In this document: piece by piece, positions 1-64,000 of the stretch | Numbering within the stretch: the stretch's first letter is position 1 | How the letters are laid out: the number at the start of each line of letters is the position of its first letter | DNA from: a virus | Strand: one strand, 5' to 3' | Length of the DNA: 64,000 bases | Virus record (IMG/VR): IMGVR_UViG_3300044633_003049 | Span: 147,785-211,784 of that record | Position numbers and translations under genes: made by a program | The notes under the pieces: model-generated | Seen by the model: the letters and a program-made list of their open reading frames with translations, nothing else | What the model was told of the DNA's origin: nothing | Database searches by the model: none

Positions 1-1059
1 TGCCGCAACACTAATTAGTGGATAACCTGGTGATAATGTATTAATTAATATACAATCATTAATCGTATATGTGCCTGTTGATGTTATATTTCTAAATACA
101 AATCCATTTATGGTATCATATTTAATATTTCCTATTGCCGTTACGTTAATTGTTGTCCCACTATAATATGTTGTACCTGTTGTTGCACTTGAACAATCAA
201 CACCGTCAGGACATGACGCGGTAAATACCACATTAAATGGTGTAAATGTATTACCCGTTGTTGTTGAATAAACCACAACGTCTAATGTTGTTTTTGTGTC
301 ATTACTAATGAAACCTACCGTATCAGATATACTTTGAGCCCCCGTACCAAATGCGTATGTGGTACCATAACTCTCAGCTACATTACCGACGAATATTTCA
401 TTATTTGAGTTTGTATTTCCACTAATGTTAATTGTAATATCTACATTACCATAAGTTTGATTTAATTCAAAAAGTTGTGTTGGGGTGTTATATCCTTGTG
501 TCGCAACATTGTATGTTAATGAACCTGAACAAACTAATGTTGTTCTTAATGTTGATAATGCACAATTGCCCGCTAATTCAACATAACTTGAATCTGTTAA
601 TGTCATACCTCCATCATAATTTGAAAATAAATATGGTTCTGTATCGGCACAACTTTGAGCACAAATATAATCTGTAAATGTTCCTGGATATGAAAAAGTT
701 AGATATGATGTCTCACCACTATAAGTTCCACAAGGATAATAATATAAATAAATCTTATTATCGGTTTCACCTGATATATTGTTTAAATCACTCTGATTAA
801 TAACGATATTATATGATGTACATTCGTCACAAGGTTTTTTAATATCTTCTTTAGTAATTAATTGATTGGATAATTTTTCACTATATGAAACATGTAGGGG
901 ATTAATATTAATATATTGTAGTGCACGTTCTTTTGTAACTCCTTTATCTGTTGTTGGAATCGTTGTTTTTGATGTTAAAAAACCATCTTCAGCGGCTCTA
1001 TTAATATCACTATCAGTTAATATTTTATTTTTGGTTATCCCTGTCCATGATAATGACAT
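1..1059 (-). CDS. Fibre/baseplate-region structural protein, 3' end outside window
   Basis: An open frame of 353 codons starts with ATG at 1059 and runs off the left edge without a stop. It begins MSLSWTGITKNKILTDSDI and continues as a Thr/Ser/Asn/Gly-rich, beta-strand-like protein with scattered Cys residues (a CDEC near residue 77, CADTEP further on), typical of fibre or baseplate decoration proteins. The start overlaps the last 35 bases of the upstream collagen-like fibre gene in another frame, which suggests translational coupling. I recognise no domain. Its place directly after an S74-type fibre suggests it is an accessory fibre or receptor-recognition protein. That is inference from position; the reading frame itself is well supported. 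Confidence 0.75.
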   Translation of the reverse strand, partial: MSLSWTGITKNKILTDSDINRAAEDGFLTSKTTIPTTDKGVTKERALQYININPLHVSYSEKLSNQLITKEDIKKPCDECTSYNIVINQSDLNNISGETDNKIYLYYYPCGTYSGETSYLTFSYPGTFTDYICAQSCADTEPYLFSNYDGGMTLTDSSYVELAGNCALSTLRTTLVCSGSLTYNVATQGYNTPTQLFELNQTYGNVDITINISGNTNSNNEIFVGNVAESYGTTYAFGTGAQSISDTVGFISNDTKTTLDVVVYSTTTGNTFTPFNVVFTASCPDGVDCSSATTGTTYYSGTTINVTAIGNIKYDTINGFVFRNITSTGTYTINDCILINTLSPGYPLISVAA

Positions 1060-3355
1060 ACAATGACTCTATTTTATTTTCTAATTGTTTTATTTTATTT
1101 TCCAATTGATGTATTTTGAGAGTATGGACATCGTTATAGTTGACACTCATTGGTAAATCACCAACGACTAAGTCAGAACAAGCTTCTTTAACACTTTGAG
1201 CCGAATAACCATATCTTACTTGATTATCACCTTTTAATGTGAATTGTATAACATCTAATGTTGATAAATCCACATTTGGATTAACTGATATAATATCTTT
1301 ATATCTAATATCTGATACTTCGTAATACGCAGCAGCACTTACACTACCTGTAACAGATAATGATCCTGAAATTATTTGATTTCCTTTAAATGTATTTGAA
1401 CCAGTTGTTGCAAAATCTCCATAATTTTTTATTTGTATTGAACTAGACACAATACCTGAAGGTATTCCATTCAAACCGCTATATGTAATCTGTGAACTAC
1501 CTGAAACTAAAGATGGTTTGTCGATAATACCATTGAATGATATTTGACCTGAACCGGACACTACACTTATACCATTAAAAAATGAACCTGAATGTATAGT
1601 TGTTCCACCCAATACTTGTGAAGAACCTGATACCAAACCTGGTGGAACATCTGTAATACCGGTGAATGATATTTGTGATGAACCTGATATTACACCATCA
1701 GTTAATCTTAATAATTTTGATTCGGACCCCAAAGGACCAGCCATCCAATAATCATTTGTTGTATTCCATAATAACGAACCTGATACTAATGATGCGGTAG
1801 TTGCATCCCTAACAACCAAACCCGCATTTGCGGCTCCTGAACCATTTAACGATATAATATTATCACCAATTTCAAGTGTTGTTGAATTGATTGTTGTAGT
1901 TGTGCCAGATACAATTAAATTACCACCAATAGTAACTGTTGTACCGTCATCTGTTATTGATGAGTCACCTACAGTTGATGAGGAAGTAAATTTAACTACT
2001 TTATTGTTAGTACCTGATGTTGTAATTGAAGTTCCTGAACTTCCGTCTGTTCCATTAGAACCACTAGACCCTGAAGACCCGTCAGTACCATTACTACCTG
2101 ATGAACCACTAGTACCATCTGTTCCATTAGAACCACTAGTACCAGAACTACCATCAGTACCATTGGAACCTGATGAACCATTAGAACCTGAACTACCGTC
2201 TGTTCCGTTAGAACCACTAGTTCCTGAAGTACCATCTGTTCCATTACTTCCACTACTTCCCGAAGACCCGTCAGTTCCATTAGAACCTGAAGAACCAGAA
2301 GAACCATCTGTTCCATTAGAACCAGATGAACCTGAAGAACCTGAAGAACCAGAAGAACCATCTGTTCCATTAGAACCAGATGAACCTGAAGAACCTGAAG
2401 AACCAGAAGAACCATCTGTTCCATTAGAACCAGATGAACCTGAAGAACCTGAAGAACCTGAAGAACCATCTGTTCCATTAGAACCAGATGAACCTGAAGA
2501 ACCTGAAGAACCAGAAGAACCATCTGTTCCATTAGAACCAGATGAACCTGAAGAACCTGAAGAACCAGAAGAACCATCTGTTCCATTAGAACCAGATGAA
2601 CCTGATGTTGATGCGTTTGTTTTTGTTTCTAATCTACCTGATGTTGTATTATAAACAATAACTTCTGTTGATGTTGATCCTGATGTTAATCCTGTAATAT
2701 AAATTGAACCTGTGAATTGATGTGTGTCGTCATTGGTATCACCAAATTTTGTTGAACCTGATGAATATAAAACAGATGATGTAACATATGTCATATAAAG
2801 TTCGTCAGCCGTAATCGCACCTTTAACTTTAAATGAACCTGTTACTTCTAAATTGTTTGTTGTGTAATAATACCCTGCACCTGATATAAATAAAGAATCA
2901 CCTGATGTACCTGAAGAACCGTTGGTTCCATTAGACCCTGAAGAACCATTTGTTCCGTTAGAACCACTAGAACCTGAAGAACCGTTGGTTCCGTTAGAAC
3001 CTGATGTACCATGTGTTCCTGGATTTCCTTGATTACCCTGAGCTCCGGCCTCCCCATCACTACCTGATGTTCCAGAAGTTCCACTTGTTCCAGAAATACC
3101 TGATGAACCTGATGAACCATTTGTTCCATTATTTCCCGTGTCACCTTTTGTTCCACTTGAACCACTTGTTCCGCTAGACCCTATTCCTGATGTTCCAGAT
3201 GTACCATTACTTCCATCACTAAATCCAGTTAAAAATAATTCTCTTTTAATTCTAGACGTTACCGTTTGACCGGAATTATTTACAATTAACCATGAACCTG
3301 ATATGTCTCCCTCAAATAAGGGTAATTCACTAATTGGTATATCTGTTCCTGCCAT
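1025..3355 (-). CDS. Collagen-like tail fibre with C-terminal S74 intramolecular chaperone
   Basis: A 776-residue fibre protein. Residues 1-45 look like a short attachment head (ISELPLFEGD). Two long Gly-X-Y stretches follow (about 46-152 and 252-462), built from GSSGSSGSNGTDG-type triplets that are nearly free of proline. They are separated by a globular spacer. After about 465 come Thr/Ser-rich beta segments (GGNLIVSGTTTTIN). The last ~95 residues start with SDIRYKD, the hallmark of the Peptidase_S74 family, which trimerises the fibre and then cleaves itself off. The closing HQLENKIKQLENKIE segment is a short coiled coil, as expected in this domain. The function is a trimeric host-binding fibre. 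A TATTTATTA box lies 14 bases before the ATG. Confidence is high for fibre and S74, low for the receptor. Confidence 0.9.
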   Translation of the reverse strand: MAGTDIPISELPLFEGDISGSWLIVNNSGQTVTSRIKRELFLTGFSDGSNGTSGTSGIGSSGTSGSSGTKGDTGNNGTNGSSGSSGISGTSGTSGTSGSDGEAGAQGNQGNPGTHGTSGSNGTNGSSGSSGSNGTNGSSGSNGTNGSSGTSGDSLFISGAGYYYTTNNLEVTGSFKVKGAITADELYMTYVTSSVLYSSGSTKFGDTNDDTHQFTGSIYITGLTSGSTSTEVIVYNTTSGRLETKTNASTSGSSGSNGTDGSSGSSGSSGSSGSNGTDGSSGSSGSSGSSGSNGTDGSSGSSGSSGSSGSNGTDGSSGSSGSSGSSGSNGTDGSSGSSGSSGSSGSNGTDGSSGSSGSNGTDGSSGSSGSNGTDGTSGTSGSNGTDGSSGSNGSSGSNGTDGSSGTSGSNGTDGTSGSSGSNGTDGSSGSSGSNGTDGSSGTSITTSGTNNKVVKFTSSSTVGDSSITDDGTTVTIGGNLIVSGTTTTINSTTLEIGDNIISLNGSGAANAGLVVRDATTASLVSGSLLWNTTNDYWMAGPLGSESKLLRLTDGVISGSSQISFTGITDVPPGLVSGSSQVLGGTTIHSGSFFNGISVVSGSGQISFNGIIDKPSLVSGSSQITYSGLNGIPSGIVSSSIQIKNYGDFATTGSNTFKGNQIISGSLSVTGSVSAAAYYEVSDIRYKDIISVNPNVDLSTLDVIQFTLKGDNQVRYGYSAQSVKEACSDLVVGDLPMSVNYNDVHTLKIHQLENKIKQLENKIESLYVIIMDRDNQK
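2281..2613. repeat. 54-bp tandem repeat inside the collagen-like fibre gene
   Basis: Six near-identical units start at 2304, 2358, 2412, 2466, 2520 and 2574 (anchor ccatctgttccatt), a period of exactly 54 bases. Each encodes 18 residues (six Gly-X-Y triplets). The high DNA identity suggests recent expansion, or that recombination can change the copy number and so the fibre length. Confidence 0.95.
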
Positions 3356-3369
3356 AACTATTGATTAAC

Positions 3370-3378
3370 TAATAAATA
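3370..3378 (-). promoter_or_regulatory. Late-promoter-like box before fibre gene
   Basis: TATTTATTA on the coding strand, 14 bases before the ATG of the collagen-like fibre. One of about 17 instances in the window. Confidence 0.55.
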
Positions 3379-3393
3379 TATTAGTTTTTGGTT

Positions 3394-4266
3394 CTAATCG
3401 ACATTTATGTAATTATTATTTTCAGTTTTAATAGGATTGAGGTCTTCAGTATTAATTCTCATATAACTCGCAGCACTTTCACCACAATTAACAACCTTAA
3501 CAACTTGATTTGTTAGATACGGTGATTCAAAAACTATTCTAATTGTTTTCTCTTCAGCAACATCAAATGATTTTGTTACACTACCATTAATTCCAATTGG
3601 TGATGTGGTTTCGTCTCCCCAATGTACCGTAAATGATGACCCCGATATTGATAAATCTTGTCCGTCAATTATTATATATTCAGACAATTCGTTCTTAATT
3701 TGTTGGGGGTATTCAGATGTCAAATTTCTAACACCTGTTACATTCGTTGTTCCGTCTGGATTTGTATCATTAGCTAAAATGATATTAACTAATTGATACG
3801 TTGTTGTATTGTTAATTGTTATTGTGCTACCAGTTTCAGTACAAACACTTTCATATGCGAAGTTTGCACTAATTTTATTATGTCCAATATTTTTATCAAA
3901 CTCAACCATATCTCCCATTTCATCGGCCGTTGCTTCTAAAAATAATGGTAGTTGGAAATCGTCATAAACTTGACTATTAATATGTGTTTCTATTTCTTGT
4001 TCTGTCGTACCAGTACCAATAATTAAATTCCATGTGTCTCCTGTTGTTGGTGTATTCCATTTATAATATCCACTTGTTACGGTACCACCTGTTACATTAA
4101 AAACTAAAAAACCTGTGTCGGGTGTAAATCCGGTAGCTAAAAAGTCGGTCGCTCCCGTCCATGAAATCGGCGTATCATTAGAATCATACCATGTCTTTCC
4201 CGTTAATGAAACTAATTTCACTTCAGGTATTTTTTTTCTTCTAATGGTATGGTTAATTCTTTTCAT
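3394..4266 (-). CDS. Unrecognised virion protein, 290 aa
   Basis: The protein begins with a basic stretch (MKRINHTIRRKKIPEVK). A Thr/Gly-rich region like those of phage fibre and baseplate proteins follows (TGFTPDTGFLVFNVTGG), and the C-terminal part is beta-rich. I recognise no family. It overlaps the upstream gene by 14 bases and lies in a run of structural genes between the wedge proteins and the fibre. It is probably a baseplate-peripheral or fibre-connector protein, an inference from position and composition only. Confidence 0.7.
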   Translation of the reverse strand: MKRINHTIRRKKIPEVKLVSLTGKTWYDSNDTPISWTGATDFLATGFTPDTGFLVFNVTGGTVTSGYYKWNTPTTGDTWNLIIGTGTTEQEIETHINSQVYDDFQLPLFLEATADEMGDMVEFDKNIGHNKISANFAYESVCTETGSTITINNTTTYQLVNIILANDTNPDGTTNVTGVRNLTSEYPQQIKNELSEYIIIDGQDLSISGSSFTVHWGDETTSPIGINGSVTKSFDVAEEKTIRIVFESPYLTNQVVKVVNCGESAASYMRINTEDLNPIKTENNNYINVD

Positions 4267-5071
4267 AAAACTTTATCGGGGTATTTGTTATTCCTGATTT
4301 TGTCCCTCTACTAATTCCGTTATATTTGTAAACTTGGTATGAATAATCTCTTTTATCAATATCAACTTGGTAGTACATATCATTTTGTTCAGTAATAGTG
4401 TGACTCGTACTATAACTATCATTTGTAAAATCTAAAATTGTACCTTCTTTTGCGTTATAAAACTTTGCTGTCATAAAAAAGGTGTTACTTGTCGTTGTAC
4501 CACTTAAATTTGTTTCAGTTAAAACACTCTCATCTTGGAACCAAAAGAAATACATATTTTCTTTGTTACTATAATTTGATCCTCTAAAAACAGGTAAATG
4601 TATATAACCATTAAGTGAATTATAAAACATTTTTTCACCTAACGGTAACGACAAATTTTTTGCAAATATTAATTTTCTATTTTGTCTTGTTGGTGGTTCA
4701 CATGTTAATACATTACCTGAGACGGTTCCTGGTGTTTTAAAAAATTCCAATCTAAAAAAACTTTCGGTGGCCTGTTTCAACATACTTTCATTTTCTTGTG
4801 AACTTATACCTTGTGGGGTATAATCTTGAGTATATGTTCCATCACTTAAAAAATAAAAATAAAACCAAATATCGGTTTGCGCTACACCATCAGATAAATA
4901 TGGTTTATGGATATATCTAACCGTTTCGTAATTCTCAATTGGATTAATAATATCACTTAACACTTCGGTTTCAAATTCTTTCAAATTTTCTTCCCAACCG
5001 AGATTTGTTTGAAAATCAGTTTCAGTATTTAATAATATATTTAAATCAGTATCTTTTCTTAATATTTTCAT
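4253..5071 (-). CDS. Unrecognised virion protein, 272 aa
   Basis: A 272-residue soluble-looking protein with many aromatic residues (DIWFYFYFLSDG, MYFFWFQDES) and no membrane segment or recognised motif. It begins one base past the stop of the 596-aa gene and runs into the 290-aa gene, so the genes look co-translated. Aromatic beta-rich composition and the gene run suggest a baseplate or fibre-network component. The function is unknown. Confidence 0.7.
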   Translation of the reverse strand: MKILRKDTDLNILLNTETDFQTNLGWEENLKEFETEVLSDIINPIENYETVRYIHKPYLSDGVAQTDIWFYFYFLSDGTYTQDYTPQGISSQENESMLKQATESFFRLEFFKTPGTVSGNVLTCEPPTRQNRKLIFAKNLSLPLGEKMFYNSLNGYIHLPVFRGSNYSNKENMYFFWFQDESVLTETNLSGTTTSNTFFMTAKFYNAKEGTILDFTNDSYSTSHTITEQNDMYYQVDIDKRDYSYQVYKYNGISRGTKSGITNTPIKFYEKN

Positions 5072-5072
5072 G

Positions 5073-6863
5073 TTAACAATCTGAATTACTATTTTTATTA
5101 TTTATATCCATGAAACTCGTTATTCCATTTGATTTATTTTTATAATATCTTTCATTTCTTAAATAGAAATTAATGTTTGCTTTAACATAATGATTACCAT
5201 TCATAAAAGGAAAATCTGTTCCGAATCCATCGGAATCAACGTAACCGTGATCATATATATCTCTCCATCTCCAAACTTTATCATATGGGTCATACTTTGC
5301 ATTTTCAGGTAAATTGAAAATATCATTAGTATTTGCAGTTTCGGTATATGGTGATAATTCCCTTAATTTAATTCTATAATGTGGTTGATATATTAATCCT
5401 TCTAAATTTGTTGATGACGCATATGTTGAACCCGATGTTTGTCCGTGATTAAATATTGTTATTGGATTTGTGATTTTATGAAATGATTCACTTACAATTC
5501 TCTCAGTCATTTCTTTTGGGTTATATTCAACAAAGGCACCATTTAATATTGAACCTATTGGTAATGTTTGTCCACTTAAAAATGTAAATCCAGTGTATCC
5601 AGGTAAATTTGTGTTTCCAGTAAATGACGTACTCGTTAATCCAATTTCGTTTGATGTGGTTCCACTAAAATGTTCATCAATCCATGTATCGTGAAAATGA
5701 AATTTATATCCAACCTTTGGTGGATAATTAAAATATCCATTTCCATTTCTAAAAATTGCAGTAACAAAAACATTTGTTGGACTAAATCCTAAATTATTTG
5801 TTAATCCACTTAATTTTAATGGTTCCTTAAAATCATATAAAACAGATTCCATTCTATTTCTTTCAACTATAACATCATTTGTACCTACACTATTTTCAAA
5901 TAGTATTTTTTTCTCGTCTTCAAACACTGGACTTTCAAATCCAAGTGAATCCATTATATATCCACCTTCATTAGTTAATGTTTTATGTTTGTGAACATAA
6001 TATTTGGAAGTTGAAGCAACAATGTTATTAAAATCTTTACATCTTTTACCTAACATAATTGTACTGAATGTTGTTCCCGTTTTTATTTGTGACTTTATAA
6101 TATTAATGACATATTTTTTAGAATCAAACGTTTCATTACCAACTGAATTGATATAAAAGGTTCTACCTGTTAATGTTAATCCTGTTAATGTACTACCAGA
6201 TAGAACCACATGTTCACCTTCGCTCATTCCATGTTCAACTGGTGATGTTAATTCATAATATGTGGTATAATCCACGACTCTAAATGGAATACCATCTTTA
6301 GCGGTGAAACTAACTTTAGTTCCGCCTGTTAGCGTATAGTCCATTTTAAATTCACTATCACCACTATAAACATAACTTAAATATAAATTCCAGTTTTGGT
6401 ATGGTGCCGATATTGGTGTTACGGTTGTGTGTGCTGTTGATCCTGATTTTACTATGTTTGGTGTAAAGGTACCTAATGTATTTCCCGTTACCGGTAAATT
6501 AACTTCTCTATAAACGTCTCTTCTTAAAAATGCAAATTCGTCATATGGTAAATAACCATCAAAAACAGTACTATCTTGTATGTTACTACCGTCACCCGTT
6601 AAATATAATCTTTGTTTTAAATAAGAATAAGGTGTCGATCCAGAATATAAATTACGAAAAACCATTTTTAACTTTCCATATATCTTATAATTTATACTTT
6701 CATTACGTTCTTTATAATATTGTTCATCTATATCTAATATTATGTCCCTTTCACCTATTCGCATAAGTGTATCACTATTGTCAAGATTTAGTTTTAATTC
6801 TAATTCTTGGTCATCCGCCTTTGCGAATTTTTTACTTGGTAATATGATTTGTTTCTTTTCCAT
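5073..6863 (-). CDS. Baseplate-region structural protein, 596 aa (gp8 position)
   Basis: A 596-residue protein with an acidic and basic N-terminus (MEKKQIILPSKKFAKADDQE) and a long body of Ser/Thr/Gly-rich beta segments. Its start overlaps the stop of the 1126-aa gene by one base (TAATG), so translation is likely coupled. In T4 the order is 25-6-7-8, and this gene holds the gp8 place after gp25, gp6 and the gp7-position protein. T4 gp8 is much shorter (about 334 aa), and I cannot see direct similarity. Structural role likely; the gp8 equivalence is positional inference. Confidence 0.65.
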   Translation of the reverse strand: MEKKQIILPSKKFAKADDQELELKLNLDNSDTLMRIGERDIILDIDEQYYKERNESINYKIYGKLKMVFRNLYSGSTPYSYLKQRLYLTGDGSNIQDSTVFDGYLPYDEFAFLRRDVYREVNLPVTGNTLGTFTPNIVKSGSTAHTTVTPISAPYQNWNLYLSYVYSGDSEFKMDYTLTGGTKVSFTAKDGIPFRVVDYTTYYELTSPVEHGMSEGEHVVLSGSTLTGLTLTGRTFYINSVGNETFDSKKYVINIIKSQIKTGTTFSTIMLGKRCKDFNNIVASTSKYYVHKHKTLTNEGGYIMDSLGFESPVFEDEKKILFENSVGTNDVIVERNRMESVLYDFKEPLKLSGLTNNLGFSPTNVFVTAIFRNGNGYFNYPPKVGYKFHFHDTWIDEHFSGTTSNEIGLTSTSFTGNTNLPGYTGFTFLSGQTLPIGSILNGAFVEYNPKEMTERIVSESFHKITNPITIFNHGQTSGSTYASSTNLEGLIYQPHYRIKLRELSPYTETANTNDIFNLPENAKYDPYDKVWRWRDIYDHGYVDSDGFGTDFPFMNGNHYVKANINFYLRNERYYKNKSNGITSFMDINNKNSNSDC

Positions 6864-9800
6864 TATTCAGCTGACGGGAATGCTCCCTTTGGACCAAATA
6901 GGTCAATAAATTTATCCATACCTGTTTTACCCGCATTTAATCCAAAGTAAAATTGGAATGGGGTTGAAAGTATTTGTTTATTTCCACTATAATAATCTTG
7001 TGTTCTTTTAATTGTAAATGTCGTGTTAGTCCAATTTGTAGATTGCCAAGTGCCAGCATCACCATATCTTGTATATAATGTTCCTGATGTTGGGTTTGTT
7101 TCCGAATTAGCAAATAAATAAGTAAATCCAGGATATTGTGTGTCATAACTTGTATGGTCGTCAACATCTGAAATCACATCAAATTCTATAGTTGTTCCTG
7201 ATATTTCACTATTTCCCGTTATAGTTAAACCGCTAAATGTATATGTCATCGGTAATAAAAGATATTGGTCTGATGGGTCATTAGGTGATTCCGTATATCT
7301 ATATCCATATGTCATACCTTGTAAAGGTTGTGATTGTACTCCACTATAATCCCATGATTGATTATTTTTATTTGTTCCATAATCACCAAATCCATTTCCT
7401 TTTTTATCCCATAAATAAAATGGGACATTTTGTGACGATTCAGTTAATCTACCAGGCTCATTTAAACAAGATCTAATTCTTTGTCCATCTTCTGATAATT
7501 CCAATGTAAGAGGTAATGGTCCGTAAATTGATGTTCCTCCTTTAAAAACTTGTGGATATTCTTCCGGATCTAAAACATTAAATTGGTATCCGAGATATTG
7601 TGGATTTTGTAAATCAAATTCTTCAATTCCAGTTTCATTATTTATAGATAATAGTTGTAAAATATCACCATCTAAAACATTTGATATTCCTACTCCACTT
7701 GAAAATCCTTTATTATCAAAAAACATATTTAAATTGCCGTTAGCATTTGCAACATCCATTCTATAGTTAATTGCTAACCCTAATAATTCACCTAAATCTT
7801 GATATGATGTCGCACCGATTGAACGTGATACTGAACAGTTTGGGTCTAATTTTGGATCAATACAAATTTCTTTAATAAATTCATCTCTTGGACCTAAATC
7901 AACAAATGTTGTTGGTTTTTTTATATTATCTACACTAAACGATAACCCATTTGATGTTGGGGCCGAACAATAATATAGTCTTTTTTGTCCGACCACTAGA
8001 CGTGCAATGTCTCTACAATAATTTGCGGTATTTTGATTATTACGATTAATTGCCGTTATTACTCTTTTAGCTTTGAATTGAGTGAAATACAATGAGCCGG
8101 ATAACCAATTATCGATAAATGCGTAATTCACAATTCCACCACAAAACATCTTTCCAACTCTTTTTCTTCTATAATATTCGTTTATTATTTTAATCAATCT
8201 AGACAATGTGTGAGTACCTGGTACTATATAAAAAATACCATTCATAAATTCGCTTCTATGGCTGGCCGGAATTGGTAGTCTACTAAAAACTTCACTTTCA
8301 ATATCTCTTATATTTTTATTTGAACTATAATTAGGAAATGGTATATGGGTCATAGAATCACCACCCGCCAATAATGTCGCAACTACTTTATCACCGGTGG
8401 ATGGACTTGGTTTATACGTTCTTCCTCCAATACCATTATCAACATAAACACCCGTTATTATCGCATCATTATATACTGTGTCGTACAATGCACATCCCTC
8501 TTCCGCAACAATACTTACATCTTGTGCACATTCAGTACATTCTGGAAAATTTATTAATGATAATTTTGTTGTGTTATCTATTTGCATATTACTTACAAAT
8601 CTTCTTAAATCTCTACCCGCACCTTTAGTTACACCAATATCAATTAATAATTCCGCAAATGGACCTAAAATATCTTTTACTAAAATATTTAACGTTGTTA
8701 GAATAATAAGTTTTAATACATAATCTAATAATAAAAGAAAATCTGCAATTAATAATGTAAATGTATAATTCTTAAATCCAAAATTTGATGGTGGTGTTAG
8801 TTTATCTCCACAATCCTCTTCCTCTGATGGATGTAATTCATTTATGTTTGCAAAATTTCCACCAACTTGGTAATTACTATGAAACGATGAAACAGTATAA
8901 ACTTTATTATAATTAAATCTATAAAAATAATCTCTTGGATAATATTCTCCCATTTCACTATATAAAATACCGTAATTAGAATTAGTGCTAACGGCATTTG
9001 TTGGATATCCACTCCATTGTGTACCGAAATAATATGACGCATCTATCTCACTTTCAGATGAATTAAATTCTCTAATATTTGGAATTAGGTAGTCAGCGTT
9101 AGCTCTTGCTCTACTTAAATCATTATCGTTCATACCGATTCTAAAACGATAACACGCGGAAGTTGGTACACCTTTATTTGGATCATTAGTAATTTCATTT
9201 TCACCAAACTCATTTGTATAAACATAATCCATATTCATTTCAATTGGAAACACAAAACCTCCGTCGTCGGGTATATCTTCTTCTAAATTAACCTCTTCTA
9301 ATATTGGTGCCGTAATTGATGTTCCGGATATTATTATGGTCTCTTTTTTTGGTGTAAATCTAATTGCTTCAATCTTACCAGATTTGGCAACCAAATCACA
9401 TTTTCTACCCATTTTCTTTTTGGGTCTACAGTTTTTATTAACTGCACTTTTACCGTTATCACCGTATATTCCACCAATAATAAATGCTGTTGGTGTTATA
9501 TTAATTCCTTTCTCTGATAAATCAAAATCAGTTCTTGTTAAACCAATTTCACAAAAATCATCATTACCCCAAAAAGGATAAACTTCAATTGTTTTATCAA
9601 ATGAAACAATTTGTGGTAACGTACTTAAATCTTCAGATGATTTAAATGTGTATTTGTTTTTAAATTTATCCACTCCATCACCTTGTCTCATGAAATCGTA
9701 AGGTCTTAAAGAGAAACAACCAATATCGGACAAATCAACATCAACGTGAATTGTTTGTTGTCCTAATGGAACTCCCCAAATCATAAAATCACCAGAACTA

Positions 9801-10243
9801 TTTGTTTTAACTGTATACGAATAATAAGTTTCATACACCTCTAAAACTTCTTCTCTTGTTAAAATATCTTCTTGGTCAAAGAATGTACCGGTGGGTTCAT
9901 GTCCGCCATGTTGTTTTCTTGATGGTAACAAATTGTATCTATAATTGTTACTATCTTTGCCCCCGATTTCAGTATAGGGATATAATGCAGATATAACTGG
10001 GTCATTTGAATGAATTTCTAATTGTGGAATAAATAACGATACTCTGGCATTTGGTACGCCCAAACCATTATTAACTGAAATACGACCACACACAACCCCA
10101 TAATCCGAACACATAGATGAATAAACATCCTTTTGAGTGAATCTTAACGATAGAACTTCCAAAAAATCAAAATCTTGTTTTAATTCAAGATTGACTATTT
10201 GGTCCTTCCCAATGTTTGTGGATATTCTATGCTTCTGTATCAT
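6863..10243 (-). CDS. Large baseplate wedge protein (gp7 position), with a carboxypeptidase-regulatory-like domain
   Basis: A 1126-residue protein directly after gp6, where T4 encodes gp7 (1032 aa). Residues ~45-170 contain CGRISVNNGLGVPNARVSLF and TNSSGDFMIWGVPLGQQTI. This pattern of a changeable strand, a SGDF turn and a V/IP..G. strand is typical of carboxypeptidase-regulatory/Cna-B-like beta sandwiches. Around residues 491-541 there is a striking hydrophobic stretch (LLIADFLLLLDYVLKLIIL) unlike a soluble wedge protein. Many Cys residues are present (CTECAQDVS, EEGCALYD). The role is probably the wedge core joining the hub-side wedge to the fibres. The gp7 label rests on order and size, not on visible sequence identity. 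Confidence 0.7.
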   Translation of the reverse strand: MIQKHRISTNIGKDQIVNLELKQDFDFLEVLSLRFTQKDVYSSMCSDYGVVCGRISVNNGLGVPNARVSLFIPQLEIHSNDPVISALYPYTEIGGKDSNNYRYNLLPSRKQHGGHEPTGTFFDQEDILTREEVLEVYETYYSYTVKTNSSGDFMIWGVPLGQQTIHVDVDLSDIGCFSLRPYDFMRQGDGVDKFKNKYTFKSSEDLSTLPQIVSFDKTIEVYPFWGNDDFCEIGLTRTDFDLSEKGINITPTAFIIGGIYGDNGKSAVNKNCRPKKKMGRKCDLVAKSGKIEAIRFTPKKETIIISGTSITAPILEEVNLEEDIPDDGGFVFPIEMNMDYVYTNEFGENEITNDPNKGVPTSACYRFRIGMNDNDLSRARANADYLIPNIREFNSSESEIDASYYFGTQWSGYPTNAVSTNSNYGILYSEMGEYYPRDYFYRFNYNKVYTVSSFHSNYQVGGNFANINELHPSEEEDCGDKLTPPSNFGFKNYTFTLLIADFLLLLDYVLKLIILTTLNILVKDILGPFAELLIDIGVTKGAGRDLRRFVSNMQIDNTTKLSLINFPECTECAQDVSIVAEEGCALYDTVYNDAIITGVYVDNGIGGRTYKPSPSTGDKVVATLLAGGDSMTHIPFPNYSSNKNIRDIESEVFSRLPIPASHRSEFMNGIFYIVPGTHTLSRLIKIINEYYRRKRVGKMFCGGIVNYAFIDNWLSGSLYFTQFKAKRVITAINRNNQNTANYCRDIARLVVGQKRLYYCSAPTSNGLSFSVDNIKKPTTFVDLGPRDEFIKEICIDPKLDPNCSVSRSIGATSYQDLGELLGLAINYRMDVANANGNLNMFFDNKGFSSGVGISNVLDGDILQLLSINNETGIEEFDLQNPQYLGYQFNVLDPEEYPQVFKGGTSIYGPLPLTLELSEDGQRIRSCLNEPGRLTESSQNVPFYLWDKKGNGFGDYGTNKNNQSWDYSGVQSQPLQGMTYGYRYTESPNDPSDQYLLLPMTYTFSGLTITGNSEISGTTIEFDVISDVDDHTSYDTQYPGFTYLFANSETNPTSGTLYTRYGDAGTWQSTNWTNTTFTIKRTQDYYSGNKQILSTPFQFYFGLNAGKTGMDKFIDLFGPKGAFPSAE

Positions 10244-10248
10244 TCTTT

Positions 10249-10257
10249 TAATAAATA
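10249..10257 (-). promoter_or_regulatory. Late-promoter-like box before gp7-position gene
   Basis: TATTTATTA on the coding strand, only 5 bases before the ATG at 10243. Confidence 0.5.
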
Positions 10258-10297
10258 GAAAAAAGGAGATTTTCTACTATTATAAACAAAAAACATT

Positions 10298-12130
10298 TTA
10301 ATATGTAGTCGTTCCTAATGTTTTGGTTCTAACTCTAATATCAGTATTAGGGAACCTTATTTGGAATATTTGATTAGACTTCATAAAAATGGTCATATCT
10401 GACTGTAATATTTCCTTAGTTAATGTGTCTTTGTATGCCATTGCGGTTTCTGATGAAGAATATAACCCACCAATCTTATTATACGCCCTGATATCAATTA
10501 CATTCACTACTCCAGGTATTTGACCAATATGTCTAATTAAATCTCCAATGAATAATGGGTCACCCATTTTTCTTTTAGAAATGTCAAAGAAATCTGTTGT
10601 ATCGTTAATTGCTGTTTTAACGACATCTGTTGGGTTTTCATTTTTGTCGATGACAATATCCATTTCCAATGATAAGTCAATAACTTCCCCACTTGCAATG
10701 TCAATATAATCATTTATCATTCTATATTCAGAAAGATATTCTATAATATTACTTTTTAATGTATTTGAAACTGTGTCAGATAAATTACCATTATCGTCAT
10801 AGGATAAAATTTTAATTTTTACCTTATTGTCTTCTTCAACGACGTTCACTTTTGCTGGTGCTCCAAATGTTGCTGGCATCACCTCAATTATTGATTTATA
10901 GTCATTTAAAGTAACCGCTCTATTTTGTGCAGCAAAATTATAAGAAATCATGTTTCTCAATTCTTCAATCGTTGGTTGATCTGCCCCACCGACAGCTGGA
11001 GTTACATTTGTAACCCTCATAGATTGTGTCACTTGTGTGTTAATGGTAGATTGAGGTCCGTTGATATCTAATTCCACATTATCAATACTCGTGATAACAT
11101 TCACACCTAAATTGGAATCTTTTCCTCCACCAACTCTGTATTTTATGAATAAGGTTGTACTTGATTTTGGTATTGCCCCCAATGACATATTATTAAGATA
11201 GGTTGAAAGATTAACTTTCATTGTACCATTCATATAACTATCTAAATTGTCTAATGGATCAACATTACCCGAACCAAATGTAACTGAAAAATATCCTTCT
11301 GGTGTATATTCAGTTATAAATTTATTTGTAACAATTTTATTAGTTCCAGCCTTAAAATTATTTTTATCTGATACTGCGGTCGGGTCCGGTACAAAAACTT
11401 TATCCTGTACCAAACTTTTAACTTCATACCATTTGTTTGTTAAATCACTAAATTCATTTGAAGTAGGATTAGTACCAAAGTTAGTACCATCTTTATGTAT
11501 AATACTACTAACACCTAACACATCTTGTTCGGGTAAATACAATTTTAAAAATGGCTTTTGGTCTAATGATGTGATTACTCTCCTATATATTCTTGTAACC
11601 CCATTAACTACCGCTTCTCTTTTTGTAATTGTATATGACACCAATGAATTATTTGCATTGAAATTTGGTATTTTTAATCTATTTGGTTCACCCTTACTAT
11701 TAAATGGGTCTGAAAAATCTACATCCTCTACGGTTTCAAAAATTTGTCCTCCTCCTGATACTTGTGTTCCTGATCTCATAATTCCCAAATATCTATCATC
11801 TTCTTTATCACCTCTAACTGGTACATTTATTGAGAAATCACATAACGCAACTGAAGGTCTTTTGCATGGTATTTTCATACCATAAGTTTTTGCAATATGA
11901 AATAATGATTGTCTTTGTTGAGCAAAATCTAACATTGTTTCTTGCCAAACTCTATCTATATGGAAGTGTAAGTTATCTGCTACCGCAGCATTTAAATCCA
12001 ATAATACTGAAAATATTGATGCGTCGTTGGTATTTTTAACCAAGTCAGGATAATATTGTGTTGTTAGATTTACTAACTCTTCTCTTAAACCTGCAAAATC
12101 TCTTGTTGCGTATGATATTTTTTTACTCAT
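10298..12130 (-). CDS. 6: Baseplate wedge protein gp6 (baseplate J-like)
   Basis: A 610-residue homologue of T4 gp6 (660 aa), the wedge subunit that forms the inner ring of the baseplate. The N-terminus carries the family signature SYATRDFAGLREELVN and DASIFSVLLDLNAAVADNL. The C-terminal third (QNRAVTLNDYKSIIEVMPA, then ILSYDDNGNLS and a strand-rich end) matches the baseplate J-like fold shared by gp6, P2 gpJ and Mu gp47. It starts one base after the gp25 stop, the T4 order 25-6. The name is secure; the exact domain borders are not. Confidence 0.9.
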   Translation of the reverse strand: MSKKISYATRDFAGLREELVNLTTQYYPDLVKNTNDASIFSVLLDLNAAVADNLHFHIDRVWQETMLDFAQQRQSLFHIAKTYGMKIPCKRPSVALCDFSINVPVRGDKEDDRYLGIMRSGTQVSGGGQIFETVEDVDFSDPFNSKGEPNRLKIPNFNANNSLVSYTITKREAVVNGVTRIYRRVITSLDQKPFLKLYLPEQDVLGVSSIIHKDGTNFGTNPTSNEFSDLTNKWYEVKSLVQDKVFVPDPTAVSDKNNFKAGTNKIVTNKFITEYTPEGYFSVTFGSGNVDPLDNLDSYMNGTMKVNLSTYLNNMSLGAIPKSSTTLFIKYRVGGGKDSNLGVNVITSIDNVELDINGPQSTINTQVTQSMRVTNVTPAVGGADQPTIEELRNMISYNFAAQNRAVTLNDYKSIIEVMPATFGAPAKVNVVEEDNKVKIKILSYDDNGNLSDTVSNTLKSNIIEYLSEYRMINDYIDIASGEVIDLSLEMDIVIDKNENPTDVVKTAINDTTDFFDISKRKMGDPLFIGDLIRHIGQIPGVVNVIDIRAYNKIGGLYSSSETAMAYKDTLTKEILQSDMTIFMKSNQIFQIRFPNTDIRVRTKTLGTTTY

Positions 12131-12131
12131 C

Positions 12132-12584
12132 TTAAATGTTTAGTATTATAAAATCCGAAGACGTAAAAGCTCCGTTATTTACTGTATATTCAATTTTAAC
12201 TACAGCCGTATGTGGTTTTTCAGAATCGCTTGAAACTCTAAAAAGTCTATTATCTTCATTTTCTTGTAGTGAATTAATTTGGTCTGGATCATCTTCCGCT
12301 GATACAACTACTATTGAGGTTAAATCCAAATTAGGAATATATTTTTTTACAGAATCTCGAATTTCACTTTCAATTAAACCGAATGTAACCGCATCGTTTT
12401 GGTCAAAGATGTATTGATATAATCTAGTACCAAAATCAGGTAAAAAATATCTACTACCCTTCTTTGTCAATAGGAGGTGTATTAAATCCGCTCTAATCTC
12501 TCTTTCGGGAGTACCAGTCATCTTTAAAAACTTTCCTTCTAAACTATCCCTAAATGGGAAATCTATTCCGTAGGTTGCTGCCAT
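12132..12584 (-). CDS. 25: Baseplate wedge protein gp25 (GPW/gp25 lysozyme-like)
   Basis: A protein of about 150 residues with the gp25/GPW signature: early IDFPF, TGTPEREIRADLIHLLLT, then GSRYFLPDFGTRLYQYIF. These wedge proteins have a lysozyme-like fold without activity and join sheath to baseplate. I chose ATG at 12584 (MAATYGIDFPF) over the in-frame TTG six bases upstream, because the TTG lies inside the TATTTATTG box. The gene ends one base before gp6. The C-terminal segment (VVKIEYTVNNGAF) completes the fold. T4 gp25 is 132 aa, so the length fits. Confidence 0.9.
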   Translation of the reverse strand: MAATYGIDFPFRDSLEGKFLKMTGTPEREIRADLIHLLLTKKGSRYFLPDFGTRLYQYIFDQNDAVTFGLIESEIRDSVKKYIPNLDLTSIVVVSAEDDPDQINSLQENEDNRLFRVSSDSEKPHTAVVKIEYTVNNGAFTSSDFIILNI

Positions 12585-12587
12585 ATT

Positions 12588-12596
12588 CAATAAATA
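12588..12596 (-). promoter_or_regulatory. Late-promoter-like box before gp25
   Basis: TATTTATTG on the coding strand, 3 bases before the ATG. It restarts the late baseplate operon downstream of the terminator at 12711-12747. Confidence 0.55.
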
Positions 12597-12614
12597 TAAA
12601 CAATACGAAAATGG

Positions 12615-12779
12615 TTATGTATCTTCTTTTATTTTTGTATTCCCTTTTTGATGTGGAGGTAAGTAAGGACATCCTGAACATCCATTACCACAACAGTACC
12701 CTCTCTTTAATAAAAAAAGAGAAGTCAGAACCATAAGTCCTGACTTCCCATCTATGTAATAATCTACCCCTTCTACCAT
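12615..12779 (-). CDS. Small Cys-rich DUF5522-like protein, 54 aa
   Basis: A 54-codon gene starts with an ATG that shares one base with the ribonucleotide reductase stop codon (TAATG), so it is translationally coupled. The protein has an N-terminal DYYIDGKSGLMVLTSLF, then KRGYCCGNGCSGCPYLPPH. This matches, from memory, a family of ~50-residue bacterial proteins (DUF5522) with an invariant RGYCCGxGCxHCPY core. I associate it with Bacteroidota. The usual His in the core is Ser here. Four Cys in CC-x3-C-x2-C spacing suggest metal binding; the function is unknown. An intrinsic terminator is encoded inside its first half. It was probably acquired from a host. Confidence 0.75.
   Translation of the reverse strand: MVEGVDYYIDGKSGLMVLTSLFLLKRGYCCGNGCSGCPYLPPHQKGNTKIKEDT
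12711..12747 (-). terminator. Intrinsic terminator inside the DUF5522-like gene
   Basis: In the minus direction there is an 8-bp stem (GAAGTCAG/CTGACTTC, 12740-12747 with 12721-12728) and an 11-base loop. It is followed by TCTTTTTTT (T-run 12712-12718). It separates the replication block from gp25-gp6. Confidence 0.75.
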
Positions 12780-15040
12780 TAGATACTTGTAATTTCACAA
12801 CTTCCACCAGAACATGCTTGAGCCGCAAAGTCACTAATATCTTTATATTGAGGTCTGTCTAAAATTTCACCAAAATTAACTTCTTTAAATTGACGAGTGA
12901 TGGTTTCCCACTTATAAAATAAATGGACGTCTTTTAAACAATAAACCATTTTCTTCATATCACCTTTAAAGTAATTCTTTGCAAATTTCTTCGCTCTTGA
13001 TAACCAATATTCTTTTAATAAAACTTGTTCTCTTGTTCCTGTTAAAGTTATACTTCTATCCAATAAAGTATCACAAGCTAACCATAAGTTTTGATTAAAG
13101 TAATGTAAACCATCAATGATTAAACCTGACGCTAAAATTGAACCTTTACCATATTGTTCAATAATATCTTCTAAATTCAATACTGAAGTGAATGGTGCTT
13201 GGTTAAAATCTTTATCTCCGTAATCAGACATAAAACTTACAGCAGTAAAGAAATCTCTTTCTTCCCAAATGTAATCAACAATCGCATCTTTGTCATCAAT
13301 AATGACGGTACAAGATGTATTATGATTAACTCCTTTGTAAGCACATAATTCATGATTAGTTCCGGCATTTACCCAATGTTGTTGAACTAATTTAATTAAT
13401 TCAAGATGTTTAATTCCTTTCATGTCCTTTTTGAATAAACCAACTTTTGGGTTTTCAACAGGAACAAAAACAACGTAATCACTTTTAGTTGATGACCATA
13501 CACTCTCTTCCAATAAGAATCCCATATTGTCAACTAACCATTTTGCGGTGTTACTTTCTTTATTCAATTGCATAATACGGAAATACTTTTCAGAATGTTC
13601 AGGGTGAATACCTGAAGCGGTTCCTAATACAACTGATGCGTTACCTGAAGGTTTAACACAAGTAGTTCTTGCAGCTTGGTTAATACCAATAACCGCAGCA
13701 ACTTCTTTATTTGTGTCTTTTACCATTTGAGCACCTTCTTCTAATAATTCTGCATTGAATAATTTTGGATTGTTCATCCAACCTGTAATACTAACACCTA
13801 ATAAAGCCTCCCTTTCAAAAATCTTTCTACTTGTTTCACCTAAGTAAGGGAAACTTGTATATCCTGCTTGTAGTGTACCTAAGATAGACGCATCTTTACA
13901 AGCCTTTAAAAATTTATCTTTTGTAGTTGCCTTCTCCGCATTAATTTCAGTTAAGTTACAACCTTGAATACCAAATTTTTCTTTATTGTTTTTAACATAT
14001 TCTTCAACATCATCATATTTGATTTTAGAAAAATCTACAGTATCTAATACAGGTATTTTTAAAATTTCAAAACATGGGTTGAACATATCAAACCAACTAT
14101 TTGCAAATACGAATCCAATATCGTTAGCACCATCATTAAGTTGTACCAAGTAATTAAATTGTTCTTTTTGAACTTCACTTCTTAATAACAAAACTGAGTT
14201 ATTACTACGACCTCTTTGTGGATTTTCATTTCTCCAATTCCCTGTTTTAGCGTGAATCATTTCAGTATCGTTAGGGTCAACAATCATATTCAACGCTGAA
14301 CGTCTAACACCACCTGATAATACAGCATCTGCCGAATGACAAATAATATCAAACGCTAAAATTGGTCTGATTTTATTTCCTTCATTAGTTAACCACTTTT
14401 CAATTAACGCTTCTATCTTTTCTAAAGATTGTTTTAATCCTTCGGGGCCAGGTGCTTTAAAACCACCACTAATGAATGCTCCTTTTTCTCTGATTTGTGA
14501 ATAATCAAATTTTACTTCATATCCAGCAAATTCAGGGAAAGGTTGTTCATCAACAAAATATGATGACATAATAACTCCCAATGAGTTTGCCCATCCTTCA
14601 ATACTATCTTCAATTACATATGTTTTAGTACCTAAAGTTCTTTTTTGAATTTTACTTAAATTATTAACAAATGGAATTGATAGTCCTCCACCGAAACCAC
14701 AACCAGATAATGCAAGATAAAATATCTCTTGAAATACTCTATTACGAGCAATGTGTCCTGATGTACAGTTAAACATTCTCGTGTTGTGTTTCATAATTTG
14801 TTCGTGTCTGTATTGTAAATTTCTTTGTGAAGCCAATACCGCCTGATCTTTCATACTTTCTAACGCCGACTCTAAATACGGTTCCACCGTTTTTTTATAG
14901 TTCACATATTTTTTTCTGTGTCCATCTATGATATTTTCACATGCGTCTTCCCATGTTTCATACCTTCCTTTATCTTCCAACCATTTGAAATAGTCCGAGT
15001 GTAACTTCAAGTCACTCAGAAATTTTTTACCTTTCTGCAT
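12779..15040 (-). CDS. nrdJ: Class II (adenosylcobalamin-dependent) ribonucleotide reductase
   Basis: A 753-residue protein, close in size to the monomeric Lactobacillus leichmannii enzyme (739 aa). It makes deoxynucleotides for phage replication without oxygen or a separate radical subunit. Visible active-site parts are SGCGFGGG (~115, first redox Cys), NPCFEI (~322-327, thiyl radical Cys and catalytic Glu; NPCGE in many relatives) and GCNLTEI (~362, second redox Cys). A C-terminal CSGGSC (743-748) matches the swinging dithiol that is re-reduced by thioredoxin. No NrdB-type subunit is seen nearby. The gene is last in the block helicase-reductase and couples to the small Cys-rich gene. Dependence on host B12 is inferred from the class. 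Confidence 0.9.
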   Translation of the reverse strand: MQKGKKFLSDLKLHSDYFKWLEDKGRYETWEDACENIIDGHRKKYVNYKKTVEPYLESALESMKDQAVLASQRNLQYRHEQIMKHNTRMFNCTSGHIARNRVFQEIFYLALSGCGFGGGLSIPFVNNLSKIQKRTLGTKTYVIEDSIEGWANSLGVIMSSYFVDEQPFPEFAGYEVKFDYSQIREKGAFISGGFKAPGPEGLKQSLEKIEALIEKWLTNEGNKIRPILAFDIICHSADAVLSGGVRRSALNMIVDPNDTEMIHAKTGNWRNENPQRGRSNNSVLLLRSEVQKEQFNYLVQLNDGANDIGFVFANSWFDMFNPCFEILKIPVLDTVDFSKIKYDDVEEYVKNNKEKFGIQGCNLTEINAEKATTKDKFLKACKDASILGTLQAGYTSFPYLGETSRKIFEREALLGVSITGWMNNPKLFNAELLEEGAQMVKDTNKEVAAVIGINQAARTTCVKPSGNASVVLGTASGIHPEHSEKYFRIMQLNKESNTAKWLVDNMGFLLEESVWSSTKSDYVVFVPVENPKVGLFKKDMKGIKHLELIKLVQQHWVNAGTNHELCAYKGVNHNTSCTVIIDDKDAIVDYIWEERDFFTAVSFMSDYGDKDFNQAPFTSVLNLEDIIEQYGKGSILASGLIIDGLHYFNQNLWLACDTLLDRSITLTGTREQVLLKEYWLSRAKKFAKNYFKGDMKKMVYCLKDVHLFYKWETITRQFKEVNFGEILDRPQYKDISDFAAQACSGGSCEITSI

Positions 15041-15059
15041 TTCTAAACTTTGTTTTTTT

Positions 15060-16445
15060 TTATTTACTTATTATTTGTGTCTTCTTCTCTTGTGCCTTTT
15101 TGTAAACTTCGGCAACTCTATTAGCTCTTTTTTGTACCTCGTCTTGTTCATGACCTAATAAGGTATTTTGTGATTCCGTATCAATAATTAAAAATTCATT
15201 ATTAAATTTACAATTTTGAAATACCACACCATCTTTACCAATACGTGATTTCAATAATGTAAGTGTTGCCAAATTATGTTCCTTTTGTTCTAATGTTTTA
15301 CCAATAGATAATATAACGTGAGCAATTTGAGCCTTCTTAATTGAACCTCCCATTTGGTCACCAGTCACAACTTCGCTTGAAATAGATTCACGGTTACCTT
15401 GTGTTGCCGTCCATATTGCCATTTCAAATTCACCCGTCATAGATTCCAAACTTCTCATAACCGAACCCTCTCCTTTCCATTCTTCACCATTTGTTGATTT
15501 GTCAGATGAAATACAATCAACATAATCTAACACTAATAAATCCACTTTAATTCCATCTGAATTCATCTTTCTGATTTTATTTTTAATTTCAGAAACAGTT
15601 ACATTATCACTCGCCAATTTCAATAATTTCAAACTTCCTTTTGATCTTGTTTGTGCTTCCTCAACTTTTTCTTTAACCATATCTTTAAATTCTGGTTGTT
15701 GGTCTGGAGCAATTTCTGACCAAATAGTATAATGTTTTCTTTTAATATTACCTGGGTTGTCTTCAAAAAATATTTGAACTACGTTATAACCTAAGTTATA
15801 AGCCGTGTTTGCAAACTTCGTAAGTAAGGTAGTTTTACCAGTACCAGTAGGTGCTAATACAACTCCTAATTCTCCTATCCCTAACCCACCCTTAAGTAAG
15901 TTGTCAATTCCCACAATGCCTGTCGGTAATGGGTGTCTAAAGTCCTGTTCTAACGCTGCATCAATATCGTGGAATACATCAGTTGTTTCATCATTAGAAA
16001 TACCAACTTGTAATGCTTTTTGGATAATTTCTTCAATCTTATTATACGCTTCAAATTCACCACTTTCAATAATACTCTGTACGTTTTTTAACTCTCTTTT
16101 CAAGTTTTGTTGTTTACAGAAATTAAGTGCAGTGTCTTTTACATATTCAATTTGTGATTCATTATTTTTAATTGCCTCTAATGTATCTACGTGAACTTTG
16201 GAAGAGTCTTTGTTACCACCTTCAGCCATAATTTTCTGTGCCAATGTATTGTAATCAGGAATTTTATTATATGCCTTATATAATTCCTTTGTATTTTCCA
16301 TAATAAATTTAAATGAACTGTTGTCAAAAAATTTACTTTCTAATACATCAATAATGGTCTCACCATATTTCTTATCTTCAATAATCGCTTTTATTAGGGA
16401 TTGTTGAAACGAAAATCCCAAATACCCAAAATTCCTTTCTTCCAT
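15060..16445 (-). CDS. 41: Replicative DNA helicase, DnaB/gp41-like
   Basis: A 461-residue hexameric 5'-3' helicase (T4 gp41 has 475). An alpha-helical N-terminal domain (~1-150) is followed by the RecA-like motor. Walker A is APTGTGKTT (~198-206), Walker B is DLLVLDYVD (~300), and a Q/R-finger region holds TQGNRES and GDQMGGSIKKAQIA. It unwinds the fork for the polymerase encoded at 45.5-48.4 kb. Its partner primase and loader (gp61, gp59) are not in this window. It lies between the exonuclease pair and the reductase. The family is secure. Confidence 0.9.
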   Translation of the reverse strand: MEERNFGYLGFSFQQSLIKAIIEDKKYGETIIDVLESKFFDNSSFKFIMENTKELYKAYNKIPDYNTLAQKIMAEGGNKDSSKVHVDTLEAIKNNESQIEYVKDTALNFCKQQNLKRELKNVQSIIESGEFEAYNKIEEIIQKALQVGISNDETTDVFHDIDAALEQDFRHPLPTGIVGIDNLLKGGLGIGELGVVLAPTGTGKTTLLTKFANTAYNLGYNVVQIFFEDNPGNIKRKHYTIWSEIAPDQQPEFKDMVKEKVEEAQTRSKGSLKLLKLASDNVTVSEIKNKIRKMNSDGIKVDLLVLDYVDCISSDKSTNGEEWKGEGSVMRSLESMTGEFEMAIWTATQGNRESISSEVVTGDQMGGSIKKAQIAHVILSIGKTLEQKEHNLATLTLLKSRIGKDGVVFQNCKFNNEFLIIDTESQNTLLGHEQDEVQKRANRVAEVYKKAQEKKTQIISK

Positions 16446-16470
16446 GTTTTGTTTTTATATATGTTTTAAA

Positions 16471-16929
16471 TTATAGCTCGTGTTGTAGATATTTCGTCTC
16501 TAATTCTTCGGTTGATAAAATGTCAGTTAAATCTGACAAAATTGTTTTCAATCTCGGACGAATGTCTACCGTATATCTTACTTTCGGATGGTAATAATAT
16601 GCGGGGAATATCCTTTGAATAAATACATCGTCCCCCAACTTAATTTCCATTAAAAAATGTTCTTTTTCTTTGGTTTCATCACTTTCCACAGAGTCCATAT
16701 TAAGGATATAGTTTTGATTCTCACATAGATAGTTGGAACTTTTTATTTTCAAATCGTGTGAAATATCTTCACAAATATTTTTTATATAGTAGTGAAGGTC
16801 CATTGAACGTCTCGCTTGGTCAACGTGGTCTCTCACGTTAAAAAATCTTTGACACACAATGTGTCCTTCTAAAGACAAAAGAAATTCAAATTTCGTAATG
16901 TTGTCTTGGTTTTGGTAATCTCTACTCAT
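16471..16929 (-). CDS. Conserved-context protein of unknown function, 152 aa
   Basis: A 152-residue mixed helix/strand protein starting MSRDYQNQDNITKFEFLLSL, with no motif I recognise. It overlaps the end of the exonuclease gene by 8 bases and precedes the helicase, so it is transcribed with the replication genes. Its size and position would suit a replication accessory factor, for example a helicase loader, but nothing in the sequence shows this. Confidence 0.75.
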   Translation of the reverse strand: MSRDYQNQDNITKFEFLLSLEGHIVCQRFFNVRDHVDQARRSMDLHYYIKNICEDISHDLKIKSSNYLCENQNYILNMDSVESDETKEKEHFLMEIKLGDDVFIQRIFPAYYYHPKVRYTVDIRPRLKTILSDLTDILSTEELETKYLQHEL

Positions 16930-17950
16930 TGGTTTTTACTTTAATTGTTTTTGTTTTTATTTTATTTTTTTCTTTTCTTGTTAAACGTAAGAATGGATTT
17001 AAAAACTTTGTCCATGCGTCATCTGATTTGGGTAACATATTGAACAGTCCATCGTCCATCATCATTTTCATTGCGTTTTTATAAGATCTTCCTTCTTGGT
17101 CTAATGACTCGTTTATTAGAAGGTCAATGTTTTCTTTCGCCTCATCACTTAAAAAAGGTTCATCCAAACTCACGATACGATTGTTTACGTCAAAGAACTC
17201 TTCCCCAAATACTCCGTGTTTAGTAACACCTGTTAGTAAATTTGTAATTAATTTGTTGTGTTTGTCTTGTTCAAAAAGAAGTTCACTCCTTTCTTTAACT
17301 TGTTGAACTGAGATTGATTCGGTTCTAAGTTCAGGGAAAAAAGATAGAAATCTTTTAACACCCATTCCTTTAATTCCTGCAATGTTGTCTGACGAATCAC
17401 CACATATCATCTTAACCAACCTAACGTTTTCAATTAAGATGTCTTCTTTGTCATAAACTATCGTATCATTTTGTTTGTATAACTTTCCGTGAGACGGATT
17501 GTAAATTTGTGTGTTTTCTGAAACCAATTGGGTGAGGTCTCCGTCTGAAGAATAAATTATTTTATTTTCATCTGGTGAGTTTTGTGTGTAATAAGCAATG
17601 TTATCATCTGTCTCACAAAATTCATATTCACCCTGTCTTACATATAGTTCTTCAAGATATTGTTTAACCCTATCTCTTTGACTTAAATAAGATTGTAATT
17701 CTTCTTCCGACCTTAATCTTGAACGTCGGTTTTCCTTGTAATGAATGTATATTTTCTTTCGGTTTTGTGAACCTTCGTGTCCATCCCAAAATACTACAAT
17801 CTTATCTAAATGGTAGTACTCAAACGCTCTCCTAAGAGTATTAAGGAAATGATATATTCCCCCAACATGTTGTCCTTTATGAAAAGCATTTTTGACACCG
17901 TAAAAACCAATTGTGAGTAGATTGTCTCCATCAACAAGTAAAACCGACAT
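16922..17950 (-). CDS. rnh: 5'-3' exonuclease / flap endonuclease (T4 RNase H-like)
   Basis: A 342-residue FEN/PIN-type nuclease that removes RNA primers from lagging strands. Metal-binding acidic clusters are visible: LLVDGDN at the N-terminus, VVFWDGHEG (~55-65), YSSDGDLTQL and CGDSSDNIAG. The helix-3-turn-helix DNA-binding motif GIKGMGVKRFLSFF (~188-200) follows at the expected spacing. T4 rnh is 305 aa. Translation ends 8 bases inside the next gene. It belongs to the gp32-uvsX-rnh-helicase block. Confidence 0.9.
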   Translation of the reverse strand: MSVLLVDGDNLLTIGFYGVKNAFHKGQHVGGIYHFLNTLRRAFEYYHLDKIVVFWDGHEGSQNRKKIYIHYKENRRSRLRSEEELQSYLSQRDRVKQYLEELYVRQGEYEFCETDDNIAYYTQNSPDENKIIYSSDGDLTQLVSENTQIYNPSHGKLYKQNDTIVYDKEDILIENVRLVKMICGDSSDNIAGIKGMGVKRFLSFFPELRTESISVQQVKERSELLFEQDKHNKLITNLLTGVTKHGVFGEEFFDVNNRIVSLDEPFLSDEAKENIDLLINESLDQEGRSYKNAMKMMMDDGLFNMLPKSDDAWTKFLNPFLRLTRKEKNKIKTKTIKVKTNE

Positions 17951-17960
17951 TTAAAATAAT

Positions 17961-18941
17961 TTATAGATCACTTTCTTCTGTTACAACTTCTACGTCTGCG
18001 ATGTCTGTAACATTAACACCTAACATCTTACTGATGTAATCACCACTTTCTTTTTTATATTCCTCGATAGATTTCTTCTCTTCAGCGTCTTCTCTACCTG
18101 GCATAAATCCGTGTGATGTAACCAAGATACGTCCATCCTCATATCCTAAACCATTGATGTGGTTTTTCATAATTGAGATTTTTGTTCTTGTTGCAATTTT
18201 AACTTTTCTCTTATCTTTAGTGATAGAGATTTTAGTTGTTCCCGCTCCTTTTTGATTACCAAATAAGAATACAATACTTGAGTTTAACCAAATTGCTTCA
18301 CCGCCCTTTGCTTTAATCTTTGGTTGTCCAAAAGGATTGTCAGGTAATTCTACCCAAGGTTGGTTTACAATGATTAACGTGTTTGTATAAGGTTTATCTG
18401 TTCTTCTTGAACCTGAGATACGTTGATTAATACCCATTCCAATTTTGTCAGCTAATACCGACGCATTGTGTTGTTTACCACCTTTACCATCATATGTCAT
18501 CTTACATGGAACTGAACCAACCGAATCCCAAAGAATTAATAAATCGTGAGGTAAATCACCTTTTTCTTGTGCATCTAATAGTTCATTTATATATTCTGTA
18601 ATTTGCTCAATATACTCAAAATCACTATTAAAAAGGTAGTCTCCGTCTTTATTAAACCCCATTAATTCGGCGTGGTCCCAACTCCATTTTTGTTCTGTAA
18701 TTACAAACACAGGAACAACACCTTTCTTTTGTGCATCTACCGCTGCCTTTACAAGTGCTGTAGTTTTACCCGTATCACTATGTCCTAATAACATATTGAT
18801 GTGTCCCATTGCAGGACCTGGAATACCACAAGCATCCAAGAAAGCATCTCCCAAATCAAAGAAACGGTCTGGTTTATATTCGGCCTCTTTTGAGAATTTT
18901 TTTTTAATTGCTGAAAAATCTGTTTTTTTAATACCTGCCAT
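17961..18941 (-). CDS. uvsX: UvsX/RecA-like recombinase
   Basis: A 326-residue strand-exchange ATPase, shorter than T4 UvsX (391). Walker A is LLGHSDTGKTTALVKA (~49-64), Walker B is DLLILWDSVGS (~133-143), and the L2-like segment is NTLIIVNQPWVELPDNPFGQ. The C-terminus is acidic (VEVVTEESDL), as in RecA. It loads on gp32-covered single strands for recombination-dependent replication. A terminator lies between it and gp32, so it probably also has its own promoter or relies on read-through. Confidence 0.9.
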   Translation of the reverse strand: MAGIKKTDFSAIKKKFSKEAEYKPDRFFDLGDAFLDACGIPGPAMGHINMLLGHSDTGKTTALVKAAVDAQKKGVVPVFVITEQKWSWDHAELMGFNKDGDYLFNSDFEYIEQITEYINELLDAQEKGDLPHDLLILWDSVGSVPCKMTYDGKGGKQHNASVLADKIGMGINQRISGSRRTDKPYTNTLIIVNQPWVELPDNPFGQPKIKAKGGEAIWLNSSIVFLFGNQKGAGTTKISITKDKRKVKIATRTKISIMKNHINGLGYEDGRILVTSHGFMPGREDAEEKKSIEEYKKESGDYISKMLGVNVTDIADVEVVTEESDL

Positions 18942-18953
18942 GTTTTTGTTTTT

Positions 18954-18981
18954 AAAAATGGGGCGGATATTTCACCACCCC
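18954..18981 (-). terminator. Intrinsic terminator between gp32 and uvsX
   Basis: In the minus direction GGGGTGG pairs with CCGCCCC (one G-U pair; 18975-18981 with 18960-18966). The loop has 8 bases, and ATTTTTAAA follows. It is probably partial, tuning high gp32 against lower downstream expression. Confidence 0.75.
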
Positions 18982-18990
18982 GTTAAATAA

Positions 18991-19833
18991 TTAGAACGGA
19001 AGATCTCCATCTACATCCGCATCGTCTTGTGGGTCAACCACAGGAGTAGAAGATTTCGGTGCTCCGATAGTTTCTTCTGTTGTCAAATTAGAAACCCATT
19101 TGCTACTTGCGGTGTCCCAACGTGGAACCTCACCTCTTGCAACCATTTCCAAATAATCTTCACCCTTTTTAGAGTAAACATCAGACCAAGTTAATTCATC
19201 TTCTAACCACGTTTTTGCAACGTCAGCGTCAGTATGTAATGGACTTGGGTCATCATTTAATACTGAATTAATAACAGTGTACTCTTTTCCTGTACCTGCC
19301 TTTGTTAAGGTTAAAGACAAGATTAAGTCACGACCTGTTTCAGAATTGGTAACATCACCTTTATTACGGAAGATTGGGAATACTTTGTCGATAACACCAT
19401 CACCTTTATGGTTGTGTTTAAATCTCCAAAATTTAACTCCGTCAGATTCGTGGTCTCTATCTATAACTTTAACGATATAGAATTTACGAGAACGATATTG
19501 ACGTGCGGCTTCTCTATCAGCCTCAACACCCGTACCCATTAAAGCTTCATTAACCTCATTTAATGGTGAACGTTTTCCTTCTTGTTTTGGGTCATATAAT
19601 TTAACCCATTTTCCATCCACTTGAATTTCGTGGAAGTAAACCTCAACAAACGGAGAAGAACCGTCTTTTGTTGGTAAAATACGAATACGTCTTTCTTCAC
19701 CCTTAGAACCCTTAGGTAATACGGTTGTGAAATAACGTTTCATTCTGTCCTCTGAGGACATTTTGTTGCTATTGCCACTTGTGGCGTTTTTGTTTTTCTC
19801 GTACTGTGCAAGTACTGCGTCAAATGTAGACAT
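18991..19833 (-). CDS. 32: Single-stranded DNA-binding protein, gp32-like
   Basis: A 280-residue gp32-type protein (T4: 301). The N-terminus is basic and Ser-rich (NKMSSEDRMKRYF), followed by an OB-fold core (FVEVYFHEIQVDGKWVKLYD; YIVKVIDRDHESDGVKFWRF). The acidic tail ends DVDGDLPF. It has no cysteine at all, so the zinc site of T4 gp32 (His-Cys3) is missing. The DLPF tip resembles the DDDIPF tip of bacterial SSB, which recruits partner proteins. The gene is flanked by terminators on both sides (19881-19909 and 18954-18981), consistent with a separately expressed, abundant protein. Confidence 0.88.
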   Translation of the reverse strand: MSTFDAVLAQYEKNKNATSGNSNKMSSEDRMKRYFTTVLPKGSKGEERRIRILPTKDGSSPFVEVYFHEIQVDGKWVKLYDPKQEGKRSPLNEVNEALMGTGVEADREAARQYRSRKFYIVKVIDRDHESDGVKFWRFKHNHKGDGVIDKVFPIFRNKGDVTNSETGRDLILSLTLTKAGTGKEYTVINSVLNDDPSPLHTDADVAKTWLEDELTWSDVYSKKGEDYLEMVARGEVPRWDTASSKWVSNLTTEETIGAPKSSTPVVDPQDDADVDGDLPF

Positions 19834-19880
19834 GTGATTTTGATTTAAATTTTAATAATCATTTATGATATAATATACAT

Positions 19881-19909
19881 AAAAAAACCCAGACTGTGAA
19901 ATCTGGGTT
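19881..19909 (-). terminator. Intrinsic terminator upstream of gp32
   Basis: A perfect 8-bp stem AACCCAGA/TCTGGGTT (19902-19909 with 19886-19893) and an 8-base loop, then a T-run over 19881-19887. It ends the transcript of the small genes at 19.9-21.4 kb. Confidence 0.88.
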
Positions 19910-19934
19910 GAATTATTTTTAAAGTATTTTTTTA

Positions 19935-20162
19935 TTACCAACTAATCACATAATCGTTATTGGTACCCATAAAATTGTTCTTAGTCTGAATTTTATAACC
20001 ATAATTTGTTAATGTGGTTACTATCGCGTCATTCACGTATCTTGGGTCTAAGGTAATTTGATATAGTCCTTGAGATGTTGCCCCTGATATTAAACCATCA
20101 ATATAAGCTAACGACCCTGTTGATGTATTTGACGCTGTTCTAGCTGCTGATCCTGATTGCAT
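19935..20162 (-). CDS. Small protein of unknown function, 75 aa
   Basis: A Ser/Thr/Gly-rich N-terminus (SGSAARTASNTSTGS) precedes a compact region LYQITLDPRYVNDAIVTTL with a strand-helix-strand look. I recognise no family. It is the last gene before the gp32 terminator, after two small helical genes. The composition suggests a virion-associated or tail accessory protein, but this is only a guess. Confidence 0.65.
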   Translation of the reverse strand: MQSGSAARTASNTSTGSLAYIDGLISGATSQGLYQITLDPRYVNDAIVTTLTNYGYKIQTKNNFMGTNNDYVISW

Positions 20163-20182
20163 TTTTTAATATTTTTTAATTT

Positions 20183-20554
20183 TTATTCTAATGTTAATAG
20201 ATATTGTAGTTTATTTACTTCACCTAAGATTTCGTCCCTTATGTTCATAAGATTAGTATCTGTAGATTCAAATTCTTCTGTAAATTGAATTAAAGCGTCT
20301 TTAGTTGTTTTTAACATTCCTTTAAGGTCAAGTTCCGCTAAGTTCTGTAAATTGATTGTTTTACTTTCATCATCTAAAACGAATCTACCGTATTTTCCCA
20401 TTGACTCTTCAACAAACCTATCAATTAAATCTCCTAATGCATCATATATTCCACCAAATGCATTATGTCTTGAGAACTCTTTAGTTTGCCAATGATTAAT
20501 CCTGAATTGTACTTGAACCTCCAAGAGGAACTTTACTTTAGTAGCTATATTCAT
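20183..20554 (-). CDS. Small helical protein, ferritin/Dps-like (DUF5856-like), 123 aa
   Basis: An almost wholly helical protein. FRINHWQTKEFSRHNAFG, then YDALGDLIDRFVEESMGKYG, resembles a phage family of Dps/ferritin-like four-helix proteins that I recall as DUF5856. The HW..K.. H. spacing of the first helix and the acidic second helix match that memory. The role in phages is not known to me. The start overlaps the end of the upstream gene by 17 bases, so the two are probably co-translated. Confidence 0.7.
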   Translation of the reverse strand: MNIATKVKFLLEVQVQFRINHWQTKEFSRHNAFGGIYDALGDLIDRFVEESMGKYGRFVLDDESKTINLQNLAELDLKGMLKTTKDALIQFTEEFESTDTNLMNIRDEILGEVNKLQYLLTLE

Positions 20555-21194
20555 CTTTCTCTTCTTCTGGGTTAAACGATGCCTTTATTGTTGGGTTATA
20601 ATTTTCAACATCATCTTTAGTTAAAATGTATTCATTTTTTCCACTAGCTCTCATTTCACCTTGTTTGTGGTCAAAAAATTCTGCTGGTTTTTCATTAAAT
20701 GGGTATGAATCTAAAGAACGCATTTCTAATTTCTCAACAGGAGTTTCAGGTTTGATTTGTTGAACCTCAACACCTAATTGGTCAATTTTAGCCATTACTT
20801 GATCCATTTGAGCAAGTTTTTGTTCTAACTCACCTAATTTACTAAACACATCATCCATTTTATTAACAATAGTACCGTGGTCTTGTTGTTTATTCTCTAA
20901 ATCTCTCTTTATACTTTTAGTCATGTCAACTAAATCTGTAATATCAATTTCTTCCGTACTGTCCATTTCAGGTGATGGTGGAGTGTCCATAGACATATCA
21001 GCATCAGGTGTTGGTGGTAAATCCGTAGGAACGTCGCCAGCCGGTGGTGGAGGAGGAACATCCGTAGGTGCCGCAGCATCTGGTGCTGGTGGAACATCTG
21101 TAGGAGGTACGTCTTGCTCCATTATCATCGTTTTACCATATTTGTTAATGGCTTTGTAACGATTTAATTCTTCTTGTAGTTTTTGCTCTAACAT
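20538..21194 (-). CDS. Proline-rich coiled-coil protein, 218 aa
   Basis: Residues ~25-75 are a low-complexity Pro/Ala/Asp segment (DVPPTDVPPAPDAAAPTDVP). A heptad-like helix follows at ~80-145 (MDDVFSKLGELEQKLAQMDQ), then an acidic tail (NPEEEKDEYSY). The layout is that of a flexible linker plus trimeric coiled coil, common in phage scaffolding, whisker or adaptor proteins. No family was recognised. It lies between the giant hub gene and the ferritin-like gene. Confidence 0.7.
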   Translation of the reverse strand: MLEQKLQEELNRYKAINKYGKTMIMEQDVPPTDVPPAPDAAAPTDVPPPPPAGDVPTDLPPTPDADMSMDTPPSPEMDSTEEIDITDLVDMTKSIKRDLENKQQDHGTIVNKMDDVFSKLGELEQKLAQMDQVMAKIDQLGVEVQQIKPETPVEKLEMRSLDSYPFNEKPAEFFDHKQGEMRASGKNEYILTKDDVENYNPTIKASFNPEEEKDEYSY

Positions 21195-21198
21195 AGTA

Positions 21199-21402
21199 TT
21201 AATCTTGTAATAATTGTCTACCGTCGTTTGTGACGTATTTTTTATTTATTCTTTCAACGATTCCGTCTTTTTCTCTGATTGTATAACATTCTCCAGTCAT
21301 CAAATCACATTCTTCTCTTTCCATTCCGTCTTGAGAAACTCTCTTAACATTCTTTGGAGTTAAGAATTGATCTACCGTATTATTTAATTTATTATTTTCC
21401 AT
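21199..21402 (-). CDS. Small protein of unknown function, 67 aa
   Basis: A 67-residue charged protein with a paired-Cys segment (ECDLMTGECYTIREKDG) that could bind metal or form a disulphide. A TATTTATAT box lies 16 bases before the ATG, so it probably leads the small late operon 21.4-19.9 kb. I do not recognise it. Confidence 0.65.
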   Translation of the reverse strand: MENNKLNNTVDQFLTPKNVKRVSQDGMEREECDLMTGECYTIREKDGIVERINKKYVTNDGRQLLQD

Positions 21403-21418
21403 AATATTTCTTTTATTA

Positions 21419-21427
21419 ATATAAATA
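21419..21427 (-). promoter_or_regulatory. Late-promoter-like box before 67-aa gene
   Basis: TATTTATAT on the coding strand, 16 bases before the ATG, in the gap after the giant hub gene. Confidence 0.5.
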
Positions 21428-21450
21428 TCCTAAATATTGTTATTATTCAA

Positions 21451-24400
21451 TTATTTGTATAAAGGAAGGTCATCATCTCTAAAATACACCACGTCACCGT
21501 CTTTTAAACCTAATGCTATCATTAATTTTTTAGACAATGCAACGCCATAACCTGCAACTGATGGCCCAACACTAATCGGACCTGTTAGGTTATCAATACG
21601 CATTTCTGATTCACTAATTGGGGGTACGGTTACCGTTTTTCCGTTTTCAGGGTTTTTAAATAACGTTGATGTAGATATGATTCTATTAGGTGTTATTTTA
21701 TTAGATAAGAACTTTGTGGAATAGAATAATTTACTATTTGATACAGTTTTAACTGACTCCCATAGTAATGGTAATGGTTTTATTTTTAATGTATTAAGTT
21801 GGTTATTTCCGTATCTATCGACACCATTTAATAAACTCATTTCTATTTTATCATCCAACGGATTTTTTGTACCTCCCATTTCAACCGCAATTGCTCTTAA
21901 CCATATTCCACTATTACTTACTTGTTGAATGTACTTCTCATCTTCAAATCCATTATATGGAATACCAAAACTACTAATACCTGTTTTATATATTAATGTT
22001 TCACCATTAATACTTTTACCTCCGTTATCAACAGTAACGGATCCGATATCTGTTTGTATTGATTTTTCGTTTTTATTAGAACCTATTAAACTATCAGCTT
22101 GTTTTACTTTAGCCACCGCACTGTTTGTTATTTTATCAAAATAAACCCTATAACTTGAGAAGAACGAATCTTTAGGGTCAGGTAACGATGCGTATGGTAT
22201 TCTTGTTCCTTTAAATGAAGTACTGATTTTATTTCCTTGAATGCTATGTGATACTTCGGTAATCCAATATGAACCTCTAAACATTGGTACATTCTTTAAA
22301 TAGAAAAACATTGTTGGTTGAATCATCACATTACCCATACATGAAACTTCACAGGTATATGAAGCTTGTCTATAAACATCAAATAAACCGATATCAACAT
22401 TATATGTTGCACCACCACTTTCAGAACGTCCCATATTTTCATATACGGCGAACGATTCACTTGTATTTCTAATTGAGTTTTGATCAAGTTTTACTCCTTT
22501 GAATATTCCTTGATTTTGGTCACCAATACTAACTTCAAATGCAACAACTTTATTAGATTTACTTAAATCTCCAGTTTTGAAAACTTCAGGTATGGTAATT
22601 GATAGGGGTCCACCTTGTCCATTAAATAAATTACCACTATCATTTTTAAATTTGTATTTTTCACTAATGTCAGATAATTCCAAATGTTTTGATGTTGGTC
22701 CCGTATATTGAAGAACTATCTTTGGTGCGGATTCTTGGTAATCAACTTCTAAAAATGTTCCAAATATATTTTTAGCAACTTGTTTTGATGAAGTTACTTT
22801 AGATTTATTTGTAAAGTTAGTTCCGTTAAAGTTTACATATGCAGGTAATGCCCTCATATCAAATCCAGTTCCTGAAATTAACATACCAATAACACTATAC
22901 AAATCTACGTTGTCATTTTTAGGGTCTTCTAATGCTATAAGTTTATCTAATGAAATGTAAGCTTGACTACCAATATCTTTATTGGCTTTATCAATAAATA
23001 AAAACTCTTCCAATAGTCCTCTTTGACCTATGGAATTTCCAGACGACCATTTATCATTAAACGACTTAAAGTGATTGTATAATTCCAATTTACCTAATAA
23101 ATCGTTATAACCATTTGTAATTGTTAATTTATTATTGGAAGTTCCTTTTGACACAAAATCAGGAGATTTAATTTTATCAATAATTTGTTGTAGATATATG
23201 TTAAATCTATATTCAAATTCAGTTAATACATTATCCTTTATATATGTTTGGAATCCAATTTTAGTGGTGAATTTATCTCCATATCCACCAGCAAAAATTA
23301 AAATTAAAGGTCTAAATAATTTGATATTATCTTCACTTAATATTATATTATTTGTGATAAAAAATTGTTTATATTTTAAATCTAAATCTTCACCGACATA
23401 TATTTTAATGTAATCTTCGGTTCCAGGAATCCAATTACCATCAATATATTGACCTGAAGTATATTGTGATTGATTGTATTCATTATATGTAAACGTGTTA
23501 CCTGTTGAAAATTTTGTAAATCCATCCCAAACATATAATTTAATTTCTTTAGGATTTCCTAATGTAATTTTAATTAAATTATCATTAGTTAAAATATCAT
23601 TTGTAATTGTTTTTAGATTATCTTCTTGTATTGTTCTAATTGAACTATACACGTCTTTTGTTGAGTCAATTTTAGTACTGTCAACAGTAACGATTGATTT
23701 TAAAAGATTTTGAAAATTATCATATCTAATATAATGTCTATGTCCTGATGATGTTTCAATATAATCGGGGAATATTTTTCTTTCAACCTCAACATTTACT
23801 CTTTCAGATGCAAACTCTATAAAATACGTTTCAAATAAATCTAAAATATCAGGACTAAAGGTTCCAATTAAATCAATTACTTTTCTTTTATTTTCACTAA
23901 CTGAATAATGATTATCTAAATTTCTATCATCAATATTTAAACTTCTATTATATTCGTATGGTGTGTTAAATGTTTTTCCACTAAAAGATTCACCATTTGT
24001 ATTTTCATCTTCGTACCAAACAACTCTGAAATTAGATTGTTCACCTTGATTAAAGTCGATAATATCAATTTCAATATTATTTATTAAATCAACATAAAAA
24101 TCGTTATATGTATTTAGATATTCTTGTTTGTTAGACCCATCACAAGGTAATAATGTATAATAGGTACTACCAGTTAATATTTTAGAATTATCCACATATG
24201 ATGTCCAATAATTTATTCCATCATTTATTTTATTTGTTCTACTTCTACCAACATATGTGCTCCCACTTACTGAACTATAGAAACTATCTGTACTTCCCGT
24301 TGAAAAATTAAAATAACTATACCCATTAACAACATTGTGAAATACATTGTCATAATATGGGTGTAACCCAATATTGGTTTTTCCACTATATGTTACAACA

Positions 24401-27294
24401 TTTGTAATTTCTGAGTTAGTTGGATAAAATAGATTACCATTAAAATCAAAAAACGTACTTCCTACAATTGGAGTCGTTACTCCTGATAATATATCAACGT
24501 TATCTAAAATTTGTCTTTTATACCTATGATATAATGACCCCCATTTTAACATCAAATGATACGGAACGTAATGTGTTCCTCCAACTTCTTTAAACATTGA
24601 AGACATATTAACCGAATTTCCACTAAATGTTAACGTATCTTCTAAATCTTTGAATGGTAATGAGTTCAATAACAAATATGCTGAACCAATATATTTTCCA
24701 TTTGATGTTTGTATTAAAAAGTCATCATTCAATTGTTTATGGAAATAAGGGGTATTGAGTATGTTAATTTTTGAATCTCCTATTTCTAATTTTTGACTAA
24801 ATAAATTTGTTGTGTAATCACTTTTAACCCATGATTGGGGTTCTAATGGTGTACAAATAAATCCTGATTTTGTATCAATCTGAAATATATTTGTGAACTT
24901 CAAACTGTCATCAAAAGATGTTTTATTTAAATAACTTAAGTACTCGGTAGAATTAAATGGATAAATGTTTTTTCTATAATCTTCAATTTTATAATCTTCA
25001 AGTAATTTTTTTAAACTACCAAATGAACTTGATTTATCCGTTTTAAACTCATTACCGTAAGATTGTTTTATTTCAAATGGTGTTTCTATAACATCTTTTA
25101 TGTATTGTACCGTATCTAAATTGTCTAAATAATATGGGAACCTTTCCAATGGTGAAAATGATAAAAGATAATTTTTTAATATATCTATTGTGGACACTCC
25201 TTTAATTAAATTAATTAAATCATAATCTTCATTAAATGAAAATCTAATATTTTCAAATTCAATGTTAGCTAAATCTTGTAATGTTTTAGGGTTATTAAAT
25301 GTATCAAATAATGTGGCGTTTTTTGCCCTCTCATATATCTCATAAAAAATATTTGATATTGATTTATCATTATATGGTAACCTAAAAGATAAATTTAATA
25401 AATTTGAGGTTGGTGTGTAATTTTTTTCATCAACATTAGATTCAAAAACAAAACTCACGTTACCTACACCTCCTTCTTTTTCGGCCAATGTGTCTAATCT
25501 TTTAGTGGATACTCCGACATAGTTTTCAATAAAATCAATTTCAGGCCAAAGTGTTTTATTATCTGATCTTAATTTTTTCTGTAGGTCAGGGTCTCCAGGA
25601 TATGCCAATACTTTTCTCTTATCTGAACCAGTTTGTTTTTTAATTTCGGGCCAAGGATATATGTTATCACCACCAGGCGCTTCGTCAACTAAACCATTTA
25701 AAATATTCTTTCTTTGTGCTGATACGTCAAAAGCTGACTTGTGTACGTCTTTCATTAAACGAATATAAACATCGGCGTTAGCCAAGATAACCGCAAAAAT
25801 ATTTCTAATTGTAGGGTCAAATCCAATACCTATACCATTATTTGGGTCTTTTATAATGGTATTCATTTTTTCTTCTACACTTTTTTGTAACTTATCTCTT
25901 TCTTTTACAAATGATGATTGAATTTCGTATATGTCAGATAATATTAAATTTTTTGCAATAACATATTGTGATTCAAATGGTTTATAATATTGATTGATTT
26001 TTTTAATATTAGTAATTAAATTAAATGTTTCTTTTTTGAAATCTACATTAATTGATTTAACACCATTTTTGTCCTTTTTTATTAAATCGTCGGTAAAGAT
26101 TTGAATTTCTTTTAACTCCTTTTGATAATTTATTATTAAGTATTCTAAAGTATTTGTACCTGTTCCTGTTATTTTTTCTAATGTATTTTTTTCTTTTGCT
26201 TGACCTTTTAATTTGAAATAAACTGTATCCGTGTCGGTAAAATTAACAACTTCATCTGTTAAATTAATATTAGACCATGCTGTAATTGAATTTTCAAAAT
26301 CAATTATTTTTTTCTCAAACTCTTTAACTCCATTAAATAATTTAAAATCAACAACTTGGTCAAAAATAGTTCTTTCTAAAATTTTGTCTAAACTTTTAGC
26401 AATTGCAATAACTTCCCTAAGTGTTTTAACTGGAAAATCTTTTGGTAATAATCCTTTGGCCTTATATTCATCGTAAACGGTTTTAAGTATTGAATACCCT
26501 TTTGATGATTTTTTAACTCTTTTCTCGTTTATACCAGTTTTATTATTAAATTTTATTTCACTATCACTTTCAATGTAATACATATACGGGGCGTTTAACA
26601 TACCCGATAGTGGAATATCATTTAAATATGCATATGTTGAACCGACAAACGTACATGTTATATCAAAATTTCCATTTGATTCGTTATATCTAGATGTAAA
26701 ATTTGTCATATGTAAACGATATCTTATCGCCTTACCATAATAACCCTTAACCGTTAAATAATATATCGGCCACGGTAAATGAAAGAATGCTTTATATGGT
26801 GAATCTTTAGGTGATTCAAATAATGTTTTACCTCTAACATCAACAAAATTTATTGTGATTTGAGGGATAAAATTAGCACCTTTAATTGCAATGTTAATAC
26901 TATCAATACCAAAAGATTGTCCTGAAGAATCTGATTGTTCAAATTCACCAGTAAACTCTCCTGTTTTATTGTTTTTTACTTCTTCTGAATTTAAAAATGA
27001 ATCTGTCCATGATGTATCAAAATCCTGACCATTTTGATTTCTAAGGAAATTCAAAGTTCCTTTAGCAATTGAAGACAACGAACCAACTATGTTTTGTCCT
27101 CCTGACGCTGTTAATATTGATCTTGGTACTAAGTCCGCCTCTAAATTAACGTACATCACAAAATTTTCAGGAATTACACCTCTAGTTTCAACGGTATTTC
27201 CGTTGACAATACTATTAGGGTCAATATATATTAGGTTATTTTCATCAACCTTAACTAATATATTTTCACTACCATTTAAATTATTGTTCGCCAT
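21451..27294 (-). CDS. Giant baseplate hub / tail protein with gpD-like domain, 1947 aa
   Basis: The largest protein in the window. Most of it is unrecognised, with long Asn/Lys/Tyr-rich regions. At ~1640-1690 the segment SYTCEVSCMGNVMIQPTMFF, then YLKNVPMFRGSYWITEVSHS, matches the last domain of late-control-D/gp27-type hub proteins. There, a G..MIQP..F.L turn and a final Y.I..V.H strand close a beta barrel. The C-terminus GYGVALSKKLMIALGLKDGD, then VVYFRDDD, is a small separate domain with a double-psi-barrel-like look. It probably forms part of the hub or a large hub-bound assembly. It overlaps the gp53-like gene by 14 bases. Confidence is good for a structural role, moderate for hub. Confidence 0.7.
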   Translation of the reverse strand: MANNNLNGSENILVKVDENNLIYIDPNSIVNGNTVETRGVIPENFVMYVNLEADLVPRSILTASGGQNIVGSLSSIAKGTLNFLRNQNGQDFDTSWTDSFLNSEEVKNNKTGEFTGEFEQSDSSGQSFGIDSINIAIKGANFIPQITINFVDVRGKTLFESPKDSPYKAFFHLPWPIYYLTVKGYYGKAIRYRLHMTNFTSRYNESNGNFDITCTFVGSTYAYLNDIPLSGMLNAPYMYYIESDSEIKFNNKTGINEKRVKKSSKGYSILKTVYDEYKAKGLLPKDFPVKTLREVIAIAKSLDKILERTIFDQVVDFKLFNGVKEFEKKIIDFENSITAWSNINLTDEVVNFTDTDTVYFKLKGQAKEKNTLEKITGTGTNTLEYLIINYQKELKEIQIFTDDLIKKDKNGVKSINVDFKKETFNLITNIKKINQYYKPFESQYVIAKNLILSDIYEIQSSFVKERDKLQKSVEEKMNTIIKDPNNGIGIGFDPTIRNIFAVILANADVYIRLMKDVHKSAFDVSAQRKNILNGLVDEAPGGDNIYPWPEIKKQTGSDKRKVLAYPGDPDLQKKLRSDNKTLWPEIDFIENYVGVSTKRLDTLAEKEGGVGNVSFVFESNVDEKNYTPTSNLLNLSFRLPYNDKSISNIFYEIYERAKNATLFDTFNNPKTLQDLANIEFENIRFSFNEDYDLINLIKGVSTIDILKNYLLSFSPLERFPYYLDNLDTVQYIKDVIETPFEIKQSYGNEFKTDKSSSFGSLKKLLEDYKIEDYRKNIYPFNSTEYLSYLNKTSFDDSLKFTNIFQIDTKSGFICTPLEPQSWVKSDYTTNLFSQKLEIGDSKINILNTPYFHKQLNDDFLIQTSNGKYIGSAYLLLNSLPFKDLEDTLTFSGNSVNMSSMFKEVGGTHYVPYHLMLKWGSLYHRYKRQILDNVDILSGVTTPIVGSTFFDFNGNLFYPTNSEITNVVTYSGKTNIGLHPYYDNVFHNVVNGYSYFNFSTGSTDSFYSSVSGSTYVGRSRTNKINDGINYWTSYVDNSKILTGSTYYTLLPCDGSNKQEYLNTYNDFYVDLINNIEIDIIDFNQGEQSNFRVVWYEDENTNGESFSGKTFNTPYEYNRSLNIDDRNLDNHYSVSENKRKVIDLIGTFSPDILDLFETYFIEFASERVNVEVERKIFPDYIETSSGHRHYIRYDNFQNLLKSIVTVDSTKIDSTKDVYSSIRTIQEDNLKTITNDILTNDNLIKITLGNPKEIKLYVWDGFTKFSTGNTFTYNEYNQSQYTSGQYIDGNWIPGTEDYIKIYVGEDLDLKYKQFFITNNIILSEDNIKLFRPLILIFAGGYGDKFTTKIGFQTYIKDNVLTEFEYRFNIYLQQIIDKIKSPDFVSKGTSNNKLTITNGYNDLLGKLELYNHFKSFNDKWSSGNSIGQRGLLEEFLFIDKANKDIGSQAYISLDKLIALEDPKNDNVDLYSVIGMLISGTGFDMRALPAYVNFNGTNFTNKSKVTSSKQVAKNIFGTFLEVDYQESAPKIVLQYTGPTSKHLELSDISEKYKFKNDSGNLFNGQGGPLSITIPEVFKTGDLSKSNKVVAFEVSIGDQNQGIFKGVKLDQNSIRNTSESFAVYENMGRSESGGATYNVDIGLFDVYRQASYTCEVSCMGNVMIQPTMFFYLKNVPMFRGSYWITEVSHSIQGNKISTSFKGTRIPYASLPDPKDSFFSSYRVYFDKITNSAVAKVKQADSLIGSNKNEKSIQTDIGSVTVDNGGKSINGETLIYKTGISSFGIPYNGFEDEKYIQQVSNSGIWLRAIAVEMGGTKNPLDDKIEMSLLNGVDRYGNNQLNTLKIKPLPLLWESVKTVSNSKLFYSTKFLSNKITPNRIISTSTLFKNPENGKTVTVPPISESEMRIDNLTGPISVGPSVAGYGVALSKKLMIALGLKDGDVVYFRDDDLPLYK

Positions 27295-27607
27295 AATATA
27301 AGTTATACAATTCTACGCCGTTTTTATAATCTTGTAAAGAGGTTACCAAAGGAAACGGTACCCTTATATAAGAATTATCTGGTATTTCAAATTCAATACT
27401 ACCCACGGATGGGTTTGCTGATAATATTAACCAACCAAACATTGGTGAGTTGTAATATTCTTGTGATAAAATATCTAATCTATGTTTTCCTTTTTTATAT
27501 TGGAAAAATTTATCTGTTGATTTAATTGGTATTTCTATTCCAGGGACAATTCTAAATTTTCCGTCGGTAATATAATCTTGGTATCTATTGTAATAATTTC
27601 TACTCAT
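27281..27607 (-). CDS. 53: Baseplate wedge protein gp53-like (LysM-like fold)
   Basis: A 108-residue protein with GKHRLDILSQEYYNSPMFGW, then LILSANPSVGSIEFEIPDNS and YIRVPFP. This is the Y+GD..LA..YYG.P..WW.I...N pattern of gp53/LysM-like baseplate proteins that clamp wedges together. T4 gp53 is 196 aa, so this is a compact form. It sits between two giant tail genes with 1-base and 14-base overlaps, suggesting tight translational coupling. Confidence 0.75.
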   Translation of the reverse strand: MSRNYYNRYQDYITDGKFRIVPGIEIPIKSTDKFFQYKKGKHRLDILSQEYYNSPMFGWLILSANPSVGSIEFEIPDNSYIRVPFPLVTSLQDYKNGVELYNLYYGEQ

Positions 27608-30600
27608 TATTTATAAAAATTTAAAGTGGTTCCAAGGTTATTTTTTGATGAGAATATTTTAAATATATCATCTGATTTTGTTAAATCTGAAACCTCACTA
27701 GATGGTGAAGTTTCATATTCTATTGGTGTTTCATTACTTCTAATAGGTGCAACATCAATTGTTAATGTTGTTTTATTATTTGTGTTAACAAATAAATCAA
27801 ATTTTTCATAAAAATTTTGTGTGGTATATTGTAACAATTCATCACCAATCCAACGATTAACAAGTGGGTCCACAATATCTGATTTATGTCCAATTAGGAA
27901 TACTTGTAATATTGATTTAATATCTTCATTTGAAATTGTTGCAGATTCAAGATATACTGTGTTAAAATCAATTGATGAGTTAAATAATGAAGTAGTTTTT
28001 AAATCAAAACTTCTTAAATAATCAATAACTACATTGTAGTTTGATGTGAATCCTGATTGATTAAATCCCGTTAAAGGTGTTTTTACCAATGTTGTTTCAA
28101 CAATTTTAGTGTCTCCTGAATATATTGCAATGTAGTTTAATTTATCTATTATTGATACAGTTTCATTTCTCGATGTTTCAACTTCTTTTATTGATTTTAA
28201 TGTTGAAAATTCATCAATAATGTCAGATACTATTTTATTAATAATAGGTTTAATTATATCTTCCGCCTCTTTTGATACATCCTCACCACCCATTTCAAAC
28301 CCTAACATATCCATAAGTTCTTTAGTTGGTAATGTTGTGATTGAATATGTTAATGTGTTTTTAAATGCGTTAGAATAAAAAGATAAATTATTATTTCCAC
28401 TATATTCTCCTAACATATTAATAACATCACCTTCTTCAATATTAATATTTAACTCATTAATTGTTCTATAATCTGGTGAGAAAAATAATCCAACTACTTT
28501 AGGACCATATTTTTCATAAATTGATTCATATGTAGATTTATATTTTTTAGTATAGTTATCCGCTAATTTATATAATTCATTTATTAAGGTTGTGTATACT
28601 AATTTAGTACCACTACCAACACCAATATATGTGCCTTGTACTATTTTATTCGGGTCCGTCGAAACTGATGGGGTTTTTGCTATGTCAATATTATTTAATG
28701 TTTGTAAAAATTCTTTTGTGAACTTTTCTCTATTCTCATATCCAATTCTACCATCAGTTGGTATTGACCTTTCATCATACATTTCTGTATTTGCAAAGAA
28801 ATTAGACGATAACGCATTTTGTAATTTTTCAACAGGTCTATCTAATCCTTGTCCTCCAATAAAATTAACTTGTAACTGAACGTTAGCAATCATTGGTTGT
28901 ACACCAATACCTTCAGGATTAAAATCCCAAACACCTTCTTCATATGTTATATTAATGTCTTTAATAATAATTTTTGAATGGTAGAAATCACCAATTCTCA
29001 ATACACAAATTGGTGGTGGTCCAAAGGTTGTGTTTCTTGCACCAATATCATTATTATCTGAAAGTCCTTTAATTGGTATGGTATCACCAGGTCTTAAACA
29101 TTGTAATAAAAATGTTAATCTACTATTCAAACCTTCTGGTGTTGTTGAGTGAAAAGATGGGTGAAAATATTTTAATTTTTCTGTTAAAGATTTAAATGCT
29201 ACCGGTGAGTCCTCCTCTAATTTTTTAAAATAAAAACACTCCGATAATGTTTTCATTATAATTCTTTTCATAACATCTATCGATGGTTTCTTTTTTGTAA
29301 TGTCTACCGTATCCCTTGAAACTACTAATTTTAGAGGTGGAATGTTAATCTTTTGTACTGTTTTTTCACCCGCACTTTTTGTATATTTAATTTTTACTTT
29401 ACCCTCTCTACAATAAAATGCCGTTGGTGAATATACCTTTAATAATGTATTTGTAAATGGTTTAGAACAATCAACATTTGTTTCTCCTCCAGCATTATCT
29501 AACACATAACTTTCACCAAATGTACTAACATTAAATTTTATTTGTCCATCCACATCATAACCAAAATCTTTAAAACTTTTTGTAATTGGTAAAGTGTTAA
29601 ATCGTAAACCATCCTTTACAAATGGGTCAAGTTTAAGTTGGTCGAACCAAACTAAACTTGGTGGGTTATTATTTTTAGTTATATAACCAATAATGTATTT
29701 TAGTAATGAATGTATTCTTCTTATACCTAAATAGAAATTTTTATTTTCATCTCCCGCTTCAGATGTTGTAGTTAAAATTTGAATTTCAGCATCTCCAACA
29801 ATAGTTTTACCTGATAAAACCGTTTTTAAATCATCTAATTGTTTATTTAATTCGGTAAAATTTACACCTAACTCGGTGAATCCACTTGTTATTTTACCAG
29901 TTATTTCGGTGATAACACTTGGAGTTGATGTTGATCCGGTACTTCCTATTAGTAAAAGTTTATCTGATGAATTTAACGAACTATTCATTGCTGTCGTTAA
30001 ATTAGTGACACATGTACCTGACGTTCCACTATAAGATGTGATTTGTGAACCGTAATCTCCATCTGAAATTGTTAATGAATTTCCTTGTTTACTTGGTATG
30101 TCATTTTCAAAATAAAATGAATTTTTTATATTATACTCTATATTTGTAAATTTATTATTATCAGTATCTCCATTGTCGGCTGGTAATGGTTCACTGGTAA
30201 ATTTAATATTAGTTATTGCCTGTTTTTCAATTCCAGCATTAAGATATTGTTGGATTAAATCTCTATCGTTTTGGTCTAAAGTGGTGTATGTTTGTATTAA
30301 AGAATAGAAGTCAACATCTTGTGCACCAGCGAAAAACGCATTTATATAGTTATCTGATTCTTCATCTGACATTCCTTTGAAATGTTCTCTAACCAATAAA
30401 TTCATAATACTTGGGTGGTCAACAACTACTTTAAATGAAACTTGTCCGGTTCTTTCGGTATTTTGATATGTGTAAATCGGTTCGGGTCTTCCAATAAAAG
30501 AATTCTTTTCCCAACTTGCACTATTTTGTTCTGACATTTTTAAATCATATGGTGGAAACCACATGACTCTTCCTCCGTTATTACCTCTTTCACATGCTGG

Positions 30601-32367
30601 TAAATCGCTAACTTGAAATCCTTTTAAATTAGATGTTTTCCATGCTAAATTCTCAATTGATAACATATATTTTTTAGCGTAGAAATCACCATTACCTATA
30701 TTTTTTTCAACAATATTTGTTGACGTATCAAATGATTTTTTACCATTAGACATCGGTGCCATATTCAAATTCCATGTGTCGTCTAATACACTTGAATTGA
30801 ATCGTCTTATATTACCTCTTCTATATTTTCTTCCTGTTTGTTTGTATTTTTTTGTGTTAATATCTTTTTGATTTGTCGCCAATGGCATCGTATCAAAATT
30901 TGTCATATATGGTCTATCTTTCGTCCAAACTCTAGCATATTCAACTCCACTTTCTTCTCCTGTAAATTTGTCCGTATACTTAACTGCAGAACCTCTCGAT
31001 ATTCTTGTGTCTCCATCTTGGAAAACTCTACTTGTTTGGTCAATAACATTTGCAACATGTGAACGTGCTGCACCTCCATCTGAAGGCATTGAATCTAATA
31101 ATTCTTGTGTAATTCCTAAAATTGAATCGGACCTAAATTTATAATTAATTGATGTACTACCAGTAAATAATGAAGCTTGATAGCTATCGTTATTAGCACC
31201 TAATTTATTTTTGGAGTTTTTACTAATCCAAGATAACTTACCGCCGATTGACCCTCCCTCTGTAATATTTTTATTTGTGTGAAATAATTCAGCTGACACT
31301 TTATCAAACATTAACGTTAAAAAATAGTTACTCTTTACGGGTCTATCATTAAAATCGTTCATCTCATATTTTACATCCTCACCTCTATCATCTCCAATAT
31401 ATGCTTTTCCTGTAGGTGCCTCAACACCTAAAATATTTTTTACCCCTTGTGCAACTTTATCGACAAAATTAAAAATTTTAGATGTGTTTTGTGACCTTGC
31501 TGTTGTGGTATAATTTGGTGCATATGTGGAATATCGTAATAGGTCATATAACCTGTTTTTTTGACCACTTCCCATATGTTCAATCAAAAGGTCAGATGGT
31601 TTCCTTGACAACAATGGTCGTCTTTGTATTCCGATTAATGAACCTAATACGCCTGTTACGTCTTGATATAATGCACCTAATTGTGATGACGCTTGTGGTC
31701 TATAATTAATTGGGTTTCTTGGATTGCTTAAATAATCACCCGGTATTTGACTAAAGGGTAATTGTACTCCCGACACCGTTCTTAAAAAATCAACCGCTTG
31801 ACCTGGTATACTTAATGTATTATCAACCGTGATTGTGTAATTTGATTCAATTAATGGTTCTCTACCTGTTATTATGTTAACCGCGGTGGCTGTGTTACCA
31901 TTAAGAGCATCCAATATTCTCACACGACCATATGTATTTTTTTCTACATTTTGAGCTATTCTACTATAAACGGGTCCTTGTGGGTCATTTTTAATTAAAC
32001 TAGTTGAAAACTTAACTAATTCAGATTCAGTTTCATAATTTGAATTACTAATGATACCGAATAAACTTAAATCTGTTTGAACAAAACTTGGGTATAACTT
32101 TAAATTAACTGAACGAGGTAATGTGTTAATAACTTCACCAATAAAATATTCGTCAGGTTTATATATGTTTGAGTTTTTTGGTATTCTTAAATCACTACCT
32201 CTGTTGGTATCTACCTGACCTTGTAATAAATTAGGAATGTCACTTAGATTTTGTTCAATATATGAACTGTTTGTAAACGTTTGGGGTCCATTAGGTTGTT
32301 GTAAGGTCTTACCTAATATATGGTTTCTAAACTGTTTTGTTGTGTTAAAATCTAAATAACTCGGCAT
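27607..32367 (-). CDS. Giant tail/baseplate protein with possible tube-initiator domain, 1586 aa
   Basis: A 1586-residue protein just downstream of the tape measure. Around 1090-1170 are LQCLRPGDTIPIKG, FGPPPICVLRIGDFYHSKII and GIGVQPMIANVQLQVNFIGG. I read this as a tube-like beta domain of the gp48/gp54 type that starts tail-tube growth on the baseplate. The N-terminal third (PRSVNLKLYPSFVQTDLSLF) may be another such domain. The middle is unrecognised. No separate gp48 or gp54 gene is seen, which would fit a fusion. The domain call is tentative; the structural role is likely. Confidence 0.65.
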   Translation of the reverse strand: MPSYLDFNTTKQFRNHILGKTLQQPNGPQTFTNSSYIEQNLSDIPNLLQGQVDTNRGSDLRIPKNSNIYKPDEYFIGEVINTLPRSVNLKLYPSFVQTDLSLFGIISNSNYETESELVKFSTSLIKNDPQGPVYSRIAQNVEKNTYGRVRILDALNGNTATAVNIITGREPLIESNYTITVDNTLSIPGQAVDFLRTVSGVQLPFSQIPGDYLSNPRNPINYRPQASSQLGALYQDVTGVLGSLIGIQRRPLLSRKPSDLLIEHMGSGQKNRLYDLLRYSTYAPNYTTTARSQNTSKIFNFVDKVAQGVKNILGVEAPTGKAYIGDDRGEDVKYEMNDFNDRPVKSNYFLTLMFDKVSAELFHTNKNITEGGSIGGKLSWISKNSKNKLGANNDSYQASLFTGSTSINYKFRSDSILGITQELLDSMPSDGGAARSHVANVIDQTSRVFQDGDTRISRGSAVKYTDKFTGEESGVEYARVWTKDRPYMTNFDTMPLATNQKDINTKKYKQTGRKYRRGNIRRFNSSVLDDTWNLNMAPMSNGKKSFDTSTNIVEKNIGNGDFYAKKYMLSIENLAWKTSNLKGFQVSDLPACERGNNGGRVMWFPPYDLKMSEQNSASWEKNSFIGRPEPIYTYQNTERTGQVSFKVVVDHPSIMNLLVREHFKGMSDEESDNYINAFFAGAQDVDFYSLIQTYTTLDQNDRDLIQQYLNAGIEKQAITNIKFTSEPLPADNGDTDNNKFTNIEYNIKNSFYFENDIPSKQGNSLTISDGDYGSQITSYSGTSGTCVTNLTTAMNSSLNSSDKLLLIGSTGSTSTPSVITEITGKITSGFTELGVNFTELNKQLDDLKTVLSGKTIVGDAEIQILTTTSEAGDENKNFYLGIRRIHSLLKYIIGYITKNNNPPSLVWFDQLKLDPFVKDGLRFNTLPITKSFKDFGYDVDGQIKFNVSTFGESYVLDNAGGETNVDCSKPFTNTLLKVYSPTAFYCREGKVKIKYTKSAGEKTVQKINIPPLKLVVSRDTVDITKKKPSIDVMKRIIMKTLSECFYFKKLEEDSPVAFKSLTEKLKYFHPSFHSTTPEGLNSRLTFLLQCLRPGDTIPIKGLSDNNDIGARNTTFGPPPICVLRIGDFYHSKIIIKDINITYEEGVWDFNPEGIGVQPMIANVQLQVNFIGGQGLDRPVEKLQNALSSNFFANTEMYDERSIPTDGRIGYENREKFTKEFLQTLNNIDIAKTPSVSTDPNKIVQGTYIGVGSGTKLVYTTLINELYKLADNYTKKYKSTYESIYEKYGPKVVGLFFSPDYRTINELNINIEEGDVINMLGEYSGNNNLSFYSNAFKNTLTYSITTLPTKELMDMLGFEMGGEDVSKEAEDIIKPIINKIVSDIIDEFSTLKSIKEVETSRNETVSIIDKLNYIAIYSGDTKIVETTLVKTPLTGFNQSGFTSNYNVVIDYLRSFDLKTTSLFNSSIDFNTVYLESATISNEDIKSILQVFLIGHKSDIVDPLVNRWIGDELLQYTTQNFYEKFDLFVNTNNKTTLTIDVAPIRSNETPIEYETSPSSEVSDLTKSDDIFKIFSSKNNLGTTLNFYK

Positions 32368-32378
32368 TTTTTATTTTA

Positions 32379-32387
32379 TTATAAATA
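32379..32387 (-). promoter_or_regulatory. Late-promoter-like box before 1586-aa gene
   Basis: TATTTATAA on the coding strand, 11 bases before the ATG. Confidence 0.5.
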
Positions 32388-32396
32388 GGTTTAATA

Positions 32397-34325
32397 CTAT
32401 TTTTTATTGTTAGCGGCTAATTTTGGTGTGGTATAATCACTTTTATGTCCCCATTCAGTTATTGCTGTTGGGTTTTTCATAACTTCTTTATTAATACCGT
32501 CCATAATTGATGAAGTAATTAAATTATGATTTACTGTTAATGTTGAATTTTGCGGTGTGTTATTATCGCTAACTCCATTTTTCACTTTTTCAAATTCTTT
32601 ATTAAGTGATTCTGTTATTTTTTTAACCGTTGCATTTTGTGCTCCATATATTTCAGTTAAAACATTTAATTTTGTTATTTGTTCCTGAACTTGTGGTAAG
32701 TTTTTAAAATCTTCGACGGCCGCCGCTATTCTTTCTTTATTATTATCATTAAATGGTCCCCTTTTTTCTTTTAAAAAAGTATCAGTATAATTTGATACAT
32801 TTCTCATCGCATCAGCACCAAGTTCATTTAAATTTAAACCTTTTTTTCCTGCCCCCATACTTACAGCCTCTATTTTTTGTAATGCCCACATTGATGCCAA
32901 ATCTCTTTCTATGTTTTTAACTGATGTGACTTGGTCTCTAGCTATGTCTGCTGGACTCATGGCTTCAAATGCTTTTCTATTATCTTGTAATACTTCAATT
33001 TGTTTTTGTGTCAAATCAGATAGCGCTATTTTACTTTTACCTTCAAAATCTTGTGATAATGTTTTAGGTATTTCAATTACCATTTTACCATTATCCATTT
33101 TAGATAAATTGGTAATAAATTCTTTATCTTCTTCTTTGATACTAAAACCTTTAGCCATTAAATCATTTGATGCTGCTAATCTTTCTTGTGACGCAACGGC
33201 ACCTCTAGTTAAACTTTCATATGAAATACCTAATTCATCCGCCATCGCCTTCGCTCTTCTAATATTAATACCTGTAATTTCAAATCTACCTTGTTTGTCA
33301 TTATATGTTGCCAATGAACCTGAAGCCTTTATAATTGCATCTTGTAATCCCTCAACATTGTTAGTGGCCATGTACATCAACTTAAGAGGGTCATTAAAAT
33401 CGCCAATTGCACCACCTAAAACTTGTAAATTAGCGGTTAATGCTATTGCCTTTTCAGGGTCCATTACTTTATCTGCAATGATGAAGGCATCACCAATATC
33501 CATTCTAAATTCTTTTGCCCTTCTTGACATAGTTGCTAAACCTTCAATACCCTCTTTAAATCCGTATTTATTTAACTTCTCAATATTTTCTCTAATATCC
33601 GTAATTGTTTTTTTAGCTACAAGTCCTAACGATAATGAATTCTTACCAGCCTGATTAATTGAATCAATAGCATTACCAGCACCAATTCCAACCTTTTCAA
33701 ATTCGGTAAACGACTTACCCATATCACCTAAACTACCCACAAATGCCCTTGCCGAATCAAAACTTTTTGTTAATGTTTCTGAAGAAATTAAATTAAATCT
33801 ACCTGATGACTCCATCATGTTGGTTACCAATTCAGTTACTTGTGCAATACCATATCCCATTCTAATCGCGGCGGGATACGAATCTATCATTTCTTTTCTT
33901 AAACCTTGAGATAATTCACCACTAATACCAATTTTTTCGTTTACTTCAGTTCTAACTTGATTTTCTAATTGTAGTTGTTGAAATATTTCATTACCAGCAA
34001 CTTTTAAATCTTTAAATAAATTTGCACCGTTCTTACTTAATGCACTTAATATGTCACCTGGAGTGGTAACCTCATCACCATATGTGTTAGATTGTGTAAC
34101 ATTAAACGCTGCAGTAAAACTAGTTGCTTTTTGTGCGTACGCAGTTTGAGATGAACCACTTGAAGTATTTTTACTATTTCCTGTAGATGTTGCGGAAACT
34201 CCTGCTAACGCAGTTAATACTTGTGGTTGAGATGCCCCTTCTTTATCTAAATATTTTGATAACCCTTTAGGGTCATTTTTATATTTATTTACCGCATCCT
34301 TTACTTGTTGATCTGTTAGTGCCAT
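32397..34325 (-). CDS. 29: Tail tape measure protein (gp29-like)
   Basis: A 642-residue, predominantly helical Ala/Lys/Asp/Glu-rich protein (T4 gp29: 590). A Ser/Thr-rich linker lies at ~45-62, and helical arrays follow such as LTKSFDSARAFVGSLGDMGK and FEKVGIGAGNAIDSINQAGK. It sits immediately after the gp26-like assembly factor and its out-of-frame partner, the usual place for a tape measure. It sets the tail length and is probably ejected during infection. The identity comes from composition, length and position, since tape measures diverge fast. Confidence 0.75.
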   Translation of the reverse strand: MALTDQQVKDAVNKYKNDPKGLSKYLDKEGASQPQVLTALAGVSATSTGNSKNTSSGSSQTAYAQKATSFTAAFNVTQSNTYGDEVTTPGDILSALSKNGANLFKDLKVAGNEIFQQLQLENQVRTEVNEKIGISGELSQGLRKEMIDSYPAAIRMGYGIAQVTELVTNMMESSGRFNLISSETLTKSFDSARAFVGSLGDMGKSFTEFEKVGIGAGNAIDSINQAGKNSLSLGLVAKKTITDIRENIEKLNKYGFKEGIEGLATMSRRAKEFRMDIGDAFIIADKVMDPEKAIALTANLQVLGGAIGDFNDPLKLMYMATNNVEGLQDAIIKASGSLATYNDKQGRFEITGINIRRAKAMADELGISYESLTRGAVASQERLAASNDLMAKGFSIKEEDKEFITNLSKMDNGKMVIEIPKTLSQDFEGKSKIALSDLTQKQIEVLQDNRKAFEAMSPADIARDQVTSVKNIERDLASMWALQKIEAVSMGAGKKGLNLNELGADAMRNVSNYTDTFLKEKRGPFNDNNKERIAAAVEDFKNLPQVQEQITKLNVLTEIYGAQNATVKKITESLNKEFEKVKNGVSDNNTPQNSTLTVNHNLITSSIMDGINKEVMKNPTAITEWGHKSDYTTPKLAANNKK

Positions 34326-34329
34326 ATAC

Positions 34330-34338
34330 TAATAAATA
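34330..34338 (-). promoter_or_regulatory. Late-promoter-like box before tape measure
   Basis: TATTTATTA on the coding strand, 4 bases before the tape measure ATG and just after the stop of the small out-of-frame ORF. Confidence 0.5.
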
Positions 34339-34340
34339 GA

Positions 34341-34508
34341 TTAATTAGGATTTTCTAACTCTAATAAGAAGTTAATATAATATCTTCTAACATATATGGG
34401 CATAGATAGGATATCGCCATATGTAAACCCCTTTTTAATGAGGTATAAAATCTCGTCTAATTGATTTTTTTTATATTCCGTAGAAAGGTCGAAAAAACTC
34501 AACCCCAA
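34341..34508 (-). CDS. Small tail-assembly ORF in +1 frame after gp26 (frameshift extension or coupled gene)
   Basis: This ORF has no ATG and overlaps the end of the gp26-like gene in the +1 frame. From the TTG at 34508 it is 55 codons; the frame is open from 34526, with other TTGs at 34520, 34514 and 34502. The product reads FDLSTEYKKNQLDEILYLIK, then KGFTYGDILSMPIYVRRYYI. From memory this is the pattern (..I..L...GFTY.D+..MP.Y.R+.. N.L) of a short protein encoded between gp26 and downstream tail genes in many T4-like phages. It is made either by +1 frameshifting (candidate TTT TTT CGA at 34489-34497) or by restart at a TTG. The coding nature is well supported; the mechanism is open. Confidence 0.65.
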   Translation of the reverse strand: MGLSFFDLSTEYKKNQLDEILYLIKKGFTYGDILSMPIYVRRYYINFLLELENPN

Positions 34509-35220
34509 ATCCAATGTCAATTTGGACTATATCTCCTGATGGGGTGGTTACTGTTTGGGTTAAATCTAACCCTGGTTTATTATCTTTGATAAATTTTCTA
34601 AATTCTTGTGAATCTTTAATCGGCATATTCTCAACAAAGTTCCTAATGTTCATTTGGTCTTTGTTACCTGCAACCGTTTTAATCATAAATTCAAGTTGTT
34701 TTGTAACAATTGGAGCCACCCCATTACCATTCCAACTTTCCTTTATATCTTCAATTTCCTTTTCTTGTTTTTGAGTTAAAAACTTGAAGGTGATATCTAT
34801 TTTACTCTTTTCCATGTAATATTGATATTCACCATTACTATCTTCTTTCAAGTTAAAATCCTTCATCTTTAATTCAGATAAATCAATTTCAACCGTAAAT
34901 TGTTCTTGTGTCTTTGAGTCAGTTGTGGTTAAGTTATATATTGAACCAAAACCTGTATTTCTTAAAAATATAAGAATGGCTTGTCTATCTTCATCCACAA
35001 TATCATCTACTTGTAAATCTTTATCCAAAACCTTTCTTCTTAAAAGTTCATTGATAACACCGTTATTCGCAATTAAGTTTGGAGCAGAAAGAATATTTTC
35101 ATCTGCAGCAGTTAAATAAGCAACTCTTACTGATTTCTTTTTACTTGGGTAATGTATACCTCTACTTGGTAGTTCTACTACGTCGTATGCAATTGTTGGG
35201 TCTATTTTATATTCGTCCAT
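34471..35220 (-). CDS. 26: Baseplate hub assembly / tape-measure chaperone gp26-like
   Basis: A 249-residue protein with the N-terminal family signature VVELPSRGIHYPSKK, then VRVAYLTAADENIL, characteristic of T4-type baseplate protein gp26 (208 aa in T4). It acts in hub assembly and, by analogy with lambda G, in handling the tape measure. It ends at TAA 34471-34473, beyond which the +1 frame stays open for another 43 codons. No late box was seen directly before its start, and the tube terminator lies just upstream. Confidence 0.82.
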   Translation of the reverse strand: MDEYKIDPTIAYDVVELPSRGIHYPSKKKSVRVAYLTAADENILSAPNLIANNGVINELLRRKVLDKDLQVDDIVDEDRQAILIFLRNTGFGSIYNLTTTDSKTQEQFTVEIDLSELKMKDFNLKEDSNGEYQYYMEKSKIDITFKFLTQKQEKEIEDIKESWNGNGVAPIVTKQLEFMIKTVAGNKDQMNIRNFVENMPIKDSQEFRKFIKDNKPGLDLTQTVTTPSGDIVQIDIGFGVEFFRPFYGI

Positions 35221-35265
35221 AATATAAGTTTATACTATAACTATGATAAAGTAAAGTTTTTAAAT

Positions 35266-35300
35266 AAAAAAACCGATACCCATTTCTGGTATATCGGTTT
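35266..35300 (-). terminator. Intrinsic terminator after tube gene
   Basis: In the minus direction AAACCGATA (35292-35300) pairs with TATCGGTTT (35270-35278), with extra CC/GG pairing inside. A T-run over 35266-35272 follows. It ends the gp19 transcript. Confidence 0.88.
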
Positions 35301-35321
35301 CTCATATGAAAAATTATTATA

Positions 35322-35810
35322 TTAATAAACTTGGATACAACGGTCCATTCTTAATGAAGCGTCAATTGTTGCCAAATCATCTCTTGAGTAATCTAAATCA
35401 CCGAAGTTCAAACTTGTTAAGAAACAACCTTGTAAAATCCATTTTTCAACCACAACTCCCGTTGGGTCTAACATCTCCAATTCAATGTCTTTCTTATAAC
35501 CCGCAGCATATCCCATACGACCTGTAACTGACTCCGCATGTAAACGGAACCATTCCATAAGTGCTTGAGAAGCAGAAGGACCAATTGGGTCTTTAAATTG
35601 AACTTTAATCTCTTCCCACTCAAATTGACCAGCAACATAAGTTTTTGTGTTCAAGAAAGGAATCTCAACTGATTTAATTTTAGCAGATGGTCTCGCTGTG
35701 GAGAATACATACCACTCATTTATTCCTAAAGATGATGGAAATCTTAGGATAAATCTATTTTTTCTTTTCGGTTCGTAAGGAACCGGCATTTTCATTAATA
35801 AATCTGCCAT
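35322..35810 (-). CDS. 19: Tail tube protein gp19
   Basis: A 162-residue homologue of T4 gp19 (163 aa), the hexameric ring that stacks into the inner tube. It begins MADLLMKMPVPYEPKRKNRF. The body holds the family pattern IKSVEIPFLNTKTYVAGQFE, WEEIKVQFKDPIGPSAS and LQGCFLTSLNFGDLDYSRD. It forms a single-gene transcript: a 324-base leader with late boxes upstream and a strong terminator downstream, consistent with very high late expression. Confidence 0.93.
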   Translation of the reverse strand: MADLLMKMPVPYEPKRKNRFILRFPSSLGINEWYVFSTARPSAKIKSVEIPFLNTKTYVAGQFEWEEIKVQFKDPIGPSASQALMEWFRLHAESVTGRMGYAAGYKKDIELEMLDPTGVVVEKWILQGCFLTSLNFGDLDYSRDDLATIDASLRMDRCIQVY

Positions 35811-35846
35811 ATTGTATTTGTTAAAGTTTTTAAGTTATTTACTTTC

Positions 35847-35855
35847 TTATAAATA
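35847..35855 (-). promoter_or_regulatory. Late-promoter-like box before tube gene
   Basis: TATTTATAA on the coding strand, 36 bases before the gp19 ATG, the spacing expected for a promoter with a normal leader. Confidence 0.6.
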
Positions 35856-35945
35856 TATCTATATTGGAAAATAATTTTATTTTAAGTTTTTTATTGGAAA
35901 TACTTGTTTATGTCAATTATTTTTCGTAGTTTTTTACAGGCTCCA

Positions 35946-36022
35946 GTATCTAGTTCCAGTTTACTACTCTCCTTTAATAATTTAATATTTCAATAATAAA
36001 TACTAGTATATCTAGTTCCAGT
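35946..36022. repeat. Direct repeat pair TATCTAGTTCCAGT
   Basis: Identical 14-base copies at 35947-35960 and 36009-36022 in the tube leader, 62 bases apart. A third partial CTCCAGTATC lies at 35941-35950. On the coding strand each reads ACTGGAACTAGATA. Confidence 0.85.
35994..36002 (-). promoter_or_regulatory. Second late-promoter-like box in tube leader
   Basis: TATTTATTA on the coding strand, between the two 14-base repeats. It would give a 5' leader of about 180 bases for gp19. Confidence 0.4.
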
Positions 36023-36080
36023 ATTCTGGGTATAATATAATAGTATAATTGTTATATAATATGGTTCTACGTGGAGCATT

Positions 36081-36108
36081 AAAAAAGGGTACCATTTCTG
36101 ATACCCTT
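36081..36108 (-). terminator. Intrinsic terminator after sheath gene
   Basis: In the minus direction AAGGGTA (36102-36108) pairs with TACCCTT (36085-36091), with a 10-base loop and a T-run over 36081-36086. It separates the sheath and tube transcripts. Confidence 0.83.
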
Positions 36109-36134
36109 CTTATTTTTATATATCTCCTTTTAGA

Positions 36135-38966
36135 TTAGATATTGTCAAATGAAGCTCCTGTTGGAGTGATTACAAATTCCAAATCAATGAATTCTAAAGA
36201 ACGAGTTGGTTTGATATAAATCTTACCTCTTAATGTGTTAGCATCGATGTCCTCTGGATCATTAGATACACTCACACGGAAGTCATACAAACCTCTTTCT
36301 TTCTTAATTGATTCCAAGATAGGATTTACTAATCTTAAGAACTCTTGTCTTACTTGGTCGTCATTTTGTTCAAACAATAACCTTACAGCTACCGCAGAAA
36401 TCAATTTTCTAGCTCTTAATAATAATCTTCTTACGTTGATTCTATCTAAAGCCGACTCTCTAACTTGTAACGTTTTATTACCCCATATAATGGTACCTGT
36501 ATCAGAGAATGTTGCAATTGGGTTGATTCTCGCCTTATATAACTCATCTCTTTCGTCAAGAGTAAGTTTCTTTTGTGCTTTGATTGCGTTTACCAAACCT
36601 CTACTGTAACCCGCAACTGCGAACCAAGGATAAGATACGTTGTCAGTTAAGGCGATGTTCTTAACAACCTCACCTGTTGGTGGAATATATAATTGAGTTG
36701 CATTATCCGTGTCTCTTACTTGAATCCAAGGCCAATATGTGGCTGAATAGTTTGAGTCAACTGCGATACCGTCTAAATCGTCAATAACGTTAGATGCAAT
36801 AGTTTCATTTGGTGCTCCAATTATATAAATTGAATCCGCTCTATCAGTTTCAATCATGTCAATTGCTTGAGTTGTTAATGAACTATGGTCGTAGAAGTTA
36901 ATACCTGGAGTTGCAAATACGTTAATATCTACGGCCTCAGGATTTGCATATGTTTGAATACCTTCTAAATAAGCATAATAATCAGAGTTTCCATTTGCAG
37001 TGTCAAACAATCCACCATTTGTTGTAAGACCTGAAATATATGTTAATTTTCCAAATATATAACCGTCACCATATGTTCTTACTTGTCTGTAAATGTCCCA
37101 ACCATCAAAACCACCACATACGGCAAATGTAAATTTACGGAAGTTAATACTATCTAATTTACCTTTATCGGTACCTTCTAAATCATAAGGTGTTGTTTGG
37201 TACATTAATCCTGAAACTGTATTTCCAGTTATTGTAGCTGCGTTTATAGATAAGTGAAATCCGTCTGTTGATCCTTTTTGAGTTGCTTCTGTTGAACATT
37301 TATATTTAAACAAATCGGAGTCAAAATTAAAATTACCATCAGAAGATAAACCTAAAGATGTTTTTCTAAATTTATCACCATTACTTGTTATGTCATCATA
37401 AATTGTTTCACCAGAATCAAAAAATTCAGTTTTATAAAGAACACTACCTAATGTTGTTGAACCTGATAAAGTTGCATTTGTAAAACCTTTAAATCCTGCA
37501 GGAAATGCATTTGATGGTGCGTTAGAGTCCATAAGTAACATAATGTATTTAGAATTCAAAGTATACTCACCAGTTGATGTACCTATTTTTCTAGCAACAT
37601 ATCCTGCAACGTCTGGATTCATTGAACATCTTGAGAATTTTTCCAAAACAACCATGTTTTCATCGGAATCATTAAAATCTCTAACTAATATATCAAATTC
37701 ACCTGTTTCAATATTAATATTTTGAATTGTGATTTTAATTTCCTGATTTGCGGCGTTTCCGTCAGAAATTGTAATAACATCAAATAAATCATCAACTTTA
37801 CCACCACGAACTTCAGAAACCACAGTAGGTGACTTTGGTGTGTCCCAAGTATTTGAGAAGTTGTCACCTTCCGCATTATATACTTCAGTTAGGCTTAAAC
37901 CTCTAATTAAACCTTGATTATATAAGTTTTTTGTTAAGTTCGGATAAACTTCGTGAACATATAATGGAACATCGTTACCATCTTTATCATATGGACTTGT
38001 TCCTAAAACTTTAGTTATGTATTTTGTTGACGTTGAATCTAAACTACACGTGAAAACCTTAGCACCTGTAGTTCCTGTAACATAAATATTAAATTCCGAT
38101 AATGGGTCACTTGTTAACGTTGCCCCACTAATAGTAAAAGATGTGTTTCCAGTAACTTGAAAATTTAAAGATTCTTGTGAATAATTTCCTCTTGATCTTA
38201 ATGCCGCCATAACAATTTCCTTATCATATACTGAAGTTGCGGTATATGTATATTTTGTTGTGGTAAAATTCATTGAACTAGCAGCATAAACAAATAAGTA
38301 ACTATACACTTCGGTACCGTTAGTATTGGTAAACACGTTATTCCAATTTTTTATAGTTGCGGTTCCAATAGGACTTGTTTTTTGATTTCCCGTTAAACCT
38401 GATGTTGCTGATGATGGAACATTTCCAATTGTAAACCAATCACCTGTAGATAAACCGCTACCGTAATTAGTGACTATATAATTTGTAACCGTTGTACCAG
38501 TTGAATTGGTTTTACCAGATAATGAACTATAAAAAGTACTATATGTTGGGTTTACAATGTCCTCAGCTGTTGGTGTTGTAATACCTGTAGTTGAACTTGG
38601 AGTTTGTGTTAAGTCAACAGATATACCACCTATTGTTTTAATGCCGAATGTTTTTCCTGCTTTGTAACCTGTCTTACCTAATACTCTTGTTACAAATAAT
38701 TGATTTGACTCTTGTAAATAAGATTTAGCGACATAACCTAATTCATATTTTGGATTGCCAGCACCATCTTTTTCAGGTGAGGTTGGTCCGAAGTATGTTT
38801 TAAATTCGTCAAAATTTGAAATTAATATTGGTTCAAAAGCGGGACCTTTTAAGGTTTCACCCACTAATCCCAATGTTGTAACACCTATACTTTGTGCTAC
38901 GAATGTTAGATCTTTCTCTGATGTATAAACACCAGGAGACACGAAAACTCTGTTATTACTTGCCAT
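36135..38966 (-). CDS. 18: Tail sheath protein gp18
   Basis: A 943-residue contractile sheath subunit, much longer than T4 gp18 (659). The N-terminus VFVSPGVYTSEKDLTFVAQS, then GVTTLGLVGETLKGPAFEP, and TYFGPTSPE are classic. The conserved C-terminal core includes VNAIKAQKKLTLDERDELY, NPIATFSDTGTIIWGNKTLQ and the tube-binding end LRGKIYIKPTRSLEFIDLEF. The middle (~110-560) is Thr/Ser/Gly-rich and appears to hold extra surface domains compared with T4. It has its own promoter region and terminator, as expected for the most abundant tail protein. Confidence 0.93.
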   Translation of the reverse strand: MASNNRVFVSPGVYTSEKDLTFVAQSIGVTTLGLVGETLKGPAFEPILISNFDEFKTYFGPTSPEKDGAGNPKYELGYVAKSYLQESNQLFVTRVLGKTGYKAGKTFGIKTIGGISVDLTQTPSSTTGITTPTAEDIVNPTYSTFYSSLSGKTNSTGTTVTNYIVTNYGSGLSTGDWFTIGNVPSSATSGLTGNQKTSPIGTATIKNWNNVFTNTNGTEVYSYLFVYAASSMNFTTTKYTYTATSVYDKEIVMAALRSRGNYSQESLNFQVTGNTSFTISGATLTSDPLSEFNIYVTGTTGAKVFTCSLDSTSTKYITKVLGTSPYDKDGNDVPLYVHEVYPNLTKNLYNQGLIRGLSLTEVYNAEGDNFSNTWDTPKSPTVVSEVRGGKVDDLFDVITISDGNAANQEIKITIQNINIETGEFDILVRDFNDSDENMVVLEKFSRCSMNPDVAGYVARKIGTSTGEYTLNSKYIMLLMDSNAPSNAFPAGFKGFTNATLSGSTTLGSVLYKTEFFDSGETIYDDITSNGDKFRKTSLGLSSDGNFNFDSDLFKYKCSTEATQKGSTDGFHLSINAATITGNTVSGLMYQTTPYDLEGTDKGKLDSINFRKFTFAVCGGFDGWDIYRQVRTYGDGYIFGKLTYISGLTTNGGLFDTANGNSDYYAYLEGIQTYANPEAVDINVFATPGINFYDHSSLTTQAIDMIETDRADSIYIIGAPNETIASNVIDDLDGIAVDSNYSATYWPWIQVRDTDNATQLYIPPTGEVVKNIALTDNVSYPWFAVAGYSRGLVNAIKAQKKLTLDERDELYKARINPIATFSDTGTIIWGNKTLQVRESALDRINVRRLLLRARKLISAVAVRLLFEQNDDQVRQEFLRLVNPILESIKKERGLYDFRVSVSNDPEDIDANTLRGKIYIKPTRSLEFIDLEFVITPTGASFDNI

Positions 38967-39003
38967 TGATTTTTGTTTGGTTAAATTGTTTTTATTACTT
39001 ATC

Positions 39004-39012
39004 TAATAAATA
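39004..39012 (-). promoter_or_regulatory. Late-promoter-like box before sheath
   Basis: TATTTATTA on the coding strand, 37 bases before the sheath ATG. It shares a base with the inverted repeat at 39012-39032. Confidence 0.6.
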
Positions 39013-39080
39013 TCTTTGTTTTTACCAAAGATTTCCTAACTTTTATTAAAAAGATAGTTATTTATCTTTAATTATCTTTT
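39012..39080. promoter_or_regulatory. Cluster of ATCTTT/AAAGAT half-sites (candidate operator)
   Basis: Inverted repeat ATCTTTG/CAAAGAT (39012-39018 and 39026-39032) and inverted repeat AAAGATA/TATCTTT (39050-39056 and 39063-39069), plus a fifth TATCTTT at 39074-39080. All lie in the divergent gap between the sheath gene and a small plus-strand ribbon-helix-helix-like gene. One edge abuts the sheath late box and the other ends just before the small gene's ATG. Confidence 0.6.
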
Positions 39081-39082
39081 AT

Positions 39083-39241
39083 ATGGAAAACAAACAAAAA
39101 AACGTTAAAATAGGTCAGAAACACCACGAAATGTTAAAAAATTTTTGTGATAAAAATGGATTAAAAATTTATAAAGTATTGGAAAAACACATTGAGGAAC
39201 TTTGTAAACCTAAAAAGAAGGACATTTACGGAGATGATTAG
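39083..39241 (+). CDS. Ribbon-helix-helix-like small regulator, 52 aa
   Basis: A 52-codon plus-strand gene embedded in an otherwise minus-strand tail region. The protein has an N-terminal basic strand (KNVKIGQ), a helix (KHHEMLKNFCDKNGL) and a second helix (KIYKVLEKHIEELC). This is the strand-helix-helix layout and length of Arc/MetJ-type DNA-binding dimers (Arc: 53 aa). The tail is basic (KPKKKDIYGDD). Five ATCTTT half-sites lie directly upstream. Its last 4 bases overlap the convergent gene. The fold is inferred by eye; a role as autorepressor and modulator of the sheath promoter is a hypothesis. Confidence 0.65.
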   Translation: MENKQKNVKIGQKHHEMLKNFCDKNGLKIYKVLEKHIEELCKPKKKDIYGDD

Positions 39242-39741
39242 TATAGATAAGATATACTAATTTTTGACCCAACTTTAGGATTGGAGAGATATGTAATTTC
39301 ATCGTCTCCCGTAATCTCAAACCCAACTGACTCTTCTTCAGCTAATCCATTGGTTTCAACTGTTATTAAACTATTGATGTAATTACTTAAGTTAAACACC
39401 GTTGATGTAGAGTAAATAAACTCTTCTTTTTCATATTGTAATAATTTACCCTTATTATCTAATATTACACTATTAATTCCTTTATAAAATTGTACCGTTA
39501 TTATTGAGTTATTTAACGGAGGTTCAATAAAAGTAATCGTACTTGTAAAGTTTATAAACGTAAAACTTAAATCTCTTATTTGACCAATACCGTTCATTGA
39601 AACTGAAAATAAGGTTCCGATATTAGTTCCAACACTAAAATTAGTTTGTGTTCCGTCCGCAACAAAACTGACCGTTGTTATATTAATCGGCATGTTTTGA
39701 CTCTGACTTGAAACGACATTATCTTTTATAAATTCGTACAT
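39238..39741 (-). CDS. Tail-completion-region protein, paralogue of the neighbouring C-terminal domain, 167 aa
   Basis: A 167-residue protein that matches the last ~170 residues of the gene upstream. Both begin M(Y/F)EFIKDN. Both carry (A/V)DG(T/I)QT.F.VG..IGTLF.V..N, a (Y/F)YK..NS.I.D/G..G....(Y/F).+EEF segment, SL/VITVE.NGLAE, and end in ISVGYLF or ISISYLY. It looks like a duplicated beta-sandwich domain freed as its own gene. The function is unknown; a neck or sheath-terminator decoration is plausible. A late box sits 13 bases before the ATG, inside the upstream gene's end. Confidence 0.75.
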   Translation of the reverse strand: MYEFIKDNVVSSQSQNMPINITTVSFVADGTQTNFSVGTNIGTLFSVSMNGIGQIRDLSFTFINFTSTITFIEPPLNNSIITVQFYKGINSVILDNKGKLLQYEKEEFIYSTSTVFNLSNYINSLITVETNGLAEEESVGFEITGDDEITYLSNPKVGSKISISYLY

Positions 39742-39751
39742 AGATTATAAT

Positions 39752-41032
39752 TTAAAATAAATATCCTACCGATATATTTGAATTTATTGATGGTCTATCC
39801 GATAAAATAATATACGAGTTATCATCTGAAACAATAAATCCGATACCTTGTTGTTCTGCCAATCCATTAATCTCAACTGTAACAACACTATTAATCATTT
39901 CATTTGTATCAAACATTGGTCTATTATTGGTTGGTGGGTCAAAAAAAGATCCCGAACCTGTGAATTGAAACTCTTCTCTAACAAAACTAAAAATTGTACC
40001 TGATGTTCCTACTATTCTACTATTTTTACTTTTATAATAAACAATGGTGAGTTTACTTCCGGCGGTTGGGATATATGGAGAAACAAATTCTATTTTTGAA
40101 GTGTAAGTAATATGTAAATAATTTGTATTTTTTGTTTGTAATACATCATTTACATAAACACCGAATAATGTACCAATACTTTCACCAACATCAAAAACAG
40201 TTTGAATTCCGTCAACTGCTAAATTTACAGTTTGTATTATATCATTAGTATTAACAACTTTATTGACACCAAATTTGGGATTGTCTTTTATAAACTCAAA
40301 CATGGTAAATAATCTATTAATGGCGGGTTTCACTTCAAACTCCTCACTATCTATCAAATAACCTAACATTGTAAATTGGTAATTCTGAACGTAAAATCTA
40401 CGTCCGTCAATCGTTTCAATTGGACTATTATCTTCAATCTTATCAAGAACAATAGGAATGTAATGTCCTTTAATCATTGTGTAATCTTGTCTTGACGCAA
40501 AGTGACGTAATATGATTTTATTAAACTTGTTTAAATCTCTAAATTTATTACATATAATTGTTACATCATAAGTAATATCCACAGGGATAGGTTGTGGGAT
40601 TGTATATATATCCGCACCTAATTGTGAACCATTCCAATTCGGAACTGATGCATAATAAACTTGGTATCTATCGGGTATTGTTCTTTGAACTGCCGGATTT
40701 GTTCCAAATTGAACGTCAGGTTTTCTAATGGTTGCAATAAATGGAAGTTGCATGTTCCCGTCTTCATCACTAAACGACCAATTCTGCATAAACTCTCCCC
40801 ATCTTTGTATTGTAAGAATTTTATTTATAATTGGGATTTGTTTACCGTCAGTTACAACCTTAAATGTTTTTGTAACATAATCTAACATACCCCTATCTAA
40901 ATCATCGTGTAATATAGAATCGGGAAGATTCGTATCTGATTTGGTAATATTATCCAAAAGTTCCTGTCTCCTTTTAGTGAGTTCAGAACCTTTATAGATT
41001 TCAATATTTGTTTTTCTTTTAGGTATTCCCAT
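39752..41032 (-). CDS. Tail completion / sheath stabiliser candidate (gp15-like) with duplicated C-terminal domain
   Basis: About 426 residues. I take ATG 41032 (MGIPKRKTNIEIYKGSE) because the upstream stop is at 41034-41036; an in-frame start at 41104 would overlap that gene by 71 bases. The N-terminal ~245 residues include PQPIPVDITYDVTIICNKFR, then NKIILRHFASRQDYTMIKGH. This strand pattern is seen in gp15/gp3-type tail completion proteins. The C-terminal ~170 residues are a separate beta domain, duplicated in the next gene. Order (this gene, then sheath, then tube) parallels T4 15-18-19. The gp15 label is tentative. Confidence 0.6.
   Translation of the reverse strand: MGIPKRKTNIEIYKGSELTKRRQELLDNITKSDTNLPDSILHDDLDRGMLDYVTKTFKVVTDGKQIPIINKILTIQRWGEFMQNWSFSDEDGNMQLPFIATIRKPDVQFGTNPAVQRTIPDRYQVYYASVPNWNGSQLGADIYTIPQPIPVDITYDVTIICNKFRDLNKFNKIILRHFASRQDYTMIKGHYIPIVLDKIEDNSPIETIDGRRFYVQNYQFTMLGYLIDSEEFEVKPAINRLFTMFEFIKDNPKFGVNKVVNTNDIIQTVNLAVDGIQTVFDVGESIGTLFGVYVNDVLQTKNTNYLHITYTSKIEFVSPYIPTAGSKLTIVYYKSKNSRIVGTSGTIFSFVREEFQFTGSGSFFDPPTNNRPMFDTNEMINSVVTVEINGLAEQQGIGFIVSDDNSYIILSDRPSINSNISVGYLF
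39755..39763 (-). promoter_or_regulatory. Late-promoter-like box overlapping the end of the gp15-like gene
   Basis: TATTTATTT on the coding strand, 13 bases before the ATG of the 167-aa gene. It is part of the final codons (Tyr-Leu-Phe) of the gp15-like gene. Confidence 0.4.
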
Positions 41033-41033
41033 G

Positions 41034-41546
41034 TTATACTCCTCTAAATGTATTGTCTTGTACCGCAGTACATACAATGTTTCTATAATATGGTTTGTAA
41101 CCAAACATATTATGTTTATTATCTGATGTTACCTTTCCGTCATTTGAAACATTATAATATCTTGTTCTTGTTTCAGATTCAGGATATCCAATAAAATCTC
41201 CGTATTTAATGTCAACCTTCAATTCTTCTAAATGTTTTATATATACCGATAATGTCATATTACCTGGTTCGTTGTATCTTAATAACCCACCTTTATATGT
41301 ACTATTCTTTGGTTCTTCTATTTTAACTAACGCATAAAACTCAATAGGTGGGAAATATTTAATTTCATCCACTCCAACTTCGGCGTAAACGTCGTCGTTT
41401 TCTGTTTTTTGTTTATCTACACGATATAGTACCAATTTTATCCCCAAATCACCATGAAGGTACTCCTGACCCATTTGAATATTTAAATCAAAGTCGTCTT
41501 GAGAAAGGAATTTGGACATTCTCGTAATAGGTAGTTTATTATTCAT
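41034..41546 (-). CDS. Neck / head-tail connector candidate (gp14-like), 170 aa
   Basis: I prefer the second ATG (41546, MNNKLPITRMSKFLSQ), since the first (41552) lies within the TATTTATAT box. The protein has VGVDEIKYFPPIEFYALVKI and KYGDFIGYPESETRTRYYNV, then DNKHNMFGYKPYYRNIVCTA. A conserved (Y)GD.I.....S...Y.V...D... motif is typical of T4-like gp14/head-closure proteins, though T4 gp14 is longer (256). The order 14-15-18-19 supports the call. Family certainty is modest; the gene itself is solid. Confidence 0.5.
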   Translation of the reverse strand: MNNKLPITRMSKFLSQDDFDLNIQMGQEYLHGDLGIKLVLYRVDKQKTENDDVYAEVGVDEIKYFPPIEFYALVKIEEPKNSTYKGGLLRYNEPGNMTLSVYIKHLEELKVDIKYGDFIGYPESETRTRYYNVSNDGKVTSDNKHNMFGYKPYYRNIVCTAVQDNTFRGV

Positions 41547-41550
41547 ATCC

Positions 41551-41559
41551 ATATAAATA
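41551..41559 (-). promoter_or_regulatory. Late-promoter-like box before gp14-like gene
   Basis: TATTTATAT on the coding strand, overlapping the first in-frame ATG. This is a reason to choose the second ATG as the start. Confidence 0.5.
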
Positions 41560-41600
41560 GTTTAATCTTTCATTCTATTTAGTTATATTGTATATATTAT

Positions 41601-43352
41601 ATGGAGATAAAAATTCCCGAGATTGAAGCGAGAAGTATATTATTAACTTACGAAGGTTCCAATAACCAATTATTGGATTGGAAAAGAAAGATAGATGAGG
41701 TTAAAAATTTTAAGTTAACCAGACCCCAAGCTGAATATGTAATGAAATATTACGAATTGAGTCCAAAGGTCGCTAGAAAATATATTAATTTGGTTTCCAC
41801 ATTTGGAGAAAAAATTATGGAAGAAAGGTTATTACCTGTCCCTCCTGAAAAAATTTGGTGTGAAAAATTGTTATGTGAATCTGATAAAGCTTTTCATATA
41901 TGGGGTAAAGTTTTAGATAGTGACCAAATGAGTGCAATGTGGTTACCAAAGTCCGCAATTGTCCAAGATGAGAAAAAGTTAAATCGTGTAATAGATTATA
42001 GTCCGTATGATAATCGTCCTCCTATGGAACATCAGAAAGTCGCCATTGAGAAATTATTAGCAAACAATAAGTTTATATTGGCCGATGATATGGGTCTTGG
42101 AAAAACGACGGCAGCGGTTATTGCATCAATGGAAAGTGGTGCGAAGAAAGTATTAATTGTATGTCCCGCGTCTCTTAAAATAAATTGGGATAGAGAGATT
42201 AAAAATTACACCGATAGAAAAGTATTAATAGTTGAAGGTCGTAAATGGGGTTCTACCTTTGATTACTACATTATCAATTACGATATATTAAAGAATTACC
42301 ACACTACAGAAAAAAGTGAAGATAGTGATGACTATAAATTATTGGTAAATGAAAAGTTTGATTTAGCAATTGTGGATGAAGCACATTATGTTAGTAATAG
42401 CACGGCGAACAGAACTCGTTTATTGAATGATGTATTAGAAACCATACCACGAGTTTGGTTATTAACAGGAACCCCAATGACGTCAAGACCAATTAACTAT
42501 TTTAATTTATTAAAGATTGTTGATTCACCTTTAACATTGAATTGGCAATCTTATGTTCGTCGTTATTGTAAAGGTTATCAATTCACAGTTGGAAATAGAA
42601 AAGTGTGGAACACAAGTGGTGCAAGTAATTTGGATGAGTTAAGAGAAAGAACAAAGTCATATGTTCTTCGTAGAATGAAAACAGATATTTTAGATTTACC
42701 TGAAAAAATTGTTACACCTGTATTTGTAGAGTTAAGTAGTAAAATGTATGATGAGGAGTTAGAAGAGTTTACAAGAATTAGTAATGATAAGAAGGACAAT
42801 GAAACTATTAGTGTTACCTTAAATCGTTTAATGAAAATTAGACAACTTATTGCTTACGAAAAAATTCCATATACTTGTGAGATTATAGACAAATGTTTAG
42901 ACCAAGGAAAGAAAGTAATTGTATTCACCAACTTTACAATGTCATTAGATATGTTACATGAGAAATACAAAAAGAACTCTGTAATATTAAATGGTAGTAT
43001 GTCTAAAGAAAAGAAACAAGAAAGTGTTGATAGATTTCAAAATGAAGATAAGGTAAAAATATTTATCTCAAATATTATTGCTGGTGGTGTTGGTATTACA
43101 TTAACCGCCGGTGAAGTTGTGGTTATGAATGACTTATCATTTGTACCTGCACATCATAGTCAAGCCGAAGATAGAGCATATCGTTATGGTCAACAGAATA
43201 GTGTATTAGTATATTATCCCGTTTTTGAGAATACAGTTGAGAAAATCATCTATAATATATTACAAAAGAAAAAAGGAATCATCGACCAAGTTATGGGAGA
43301 TGGTGAATACTCAGAATCGTTCAGTAAGGATTTACTTAAAAGTCTCTTGTAA
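41601..43352 (+). CDS. SNF2-family DNA helicase/translocase
   Basis: A 583-residue superfamily 2 ATPase of the SNF2 type, closest in layout to SMARCAL1/HARP-like annealing helicases. An N-terminal ~130-residue region precedes motif I ADDMGLGKTTAA (~158-169), Ia VCPASLKINW, II IVDEAHYVS (~256), III LLTGTPMTSRP (~288), V NIIAGGVGITLT and VI HSQAEDRAYRYGQ (~517-529). It probably remodels forks or recombination intermediates, the job UvsW does in T4. UvsW itself is a different SF2 subgroup. It converges with the restriction-fold gene and overlaps it by 21 bases. Confidence 0.9.
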   Translation: MEIKIPEIEARSILLTYEGSNNQLLDWKRKIDEVKNFKLTRPQAEYVMKYYELSPKVARKYINLVSTFGEKIMEERLLPVPPEKIWCEKLLCESDKAFHIWGKVLDSDQMSAMWLPKSAIVQDEKKLNRVIDYSPYDNRPPMEHQKVAIEKLLANNKFILADDMGLGKTTAAVIASMESGAKKVLIVCPASLKINWDREIKNYTDRKVLIVEGRKWGSTFDYYIINYDILKNYHTTEKSEDSDDYKLLVNEKFDLAIVDEAHYVSNSTANRTRLLNDVLETIPRVWLLTGTPMTSRPINYFNLLKIVDSPLTLNWQSYVRRYCKGYQFTVGNRKVWNTSGASNLDELRERTKSYVLRRMKTDILDLPEKIVTPVFVELSSKMYDEELEEFTRISNDKKDNETISVTLNRLMKIRQLIAYEKIPYTCEIIDKCLDQGKKVIVFTNFTMSLDMLHEKYKKNSVILNGSMSKEKKQESVDRFQNEDKVKIFISNIIAGGVGITLTAGEVVVMNDLSFVPAHHSQAEDRAYRYGQQNSVLVYYPVFENTVEKIIYNILQKKKGIIDQVMGDGEYSESFSKDLLKSLL

Positions 43353-44351
43353 TTTTATAAAAAACTCAGACAATTCATTTGATAAATTTTCATCTAAAAA
43401 ATTACCAATTGTTATCATTACGACATCATCTTTAATTTCCATTAAATTGGTACCGCTTTTAACATATTGTAATTCAATTATTAATTCAGGTTTGTTATAG
43501 ATAAATTCTGTAATTTTATGTAAAGTTTCAGGTACTTCCATATGTTCATTAATTTTTATTGGTTGTAATATTTCCTTACGGAAAGTATGATTTATAGTTC
43601 CTCTTATTATATATTGTAATAAATTTTGAAATGTGACTATTGTTGTTTTATTGTCTTTAAAATCAACAAAACAATAATATTTAGCTTTTGATTTTAAATC
43701 ATTAACTGAACTTTCAACAACAAAACCTATTTCATTTTCTTGAATTATTTTTCCCGATTTAACTTGTATTGTTATTATTTCACCACAATCATTTTCAATT
43801 ATTATGTCAATACCTTTAAAATCGTTACCGTCCCCTCTCATAATACTAAAATCCATTTTAAGTATTTTACAGTCAGGAAAAAGTTCCCTTATTTTATACA
43901 TAACTGCAATAGTGGTTACCTGACCTCTTCCCCAAGATTTATTACAACGACGCCAAAAATTTTTAAAATATTTTTCTTCAATGTTCATAGTAAAAAATAA
44001 ATCAAAGTTCTCATCTACAAATTCAAATAACTTATCAATATTTTCAAATAACGTGGTCGGATTATCGTAATCTAAGGTTTCATTTTTAAAATGTTTATAT
44101 AAATAAAAGAGATCTAAAGTACAATAAGGATGTGTATTAACGGTATTTCTCCAACACCAAATTGATTGTTCATTTAAAATACCATAATTTCCTCTCCACC
44201 AGAAACCCCAAATTCCAAGTCTCTCACCATTTCTTTTGAAGACCTCATTACATTTTTTAATATAATATGACTTAAATGTATCATTCTGAAAAAGGTTATG
44301 AAAATAATTGTGTCTTAAATTATAAGGACTGTAAGGATATATTTCTATCAT
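43332..44351 (-). CDS. PD-(D/E)XK-like nuclease-fold protein, 339 aa
   Basis: A 339-residue minus-strand gene wedged between two plus-strand genes. Residues ~172-198 read GNDFKGIDIIIENDCGEIIT, then IQVKSGKI. This is the acidic-strand-turn-(Q)VK core of PD-(D/E)XK nucleases such as restriction and Holliday-type enzymes (Asp in GID, then Q-x-K). The N-terminal half is rich in Trp, Tyr and Phe (GIWGFWWRGNYG) and is not recognised. The C-terminus is acidic and helical. It could degrade host DNA, counter a defence system or act in exclusion. The catalytic core is suggested by motif only. No late box was seen directly upstream on its strand. Confidence 0.65.
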   Translation of the reverse strand: MIEIYPYSPYNLRHNYFHNLFQNDTFKSYYIKKCNEVFKRNGERLGIWGFWWRGNYGILNEQSIWCWRNTVNTHPYCTLDLFYLYKHFKNETLDYDNPTTLFENIDKLFEFVDENFDLFFTMNIEEKYFKNFWRRCNKSWGRGQVTTIAVMYKIRELFPDCKILKMDFSIMRGDGNDFKGIDIIIENDCGEIITIQVKSGKIIQENEIGFVVESSVNDLKSKAKYYCFVDFKDNKTTIVTFQNLLQYIIRGTINHTFRKEILQPIKINEHMEVPETLHKITEFIYNKPELIIELQYVKSGTNLMEIKDDVVMITIGNFLDENLSNELSEFFIKLQETFK

Positions 44352-44367
44352 AAGTTCAAATTTACAC

Positions 44368-44376
44368 TATTTATTA
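44368..44376 (+). promoter_or_regulatory. Late-promoter-like box before neck gene
   Basis: TATTTATTA on the plus strand, 14 bases before the ATG, in the 39-base gap between divergent genes. Confidence 0.55.
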
Positions 44377-44390
44377 GAATATACCAAATT

Positions 44391-45506
44391 ATGGCCACTA
44401 TTATTACACCGGAAGAAAGAGATAAATTATATACGCAGGTTTTTCACCTTTTGGGGATGCCAGTTCGTGGAATTGAACTTACACAGGAACAAATGGATAC
44501 CTTTTTAGAGTTATCTCTATCAGAATACGAACAATACGTTAGTGATTGGTTAATTGAGTCTCAATGGTCAGCATTGGCCGGACTTGATTTAGATACACAA
44601 TCCCTTTCAAGGGCTTTCACAACAAGAAGTTTAGATTACGAAACTCAATATACTCACTCATATTCCAAAATTGTAGGTTTACAGGCTGGAGGAACAAGTG
44701 AATTAAAGAAGGACTATTTTACAGTTTCACAAGGTCAACAAGTATATGAAATCCCTGCTGGTCGTGAAATTAACGAGTTATTATACTTTACACGTGCAAC
44801 TTTAAATGACTCAATTGTTGATCCATTTTTAGGTGGTTTTGGTGCACTTGGTGGTGTTGGTTTCGGTGGTGTGGGTGGATATGCTCAAGTTGGGACCGCT
44901 GGTTCATATTTTATGACACCGGGTTTTGACCTATTATTAAGAATGCAAGATAGAAACTTTAAGAGTAGAATGATTGGTGGTGATTTAACTTATAAGATTA
45001 CCGCGGGTCCTGAAGGTAAGAAATTGGTACACCTTTATAACGTACCAGGTGGTAAATTTGACTTTGGTTCTATCGCTAAAAATAACTACAACGTTTGGTA
45101 TTGGTACTATGAAACTATGGATAGAGATACTTGTTTAGAGAAAAACAAAGATGTTATTAAATTACCTTCGGATGTAATGACGGAAGAATTAACATGGGGT
45201 AGTTTAAATAAACCTTCACAGAATTGGGTTAGAAAATATCTAATCGGTTATTCTAAAGAAGGTTTAGGTCGTATATGGGGTAAGTTTTCAGGTGATTTAC
45301 AAGTTCCTGATAGTACAATTAAATTAGATTACAGTTCATTAATTACTGAAGGTAAAGATGAAAAATCTAAATTGGTTGAAGAACTTATGGCAAGATTAGA
45401 AAGATTACGTCCTGACAAAATACTTGAAAGAAAAGCAGGTGAGGCAGAGAACCTAAACAAATCTCTTAAGTTTAGAGCAATGCCTGCACCTATTAATATT
45501 ATCTAA
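44391..45506 (+). CDS. 13: Neck protein gp13-like
   Basis: A 371-residue protein (T4 gp13: 309). The N-terminal helical region ELTQEQMDTFLELSLSEYEQ matches the gp13 opening. Then come a strand region with Y.V..GQ..YEIP, and the diagnostic C-terminus NWVRKYLIGYSKEGLGRIWG, followed by KFSG and PDSTIKLDY, ending in a helix LVEELMARLERLRP. An inserted Gly-rich loop (GGFGALGGVGFGGVGGYAQV) at ~145-165 is unusual. It forms part of the head-tail connector. The 3' end overlaps the DNA polymerase gene by 4 bases. Confidence 0.75.
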   Translation: MATIITPEERDKLYTQVFHLLGMPVRGIELTQEQMDTFLELSLSEYEQYVSDWLIESQWSALAGLDLDTQSLSRAFTTRSLDYETQYTHSYSKIVGLQAGGTSELKKDYFTVSQGQQVYEIPAGREINELLYFTRATLNDSIVDPFLGGFGALGGVGFGGVGGYAQVGTAGSYFMTPGFDLLLRMQDRNFKSRMIGGDLTYKITAGPEGKKLVHLYNVPGGKFDFGSIAKNNYNVWYWYYETMDRDTCLEKNKDVIKLPSDVMTEELTWGSLNKPSQNWVRKYLIGYSKEGLGRIWGKFSGDLQVPDSTIKLDYSSLITEGKDEKSKLVEELMARLERLRPDKILERKAGEAENLNKSLKFRAMPAPINII

Positions 45507-48400
45507 CTTTCTATTGCGTGTAATGCATAATCATTACCATTAGTCTCAATAATTTCCTCTTCATTTGATTTGGTACTTTGTTCTTGAAACGAAATTACTT
45601 TTCTATTGTGGTCAACCCAAAATGGGTCGGCAAGTTCTAAACTATTTTCCACATACATAAAGTAAGGGTCTCTACCCACACGATTCCAAAATAATACTTC
45701 ACTATCTGATAAAGTCATTACCTCATCTAATTTATCTTGACCTTCTTCTTTTAATGGAAATCCATTAACTAATTCACATTGTAATTTTGTAAAGAATTGT
45801 CTTTGGTCAGGTGATTCAATTAATATATCTTCTCTAATTGATGGATGAAAAACAACTAACAATGGTTCAACACGTTTGTTAAAATTATTAAGATAACGAG
45901 GAACATTATAATCACCTTTTAAATCAGGATTATTTAATATTTCTTTTTCATCAATCATATAACAATTCACTTCAATGTAATCTTCGGGCATTGGCGTACC
46001 ATGTTTTGCAAGATATTCTTCTAAAACTTTCTTACTAGGTCTACTAACTTTCTGAACATCTCCAGATGATTTCTTAACACCATTATTTACATAATAAATT
46101 GTATCTCCTAATCCTGCGGGATAATCACTTCTCATAATTAATTCCATATGTGCTTGACGAGACATTAATGAACCAGCTTTAGTTGTCTTCTGAACATACT
46201 TTCTATAATCATTAATAGATTGTTTAACACGAGCTTTATTTGCAATTTTAGATAATGGAATTTCTTTATTATAGATTTTACTTACAAATTCATAATATAA
46301 TTCCACAAAAGATAATCCATCACCATTTAACAAATACTTTAATCCTTCATCTAAAAACTCTACGATATATGTTTGTAATTTTTTTGATTTGATTGTGTTA
46401 CCTGTTAATTTAATTTTCTCTTTTCCTTTCTTCATCATCTTAATGATATAGTTCTTACGAGAAACATTAATACAAGCCGGCGCCACATAGTCAATATCTA
46501 ATCCCATTTCATTTCTCATAAAGATATCATTGAATTCTGCGGTGTCCGCTTCAATACCTTTATATTCTTTTCCTAATGTAACCATTTCATTTAATCCTTT
46601 ACCAACATAAACCGTATCATCAATATTCAATGGTGTTTCAAAGTTCACACCATCCGTGTCCATTACCAAAGGTTTATAACCTTTCTTCATATAGAACATA
46701 ATCATCATCCTTAAACACTGACGACCAACACAGGTAATGGTTTCACCCATATTCATATCTCCCCAAGGGAATACGTGTGGTGCAGATAAACTACCGAAAT
46801 AAGCGTTGATAAAAATCTTAATTGGTAATTGTTTTCTATCATACATTTCAGCAAGAACTGGATCACTATTTTTTAATTCACCAGCAAGTAATTTATATTT
46901 GATACGAATATCACGGAAATATTTTAACATTGATTTTTGTACACCCATCACATCACAATCAGGGAACACATCATATACAAGTTGAATTGATGGATAAAGT
47001 GATGCGTAGTCAAACTTAACAATGTTCTTTGAATAACCTACGTTAAGTAATCTTGATAAACCACCAGTGATTGCACGTTTCTCATCTTTTGCTGGTATTG
47101 CTAAATTGTTTTCATAAGACCATGCTAACATAATAATTTTCCATAGTGTTGCAGTTCCCATTGTTGCAATTCTTTCATAAGTGGTAGGTACAAGTTTTGA
47201 TAATAAGAATGTTGATTGAGAAAATGAATCATCTACAACCATAGTCTCATACAAGTCATCGTCAAGATATTGTTCCACAATTTTTCTTCCTGTCCATATC
47301 TCAAATTTACCAGGATATTTCTGTGTTAGATTTTCTGTACCAGGTTCTCCAATTTGTTTGTAGTTTCCTGTCTTTGGATTTACATAATAACTTTCGTTAT
47401 CAAGATATATTTTTGAAATCTTTGCACCATCTACGTATACACGATTAGGTTTTTCTTTCTCCAAATATGTTGTAATATATTTTAATCCCCAACTTTTAAT
47501 TTCAGAATTGATAGCTTGTGCTCTACGAACTGAATGTGCAATATCAATAATATTAAATCCCCATATAACGTGTTGTTTGTATGGTTCAATTTCATTTGCA
47601 AGTTTTAACATTCCTTCCTTCTCTTTCATTCCTTGCGTTGTGAATATTTGTGTAAGACCATTAACGTCAACACCAAGTATTTCTGCACGTTTTAATATAA
47701 ATGGCCAGTCAAAGAACGCGGAGTTATAACCTGCAACAATGGTTGGTTTTAAATCTTTAATATACTTGAAAAATCTTTCTATACATTTCTTTTCACCGTC
47801 TTCACCAAATGCTGCAATTGTTTCGTTCATACCACGATTGTCTTTAACTCCAATTAATATAATAACACAAGTTTCAGGGTCAAGACCTGTGGTCTCAATA
47901 TCAAATACAAATCTATTAACACCACTATATTCATCAATACCTTTAAATAATCTTTTTTTCTTCTGTATAAGATATTGTTCTACAGGGTTTAATACGGTAA
48001 AATGTTGTCTAACTTTTTCGTCCCATGGATTTAATCCGCCCATTCTAAAGAACGATACTAAATCCGTATATGATTTAATACTCTTAACAATATGGGTCAT
48101 ACCATTTTCTAAACGTTCGTTGCCGTGTGTATCTAACTTTTCAATTAATATCCCAAACTCACCCATACGTTTTTTCTGCATGGCCTTTGAGTTGTTATAA
48201 AAATTTAATCCTGTTAAATCACCTACCCATATAAACGGTGTAAATGTATCAGATTTAATAATTTTTCCTTCAATTGGGTCTTGAATAATTTTCCAAATTG
48301 TATTGGTTGGGTAGTCATATTCAACACCGACGATATACATTTCGTCGTCACCACCATTGAGGAAGCCTTCAATAACTTCCTGAGAGATAACCTCTTTCAT
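45503..48400 (-). CDS. 43: Family B DNA polymerase (gp43)
   Basis: A 965-residue replicative polymerase with proofreading (T4 gp43: 898). Exo I is FVFDIETTGLDP (Asp167, Glu169), and Exo II is AGYNSAFFDWPFI (Asp230). Polymerase motif A is KFDYASLYPSI (~457-467), motif B KIFINAYFGSL, and motif C VMDTDGVNF (~578-586, the catalytic DTD). The C-terminus is acidic with a tail of ~60 residues after FWVDHN, possibly the clamp-binding end. A palindrome lies 33 bases before the start. It sits apart from the other replication genes at 12.8-19.8 kb. Confidence 0.95.
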   Translation of the reverse strand: MKEVISQEVIEGFLNGGDDEMYIVGVEYDYPTNTIWKIIQDPIEGKIIKSDTFTPFIWVGDLTGLNFYNNSKAMQKKRMGEFGILIEKLDTHGNERLENGMTHIVKSIKSYTDLVSFFRMGGLNPWDEKVRQHFTVLNPVEQYLIQKKKRLFKGIDEYSGVNRFVFDIETTGLDPETCVIILIGVKDNRGMNETIAAFGEDGEKKCIERFFKYIKDLKPTIVAGYNSAFFDWPFILKRAEILGVDVNGLTQIFTTQGMKEKEGMLKLANEIEPYKQHVIWGFNIIDIAHSVRRAQAINSEIKSWGLKYITTYLEKEKPNRVYVDGAKISKIYLDNESYYVNPKTGNYKQIGEPGTENLTQKYPGKFEIWTGRKIVEQYLDDDLYETMVVDDSFSQSTFLLSKLVPTTYERIATMGTATLWKIIMLAWSYENNLAIPAKDEKRAITGGLSRLLNVGYSKNIVKFDYASLYPSIQLVYDVFPDCDVMGVQKSMLKYFRDIRIKYKLLAGELKNSDPVLAEMYDRKQLPIKIFINAYFGSLSAPHVFPWGDMNMGETITCVGRQCLRMMIMFYMKKGYKPLVMDTDGVNFETPLNIDDTVYVGKGLNEMVTLGKEYKGIEADTAEFNDIFMRNEMGLDIDYVAPACINVSRKNYIIKMMKKGKEKIKLTGNTIKSKKLQTYIVEFLDEGLKYLLNGDGLSFVELYYEFVSKIYNKEIPLSKIANKARVKQSINDYRKYVQKTTKAGSLMSRQAHMELIMRSDYPAGLGDTIYYVNNGVKKSSGDVQKVSRPSKKVLEEYLAKHGTPMPEDYIEVNCYMIDEKEILNNPDLKGDYNVPRYLNNFNKRVEPLLVVFHPSIREDILIESPDQRQFFTKLQCELVNGFPLKEEGQDKLDEVMTLSDSEVLFWNRVGRDPYFMYVENSLELADPFWVDHNRKVISFQEQSTKSNEEEIIETNGNDYALHAIES

Positions 48401-48432
48401 CTTTTAATTTTTTTTAATGTGACGTATTAGCT

Positions 48433-48447
48433 TGTGATTAAATCACA
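48433..48447. promoter_or_regulatory. Palindrome upstream of DNA polymerase
   Basis: TGTGATT-A-AATCACA, 7-base arms around one base, 33 bases before the polymerase ATG. It could be a dimeric repressor/activator site (its TGTGA/TCACA ends recall Crp-type sites but with a 5-base gap) or an RNA hairpin for translational control. Confidence 0.5.
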
Positions 48448-48491
48448 GTTTGCCTTGTTTACATTAATAAGTATAAGAAAAAAAGGAGGTA

Positions 48492-48845
48492 TTAAAAAAT
48501 ATTAATGTATAATTTTTCCTTAACGGGTAATATAAGTTTATTACCATTATCAAACGACACATTTACTTTTCCTTCAAATTTACCTATTTCAGATGTCTGT
48601 TGTTCAGTGAATCTATAAACGATATAATATTCGTCAGTCGTTTGGTTATATAATTTTGTTCTTGTTGTGATATTACAAGTTTCATTTAATAATACGGGTT
48701 CACCGGTACTAACATCAAACATGTCAAATGTGATTGTTGCATTTTCCAATAAATCATTAAATGATGATTTGTCGTTTTTACCGTCATCAATCATCCTCAT
48801 TTTTAATATTGGGTCAGATGCCCCTTGTCTTATAAAGAATTCCAT
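48492..48845 (-). CDS. Fibre/baseplate N-terminal-type domain protein, 117 aa
   Basis: A single beta-sandwich-like domain: IRQGASDPILKMRM, DLLENATITFDMFDVSTGEP, then a strand-rich C-terminus. The pattern (I+QG...P.....(M/L).D...+L..ATI.F.M.D...G) resembles BppU-N/DUF2479-type domains that anchor receptor-binding proteins to baseplates. It follows the LamG adhesin in the same orientation, so the two may form one appendage. The assignment is by eye. A late box lies 3 bases before the ATG. Confidence 0.6.
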   Translation of the reverse strand: MEFFIRQGASDPILKMRMIDDGKNDKSSFNDLLENATITFDMFDVSTGEPVLLNETCNITTRTKLYNQTTDEYYIVYRFTEQQTSEIGKFEGKVNVSFDNGNKLILPVKEKLYINIF

Positions 48846-48848
48846 ATG

Positions 48849-48857
48849 TTATAAATA
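48849..48857 (-). promoter_or_regulatory. Late-promoter-like box before 117-aa gene
   Basis: TATTTATAA on the coding strand, 3 bases before the ATG. Confidence 0.45.
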
Positions 48858-48867
48858 TATATTTTTG

Positions 48868-50988
48868 TTATAAACCGTATTTAGATTTGTCTGCGTTATA
48901 GTTATTCAAAACTTCAGTTGATGTTAATGCACTACTATATAAACGGGTTATACCAATCTTACCATCAAAGTATTGTGGGTATTCACCATTATTATATGAA
49001 CCAATGTATAAGTTTGTAGTAGTGTTTAATATACTTGCTAAACTGTGATTTACAGTACCGATACTAACACCATTAACAAATGTTTGAAATGTATTGGCCG
49101 CAACATTAGTAAATACATAAACTATTTGATACCATGTATTAAGTGTTGCGGTGTGGTTTGTACTATTAACAAATAGTGTTGATCCTGAACCCGCACCCGA
49201 ACCATATTGTCCATAAAATGTTGAAGCAGTTGTTCTAACACTATAACCCACACTTGTTGTTAACCCAGCTGCGTTAAATTTACCAAGTACTACATCATTA
49301 CCTGCTACTGATTGATTCACCCAAACTTCTACTGTCCAATCACCACTTCCCGGTTCTAATGCCGCATTATCTGCAACTGAAATTTGTGATGAAGAACCAT
49401 TGTATGTGAAGTATGGTGATGTATATGTTATATTACTCATTGTTCCATTCAAATCATTACCTGATAAATCATTAATTGTTGTTCCACTACCAGGATATGA
49501 AGAAAGGTTTGATGGGTCGTAATGTAATACTAAATTGCTTGTAGTTATCCCACTTGCGGCGACACTTGGTGTGGGTGTAACTGAATTGGTAGGTGTGACC
49601 GTATTAGTGGGGGTATTAGTGGGTGTATTCGTTGGAGTTTGCGTAGGTGTTTCAGTAACCGTAGGAGTTGGTGTGTTAGTTGGAGTAGGTGTTGGGGTTT
49701 CACTTCCTGTTGGTGTTGGTGTGTTAGTCGGTGTATTAGTCGGCGTTTGCGTTGGAGTAACGGTATTTGTTGGTGTCGAAGTAATTGTGTTAGTAGGAGT
49801 GTTTGTAGGTGTAATACTTGGTGTTGGTGTATTGGTTGATGTATTAGTTGGTGTAACAGTATTAGTAGGAGTAACAGTATTAGTAGGTGTTGGTGTGTTA
49901 GTTGGTGTTGGTGTTGGGCTTGGTAAAACATCTGAACAACCATATATTGAATAATTTGGTTTAATTGATGTTAAATAATGATGATTAACATGAACAAAAT
50001 CCAACGGTTCTTCAAAATACTTAACTTGTTTTAAAACACCATTAAGTGAATTATTACCAAAAATTTGTACGATTTCATTTTCAGAAGACCTTAATGATGG
50101 AATTATTTCCTCAAAGTTTTCTAATTTATATATTCTTTTACCGTTATGATAAATTTTAAGTGTTCCTAATCTTTTTTGTTTTTCTCCTGCCCATTTTTTA
50201 TTTAATTCTTCCACATAACTATATTCAGTATCCCCCGTAATCCAATTTAATGATCCGGTAACCATTGTATAACCTGTGGTGATTTGTGTTGAGTGACCTA
50301 TAAATGAACCCGAAAAGAAACTACCAGTATCACCAGTTGTCGGAGCCCATAATTCATCAGTATAACTAACTGCGTGTGGACCTAATATTAAATCATTAAA
50401 TCCCCCCTCATTCTCAATCTCACAACCATAAAGATATGTGTATCTATCAAATGTGATTGTAATATTAAAATCGTCATATATTCCATTTGCACATAATTCA
50501 GGAGTATTACCTGTTATTGTGTAATATGACTCCGTGTACCCACTATCTGGATTACATAATCCCGAATAATGAAATGACTCCCATTTTATCTTTTTATTAT
50601 TGGTAAATGAGAATGTTAAATTATTATCCGCGTAATTCCCATTAGCCAAATCATCTTTAATTCCTAAATAGTAAAATGTCGTTCCAGTTACTAATCTATC
50701 AAAAACCAAATCTAATGTCCAACCCTTCTCTGTTCTTCTACGAACAGTAAAATCACAGGTGTCTCCCGTATAACGAGTATTCACCGCAACTTCCCAAGGT
50801 GAAGTTAGTCCCGTTAAACAAGAAGAATCGATAGTTAGTCCTGTATATGTTATTTCCGTGTCGAAATCTAAGACCTCTTCATTATAATCCATTTGAACTT
50901 TTGATAGTTCATAGTCATATAATTCGGAATAATCTACCTTTAAATCGAGTTTGGAACCGTAAAATCTTAAAATATTCTGATTAGCCAT
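48868..50988 (-). CDS. LamG-like adhesin with Pro-Thr stalk
   Basis: A protein of 706 residues from ATG 50988 ([20 protein letters not shown]). An in-frame ATG 21 bases upstream lies beside the TATTTATAT box, so I prefer the inner start. Residues ~1-350 are a beta-rich anchoring part. A ~125-residue stalk of TPTNTPT-type repeats follows (about 355-480). The C-terminal ~210 residues form a concanavalin/LamG sandwich: [45 protein letters not shown] and [20 protein letters not shown]. Such domains bind glycans. It is probably a virion-surface receptor-binding or environmental-glycan-binding fibre. Confidence 0.85.
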
Positions 50989-50992
50989 GTTT

Positions 50993-51001
50993 ATATAAAT
51001 A
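50993..51001 (-). promoter_or_regulatory. Late-promoter-like box before LamG adhesin
   Basis: TATTTATAT on the coding strand, 4 bases before the chosen ATG. It is paired back-to-back with the box at 51019 for the divergent gene. Confidence 0.5.
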
Positions 51002-51018
51002 TCTTTCATAACATTTGA

Positions 51019-51027
51019 TATTTATAT
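51019..51027 (+). promoter_or_regulatory. Late-promoter-like box before 257-aa gene
   Basis: TATTTATAT on the plus strand, 14 bases before the ATG. With the box at 50993-51001 it forms a divergent promoter pair. Confidence 0.5.
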
Positions 51028-51041
51028 AAAAGTCCATTTAG

Positions 51042-51815
51042 ATGAATAATTTTATAAAACAGGTAATTGAGGAGAAATTTGCATCAAAAGCACAACAAAG
51101 ATTCTTCTATGCAAAAGCCAAAGGGGGTAAAAATAAGAAGTGGTCCAAATGGGCCAAAGAGTTTTCTGATAAAACAGATTATAATAAAATACCTGATAAA
51201 GTAGAAAAAGAAGAAGAGGTGGATGAGATTGTAGATAAAAATGGTAATATCTTAACAAGTAAAAAACCTTCGGATTTAGATGCTAAAGGTGTTAGTTCCG
51301 ATTCAACAAGTGATGAAGTGGCTCTAACTGGTAAAGGTATGATGGGTAATTACGGTATGACTAAGGTTCAAAACTACACAAAGTTCTGGGGAGAGGGTAA
51401 ATTAACCAAAGGAGAACTTATTGAAATTGCAATGAAAGATGCTCTTGGATTTGATGCAACAATGGGAAATGACGCAGATTACGAAGAGGCTGAAGAATAT
51501 TTTGAAAAAGATTTAGGTTTGGACAGTGAAGAAACTGAAGATAGAATGGATCAAATGGGTTATGATAAAAATTTACCTGACGATAAGGTTAGATTAGTTG
51601 AGAACCCAAAGAAGTATATGGAGGAATATATTGAGAGTATTCTTAAAGGTAGAAGTAAAGATAATGATGTTTTAGAAAAGGAAAAGGAAGAAGTTGAACC
51701 AAAAGAAATACACCCAATTATTAAAAGACAACTTAATTCATTAAAAAATAGTATGGATAGTCACGGTTTAACTGCTGACGATGTAATTAATTATATTAAA
51801 AAAGATAATGAATAA
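51042..51815 (+). CDS. Acidic protein of unknown function with KAQQRFF motif, 257 aa
   Basis: Residues ~12-55 contain EKFASKAQQRFFYAKAKGGK and WAKEFSDKTDYNKIPDKVEK. I recall this short motif (S+.QQ.FF....) from several phage and bacterial small proteins, without a known role. The rest is strongly acidic and helical (DADYEEAEEYFEKDLGLDSE). It starts the plus-strand run and overlaps the next gene by 8 bases. It is possibly a capsid-assembly or internal protein. This is a guess. Confidence 0.7.
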   Translation: MNNFIKQVIEEKFASKAQQRFFYAKAKGGKNKKWSKWAKEFSDKTDYNKIPDKVEKEEEVDEIVDKNGNILTSKKPSDLDAKGVSSDSTSDEVALTGKGMMGNYGMTKVQNYTKFWGEGKLTKGELIEIAMKDALGFDATMGNDADYEEAEEYFEKDLGLDSEETEDRMDQMGYDKNLPDDKVRLVENPKKYMEEYIESILKGRSKDNDVLEKEKEEVEPKEIHPIIKRQLNSLKNSMDSHGLTADDVINYIKKDNE

Positions 51816-52302
51816 GGATTTAAAACATAGGATATTTGATATACCGCAGAACATTTTAGATAAGATTAACCACACAATTGTTGGTCTTAACGGAACACAT
51901 GTTCATGGTGTACAAAGAGCTAAGAAACTTTTAATAGATAAAAAAGTTAAATATGGACAGTTAAAAAGAATTATACATGACTTACAAAATATTGATAAAA
52001 TTGGTGATAGAGTTAGGTATGACTTGGCTGGTGGTGAATTAATGGATATGTGGTCCAAACAATACCTACAAGGTGAAAGAGATATGGTGAGTAATAGAAA
52101 AGACGGAAGAAAACAGGCTGATGATATTGGTGGGATAACAGGGGAAAGAAAAAATAGTCATTTGAAAAAACATTCAAAGAAGCCAGATTTCTTACCTCCT
52201 TTGAATATGATGAAAAGTAATTCACATAAATCTTCAATATCAAGTATTAAATTATCAGGTTTGTTTGAACAATTACAAAGAATAAAAAAATTAATGTTAT
52301 AA
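51808..52302 (+). CDS. Basic protein of unknown function, 164 aa
   Basis: A lysine-rich helical protein (HVHGVQRAKKLLIDKKVKYG, then QLKRIIHDLQN) with an unstructured basic middle (KNSHLKKHSKKPDFLPPL) and a final amphipathic helix ending KKLML. Its last residues resemble the ends of the 276-aa gene product (NIKRLMFS) downstream. No family was recognised. Co-translated with its neighbours. Confidence 0.65.
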   Translation: MNKDLKHRIFDIPQNILDKINHTIVGLNGTHVHGVQRAKKLLIDKKVKYGQLKRIIHDLQNIDKIGDRVRYDLAGGELMDMWSKQYLQGERDMVSNRKDGRKQADDIGGITGERKNSHLKKHSKKPDFLPPLNMMKSNSHKSSISSIKLSGLFEQLQRIKKLML

Positions 52303-52303
52303 T

Positions 52304-52699
52304 ATGGCAAAGACACAATTAGAAGTTATCGCTGAAAAATTAAGAACACAAGAAGTTGTTATTAACAGATATTCAGAAAAAAATGGTTATGGTATCACAA
52401 GTAAAAATGCACTTTCCGACGGAGATGAATTAGGTAAAGGACAAGTTGGTGATACGGGTACTGTCGGTTCATTAACTGATATTAACACAAGAATTCAAAT
52501 TATGGCAACCAATAAATATAGTGGTGAAAATGGATATGGTGTTACAAATCCTAATGCAATGTCAGATGGTGACGAATTTGGTAAAGGACAAATTGGTGAT
52601 AATGGACAAGTTGGTTCATTAACCGATATTAATACAAGAATACAAGTTATTAATAAAAATAAATTTGGTGAAACCAACAAATATCCTGATTTCGAATAA
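52304..52699 (+). CDS. Protein built from 49-residue tandem repeats, 131 aa
   Basis: After ~19 residues the protein consists of two 49-residue copies and a short third start. Each copy has (K/R)YS..NGYG(I/V)T, (S/P)NA(L/M)SDGDE(L/F)GKGQ, GD.G.VGSLTDINTRIQ. The third stops at KFGETNKYPDF. Gly/Asp-rich with repeated NGYG and DGDE turns, it could bind metal or form a small beta array. No family was recognised. It fits tightly (2-base gap, 1-base overlap) between virion-type genes. Confidence 0.75.
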   Translation: MAKTQLEVIAEKLRTQEVVINRYSEKNGYGITSKNALSDGDELGKGQVGDTGTVGSLTDINTRIQIMATNKYSGENGYGVTNPNAMSDGDEFGKGQIGDNGQVGSLTDINTRIQVINKNKFGETNKYPDFE

Positions 52700-53529
52700 T
52701 GAATTTTAATCAAACATTCTTCGATGTTATTGAAGAACAAAATATATTAAAGACGACTAAAACAAAACCTATTGTTGATGCAATCAAAAGTAGGAATAAG
52801 ATATCTTTTTTTTATAGTGGGCCAAGAAAACCCGCAAAAAATAGTGTTAAACCAGGTAATAGAATTGACGCAGAAGCGGTTGCGTTAGGTTTAAATAAAA
52901 AAGGTAATTTAGTTGTTCGTGCGTATGTCCAACCACCATCAGTATCCAAAAAAGGATTTGATAAAACAGGTTGGAGAACTTTTATGGTTGGTCGTATGAG
53001 TAATTTAAAGGTTAGTGATAGTAAGTTTGACCAAAAAAGACCCGATTATAAAGAAGGTGACGATAAATCTATGAGTGTTACTTATGTAACTTCCGATTGG
53101 ACAAATAAACCTGAAGTTAAAAAACCAAGGATTGTTAAACCTATTGTTACTAAACCAACTACTCCTACAACTGAACCTACGGAACCAACACCAACAGAGC
53201 CGGAGGTTACAACATCACAAGAACCAAAGACAACAGAGTTACCTCAACCAAAACCTCAAACTAAACCTGAACCAACACCACAAGATACGGTTGATAAAGG
53301 AAAAGAACTATATAAAGCTAAAGAAGTTGATTGGATTAATAAACAAAAAGAGGTTGGTGGTAATACTAAACCAGGTCAAGGTACAAGAGAAAGATTTAAA
53401 AAGGAAGTTGAAAAAGAATTACCTCAACCAAAACCAACAGAAAAACCTGTTGCAAATCCTGAAGAAGAGGATGAAAATAAGAAACTTCAAGAAAGTATTA
53501 AAAACATTAAGCGTTTAATGTTTTCATAA
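52699..53529 (+). CDS. WYL-like domain protein with Pro-Thr linker, 276 aa
   Basis: Residues ~24-125 follow the WYL-domain pattern: IVDAIKSRNKISFFYSGPR, RIDAEAVALGLNKKGNLVVR, AYVQP, GWRTFMVGRMSNLKVSDS. These correspond to the first strand with (I/F)xY, the R.I.P..L strand, the G...L+AY strand and the W+.F.+.R(I/M)..(L) end. A ~60-residue Pro/Thr/Glu linker follows (TTPTTEPTEPTPTEPEVTTS), then a basic helical tail ending NIKRLMFS. WYL domains usually bind ligands or nucleic acid in regulators. Finding one in a run of assembly genes is odd. The domain is assigned by eye. Confidence 0.6.
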   Translation: MNFNQTFFDVIEEQNILKTTKTKPIVDAIKSRNKISFFYSGPRKPAKNSVKPGNRIDAEAVALGLNKKGNLVVRAYVQPPSVSKKGFDKTGWRTFMVGRMSNLKVSDSKFDQKRPDYKEGDDKSMSVTYVTSDWTNKPEVKKPRIVKPIVTKPTTPTTEPTEPTPTEPEVTTSQEPKTTELPQPKPQTKPEPTPQDTVDKGKELYKAKEVDWINKQKEVGGNTKPGQGTRERFKKEVEKELPQPKPTEKPVANPEEEDENKKLQESIKNIKRLMFS

Positions 53530-53551
53530 AAAATATTATATTAAAATAAAA

Positions 53552-53560
53552 TATTTATTA
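53552..53560 (+). promoter_or_regulatory. Late-promoter-like box before 190-aa gene
   Basis: TATTTATTA on the plus strand, 2 bases before the ATG. Confidence 0.45.
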
Positions 53561-53562
53561 GT

Positions 53563-54135
53563 ATGTCACAAGGAAAAGGAACAATATCATCTAACGATTT
53601 AATGCAAAAATTAGTTAATGCTAAAAAGGTTATGAATAAAGTAGACGGCGGAAACTACGAAAGAGGTCATGTAAATGAAGAAATGTTAAGGTCTAATCCA
53701 GAAGATTTAATGAATAGTCAAGATTTACCACAACAATCTTCTACAAAACAAATGGGTATGCCGTCTGTTGATAAAATACAAAATTCTAAATTACCTGACG
53801 CAATTAAAAAAGCAATGATTGAGAATCCAATTCAACAAATATCTTTAAATGATACACTTGATATGGATTTCTTAAAAGGTGCTAAAAGATTAATGGAACA
53901 AGAAGGTGTCGGTAAAAAACAACCACAACAAAAACAAGTAGTACAATATAATAGTAATATTGATATGGGGGCAATTGCCACACTTATTGAAAATACAGTT
54001 CGTAAAGTGATGGACGAAAAGTTAAATCAAATATTAACAGCATCAACCACAGCATCAATTAATGAAAATTTAGTATTAAAGGTAGGTGATTCAATATTCA
54101 AAGGTAAAATCACTGGTGTAAATAAAGCAAAGTAA
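53563..54135 (+). CDS. Probable virion or prohead-core protein, 190 aa
   Basis: A Gln/Asn/Lys-rich protein with disordered N-terminal two thirds (QDLPQQSSTKQMGMPSVDKI). A helical segment follows (MGAIATLIENTVRKVMDEKL), then a small C-terminal strand module NLVLKVGDSIFKGKITGVNK. The disordered-plus-helix layout recalls scaffold or internal core proteins. No family was recognised. Last of the first plus-strand cluster before the glycosyltransferase. Confidence 0.65.
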   Translation: MSQGKGTISSNDLMQKLVNAKKVMNKVDGGNYERGHVNEEMLRSNPEDLMNSQDLPQQSSTKQMGMPSVDKIQNSKLPDAIKKAMIENPIQQISLNDTLDMDFLKGAKRLMEQEGVGKKQPQQKQVVQYNSNIDMGAIATLIENTVRKVMDEKLNQILTASTTASINENLVLKVGDSIFKGKITGVNKAK

Positions 54136-54186
54136 TTTTGTTTTCTCATTTTTATTTCTTATATTATAGACATATAATAGTAATTA

Positions 54187-55407
54187 ATGTCAAAAATTAG
54201 AATTTTAGCGATTCCCTCGGATAAACACGGAGTAGGTAAGTTTAGGATGATGGACCCTTACCAATTTATTGGTGATAATCATTCGGATGATATCCATGTT
54301 GATATCTCATATAATGCAGATAACAATGATGAATATTTTTTAAATTACGATATCGTCGTATTTCATACGTTCATACATCAAACAAATCACGAACAAAACA
54401 TTGGAAGAATAAAATGGTTGCAATCCAAGGGTATTAAAGTTATTATGGATATTGATGATTTGTGGTTTGTCGATCAAAGACACCCAATGTATCATCACGT
54501 TAAAGCGTCTAAGATAGGTGAGATGAAAATCGACATGTTAAAAGCAGTTGATTACGTTACAACGACGACACCAATTTTTGCTAAAACAATTAAAGATAAA
54601 TTACATATAAAAAATATTGAGATTTTTCCAAATGCAGTTAATGAAGATGAACCTCAGTTTAAGAGAGAACCAATTAAGTCAGATAAAATTAGATTTGGTT
54701 GGTTAGGTGGTTCATCACACTTACACGATATTGAATTAATGTCAAATGGTATTTCTTCAACGCACAACAGTTTCAAAGATAAAGTACAATTTGTGTTATG
54801 TGGATTTGACTTAAGAGGAAGTGTCACTGAAATTAACCAAGAAGGAAAACAAAGACAACGTCCAATTCAACCAACAGAAACTGTTTGGTATAAGTATGAA
54901 AAATTCTTTACTGAAGATTATAAAGTATTAAGTCCTCAATATAAAAGTTTTTTAAATACATTTGTTGATACACCATATGATGATGAAAATGAATCATATA
55001 GAAGAAGGTGGACAAAGGACATTAAAACATACGCATCAAATTATAATACATTTGACGTGTCTTTGGCTCCGTTAGTTGAATCTCAATTTAACGCTAACAA
55101 ATCACAATTAAAAGTTATTGAAGCTGGGTTTCATAAGAAAGCAATTATTGCAAGTGAAACTGACCCATATACATTAGATTTAATTTCAGCAATTAACGAC
55201 GGTAAGTTTAATGATAATGGTAATGCATTATTAGTTAACCCAAGAAGAAATCATAAGGATTGGGCAAAACATATGAAACGTTTAGTTGAGAATCCAAATA
55301 TGATTGAAGATTTAGGTAATCGTTTATATGAAACAGTAAAAGACAAATACTCATTAAAAAAAGTTTGTCAAGATAGAGTAGAATTTTTTAAATCAATAAT
55401 AAAATAA
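54187..55407 (+). CDS. GT-B fold glycosyltransferase (GT4-like), 406 aa
   Basis: The protein has the two Rossmann halves of a GT-B enzyme: N-terminal ILAIPSDKHGVGKFRMMDPY, VVFHTFIHQTNHEQNIGRIK and VIMDIDDLW; then IEIFPNAVNEDEPQF and IRFGWLGGSSHLHDIELM; and a donor-site region FDVSLAPLVESQFNANKSQL, then KVIEAGFHKKAIIASE. The E..... pair near the C-terminal domain suits nucleotide-sugar binding. One of three transferases within 6 kb, so it may modify phage DNA, virion proteins or the host surface. The target is unknown. Confidence 0.85.
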   Translation: MSKIRILAIPSDKHGVGKFRMMDPYQFIGDNHSDDIHVDISYNADNNDEYFLNYDIVVFHTFIHQTNHEQNIGRIKWLQSKGIKVIMDIDDLWFVDQRHPMYHHVKASKIGEMKIDMLKAVDYVTTTTPIFAKTIKDKLHIKNIEIFPNAVNEDEPQFKREPIKSDKIRFGWLGGSSHLHDIELMSNGISSTHNSFKDKVQFVLCGFDLRGSVTEINQEGKQRQRPIQPTETVWYKYEKFFTEDYKVLSPQYKSFLNTFVDTPYDDENESYRRRWTKDIKTYASNYNTFDVSLAPLVESQFNANKSQLKVIEAGFHKKAIIASETDPYTLDLISAINDGKFNDNGNALLVNPRRNHKDWAKHMKRLVENPNMIEDLGNRLYETVKDKYSLKKVCQDRVEFFKSIIK

Positions 55408-55413
55408 AACAAC

Positions 55414-55650
55414 ATGCATTATTTAGTTACAATCGGTTATGAAACCGAACAAATGGACAGAGAAGGAAACCCTCGTGTTAAAAAGTACAAGTACATTATC
55501 GAAGCGGAATCGGTAGAAGAAGCAACAATTGTCGCATCAAAGTACAGAGCAGGTGACACACGTTCAAGTGAAAGCATTTCAGTTGCTAAAATGGCAATTG
55601 AATGTATCATTGATAGTAAGAACACACCTGAGTATTACAAAAGTAAATAA
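55414..55650 (+). CDS. Small protein, possibly DUF4494-like, 78 aa
   Basis: A 78-residue ferredoxin-like small protein: YLVTIGYETEQMDREGNPRV, then KKYKYIIEAESVEEATIVAS. The pattern of an opening strand, a K..K..+.+.A.S..EA helix and a closing strand recalls small Bacteroidota proteins I know as DUF4494. That match is weak. It follows the glycosyltransferase by 6 bases. Function unknown. Confidence 0.6.
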   Translation: MHYLVTIGYETEQMDREGNPRVKKYKYIIEAESVEEATIVASKYRAGDTRSSESISVAKMAIECIIDSKNTPEYYKSK

Positions 55651-55669
55651 CAATTAAACACCAACTGAT

Positions 55670-55882
55670 ATGGAGTTCTATAGTCGTGAAATACAAATTA
55701 TGCGTCAATCGCAAAGTAAAATGGCTTTAGAGTATGTCACAACAGTTGGTGTTTCTGTTACTTTAGAAGAGTTAATACGAATAACTGATTTATTCGTAGA
55801 AATATGTTTAAGACCCCAAGATGATGACCTTAAAAGAAGAATAAAGGCGTTAGATAAATGGTTGGAAGAAAAGAAAAAATAA
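55670..55882 (+). CDS. Small helical protein, 70 aa
   Basis: A 70-residue protein, MEFYSREIQIMRQSQSKMAL, then VSVTLEELIRITDLFVEICL and a charged amphipathic helix KRRIKALDKWLEEKKK. It has a compact helical layout and no recognised family. It lies one base before the dUTPase gene, so is probably co-translated with it. Confidence 0.6.
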   Translation: MEFYSREIQIMRQSQSKMALEYVTTVGVSVTLEELIRITDLFVEICLRPQDDDLKRRIKALDKWLEEKKK

Positions 55883-55883
55883 A

Positions 55884-56537
55884 ATGGAAAAAGAAGAAAT
55901 AGAACAGTACCTAAAAAAATTAGAAGAGATTGAAAAAACACTTAATGACGATACTGATGAAAGTCAGGATATGAGTTATTTAAGTGAGTTAGAAGATGTT
56001 TTAAATAAATTATCTGGAGAAATTATTAATGATGACGCACCAAAAAATGTTAATACTCCTGTTGCCGGACGAAACATAATTAACACTCAACCAACAATGA
56101 CGGGAGGTGGTACTTTAGTTAAAGTTAAAAAATTAGTTCCTGAAGCTGTAATCCCATCATATTCAAAAGTTGGGGATGCTGGTATGGATTTAACAATCAC
56201 AAAAGAAATAGAAAATACATCATTTAGTGTTTCTTATGGATTTGGTATTGCAATTGAAATTCCACAAGGTTATGTCGGTTTAGTATTCCCACGTTCATCT
56301 GTACGTAACCAAGATTTAATATTATCAAATTGTGTGGGTGTTATTGATAGTGGATATAGAGGAGAATTACAAGCCACCTTTAAGAAAACAAATGGTTTGG
56401 ACTCAATTAAATACAAAGTTGGAGATAGAGGAGCTCAAATCATCATATTACCTTATCCTACCATATATATGACGGAGGTTCTTGAATTATCTAATACAGA
56501 AAGAGGTGAGGGAGGATTTGGATCTACTGGTGTTTGA
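55884..56537 (+). CDS. dut: dUTPase with N-terminal coiled-coil extension
   Basis: A 217-residue trimeric dUTPase that hydrolyses dUTP to dUMP, keeping uracil out of DNA and feeding thymidylate synthesis. All five motifs are present: GDAGMDL (~95-101), PRSSVRNQ (~135), GVIDSGYRGEL (~152-162), GDRGAQII (~180) and the C-terminal RGEGGFGSTG (~206-215). Typical enzymes are 140-155 residues. Here ~70 extra N-terminal residues form an acidic helix (KKLEEIEKTLNDDTDESQDM) and a linker. It pairs functionally with the class II reductase of the same phage. Confidence 0.93.
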   Translation: MEKEEIEQYLKKLEEIEKTLNDDTDESQDMSYLSELEDVLNKLSGEIINDDAPKNVNTPVAGRNIINTQPTMTGGGTLVKVKKLVPEAVIPSYSKVGDAGMDLTITKEIENTSFSVSYGFGIAIEIPQGYVGLVFPRSSVRNQDLILSNCVGVIDSGYRGELQATFKKTNGLDSIKYKVGDRGAQIIILPYPTIYMTEVLELSNTERGEGGFGSTGV

Positions 56538-56540
56538 TGA

Positions 56541-56549
56541 TATTTATAA
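56541..56549 (+). promoter_or_regulatory. Late-promoter-like box before phoH
   Basis: TATTTATAA on the plus strand, just after the dUTPase stop and 31 bases before the phoH start. Confidence 0.5.
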
Positions 56550-56580
56550 ACAATAAACAGAACTTTTAAAACTATCAATT

Positions 56581-57312
56581 TTGGCATATAAAACTAGAAC
56601 CAAAACAACCAACCACCCACCCGTATTAGTAGAAGAGAAGAAGATATCACATAAGGATAGGATTAGACAAATCATCAAACGTCCTAAAGAAAAGTTCCTA
56701 ACGAAAAACCAAGAAATTTATTGGAACATTCTTGGAGAAAATCAAATAACATTATGTTTCGGTCCCGCAGGTGTAGGTAAGTCCTACATAGCAATGAAAC
56801 GTGCTGTGGACCTATTATACGACGATTCTAACAAGTATGAGAAGATTATCATAGTTAGGCCCGCAGTTGAAGCTGAAGAGAAATTAGGGTCACTTCCAGG
56901 GGGTTTAGAAGAGAAATTAGACCCATACATTTATCCGTCATATTATCTATTAAACAAAATTATTGGTAAGGAATCAAGAGAAGAACTAAAAGACCAAGGT
57001 TATATTGAGGTTGCTGCTCTCGCTTACATGAGAGGTTGGAACGTAGATAATACTATTCTTGTTTTTGAGGAAGCACAAAATGCTACCCCATCACAAATTA
57101 AGTTATTATTAACTCGTATTGGATTTAATTCCAAATTTTTCTTATCAGGAGACCTTGAACAATCAGATAAATTTAGAGATAAAACTAAATCTGGTTTATT
57201 TGATGCCAAAATGAGATTACAAGATGTTAAGGGAATTGGTATTTTTGAATTTGGAATGCAAGACATTGTACGAAACCCAATCATTGGTGAAATATTGAAT
57301 AGGTACGATTAA
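56581..57312 (+). CDS. phoH: PhoH-like P-loop ATPase
   Basis: A 243-residue PhoH-family protein: RPKEKFLTKNQEIYWNIL, Walker A FGPAGVGKSYIAMKRA (~60-75), the family signature KIIIVRPAVEAEEKLGSLPG, Walker B TILVFEEAQNATPSQIKLLL (~156-175), and FLSGDLEQSDKF. No ATG is available: the frame upstream is closed by a TAA 9 codons earlier. TTG at 56581 (reading M-A-Y-K-T-R) is the likely start. PhoH is common in phages; its role, perhaps RNA-related, is unsettled. A terminator follows. Confidence 0.9.
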   Translation: MAYKTRTKTTNHPPVLVEEKKISHKDRIRQIIKRPKEKFLTKNQEIYWNILGENQITLCFGPAGVGKSYIAMKRAVDLLYDDSNKYEKIIIVRPAVEAEEKLGSLPGGLEEKLDPYIYPSYYLLNKIIGKESREELKDQGYIEVAALAYMRGWNVDNTILVFEEAQNATPSQIKLLLTRIGFNSKFFLSGDLEQSDKFRDKTKSGLFDAKMRLQDVKGIGIFEFGMQDIVRNPIIGEILNRYD

Positions 57313-57337
57313 AATAATTATTAAATTACATATTTTG

Positions 57338-57371
57338 ACCCACATCGTTTACTATAATGGTGTGGGTTTAT
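57338..57371 (+). terminator. Intrinsic terminator after phoH
   Basis: ACCCACA (57338-57344) pairs with TGTGGGT (57361-57367) around a 16-base loop, followed by TTATTATTT. It is weaker than the others because of the long loop and broken T-run. Confidence 0.6.
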
Positions 57372-57408
57372 TATTTACTTATGGTTATGAATATGTTATA
57401 TTTTTATT

Positions 57409-58053
57409 ATGGAAATTTTTATTAGTATAGATGGTGTTATAAGAAACACAATTCAAAAATTTGACTTTCATTATAAGGATTCTTATTTGGATAGTGAAAG
57501 TGAAGATGTCTTTGAATACGACATAACGGAACCAATTCAAAACGACAATTTATTAAATTCTTATAAATTTCAATCACAAGAAGAATTTGAATATTTTTTA
57601 TTTGTTGAATACCCAATTGAAATATTTGGTCACGCTGGTTTGAGTTACTCCACCACATTTACGGATTTACATAAAATGATTTTTGATAATCCTGAACACA
57701 ATTTTACATTAGTTGGTTTAGATGAATTAGGTAAAGCAAAACCTGCAACACTTTTCTTCTTATCAAAAAATGGATTCATGGGTAATAATATTAAATCTAT
57801 TAAAACTGAAAACTTAAATGAGAATTGGAATAAGTGTGATGTTTGGATTACTGATTGTAAAAAAATTGTTGACTCGTGTCCAAGTGATAAAGTTGTAATT
57901 AAATTTAATACGACTTATAATCAATACTTTACAAATAAAAAAGAAATAACTAAATTAACAGAAATACAAGAACCATGGTTGAAATCTTTGGAAAAATCTA
58001 CTACATTGACCTTGACGGAGTCACAGACAAATGTAGAACAGGAAAAAATATAA
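57409..58053 (+). CDS. Degenerate HAD-like protein, 214 aa
   Basis: It opens MEIFISIDGVIRNTIQKFDF. The fold and DG(V/T) turn match the first motif of HAD phosphatases (hhhhDxDG(V/T)). The nucleophile position is Ser, giving S-I-D-G where D-x-D-G is expected. A later LVGLDELGKAKPATLFFLSK and CDVWITDCKKIVDSCPSDKV look like motifs II/III territory (strand, then T/S, and an Asp/Lys strand). With the nucleophile missing it may be a pseudoenzyme or a structural member of the superfamily. Its last 79 bases overlap the next gene in another frame. Confidence 0.6.
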   Translation: MEIFISIDGVIRNTIQKFDFHYKDSYLDSESEDVFEYDITEPIQNDNLLNSYKFQSQEEFEYFLFVEYPIEIFGHAGLSYSTTFTDLHKMIFDNPEHNFTLVGLDELGKAKPATLFFLSKNGFMGNNIKSIKTENLNENWNKCDVWITDCKKIVDSCPSDKVVIKFNTTYNQYFTNKKEITKLTEIQEPWLKSLEKSTTLTLTESQTNVEQEKI

Positions 58054-58256
58054 AAGACGAGGATGGAGAAGATGTTACCGAGGTAAACATTTTCAAATAT
58101 GAAATTATAAAAATGTGTTTAGATAGAGTGTTGGCCGAGTTTGAACAAGTAGATGAAGAACTTGGTGAATTCGCACAAAACAATACAACCACATCATTTA
58201 AAATTGCATTTAACACACTAATAAAAAATCAAATATTAATAGAAGACGATGAGTAA
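57975..58256 (+). CDS. Small acidic protein overlapping both neighbours, 93 aa
   Basis: A 93-residue protein, MVEIFGKIYYIDLDGVTDKC, then an acidic stretch (DEDGEDVTEVN) and two helices (FKYEIIKMCLDRVLAEFEQV; FKIAFNTLIKNQILIED). It begins 79 bases before the end of the HAD-like gene and ends 8 bases inside the next transferase gene. That overlap with the downstream start supports its being real. I do not recognise the family. IDLDGV here is in a different frame from the SIDGVI of the gene before it and is probably chance. Confidence 0.6.
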   Translation: MVEIFGKIYYIDLDGVTDKCRTGKNIKDEDGEDVTEVNIFKYEIIKMCLDRVLAEFEQVDEELGEFAQNNTTTSFKIAFNTLIKNQILIEDDE

Positions 58257-59313
58257 TAACGAAAACATAGAAAAATTAGAATCTGCTTTAGGTAGATTAA
58301 ATAACAATGAAAGTGTTGTTTATTTTTTAACATACGACACTAAAACAAATGCAAGAGCATCAGTAAAATACATTTACGATTTAGCATTAACACTTAATAG
58401 AAATGGTAGAAAATCCAAAATTTTAGTTGAAGATAAAAACTATGTTGGGGTTAGTTCTTGGTTAAGTGAAGAATATAGTGAATTAGAGATTGTATCTATC
58501 AAAGAAGATAAAGTTGAAATTAAAATTGAAGATGTCTTAGTTGTTCCCGAGTATTACGGAAACACATTACAACAATTATCAAACATTAGATGTATTAAAG
58601 TTTTATTGATACAACAAAAAGAATATATGTTTGAGACATTACCAATTGGTAGTAGGTATAGTGAATATGGATTTGATAAAGTTATTACCACAACTGAAAG
58701 TGCAAAAAAATACATTTTAGATTACTTCCCTGAAAGTTTAGTGTATATTATTCCGCCAATTATTGGAGATAATTTTAAACCAATTAATTTACCATTAAAA
58801 CCTTATGTGGCAATCAGTTGTAGAGATAGAGCGGTACATAGAAAATTAATTTCTGAATTTTATTTGAAGTTCCCACAATTGCGTTGGATTACTTTTAGAG
58901 ATATGGTTCAGATGTCTTATGATGAGTTTTCGTCAAACTTAAAGGAATGTATGGTATCGGTATGGGTTGATGATGAAAGTACGTTTGGTACATTCCCATT
59001 AGAATCTATGAAATGTGGGGTTCCTGTAGTCGGTAAAATTCCTGACACTGAACCAGATTGGTTAAGTGAAAATGGTATGTGGACATACGATGGTAATAAG
59101 TTAGTTGAATTATTAGGTACCTATATTTTAGCGTGGATTGAGGGTATTGAATTAACTGACGAAGTTAAAGATAAAATGAAAGAAACGTTATTACCTTATG
59201 ACACCGAAATTACAAAAAATAATATTTTATCAATATTTGGTTCATTAATAAATAAAAGAGTTGATTCTATTCAATCGGCATTAGACAAATTAAAACAAGA
59301 AGAAACAGTATAA
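58249..59313 (+). CDS. GT-B fold glycosyltransferase, 354 aa
   Basis: A second GT-B-type enzyme. The N-terminal Rossmann half has VVYFLTYDTKTNARASVKYI, then YDLALTLNRNGRKSKIL. The middle has YVAISCRDRAVHRKLISEFY. The donor-site half has CMVSVWVDDESTFGTFPLES, then MKCGVPVVGKIPDTEPDWL, which is the E..(A/S)...G.PV......... pattern of GT4-like transferases. It is coupled to its neighbours (8-base overlap and 1-base gap). Target unknown; likely acts with the GT-A enzyme that follows. Confidence 0.82.
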   Translation: MSNNENIEKLESALGRLNNNESVVYFLTYDTKTNARASVKYIYDLALTLNRNGRKSKILVEDKNYVGVSSWLSEEYSELEIVSIKEDKVEIKIEDVLVVPEYYGNTLQQLSNIRCIKVLLIQQKEYMFETLPIGSRYSEYGFDKVITTTESAKKYILDYFPESLVYIIPPIIGDNFKPINLPLKPYVAISCRDRAVHRKLISEFYLKFPQLRWITFRDMVQMSYDEFSSNLKECMVSVWVDDESTFGTFPLESMKCGVPVVGKIPDTEPDWLSENGMWTYDGNKLVELLGTYILAWIEGIELTDEVKDKMKETLLPYDTEITKNNILSIFGSLINKRVDSIQSALDKLKQEETV

Positions 59314-59314
59314 T

Positions 59315-60094
59315 ATGAAAAATATAACAGTAATTTTACCTTTACATAAATTAGATGATGATTATAAAGTTATGTTAAATAACGCGTTATCGTCTATCGA
59401 GGATTTCCACAATGATGTTAAAGTGTCAATTGTTTGTCCAAGTAAATTAAAAAAAGATTTAGAGAATCTTTCTGAAAAATTAGAAATTGAAATTGTGGTT
59501 AATAAAGGTGAAACAGATTTTTGTTCACAAGTTAATTTAGGTATTGAGAAATGTGATACTGAATGGTTTACTATTTTAGAGGTTGATGATGAATTTAGAC
59601 CTATTTGGTTAAAATCAATCAACGATTATATGAAAATTTATAAAGATGTTGATGTATTTTTACCTATTGTAAGAGACATTAATACTGATGGTAAATTTGT
59701 AAGTTTTACAAATGAATCAGCTTGGGCATATGGTTTTACTGAAATGCAAGGATTCATTGACAATGAAGTATTATTAGATTTCCAAAATTATCAAATAAGT
59801 GGTGGTTTATATAGAACCCAAGTTATTAAGGATAACGGTAGTTTAAAAGAAAATATCAAATTAACATTCGCATACGAATTCTTTTTAAGATTAACACACA
59901 ATGGTATTAGGGTCATGACAGTTCCTAAAATCGGTTATCAACATGTAAACTTAAGAGAAGACTCATTATTTTGGGATTACAAGAATAATGAAAAACAAAA
60001 ACTGTCAGAAAATGAGGTTAAATTTTGGTTGGAAACTGCCAAAAAAGAATTCTTTTTTAAGAATAAACGAGATGTAAATTATGAAACAGTTTAA
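59315..60094 (+). CDS. GT-A fold glycosyltransferase (GT2-like), 259 aa
   Basis: A 259-residue GT-A enzyme: opening ITVILPLHKLDDDYKVMLNN, then DVKVSIVCPSKL, VNLGIEKCDTEWFTILEVDD with the metal-binding EVDDEF in the DxD place, and later YQISGGLYRTQVIK and FAYEFFLRLTHNGIRVMTVP. It transfers a sugar from a nucleotide donor. It is co-operonic with the GT-B gene before it and the sigma-like gene after it (adjacent, no gap). Confidence 0.82.
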   Translation: MKNITVILPLHKLDDDYKVMLNNALSSIEDFHNDVKVSIVCPSKLKKDLENLSEKLEIEIVVNKGETDFCSQVNLGIEKCDTEWFTILEVDDEFRPIWLKSINDYMKIYKDVDVFLPIVRDINTDGKFVSFTNESAWAYGFTEMQGFIDNEVLLDFQNYQISGGLYRTQVIKDNGSLKENIKLTFAYEFFLRLTHNGIRVMTVPKIGYQHVNLREDSLFWDYKNNEKQKLSENEVKFWLETAKKEFFFKNKRDVNYETV

Positions 60095-60793
60095 ATGCCG
60101 AGACCACGAACCCAAAAAATATACTTTGGTGAGGATCAAGAAAAAGCCGTCGTTAATTACCTAGAGAGTACTGACGAAGACGAAAGAAACAAAATATTCA
60201 ATGAGTTTTTAAGAGAACCATTAGTTATTATGGTTGAAAGTATTATTAGAAGATATAAATTATATAGGAAGGATATGGAATTTGAAGAAATTCACACCGA
60301 CACTATGTCTTTTTTAATCACCAAAATTAATAAATTTGACCACACAAAGAACACTAAAGCGTATTCATACTTTGGAACTATCTGTAAAAACTACCTTATG
60401 GGAGCAATACAGAAAGACACTAAAGAACAGAATAGACAAGTATCTTATGATGACATATCATCTGACATTGAAGATAGAAAAGATTTGTCTTATGTTATTG
60501 ATGAACATATTATTGATTATCAAAGTGTTATAATTAAATTAACCATTTCTTTAGAAAACTTTATTGAGAAGGAAAACCTAACGGAAAACGAACAAAAATT
60601 GGGATATGCCTTGTTAGAGATTTTTAGCAATTTTGATAAAATATTCCAAGTTGGGGATGGTAATAAATTCAATAAGAACCTTATCTTACTCTCATTACGA
60701 GAAATGACCTCATTATCCACAAAAGAGATTAGAGTATCCCTAAAACGTTTTAAAAAGATGTATGACGGTATTTTGGTTGGATTTTTAGAATAA
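60095..60793 (+). CDS. 55: Late sigma factor, gp55-like
   Basis: A 232-residue sigma-region-2-like protein. The helix pair FLITKINKFDHTKNTKAYSY, then FGTICKNYLMGAIQKDTKEQ (~73-112), matches regions 2.2-2.4 of phage sigma factors (AYSYFG.I.+NY), which melt and read the -10 box. The N-terminus is PRPRTQKIYFGEDQEKAVVN, and the C-terminal half is helical without a clear region 4. T4 gp55 (185 aa) likewise lacks region 4 and directs late transcription with the sliding clamp. This is the natural reader of the TATTTATWD boxes, an inference. Confidence 0.75.
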   Translation: MPRPRTQKIYFGEDQEKAVVNYLESTDEDERNKIFNEFLREPLVIMVESIIRRYKLYRKDMEFEEIHTDTMSFLITKINKFDHTKNTKAYSYFGTICKNYLMGAIQKDTKEQNRQVSYDDISSDIEDRKDLSYVIDEHIIDYQSVIIKLTISLENFIEKENLTENEQKLGYALLEIFSNFDKIFQVGDGNKFNKNLILLSLREMTSLSTKEIRVSLKRFKKMYDGILVGFLE

Positions 60794-60796
60794 ATC

Positions 60797-60805
60797 TATT
60801 TATTG
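60797..60805 (+). promoter_or_regulatory. Late-promoter-like box before 125-aa gene
   Basis: TATTTATTG on the plus strand, 2 bases before the ATG and just after the sigma gene's stop. Confidence 0.45.
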
Positions 60806-60807
60806 AT

Positions 60808-61185
60808 ATGAGAACACAAAGAAACAATATTACTTTAGATGTTGATTCGGCGTTAGCCCTAATGCAGGAAATCTATAACGATGTTGTAGAGAATAGAAAT
60901 ACTGCGTCCCAAATTTTGAGAAAAATGATGGGATTTATGAAGGACGCTGAAGATATGAGTACAATTGGACCTGTTATTAAAGAACAACAGAAGATTTTAA
61001 ACGATTGTACCGAGAAGAAAATTTCATTAGTTAAATTACAAAGTTTACTATTAAAACAAACTACAGGTGGTGGTAATGGAGGTGGACCAATGGGTAAACT
61101 TACATTATCGGATGAAGATAGGGAGTTATTAGATAAACTGGTAAATGATGGTTCAGATAATAAACCAAGTAATTATTCATTATAA
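60808..61185 (+). CDS. Helical protein, possible small-terminase-like, 125 aa
   Basis: A 125-residue helical protein: LDVDSALALMQEIYNDVVEN, then NTASQILRKMMGFMKDAEDM and KKISLVKLQSLLLKQTTGGG. A Gly-rich linker and an acidic tail follow. The pattern of an early helix pair, a central coiled coil and a flexible tail is compatible with gp16-type small terminases (164 aa in T4). No DNA-binding motif is clear, and no large terminase is in view. The alternative is an unrecognised virion assembly factor. The start is fixed by the ATG 14 bases after the sigma stop, and it overlaps the next gene by one base. Confidence 0.55.
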   Translation: MRTQRNNITLDVDSALALMQEIYNDVVENRNTASQILRKMMGFMKDAEDMSTIGPVIKEQQKILNDCTEKKISLVKLQSLLLKQTTGGGNGGGPMGKLTLSDEDRELLDKLVNDGSDNKPSNYSL

Positions 61186-63242
61186 TGTCATCATTAAACG
61201 ATAAATTAAGCGATCCAGCTTTTCAACAGAAATCAATAGAACAACCAGAAAAAGGACAACCCACTCCCAAAATATCTAAAACAAAGGTTTTAATTGCTAG
61301 AATTAAAGGGAAAATTCAGGCTGTTAAGGAATTTACCGAAAAGTATAACAATGCAATAGATGAGGATGGTTTTGGGGGTATTATTGATTTTAATGGAGAT
61401 GGTCCATTACTTGCGGATGCAAAAAGAAAAATAAAGAAAAAATTTACAGATTTAAAAACTAAACTGCAGAAAAAAAAAGATGCTGGAAAATTAAAAACCG
61501 ATATTTTTAGTCAAATTATTGATTTAGTTGATACTTTTTTAAATAAAAAAAAATCTACAACTTTTACTGTTAAAAAAACTTACGGGTCTAAATTAACAAC
61601 ACAAAACTTTGTGTCTAAAGACAGATTACATTTTTTAGCACATGAAGCCATTAATACAACAATAACGTCTTCTAAAAATATTGTGATGGATAACGTTAAA
61701 AATATCCTTTTTGCTGGAGACGGTATTTGTGGATCATCGACTCCAATCACGGGTAGTACGTTATTCATACGACCTGGTGAATTTGATTTTATGAATATTT
61801 TGACAATAAACCCAACTAGTAATAGTGGTCAAATTGTCTATGAACCACAAAATCCATCAAGGAATTTAATTAAAATGAATCGTACATTATATTCTACCTT
61901 TACAGCAACAGGAACTACATCGGTTGAAGCATCTGACGGAAAAAAACTATTTGACTTAGAATGGGTGGAAGCAGATCAAGAATTTAAATTAGATAATTTG
62001 TCAGGTGTTGTCACCTTGGCACAAACAGGTGCTACGGTTGGTGGTTTTTTTAATGATTATTATAGTAATATTGAACAGTTAGATTTGTCGGCAGTGGTCA
62101 AAACTGCAACGATGATGGTATTGAAAGGTGATAAATCTGAACCCCCGTTATTTGATATTGGTATGAATGATTTAAATAGATTACTAAATAAATTGATGAA
62201 AGTTTGTAATAACCCAAGTCAAGGATTAAATCAAAGTGCGGAAAATCAATTTAATGAAGACGATGAAGATATTGAATCTTATTTTGATTTTGACGATATG
62301 GAAGGTATTGATTTAGACGACGAGGCGAATAGATTCAATAAAGTTTTAAAATTTACAGATTGTAATAATTTTACAATACCATCAAATCCATCACACTATG
62401 AAGATTTTGTGTATCTTTCAAAAAACAATTTAGATGATGCAGTAAATGACGTCTTTTTAAATACTGCAACAACATCATATCAAGAAGCTGGTGGAACAAT
62501 ACCATTAGTTAATTTTCAAATATCGTTATTCAATAGTTATATTTTAAACTTACCTAAAGCATTGATTGGTTCTATTTTATCACCAAAGTATATTTTACCA
62601 ATTGTAATAATTTATAAATATATAAATTCAACGGGAGGTAATGTTGTTTTATTGGCAAAAGAAATAATGAAAAAATTACATAAATTGTTTTTCAAAATAA
62701 TTAAGGATATTTTATGGAAATTTATAAGTGAGTTTTGGAAATTAGTTAAAAAAGATTTACTTGAATTTTTAAAAATTACAGCGTGGAACATATTAAAAGA
62801 AAAAATTAAAAAATATAGAGATTATATTCTTTCTGTTATAAATTTATTACGTGGACTGTTGGACACAAAGCTTAATAACTGTAATGCATTATTTACTGTG
62901 ATTGATAAAACAATAGATGCTGCATTATTTGGGGGACCTAATTTTCAAGTTCCTGGTATTATTGATTCCTACGCTGATAAAAAATCAGGATTTAGTAATA
63001 CTAGAACTATTATCAATATCGTGAAACAATTAGAAAAACAAGGTATAAATGCATCCCAACCAATATTTGGTAAAGATAATAACTTATTAAATGTTTTGGC
63101 AACAACAGTCCAACAACACACTAAAGAAGTAAATAATAACTCTTACATGCACGGTTCAAATAAACCGATAACGGTGCCTGTTATTAATGGAGTGGCGGTA
63201 ATAGCACGAGGAGCACTTAAAGTCACTGGAGGACTAGCATAA
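61185..63242 (+). CDS. Large virion protein with hydrophobic/amphipathic helices, 685 aa
   Basis: The N-terminal ~130 residues are Lys-rich helices (KKFTDLKTKLQKKKDAGKLK). A Thr/Ser/Asn-rich beta part (~130-450) follows. At ~458-571 comes a run of very hydrophobic and amphipathic helices (YILPIVIIYKYINSTGG; KLFFKIIKDILWKFISEFWK). The C-terminus is soluble (QPIFGKDNNLLNVLATTVQQ, ending ARGALKVTGGLA). It leads directly into a coiled-coil gene and the gp5-like hub gene, so it is probably a tail or hub component, perhaps one that meets the membrane during injection. The membrane role is inference. Confidence 0.65.
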   Translation: MSSLNDKLSDPAFQQKSIEQPEKGQPTPKISKTKVLIARIKGKIQAVKEFTEKYNNAIDEDGFGGIIDFNGDGPLLADAKRKIKKKFTDLKTKLQKKKDAGKLKTDIFSQIIDLVDTFLNKKKSTTFTVKKTYGSKLTTQNFVSKDRLHFLAHEAINTTITSSKNIVMDNVKNILFAGDGICGSSTPITGSTLFIRPGEFDFMNILTINPTSNSGQIVYEPQNPSRNLIKMNRTLYSTFTATGTTSVEASDGKKLFDLEWVEADQEFKLDNLSGVVTLAQTGATVGGFFNDYYSNIEQLDLSAVVKTATMMVLKGDKSEPPLFDIGMNDLNRLLNKLMKVCNNPSQGLNQSAENQFNEDDEDIESYFDFDDMEGIDLDDEANRFNKVLKFTDCNNFTIPSNPSHYEDFVYLSKNNLDDAVNDVFLNTATTSYQEAGGTIPLVNFQISLFNSYILNLPKALIGSILSPKYILPIVIIYKYINSTGGNVVLLAKEIMKKLHKLFFKIIKDILWKFISEFWKLVKKDLLEFLKITAWNILKEKIKKYRDYILSVINLLRGLLDTKLNNCNALFTVIDKTIDAALFGGPNFQVPGIIDSYADKKSGFSNTRTIINIVKQLEKQGINASQPIFGKDNNLLNVLATTVQQHTKEVNNNSYMHGSNKPITVPVINGVAVIARGALKVTGGLA

Positions 63243-63245
63243 TAT

Positions 63246-63446
63246 ATGGAAAAAGAAAAAATTATAGAAATAGTATATGACGTTGAAAATAAATCAAATA
63301 AAGATTTATTCATTGTCGTTAATGAATTATACGAAGAATTTGAAAAGACAAAACAATTAATAATTGATTTAACAAGACATATGGAGAGTGTTGAAAGTTC
63401 ATATAATAAAGTTAATAAAGAAATTGAAAAAAGGATTAAGAAATGA
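63246..63446 (+). CDS. Small coiled-coil protein, 66 aa
   Basis: A single long helix with heptad character: NELYEEFEKTKQLIIDLTRH, then MESVESSYNKVNKEIEKR. It overlaps the gp5-like gene by 4 bases (ATGA), so is translated with it. Probably a hub accessory or chaperone; no family was recognised. Confidence 0.65.
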   Translation: MEKEKIIEIVYDVENKSNKDLFIVVNELYEEFEKTKQLIIDLTRHMESVESSYNKVNKEIEKRIKK

Positions 63447-64000
63447 AAATAATTGATATCGCCATTTGTGTTGATAATAATGACCCAAAAGGTATTGGTC
63501 GTATTCGTGCAGTTAGGTATAGTTCATATACGGGTGAGTTAGAAAAGGCTTTTGATTATAATGCTTGGGATGACAAGGATTTATTTACCGCAATTCCATT
63601 TTTACCGACAAATTTAAATTTCATTCCTGAAAAAGGACAATCAGTTAAAATTATAAATTACGACACTGATAAAGATACTGTGAATTTGGAATATATTGCT
63701 GGCCCATTTACGACTGTTCATGATTATAATGGACAAACACATTCGGCACAACTTGAAAATACAACATACGGTATTGCAGCGAAACACGGTGAAGATGTTA
63801 AAGATAAAGACGGAAATTATATTAAACCAAAATCTAATGGTTCGTTAGCAAAAAATACTGATTATGGTGTTTATGGAAAATATGGTTCTGATGTTATTTT
63901 TACAGAAAATGGTGTGAATATTAGAGGTGGTAAATTGTTAAGTAAATCATTTGCAACAAGTGCACAAAAAAAGACATTATTGTCACATCCGATAATGTCG
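63443..64000 (+). CDS. 5: Baseplate hub/spike protein gp5/VgrG-like, 5' part only
   Basis: 186 codons from ATG 63443 to the window edge, with no stop. The N-terminal ~100 residues show the gp5/VgrG OB-fold: DIAICVDNNDPKGIGRIRAV, then RYSSYTG, FLPTNLNFIPEKGQSVKI and LEYIAGPF. The (D)P...GR(I/V)+V+ signature and the GQ.V.+.. strand are diagnostic. Whether a lysozyme domain or a spike beta-helix follows cannot be seen. It forms the central spike hub. The protein continues beyond the window. Confidence 0.82.
   Translation, partial: MKIIDIAICVDNNDPKGIGRIRAVRYSSYTGELEKAFDYNAWDDKDLFTAIPFLPTNLNFIPEKGQSVKIINYDTDKDTVNLEYIAGPFTTVHDYNGQTHSAQLENTTYGIAAKHGEDVKDKDGNYIKPKSNGSLAKNTDYGVYGKYGSDVIFTENGVNIRGGKLLSKSFATSAQKKTLLSHPIMS

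Follow-up and report, generated by a model that had tools for sequence, protein, structure and literature searches.

A probable +1 programmed frameshift at the 3' end of a gp26-like gene, predicted to yield short and long tail assembly chaperones

The window analyzed here is a stretch of 64,000 nucleotides corresponding to positions 147785 to 211784 of a viral record of 211,784 bases. On its minus strand, to which all the coordinates below refer, a tail sheath gene (36135 to 38966; Phage_sheath_1, E 1.4e-11), a tail tube gene (35322 to 35810; phrog_4542, E 4.2e-26), a gp26-like gene (34471 to 35220), a short extension open reading frame (ORF), and a large ORF of 642 amino acids (aa; 32397 to 34325) follow one another in that order. 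The gp26-like protein (249 aa) scored 38.6 bits against PF12322 (T4_baseplate), above the curated cut-off of 24.5, which places it in the T4 gp26/baseplate hub family, and it matched phrog_150 at E 6.6e-12. The 642-aa ORF starts with ATG and gave no significant match in family profile searches; we call it a putative tape measure gene from its position, tape measure being the annotation of the gene in the same place in phages immuto and SP-15. These two phages share the order sheath, tube, gp26-like gene, and tape measure, and its first three members recur in Mel-JY01, while in RM378 the order differs, with the tube gene on the other strand. The gp26-like gene thus lies between the tube and tape measure positions (the latter defined by place only in the window), as in a pair of tail assembly chaperones (TACs). 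The sheath protein is 943 aa long, and its matches to the sheath family span residues 658 to 934 only, leaving a large N-terminal part unexplained. A tRNA search of the 64-kb window found none.

The gp26-like frame (frame 0) ends with a TAA at 34473 to 34471, across which the +1 frame stays open. As the earlier note described, the +1 ORF runs from 34520 to 34341 (59 codons, with a TTG start) and has no ATG before the internal methionine of ...SMPIY, initiation at which would lose most of the conserved domain. The site TTT TTT CGA also lies where that note had placed it (34497 to 34489). It is adjoined on its upstream side by GGGGTTGAG (34506 to 34498), an internal stretch resembling a Shine-Dalgarno (SD) sequence in its anti-SD pairing profile, and is overlapped by the +1-frame extension proper (34490 to 34341; 49 codons and a stop).

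We compared this junction across 287 sequences, drawn from four scans of viral contigs, annotated phage records, and the window itself; the set is a sample, consisting of the matches listed by the scans, three of which contributed their best 80 each. A gp26 profile located the gene in 285 of the 287 (it missed L043 and T4), 268 sequences reached the junction, and 178 junctions were distinct over 300 nt. With an extension profile (E<0.01) seeded on 25 of the junctions, which match by construction, the same domain turned up in 174 of the 178 junctions, always in the +1 frame, which is far beyond chance; the peptide that looked conserved to the earlier note is indeed conserved. The consensus is FF.LS..Y...E...GF.Y.D...MP..RR. 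Among the four exceptions, RM378 (L048) gave no match to the extension profile, and SP-15 (L049) and Streptococcus phage GXN1 (L050) gave +1 matches at E 4.3 and 6.7, respectively; by eye, the +1 frame is open in all three, from TTT TTT TGG, TTT TTT CAC, and TTC TTT CGT in that order. The fourth, a 595-kb uncultured phage (L051), has the extension domain in the -1 frame with a TAATG restart near 4796, which may be a third way of arranging this junction, next to +1 and -1 shifting. On contigs from bacterial genomes, the domain was in the +1 frame at seven of nine loci (a tenth, L299, is truncated and was left out of the count), and L290 and L295 had no such domain.

Past the frame-0 stop, in 155 pairs of equal length and 75 to 97% identity, the mean pN was 0.101 and the mean pS 0.478 (pN/pS 0.21), and pN was lower than pS in all 155 pairs, which are not independent of one another; the extension therefore evolves as a protein. 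It is predicted to form three helices (pLDDT 92, from 49 sequences). A search with this fold gave nothing significant, a gp51 homologue of phage ZZ1 appearing at E 6.2 only; among PDB folds, five chains could be aligned and none reached a Z of at least 2, and a PDB sequence search returned chance-level matches only. The phrog_634 profile (baseplate hub assembly catalyst) matched 6 of 49 extensions, with a best E of 4.2e-5, the extension of the window not being among them, and hhalign placed the extension weakly (E 0.08) on residues 218 to 244 of T4 gp51, which we take to be the TAC-NC of T4. T4 gp28 was also considered as a counterpart of the extension and rejected, having given no match. The model of the N protein (pLDDT 87, from 29 sequences) ranked the HK97 chaperone 2ob9_B first (Z 4.8, rmsd 4.3, 88 residues aligned; next Z 2.2; E 1.5 by Foldseek alone), a resemblance between a model and a structure that is suggestive only. 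Compared by hhalign with the single T4 gp26 sequence, the N protein gave no significant match, although the Pfam and phrog profiles match.

DUF6760 matched 14 of the 49 extensions (best E 3.8e-5). It gave no match in two genomes of the bacterial loci and three in 395 genomes of the phylum Bacteroidota, with E-values that relate to a handful of ORFs. In two of the three (L381 and L382, from the phylum of the L291 genome), the N part and the extension lie in one ORF, a single open frame (859 to 1623) that follows a tube-like ORF, while the third (L380) is without an N part. Such one-frame ORFs would support the fusion as a working product, the scores being weak; the tail-like clusters that contain them may be injection systems or prophages.

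At the point where the frames switch, the P-site codon is TTT, rarely CTT, and every A-site codon begins with a pyrimidine: CGN in 106, TGG in 66, TAC in 2, and CTC, CAC, and CTA in 1 each of 177 junctions (L051 left out, L048 to L050 included; CTA is that of L046 if the slip occurs at its TTT), these and the codon counts below being counts of related sequences, not of independent events. The window and the 106 CGN junctions thus carry a UUU_CGN motif. Within this class, the P site is TTT in 106 of 106, compared with 859 of 1088 Phe codons elsewhere in the same genes, and the codon preceding it is TTT in 101. Arginine at the A site is invariably encoded by CGN, which accounts for only 78 of the 850 Arg codons elsewhere, the other 772 being AGA or AGG; CGC and CGG together make up 49 of 106 at the site and 4 of 850 elsewhere. 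By comparison, 89 of the 106 genes use AGA or AGG for the invariant Arg in column 96, and in window ORFs of at least 200 aa, Arg is encoded 570 times, by CGA in 15 cases and never by CGC or CGG. A CGN codon in the A site fits a forward slip, since the +1 register then offers TTC to the tRNA, while AGA would yield TTA, which tRNA-Phe does not read. Among 58 degenerate codons that are conserved in the gene, two that encode Phe in the shift region showed zero synonymous entropy, and the last eight codons contain five of the seven lowest values; double coding explains part of this. In five relatives (L068, where the sequence is TTC TTT CGC, and L127, L129, L261, and L050), the site reads TTC TTT CGN, which argues for the second TTT as the slip codon; the first would give a spacing to the SD-like element like that of prfB. 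The comparison of junctions thus favors the reading proposed in the earlier note, in which tRNA-Phe moves one base forward from TTT onto TTC ahead of a CGN codon.

The same note had offered TTG restarts as the alternative and a comparison of related phages as a check. If the extension were a separate small gene, with translation beginning within the gp26-like gene at a TTG or another start codon, the several in-frame TTG codons upstream in the window would be candidates for that start. Small ORFs are indeed annotated separately there in immuto, Mel-JY01, and SP-15, and in 13 of the 106 junctions of the CGN class the fourth codon of the extension, shortly ahead of the stop, is an ATG from which a shorter product could begin. 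Across the 174 junctions, however, the distance from the opening of the +1 frame to the frame-0 stop ranges from 20 to 137 nt; in 34 of them the +1 frame is blocked by a stop codon at the slip site itself and becomes open just 20 or 26 nt ahead of the frame-0 stop. From this opening to 60 nt past the frame-0 stop, 104 of the 174 lack an ATG and 25 lack any of ATG, GTG, and TTG; no start is therefore conserved, including the TTG at 34520, and the overlapping second frame has the character of a conserved C-terminal domain without a start of its own. Moreover, codon conservation peaks at the slip site rather than at a start, and the conserved FF.LS motif precedes any start that could be shared. 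We consider a separate gene very unlikely on these grounds, and the TTG alternative fails with it. The hypothetical proteins annotated in immuto (5827 to 5937), Mel-JY01 (5776 to 6012), and SP-15 (4812 to 4931) overlap the +1 extension or are fragments of it, and probably do not represent genes of their own.

A -2 frameshift, or slippage of RNA polymerase on the T run, would lead to the same frame as a +1 shift, and most relatives do have a run of six or seven T's. Such a run is short for polymerase slippage, and in the five relatives with TTC TTT CGN both the run and the -2 re-pairing are broken; two further relatives have TTT CTT TGG. Since this reading also leaves the conserved CGN without an explanation, we rate it as slightly less probable even than a separate gene. 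That the junction is the degenerate remnant of a former in-frame fusion, or a sequencing error, is scarcely credible: L381 and L382 may carry in-frame fusions, but the distinct junctions compared number 178 and come from many different samples as well as from cultured phages, and the region past the stop is under the purifying selection described above.

In the CGN class, GGG encodes the Gly that stands four codons ahead of the P site in 100 of 106 junctions, versus 93 of 1055 Gly codons elsewhere, and in 74 of 86 the best anti-SD pairing ends 5 to 6 nt short of the P-site codon. In the TGG class the pairing is weaker and more scattered (26 of 61 at 5 to 6 nt). According to the introduction of PMC6321510, an SD sequence 8 to 11 nt upstream stimulates -1 shifting, and one adjacent to the E site promotes +1. 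The GGGG-rich stretch upstream of the site probably helps the forward slip. It counts against the frameshift reading that this stretch lies farther from the slip codon than the 3 nt of prfB and is weaker in the TGG class, and that in Flavobacterium johnsoniae, a possible kind of host, SD sequences are rarely used and the shift at prfB is poor, as stated in PMC12421855. Downstream RNA structure was dropped as a candidate stimulator, since none stood out (mean z of -0.08 and -0.77, 40 sequences each).

Tail assembly helpers made in two lengths are well known in phages. Taken together, the sequence comparisons make it very probable that a +1 programmed frameshift at the end of the gp26-like gene yields a short and a long TAC (TAC-N and TAC-NC). 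Most ribosomes would end at the TAA and release TAC-N of 249 aa. In a minority, the tRNA-Phe on the second TTT (34494 to 34492) would sit in the P site while the scarce CGA (34491 to 34489) waits in the A site, and would move one base forward to pair with TTC (34493 to 34491), after which reading would continue in the +1 frame with GAC CTT TCT. The resulting TAC-NC would have 292 aa (243 plus 49), with a junction peptide reading ...GVEFFDLSTEYK..., and its extra three-helix domain would very likely contact the tape measure or the tube protein, as in lambda GT.

The parallel with lambda G/GT drawn in the earlier note holds for the position of the gene and the design of the products and breaks down for direction: lambda shifts -1, whereas the window, like 174 of the 178 junctions overall, encodes the domain in the +1 frame. 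As with lambda G/GT, a single SPP1 gene located upstream of the tape measure gives a chaperone in a short and an extended form (17.5/17.5*), with a putative -1 shift at UUUUUUC (PMC6316719). A match to the site itself comes from eukaryotic viruses, influenza virus (PA-X) and the plant amalgaviruses, whose +1 motif UUU_CGN (PMC5052127) has in common with the window group the P-site UUU, an A-site CGN with all four CGN codons represented, and the direction; the window group differs in that its site lies in a phage gene, also occurs in a TGG form, and is accompanied by an SD-like element. The prfB (RF2) +1 site shares a pyrimidine slip codon, of which TTT variants exist, and an upstream SD sequence, as given in PMC12421855. 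There, the SD lies 3 nt from the slip codon, whereas here the spacing is 5 to 6 nt and the A site holds a sense codon, CGN or TGG, instead of a stop.

For T4-like phages, a 2022 study reportedly found that frameshifting is kept in several groups and that T4 has separate genes 26 and 51. We take the gp26-like gene of the window to be of the same gp26 family as the TAC genes of that study, and the idea of TAC-N and TAC-NC is common to both. Contrary to the earlier note, which knew of no such frameshift described for T4-like gp26, TAC frameshifting in these phages is already in print, going by the title of that study (Vladimirov, Gautam, and Davidson 2022, in the reference list of PMC10885494). 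A passage of PMC12846349 cites the T4-like TAC signal as a polyT -1 signal, also found in Vandenendeviridae chaperone genes, in contrast to the +1 shift at TTT-CGN or TTT-TGG in the window group. In the open-access literature, a scope outside which the text of Vladimirov et al. lies, we recognized no +1 chaperone shift in T4-like phages, and direction and site look to be what is new here.

The gp26/'gp51' junction of cyanophages provides the -1 counterpart. In 80 related contigs, the switch was -1 in 60 of 60 distinct junctions, including that of S-PM2, with TTT TTC at the switch, and the best anti-SD pairing lay 8 to 10 nt before the P-site codon in 57 of 58. The cyanophage N protein is related to that of the window (hhalign E 8e-4, probability 25), and so is the extension (E 1.5e-4, probability 51), which occupies the same place and has FF at the junction. 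In S-PM2, the ORF at 1190 to 1363, annotated as 'gp51, baseplate hub assembly catalyst', is the related extension in the -1 frame; it has 57 aa and T4 gp51 has 249, a difference that the common name hides. The direction of frameshifting has likely switched in the evolution of one chaperone family, the cyanophages shifting -1 at T_TTT_TTC with an SD-like element 8 to 10 nt upstream and the window group +1 at TTT-CGN or TTT-TGG with one at 5 to 6 nt.

The +1 group is large and mostly uncultured; its cultured members grow on Flavobacterium and Microcystis, and others are found in Bacteroidota metagenome-assembled genomes. The comparison identifies a probable chaperone domain that the public genomes of immuto, Mel-JY01, and SP-15 annotate as separate small ORFs. 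The putative sense-codon +1 site is conserved across many phages, and its natural variation in the P site, the A site, and the distance to the SD-like element can help to show what determines the direction of frameshifting in bacteria. If the direction did switch, the group would offer many naturally occurring phage sites for +1 shifting at a sense codon, built on the motif known from influenza PA-X.

Follow-up and report, generated by a model that had tools for sequence, protein, structure and literature searches.

A conserved gene for a predicted ribbon-helix-helix protein faces the tail sheath gene of large T4-type phages and may repress both itself and sheath late transcription

Autorepressors of the ribbon-helix-helix (RHH) type are well known as a kind of protein. 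Arc, a 53-residue phage repressor, serves the immunity region of the temperate Salmonella phage P22, and plasmid RHH regulators such as CopG/ORF56, ParG and omega, which control copy number or partition, autoregulate through iterated half-sites. The late genes of T4-type phages, on the other side, are viewed as one regulon, jointly switched on by gp55, gp33 and the clamp gp45, with TATAAATA as the late box of T4. To our knowledge, no DNA-binding repressor acts specifically on gene 18 in T4, and none was found in the openly licensed papers searched. The closest functional precedent for the locus described here is SvtR of the Sulfolobus virus SIRV1 (PMC5569661). This RHH protein represses both its own gene and a tail-fibre gene, binds best at the promoter of the latter and has been proposed to prevent premature expression of it. 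Both SvtR and, by prediction, the protein described here are small viral RHH proteins, and putative sites of the latter lie at its own gene and, in one of two clades, at a gene for a virion structural protein. SvtR differs, however, in belonging to an archaeal rod-shaped virus with TBP/TFB promoters and in binding its target at a distance of about 80 nt from the promoter elements, and the likeness is one of arrangement, not of demonstrated common descent.

The locus lies in a 64,000-nucleotide stretch of viral DNA (the window), which forms part of the 211,784-bp virus record IMGVR_UViG_3300044633_003049. A 52-codon open reading frame (ORF) on the plus strand (39083..39241; product MENKQKNVKIGQKHHEMLKNFCDKNGLKIYKVLEKHIEELCKPKKKDIYGDD), encoding the predicted Arc-like RHH regulator, is separated by a 116-nt intergenic region from the divergent tail sheath gene on the minus strand (36135..38966; 943 aa; PF04984 at E 1.4e-11, PF17482, and phrog_23 at E 5.6e-65), which is the proposed target of the regulator. 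The tail tube gene (35322-35810) comes next after the sheath gene, with a baseplate-hub gene (34471-35220) beyond it. A first-pass annotation of the sequence had described a lone plus-strand ORF amid minus-strand genes, and both immediate neighbours, the sheath gene at 36135-38966 and an ORF at 39238-39741, are indeed on the minus strand; the position at which it let the feature begin, 39012, is the start of the operator, the gene proper beginning at 39083. Elsewhere in the window, a gp55-like late sigma factor is encoded on the plus strand (60095..60793), matching phrog_234 ('late sigma transcription factor') at E 4.7e-4, or at 2.5e-5 by genome search, and it probably recognises the late boxes discussed below. 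The PHROG match of this protein is weak but specific.

A search for related sheaths gave 80 viral-contig loci, 69 of them with enough upstream DNA to be tested, and the same ORF is divergent from the sheath gene in 66 of these 69 (the exceptions are L013, L034 and L056). The encoded proteins in related loci have about 47-59 aa, and the start codon lies roughly 114-137 nt from that of the sheath. Purifying selection on the ORF is evident from a median dN/dS of 0.12 and a maximum of 0.41 (276 pairs, drawn from ORFs of exactly 52 codons only). When searched with the protein family rather than with the sheath, at least 449 contigs encode a member, and a divergent sheath gene stands beside the gene in all 80 of the closest homologues (the best 80 of these contigs). 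A search of 84,980 bacterial and archaeal genomes gave no match to the protein, and neither did one of 50,697 phage records for cultured relatives, even at E<=1; two phages with related sheaths, Microcystis phage Mel-JY01 and Flavobacterium phage immuto, have no RHH gene at the sheath-adjacent position. Taken together, the conserved ORF, its fixed position divergent to the sheath, the purifying selection and the lack of matches in the genomes and phage records searched indicate that the gene is real, belongs to an uncultured phage lineage and is tied to the sheath.

An alignment of 57 family members was used both for AlphaFold2 and for residue conservation. The model has helices at residues 12-25 and 29-41, preceded by an extended segment at 5-11, with a mean pLDDT of 83 and a monomer pTM of 0.50; no strand is shown, as expected of a monomer because the ribbon requires dimerisation. 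In the PDB, Foldseek ranks P22 Arc first (1b28; probability 0.94, TM 0.64, 14% identity), and the other leading matches are mostly RHH proteins, among them ORF56, SvtR (rank 5), CopASO, CopG and PutA, with no E-value below 0.001, as is usual for 50 residues. Among PHROG families, phrog_582 ('Arc-like repressor') is matched by 56 of the 57 members and phrog_3180 by 52 (E<=0.1), the best members reaching 4.1e-5 and 3.3e-5, respectively, and the window protein 0.005. The leading Pfam families for the members are RepB-RCR_reg, ParG and Omega_Repress, all of which we take to be RHH families, with best E-values of 5.9e-5 (PF10723) and 1.1e-4 (ParG); ORF56 is likewise among the weak family matches, and the window protein itself stays below every Pfam cut-off (15.2 bits for PF10723 vs a cut-off of 21).

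At the residue level, K6, N7 and K9 are invariant and I10 and S11 nearly so in the 57 members, with the polar alternation expected of a DNA-facing ribbon. Length and layout, about 45-55 residues with an N-terminal strand or extended segment followed by two helices, are also those of RHH proteins. The motif between the helices in this fold is usually G-x-S/T/N (PMC2812701); here, the loop reads G-L-K, with G26 and K28 invariant in the 57 members (G-x-K). This loop and the sub-threshold Pfam score depart from the RHH norm and, like the modest pTM and the missing strand of the monomer model, count against the RHH reading. Structure prediction had been named in the first-pass annotation as a check on its Arc-like reading, and the predicted fold of the 52-aa protein is RHH with Arc as its best match. 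The protein resembles Arc in size, in predicted fold and in its PHROG family, whereas the two are only 14% identical and the gene described here adjoins a late promoter of a tail gene in a T4-type phage, for which the searches made gave no sign of lysogeny. The same predicted fold and weak sequence-profile matches also link it to the plasmid regulators, none of which, however, is known to be associated with a tail sheath gene.

Between the two divergent genes, the half-site ATCTTT/AAAGAT occurs in five exact copies (39012-39017, 39027-39032, 39050-39055, 39064-39069 and 39074-39079), arranged as two inverted pairs plus a fifth copy that repeats the fourth in tandem, ten bases further on. All five had been recognised in the first-pass annotation, over 69 bases by its count and 68 by ours (39012-39079), as had the base, 39012, that the first half-site has in common with the sheath late box. 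Only 0.34 copies would be expected in the 116-nt intergenic region, and because none of 20,000 dinucleotide-preserving shuffles attains five, the cluster is not a product of chance. No 6-mer family with at least three different letters reaches that number in 5,000 shuffles, and the cluster is the densest of the 64-kb window, any other 69-nt stretch holding at most two half-sites.

Putative operator A, the inverted repeat ATCTTT-N9-AAAGAT (39012..39032), stands directly upstream of the sheath late box, and its left and right halves are exact in 34 and 38 of 39 distinct relatives, respectively. Towards the RHH gene, it is followed by putative operator B, an inverted half-site AAAGAT (39050..39055; exact in 19/39, GATA core in 31/39), by C1, ATCTTT (39064..39069; exact in 19/39, TATC core in 33/39), which overlaps the candidate late box of the RHH gene, and by C2, ATCTTT (39074..39079; exact in 15/39, TATC core in 36/39), which is 10 nt from C1 and just before the start codon. 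Many relatives have a third tandem copy at the same 10-nt step. Across the 39 distinct relatives, identity is 90.6% at half-site positions vs 74.2% in the remaining intergenic sequence without the box; the half-sites of A, at 98%, are the most conserved part of the region, and the 9-nt spacer between them is 83% conserved, more than a bare pair of half-sites would need. The first-pass annotation had staked its proposal on the ORF and the half-sites being conserved in relatives, and both are kept.

The two-half-site arrangements A, B and C each have a single exact match in the 211,784-bp record. In 11 related records (11-287 kb), the exact A pair is found at the sheath promoter in 10, L056 being the one without it, and elsewhere only one extra exact copy occurs, in the 287-kb record. 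A wider regulon within the phage was ruled out by the uniqueness of these exact arrangements and by the near restriction of A to the sheath promoter in other records. The Bacteroidota -7 element is TAnnTTTG, and TATCTTTG was considered as such an element and rejected: TAnnTTTG shows hardly any enrichment upstream of ORFs (0.99 vs 0.79 per kb), and copies are found on both strands.

As in the gp55/gp33/gp45-dependent late transcription of T4, an AT-only 8-bp late box and an encoded gp55-like sigma factor are found here. Unlike T4, in which the box is TATAAATA, the box in coding orientation is here the reverse complement, TATTTATA, which precedes 24 ORFs against 2.6 expected, its own reverse complement preceding 8. 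The cultured Flavobacterium phage immuto has TATTTATA before 19 of 53 CDS, vs 8 for the reverse complement, and the genes so preceded include those for sheath, tube, hub, tape measure, terL and gp20. The late promoter box of the sheath gene, TATTTATT, is at 39005..39012 on the minus strand, and its plus-strand ATAAATA core is kept in all 39 distinct relatives. Read on the plus strand, this box gives the T4 consensus TATAAATA, which would point it at the RHH gene; this orientation was rejected, since the enriched coding-orientation box is TATTTATA. For the RHH gene, the candidate late box predicted from the sequence is TATTTATC at 39059..39066 on the plus strand, and a TATTTAT[A/T] box occupies the corresponding place in most relatives of a second clade described below. 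Among 41 late-type boxes upstream of ORFs, the sheath box is the only one with two half-sites within 40 nt upstream (0/40 others). Start sites were placed by assuming T4 spacing, with the box at -13 to -6. If this spacing is valid, sheath transcription would start near 38999, with site A at about -13 to -33, and transcription of the RHH gene from its candidate box would begin at about 39072, so that B, C1 and C2 would span about -22 to +8. Many late-type boxes in the window and in loci L084-L091 begin just 11-15 nt before the start codon, and the mRNAs would therefore be nearly leaderless if T4 spacing holds.

The second clade comprises loci whose sheaths are 43-45% identical to a main-clade sheath. 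In 70 of its 72 loci the RHH gene is divergent to the sheath gene (the start codon could be placed in 68; the exceptions are L244 and L336), and the conserved ribbon residues (K6, N7, K9, I10 and S11) are present as well. On the gene side, the TATTTAT[A/T] box is directly followed by AGTAGGAAAAAATTCTACCTTTTTTCTACC, and the operator plan is common to both clades, with one inverted half-site followed by direct copies in tandem at a spacing of about one helical turn. The half-site itself differs by one base, TATCTTT in the main clade becoming TACCTTT in the second, so that TAYCTTT spans both; L240, a member of the second clade by its sheath, has TATCTT sites. The second-clade operator pattern was found at the RHH locus in all six records tested, with matches elsewhere at two mismatches only and none at 0-1. 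The persistence of the same gene-side plan indicates that operator and protein have long remained together. A link between ribbon residues and the changed half-site was sought by eye in the two clades, and no simple one was found. The second-clade sheath promoter has no TACCTTT site; it has a conserved CAAAAAACT, whose offset from the box equals that of the right half of site A (for example, in L247). Binding-site-like repeats are thus present on both promoters in the main clade and only on the gene's own promoter in the second.

Losses of the gene provide a natural test of these sites. In all five relatives without the gene beside the sheath (L013, L034, L056, L244 and L336), the gene-side sites are gone. 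Site A is degenerate in L056 and intact in L013 and L034, whose nearest RHH-bearing relatives have sheaths 82% and 77% identical, respectively; no RHH gene was found elsewhere in the L013, L034 and L056 contigs, which are fragments of 11-83 kb. The retention of site A in L013 and L034 is the strongest point against A being an operator of the RHH protein only.

From the gene, its conservation, the predicted fold and the positions of the sites, all obtained by computation, we infer a circuit in which the 52-aa protein would dimerise and bind ATCTTT half-sites (TAYCTTT across clades), probably cooperatively. At B, C1 and C2, which cover its own promoter, it would repress its own gene. At the inverted pair A, which abuts the -10-like sheath late box, it would block late RNA polymerase, and sheath protein would thereby be delayed or limited relative to other late proteins, with the avoidance of premature polysheath as a possible benefit. 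An RHH autorepressor that also represses sheath late transcription is, as a whole, the reading we consider moderately probable on the sequence evidence. Its parts differ in strength: autoregulation is well supported and very likely, because the gene-side sites vanish with the gene and their plan persists in the second clade, and binding to the sheath late promoter in the main clade, though still likely, is less secure because A is kept in L013 and L034 and absent from the second clade. Of the first-pass proposal of a repressor of itself and the sheath, self-control is therefore well supported, and sheath control is only probable, A being unique among the 41 late-type promoters but retained without the gene and lacking a second-clade equivalent; repression is what we infer in both cases.

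The same retention favors a narrower role, in which the RHH protein is an autorepressor only and site A is a sheath-promoter element read by polymerase, by a late co-activator or by another regulator, its likeness to the operator borrowed or coincidental. This role would also fit the fairly conserved spacer of A, and the second clade, in which CAAAAAACT takes the same offset at a sheath promoter with no operator-like site and is found upstream of the sheath late box in the geneless L244 and L336, too. Nevertheless, in 34-38 of 39 distinct relatives the box adjoins two perfect operator half-sites in inverted order. The other 40 late-type boxes each have fewer than two half-sites, the exact pair occurs essentially nowhere else, and we regard the narrower role as rather unlikely. 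Less likely again is that the protein represses itself and activates the sheath late promoter from just upstream of the -10 box, as T4 MotA does from near -30 of middle promoters. The placement of site A upstream of the box, not over the start site, and its unmatched conservation agree with activation; yet a dimer on a site that shares a base with the box would crowd polymerase, the box stays intact in relatives that lack the gene, and the RHH proteins matched here (Arc, CopG, omega and SvtR) are mostly repressors.

Two further explanations seem to us very improbable. The repeats could form an RNA or DNA structure, such as a hairpin or terminator, instead of protein operators, and site A is able to form a 7-bp hairpin, with a z-score of -2.0 for the minus-strand RNA. 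However, its arms hardly vary and so offer no compensatory change, the sole varying pair being kept in just 30 of 39; A lies upstream of the presumed sheath start and hence outside the transcript from it; and there is no Rfam match, while the tandem direct C1 and C2 are unable to pair with each other. Equally remote is a role unconnected with the sheath, either as an orphan antitoxin or as a regulator of copy number or partition like those of plasmids (CopG/ParG/omega-like), at which the weak family matches to RepB-RCR_reg, ParG, Omega_Repress and ORF56 might hint. Against this, tail genes flank the gene with no toxin or ParA alongside, and the gene is tied to the sheath at every locus checked (the best 80 of at least 449) and was not found in the bacterial and archaeal genomes searched.

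Returning to the favored dual repressor, the back-to-back gene with repeats on both promoters suggests dedicated on/off control of one structural gene. The openly licensed papers searched describe neither this RHH family nor its constant pairing with the sheath gene, nor a gene-specific operator at a late structural promoter of the T4 type. The chances are about even that the locus is a dedicated, deeply conserved negative-feedback switch of large T4-type phages, in which an RHH protein made from a late-type promoter represses itself and the sheath atop gp55-type late transcription. If true, a sheath-specific repressor in hundreds of phages, maintained down to a sheath identity of about 44%, would mean that the amount or timing of sheath requires separate regulation. 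Produced by itself, T4 gp18 assembles into polysheaths (PMC3004832), a plausible reason for holding the sheath back. With a 52-aa protein and an operator of less than 90 bp, the idea is directly testable, and the different half-sites of the two clades supply a built-in specificity contrast.

Two minor observations concern the surroundings of the intergenic region. Just past the presumed sheath start, AATAAAA at 38990-38996 on the minus strand is nearly invariant in relatives and enriched upstream of ORFs genome-wide, and it is perhaps an early transcribed or translation-start element. On the other flank, the 167-aa protein encoded beside the RHH gene (39238-39741, minus strand) resembles the C-terminal third of the 450-aa protein encoded upstream at 39752-41104 on the same strand (37% identity, E 6e-32), and its gene is a diverged partial tandem duplicate of the gene for the latter.
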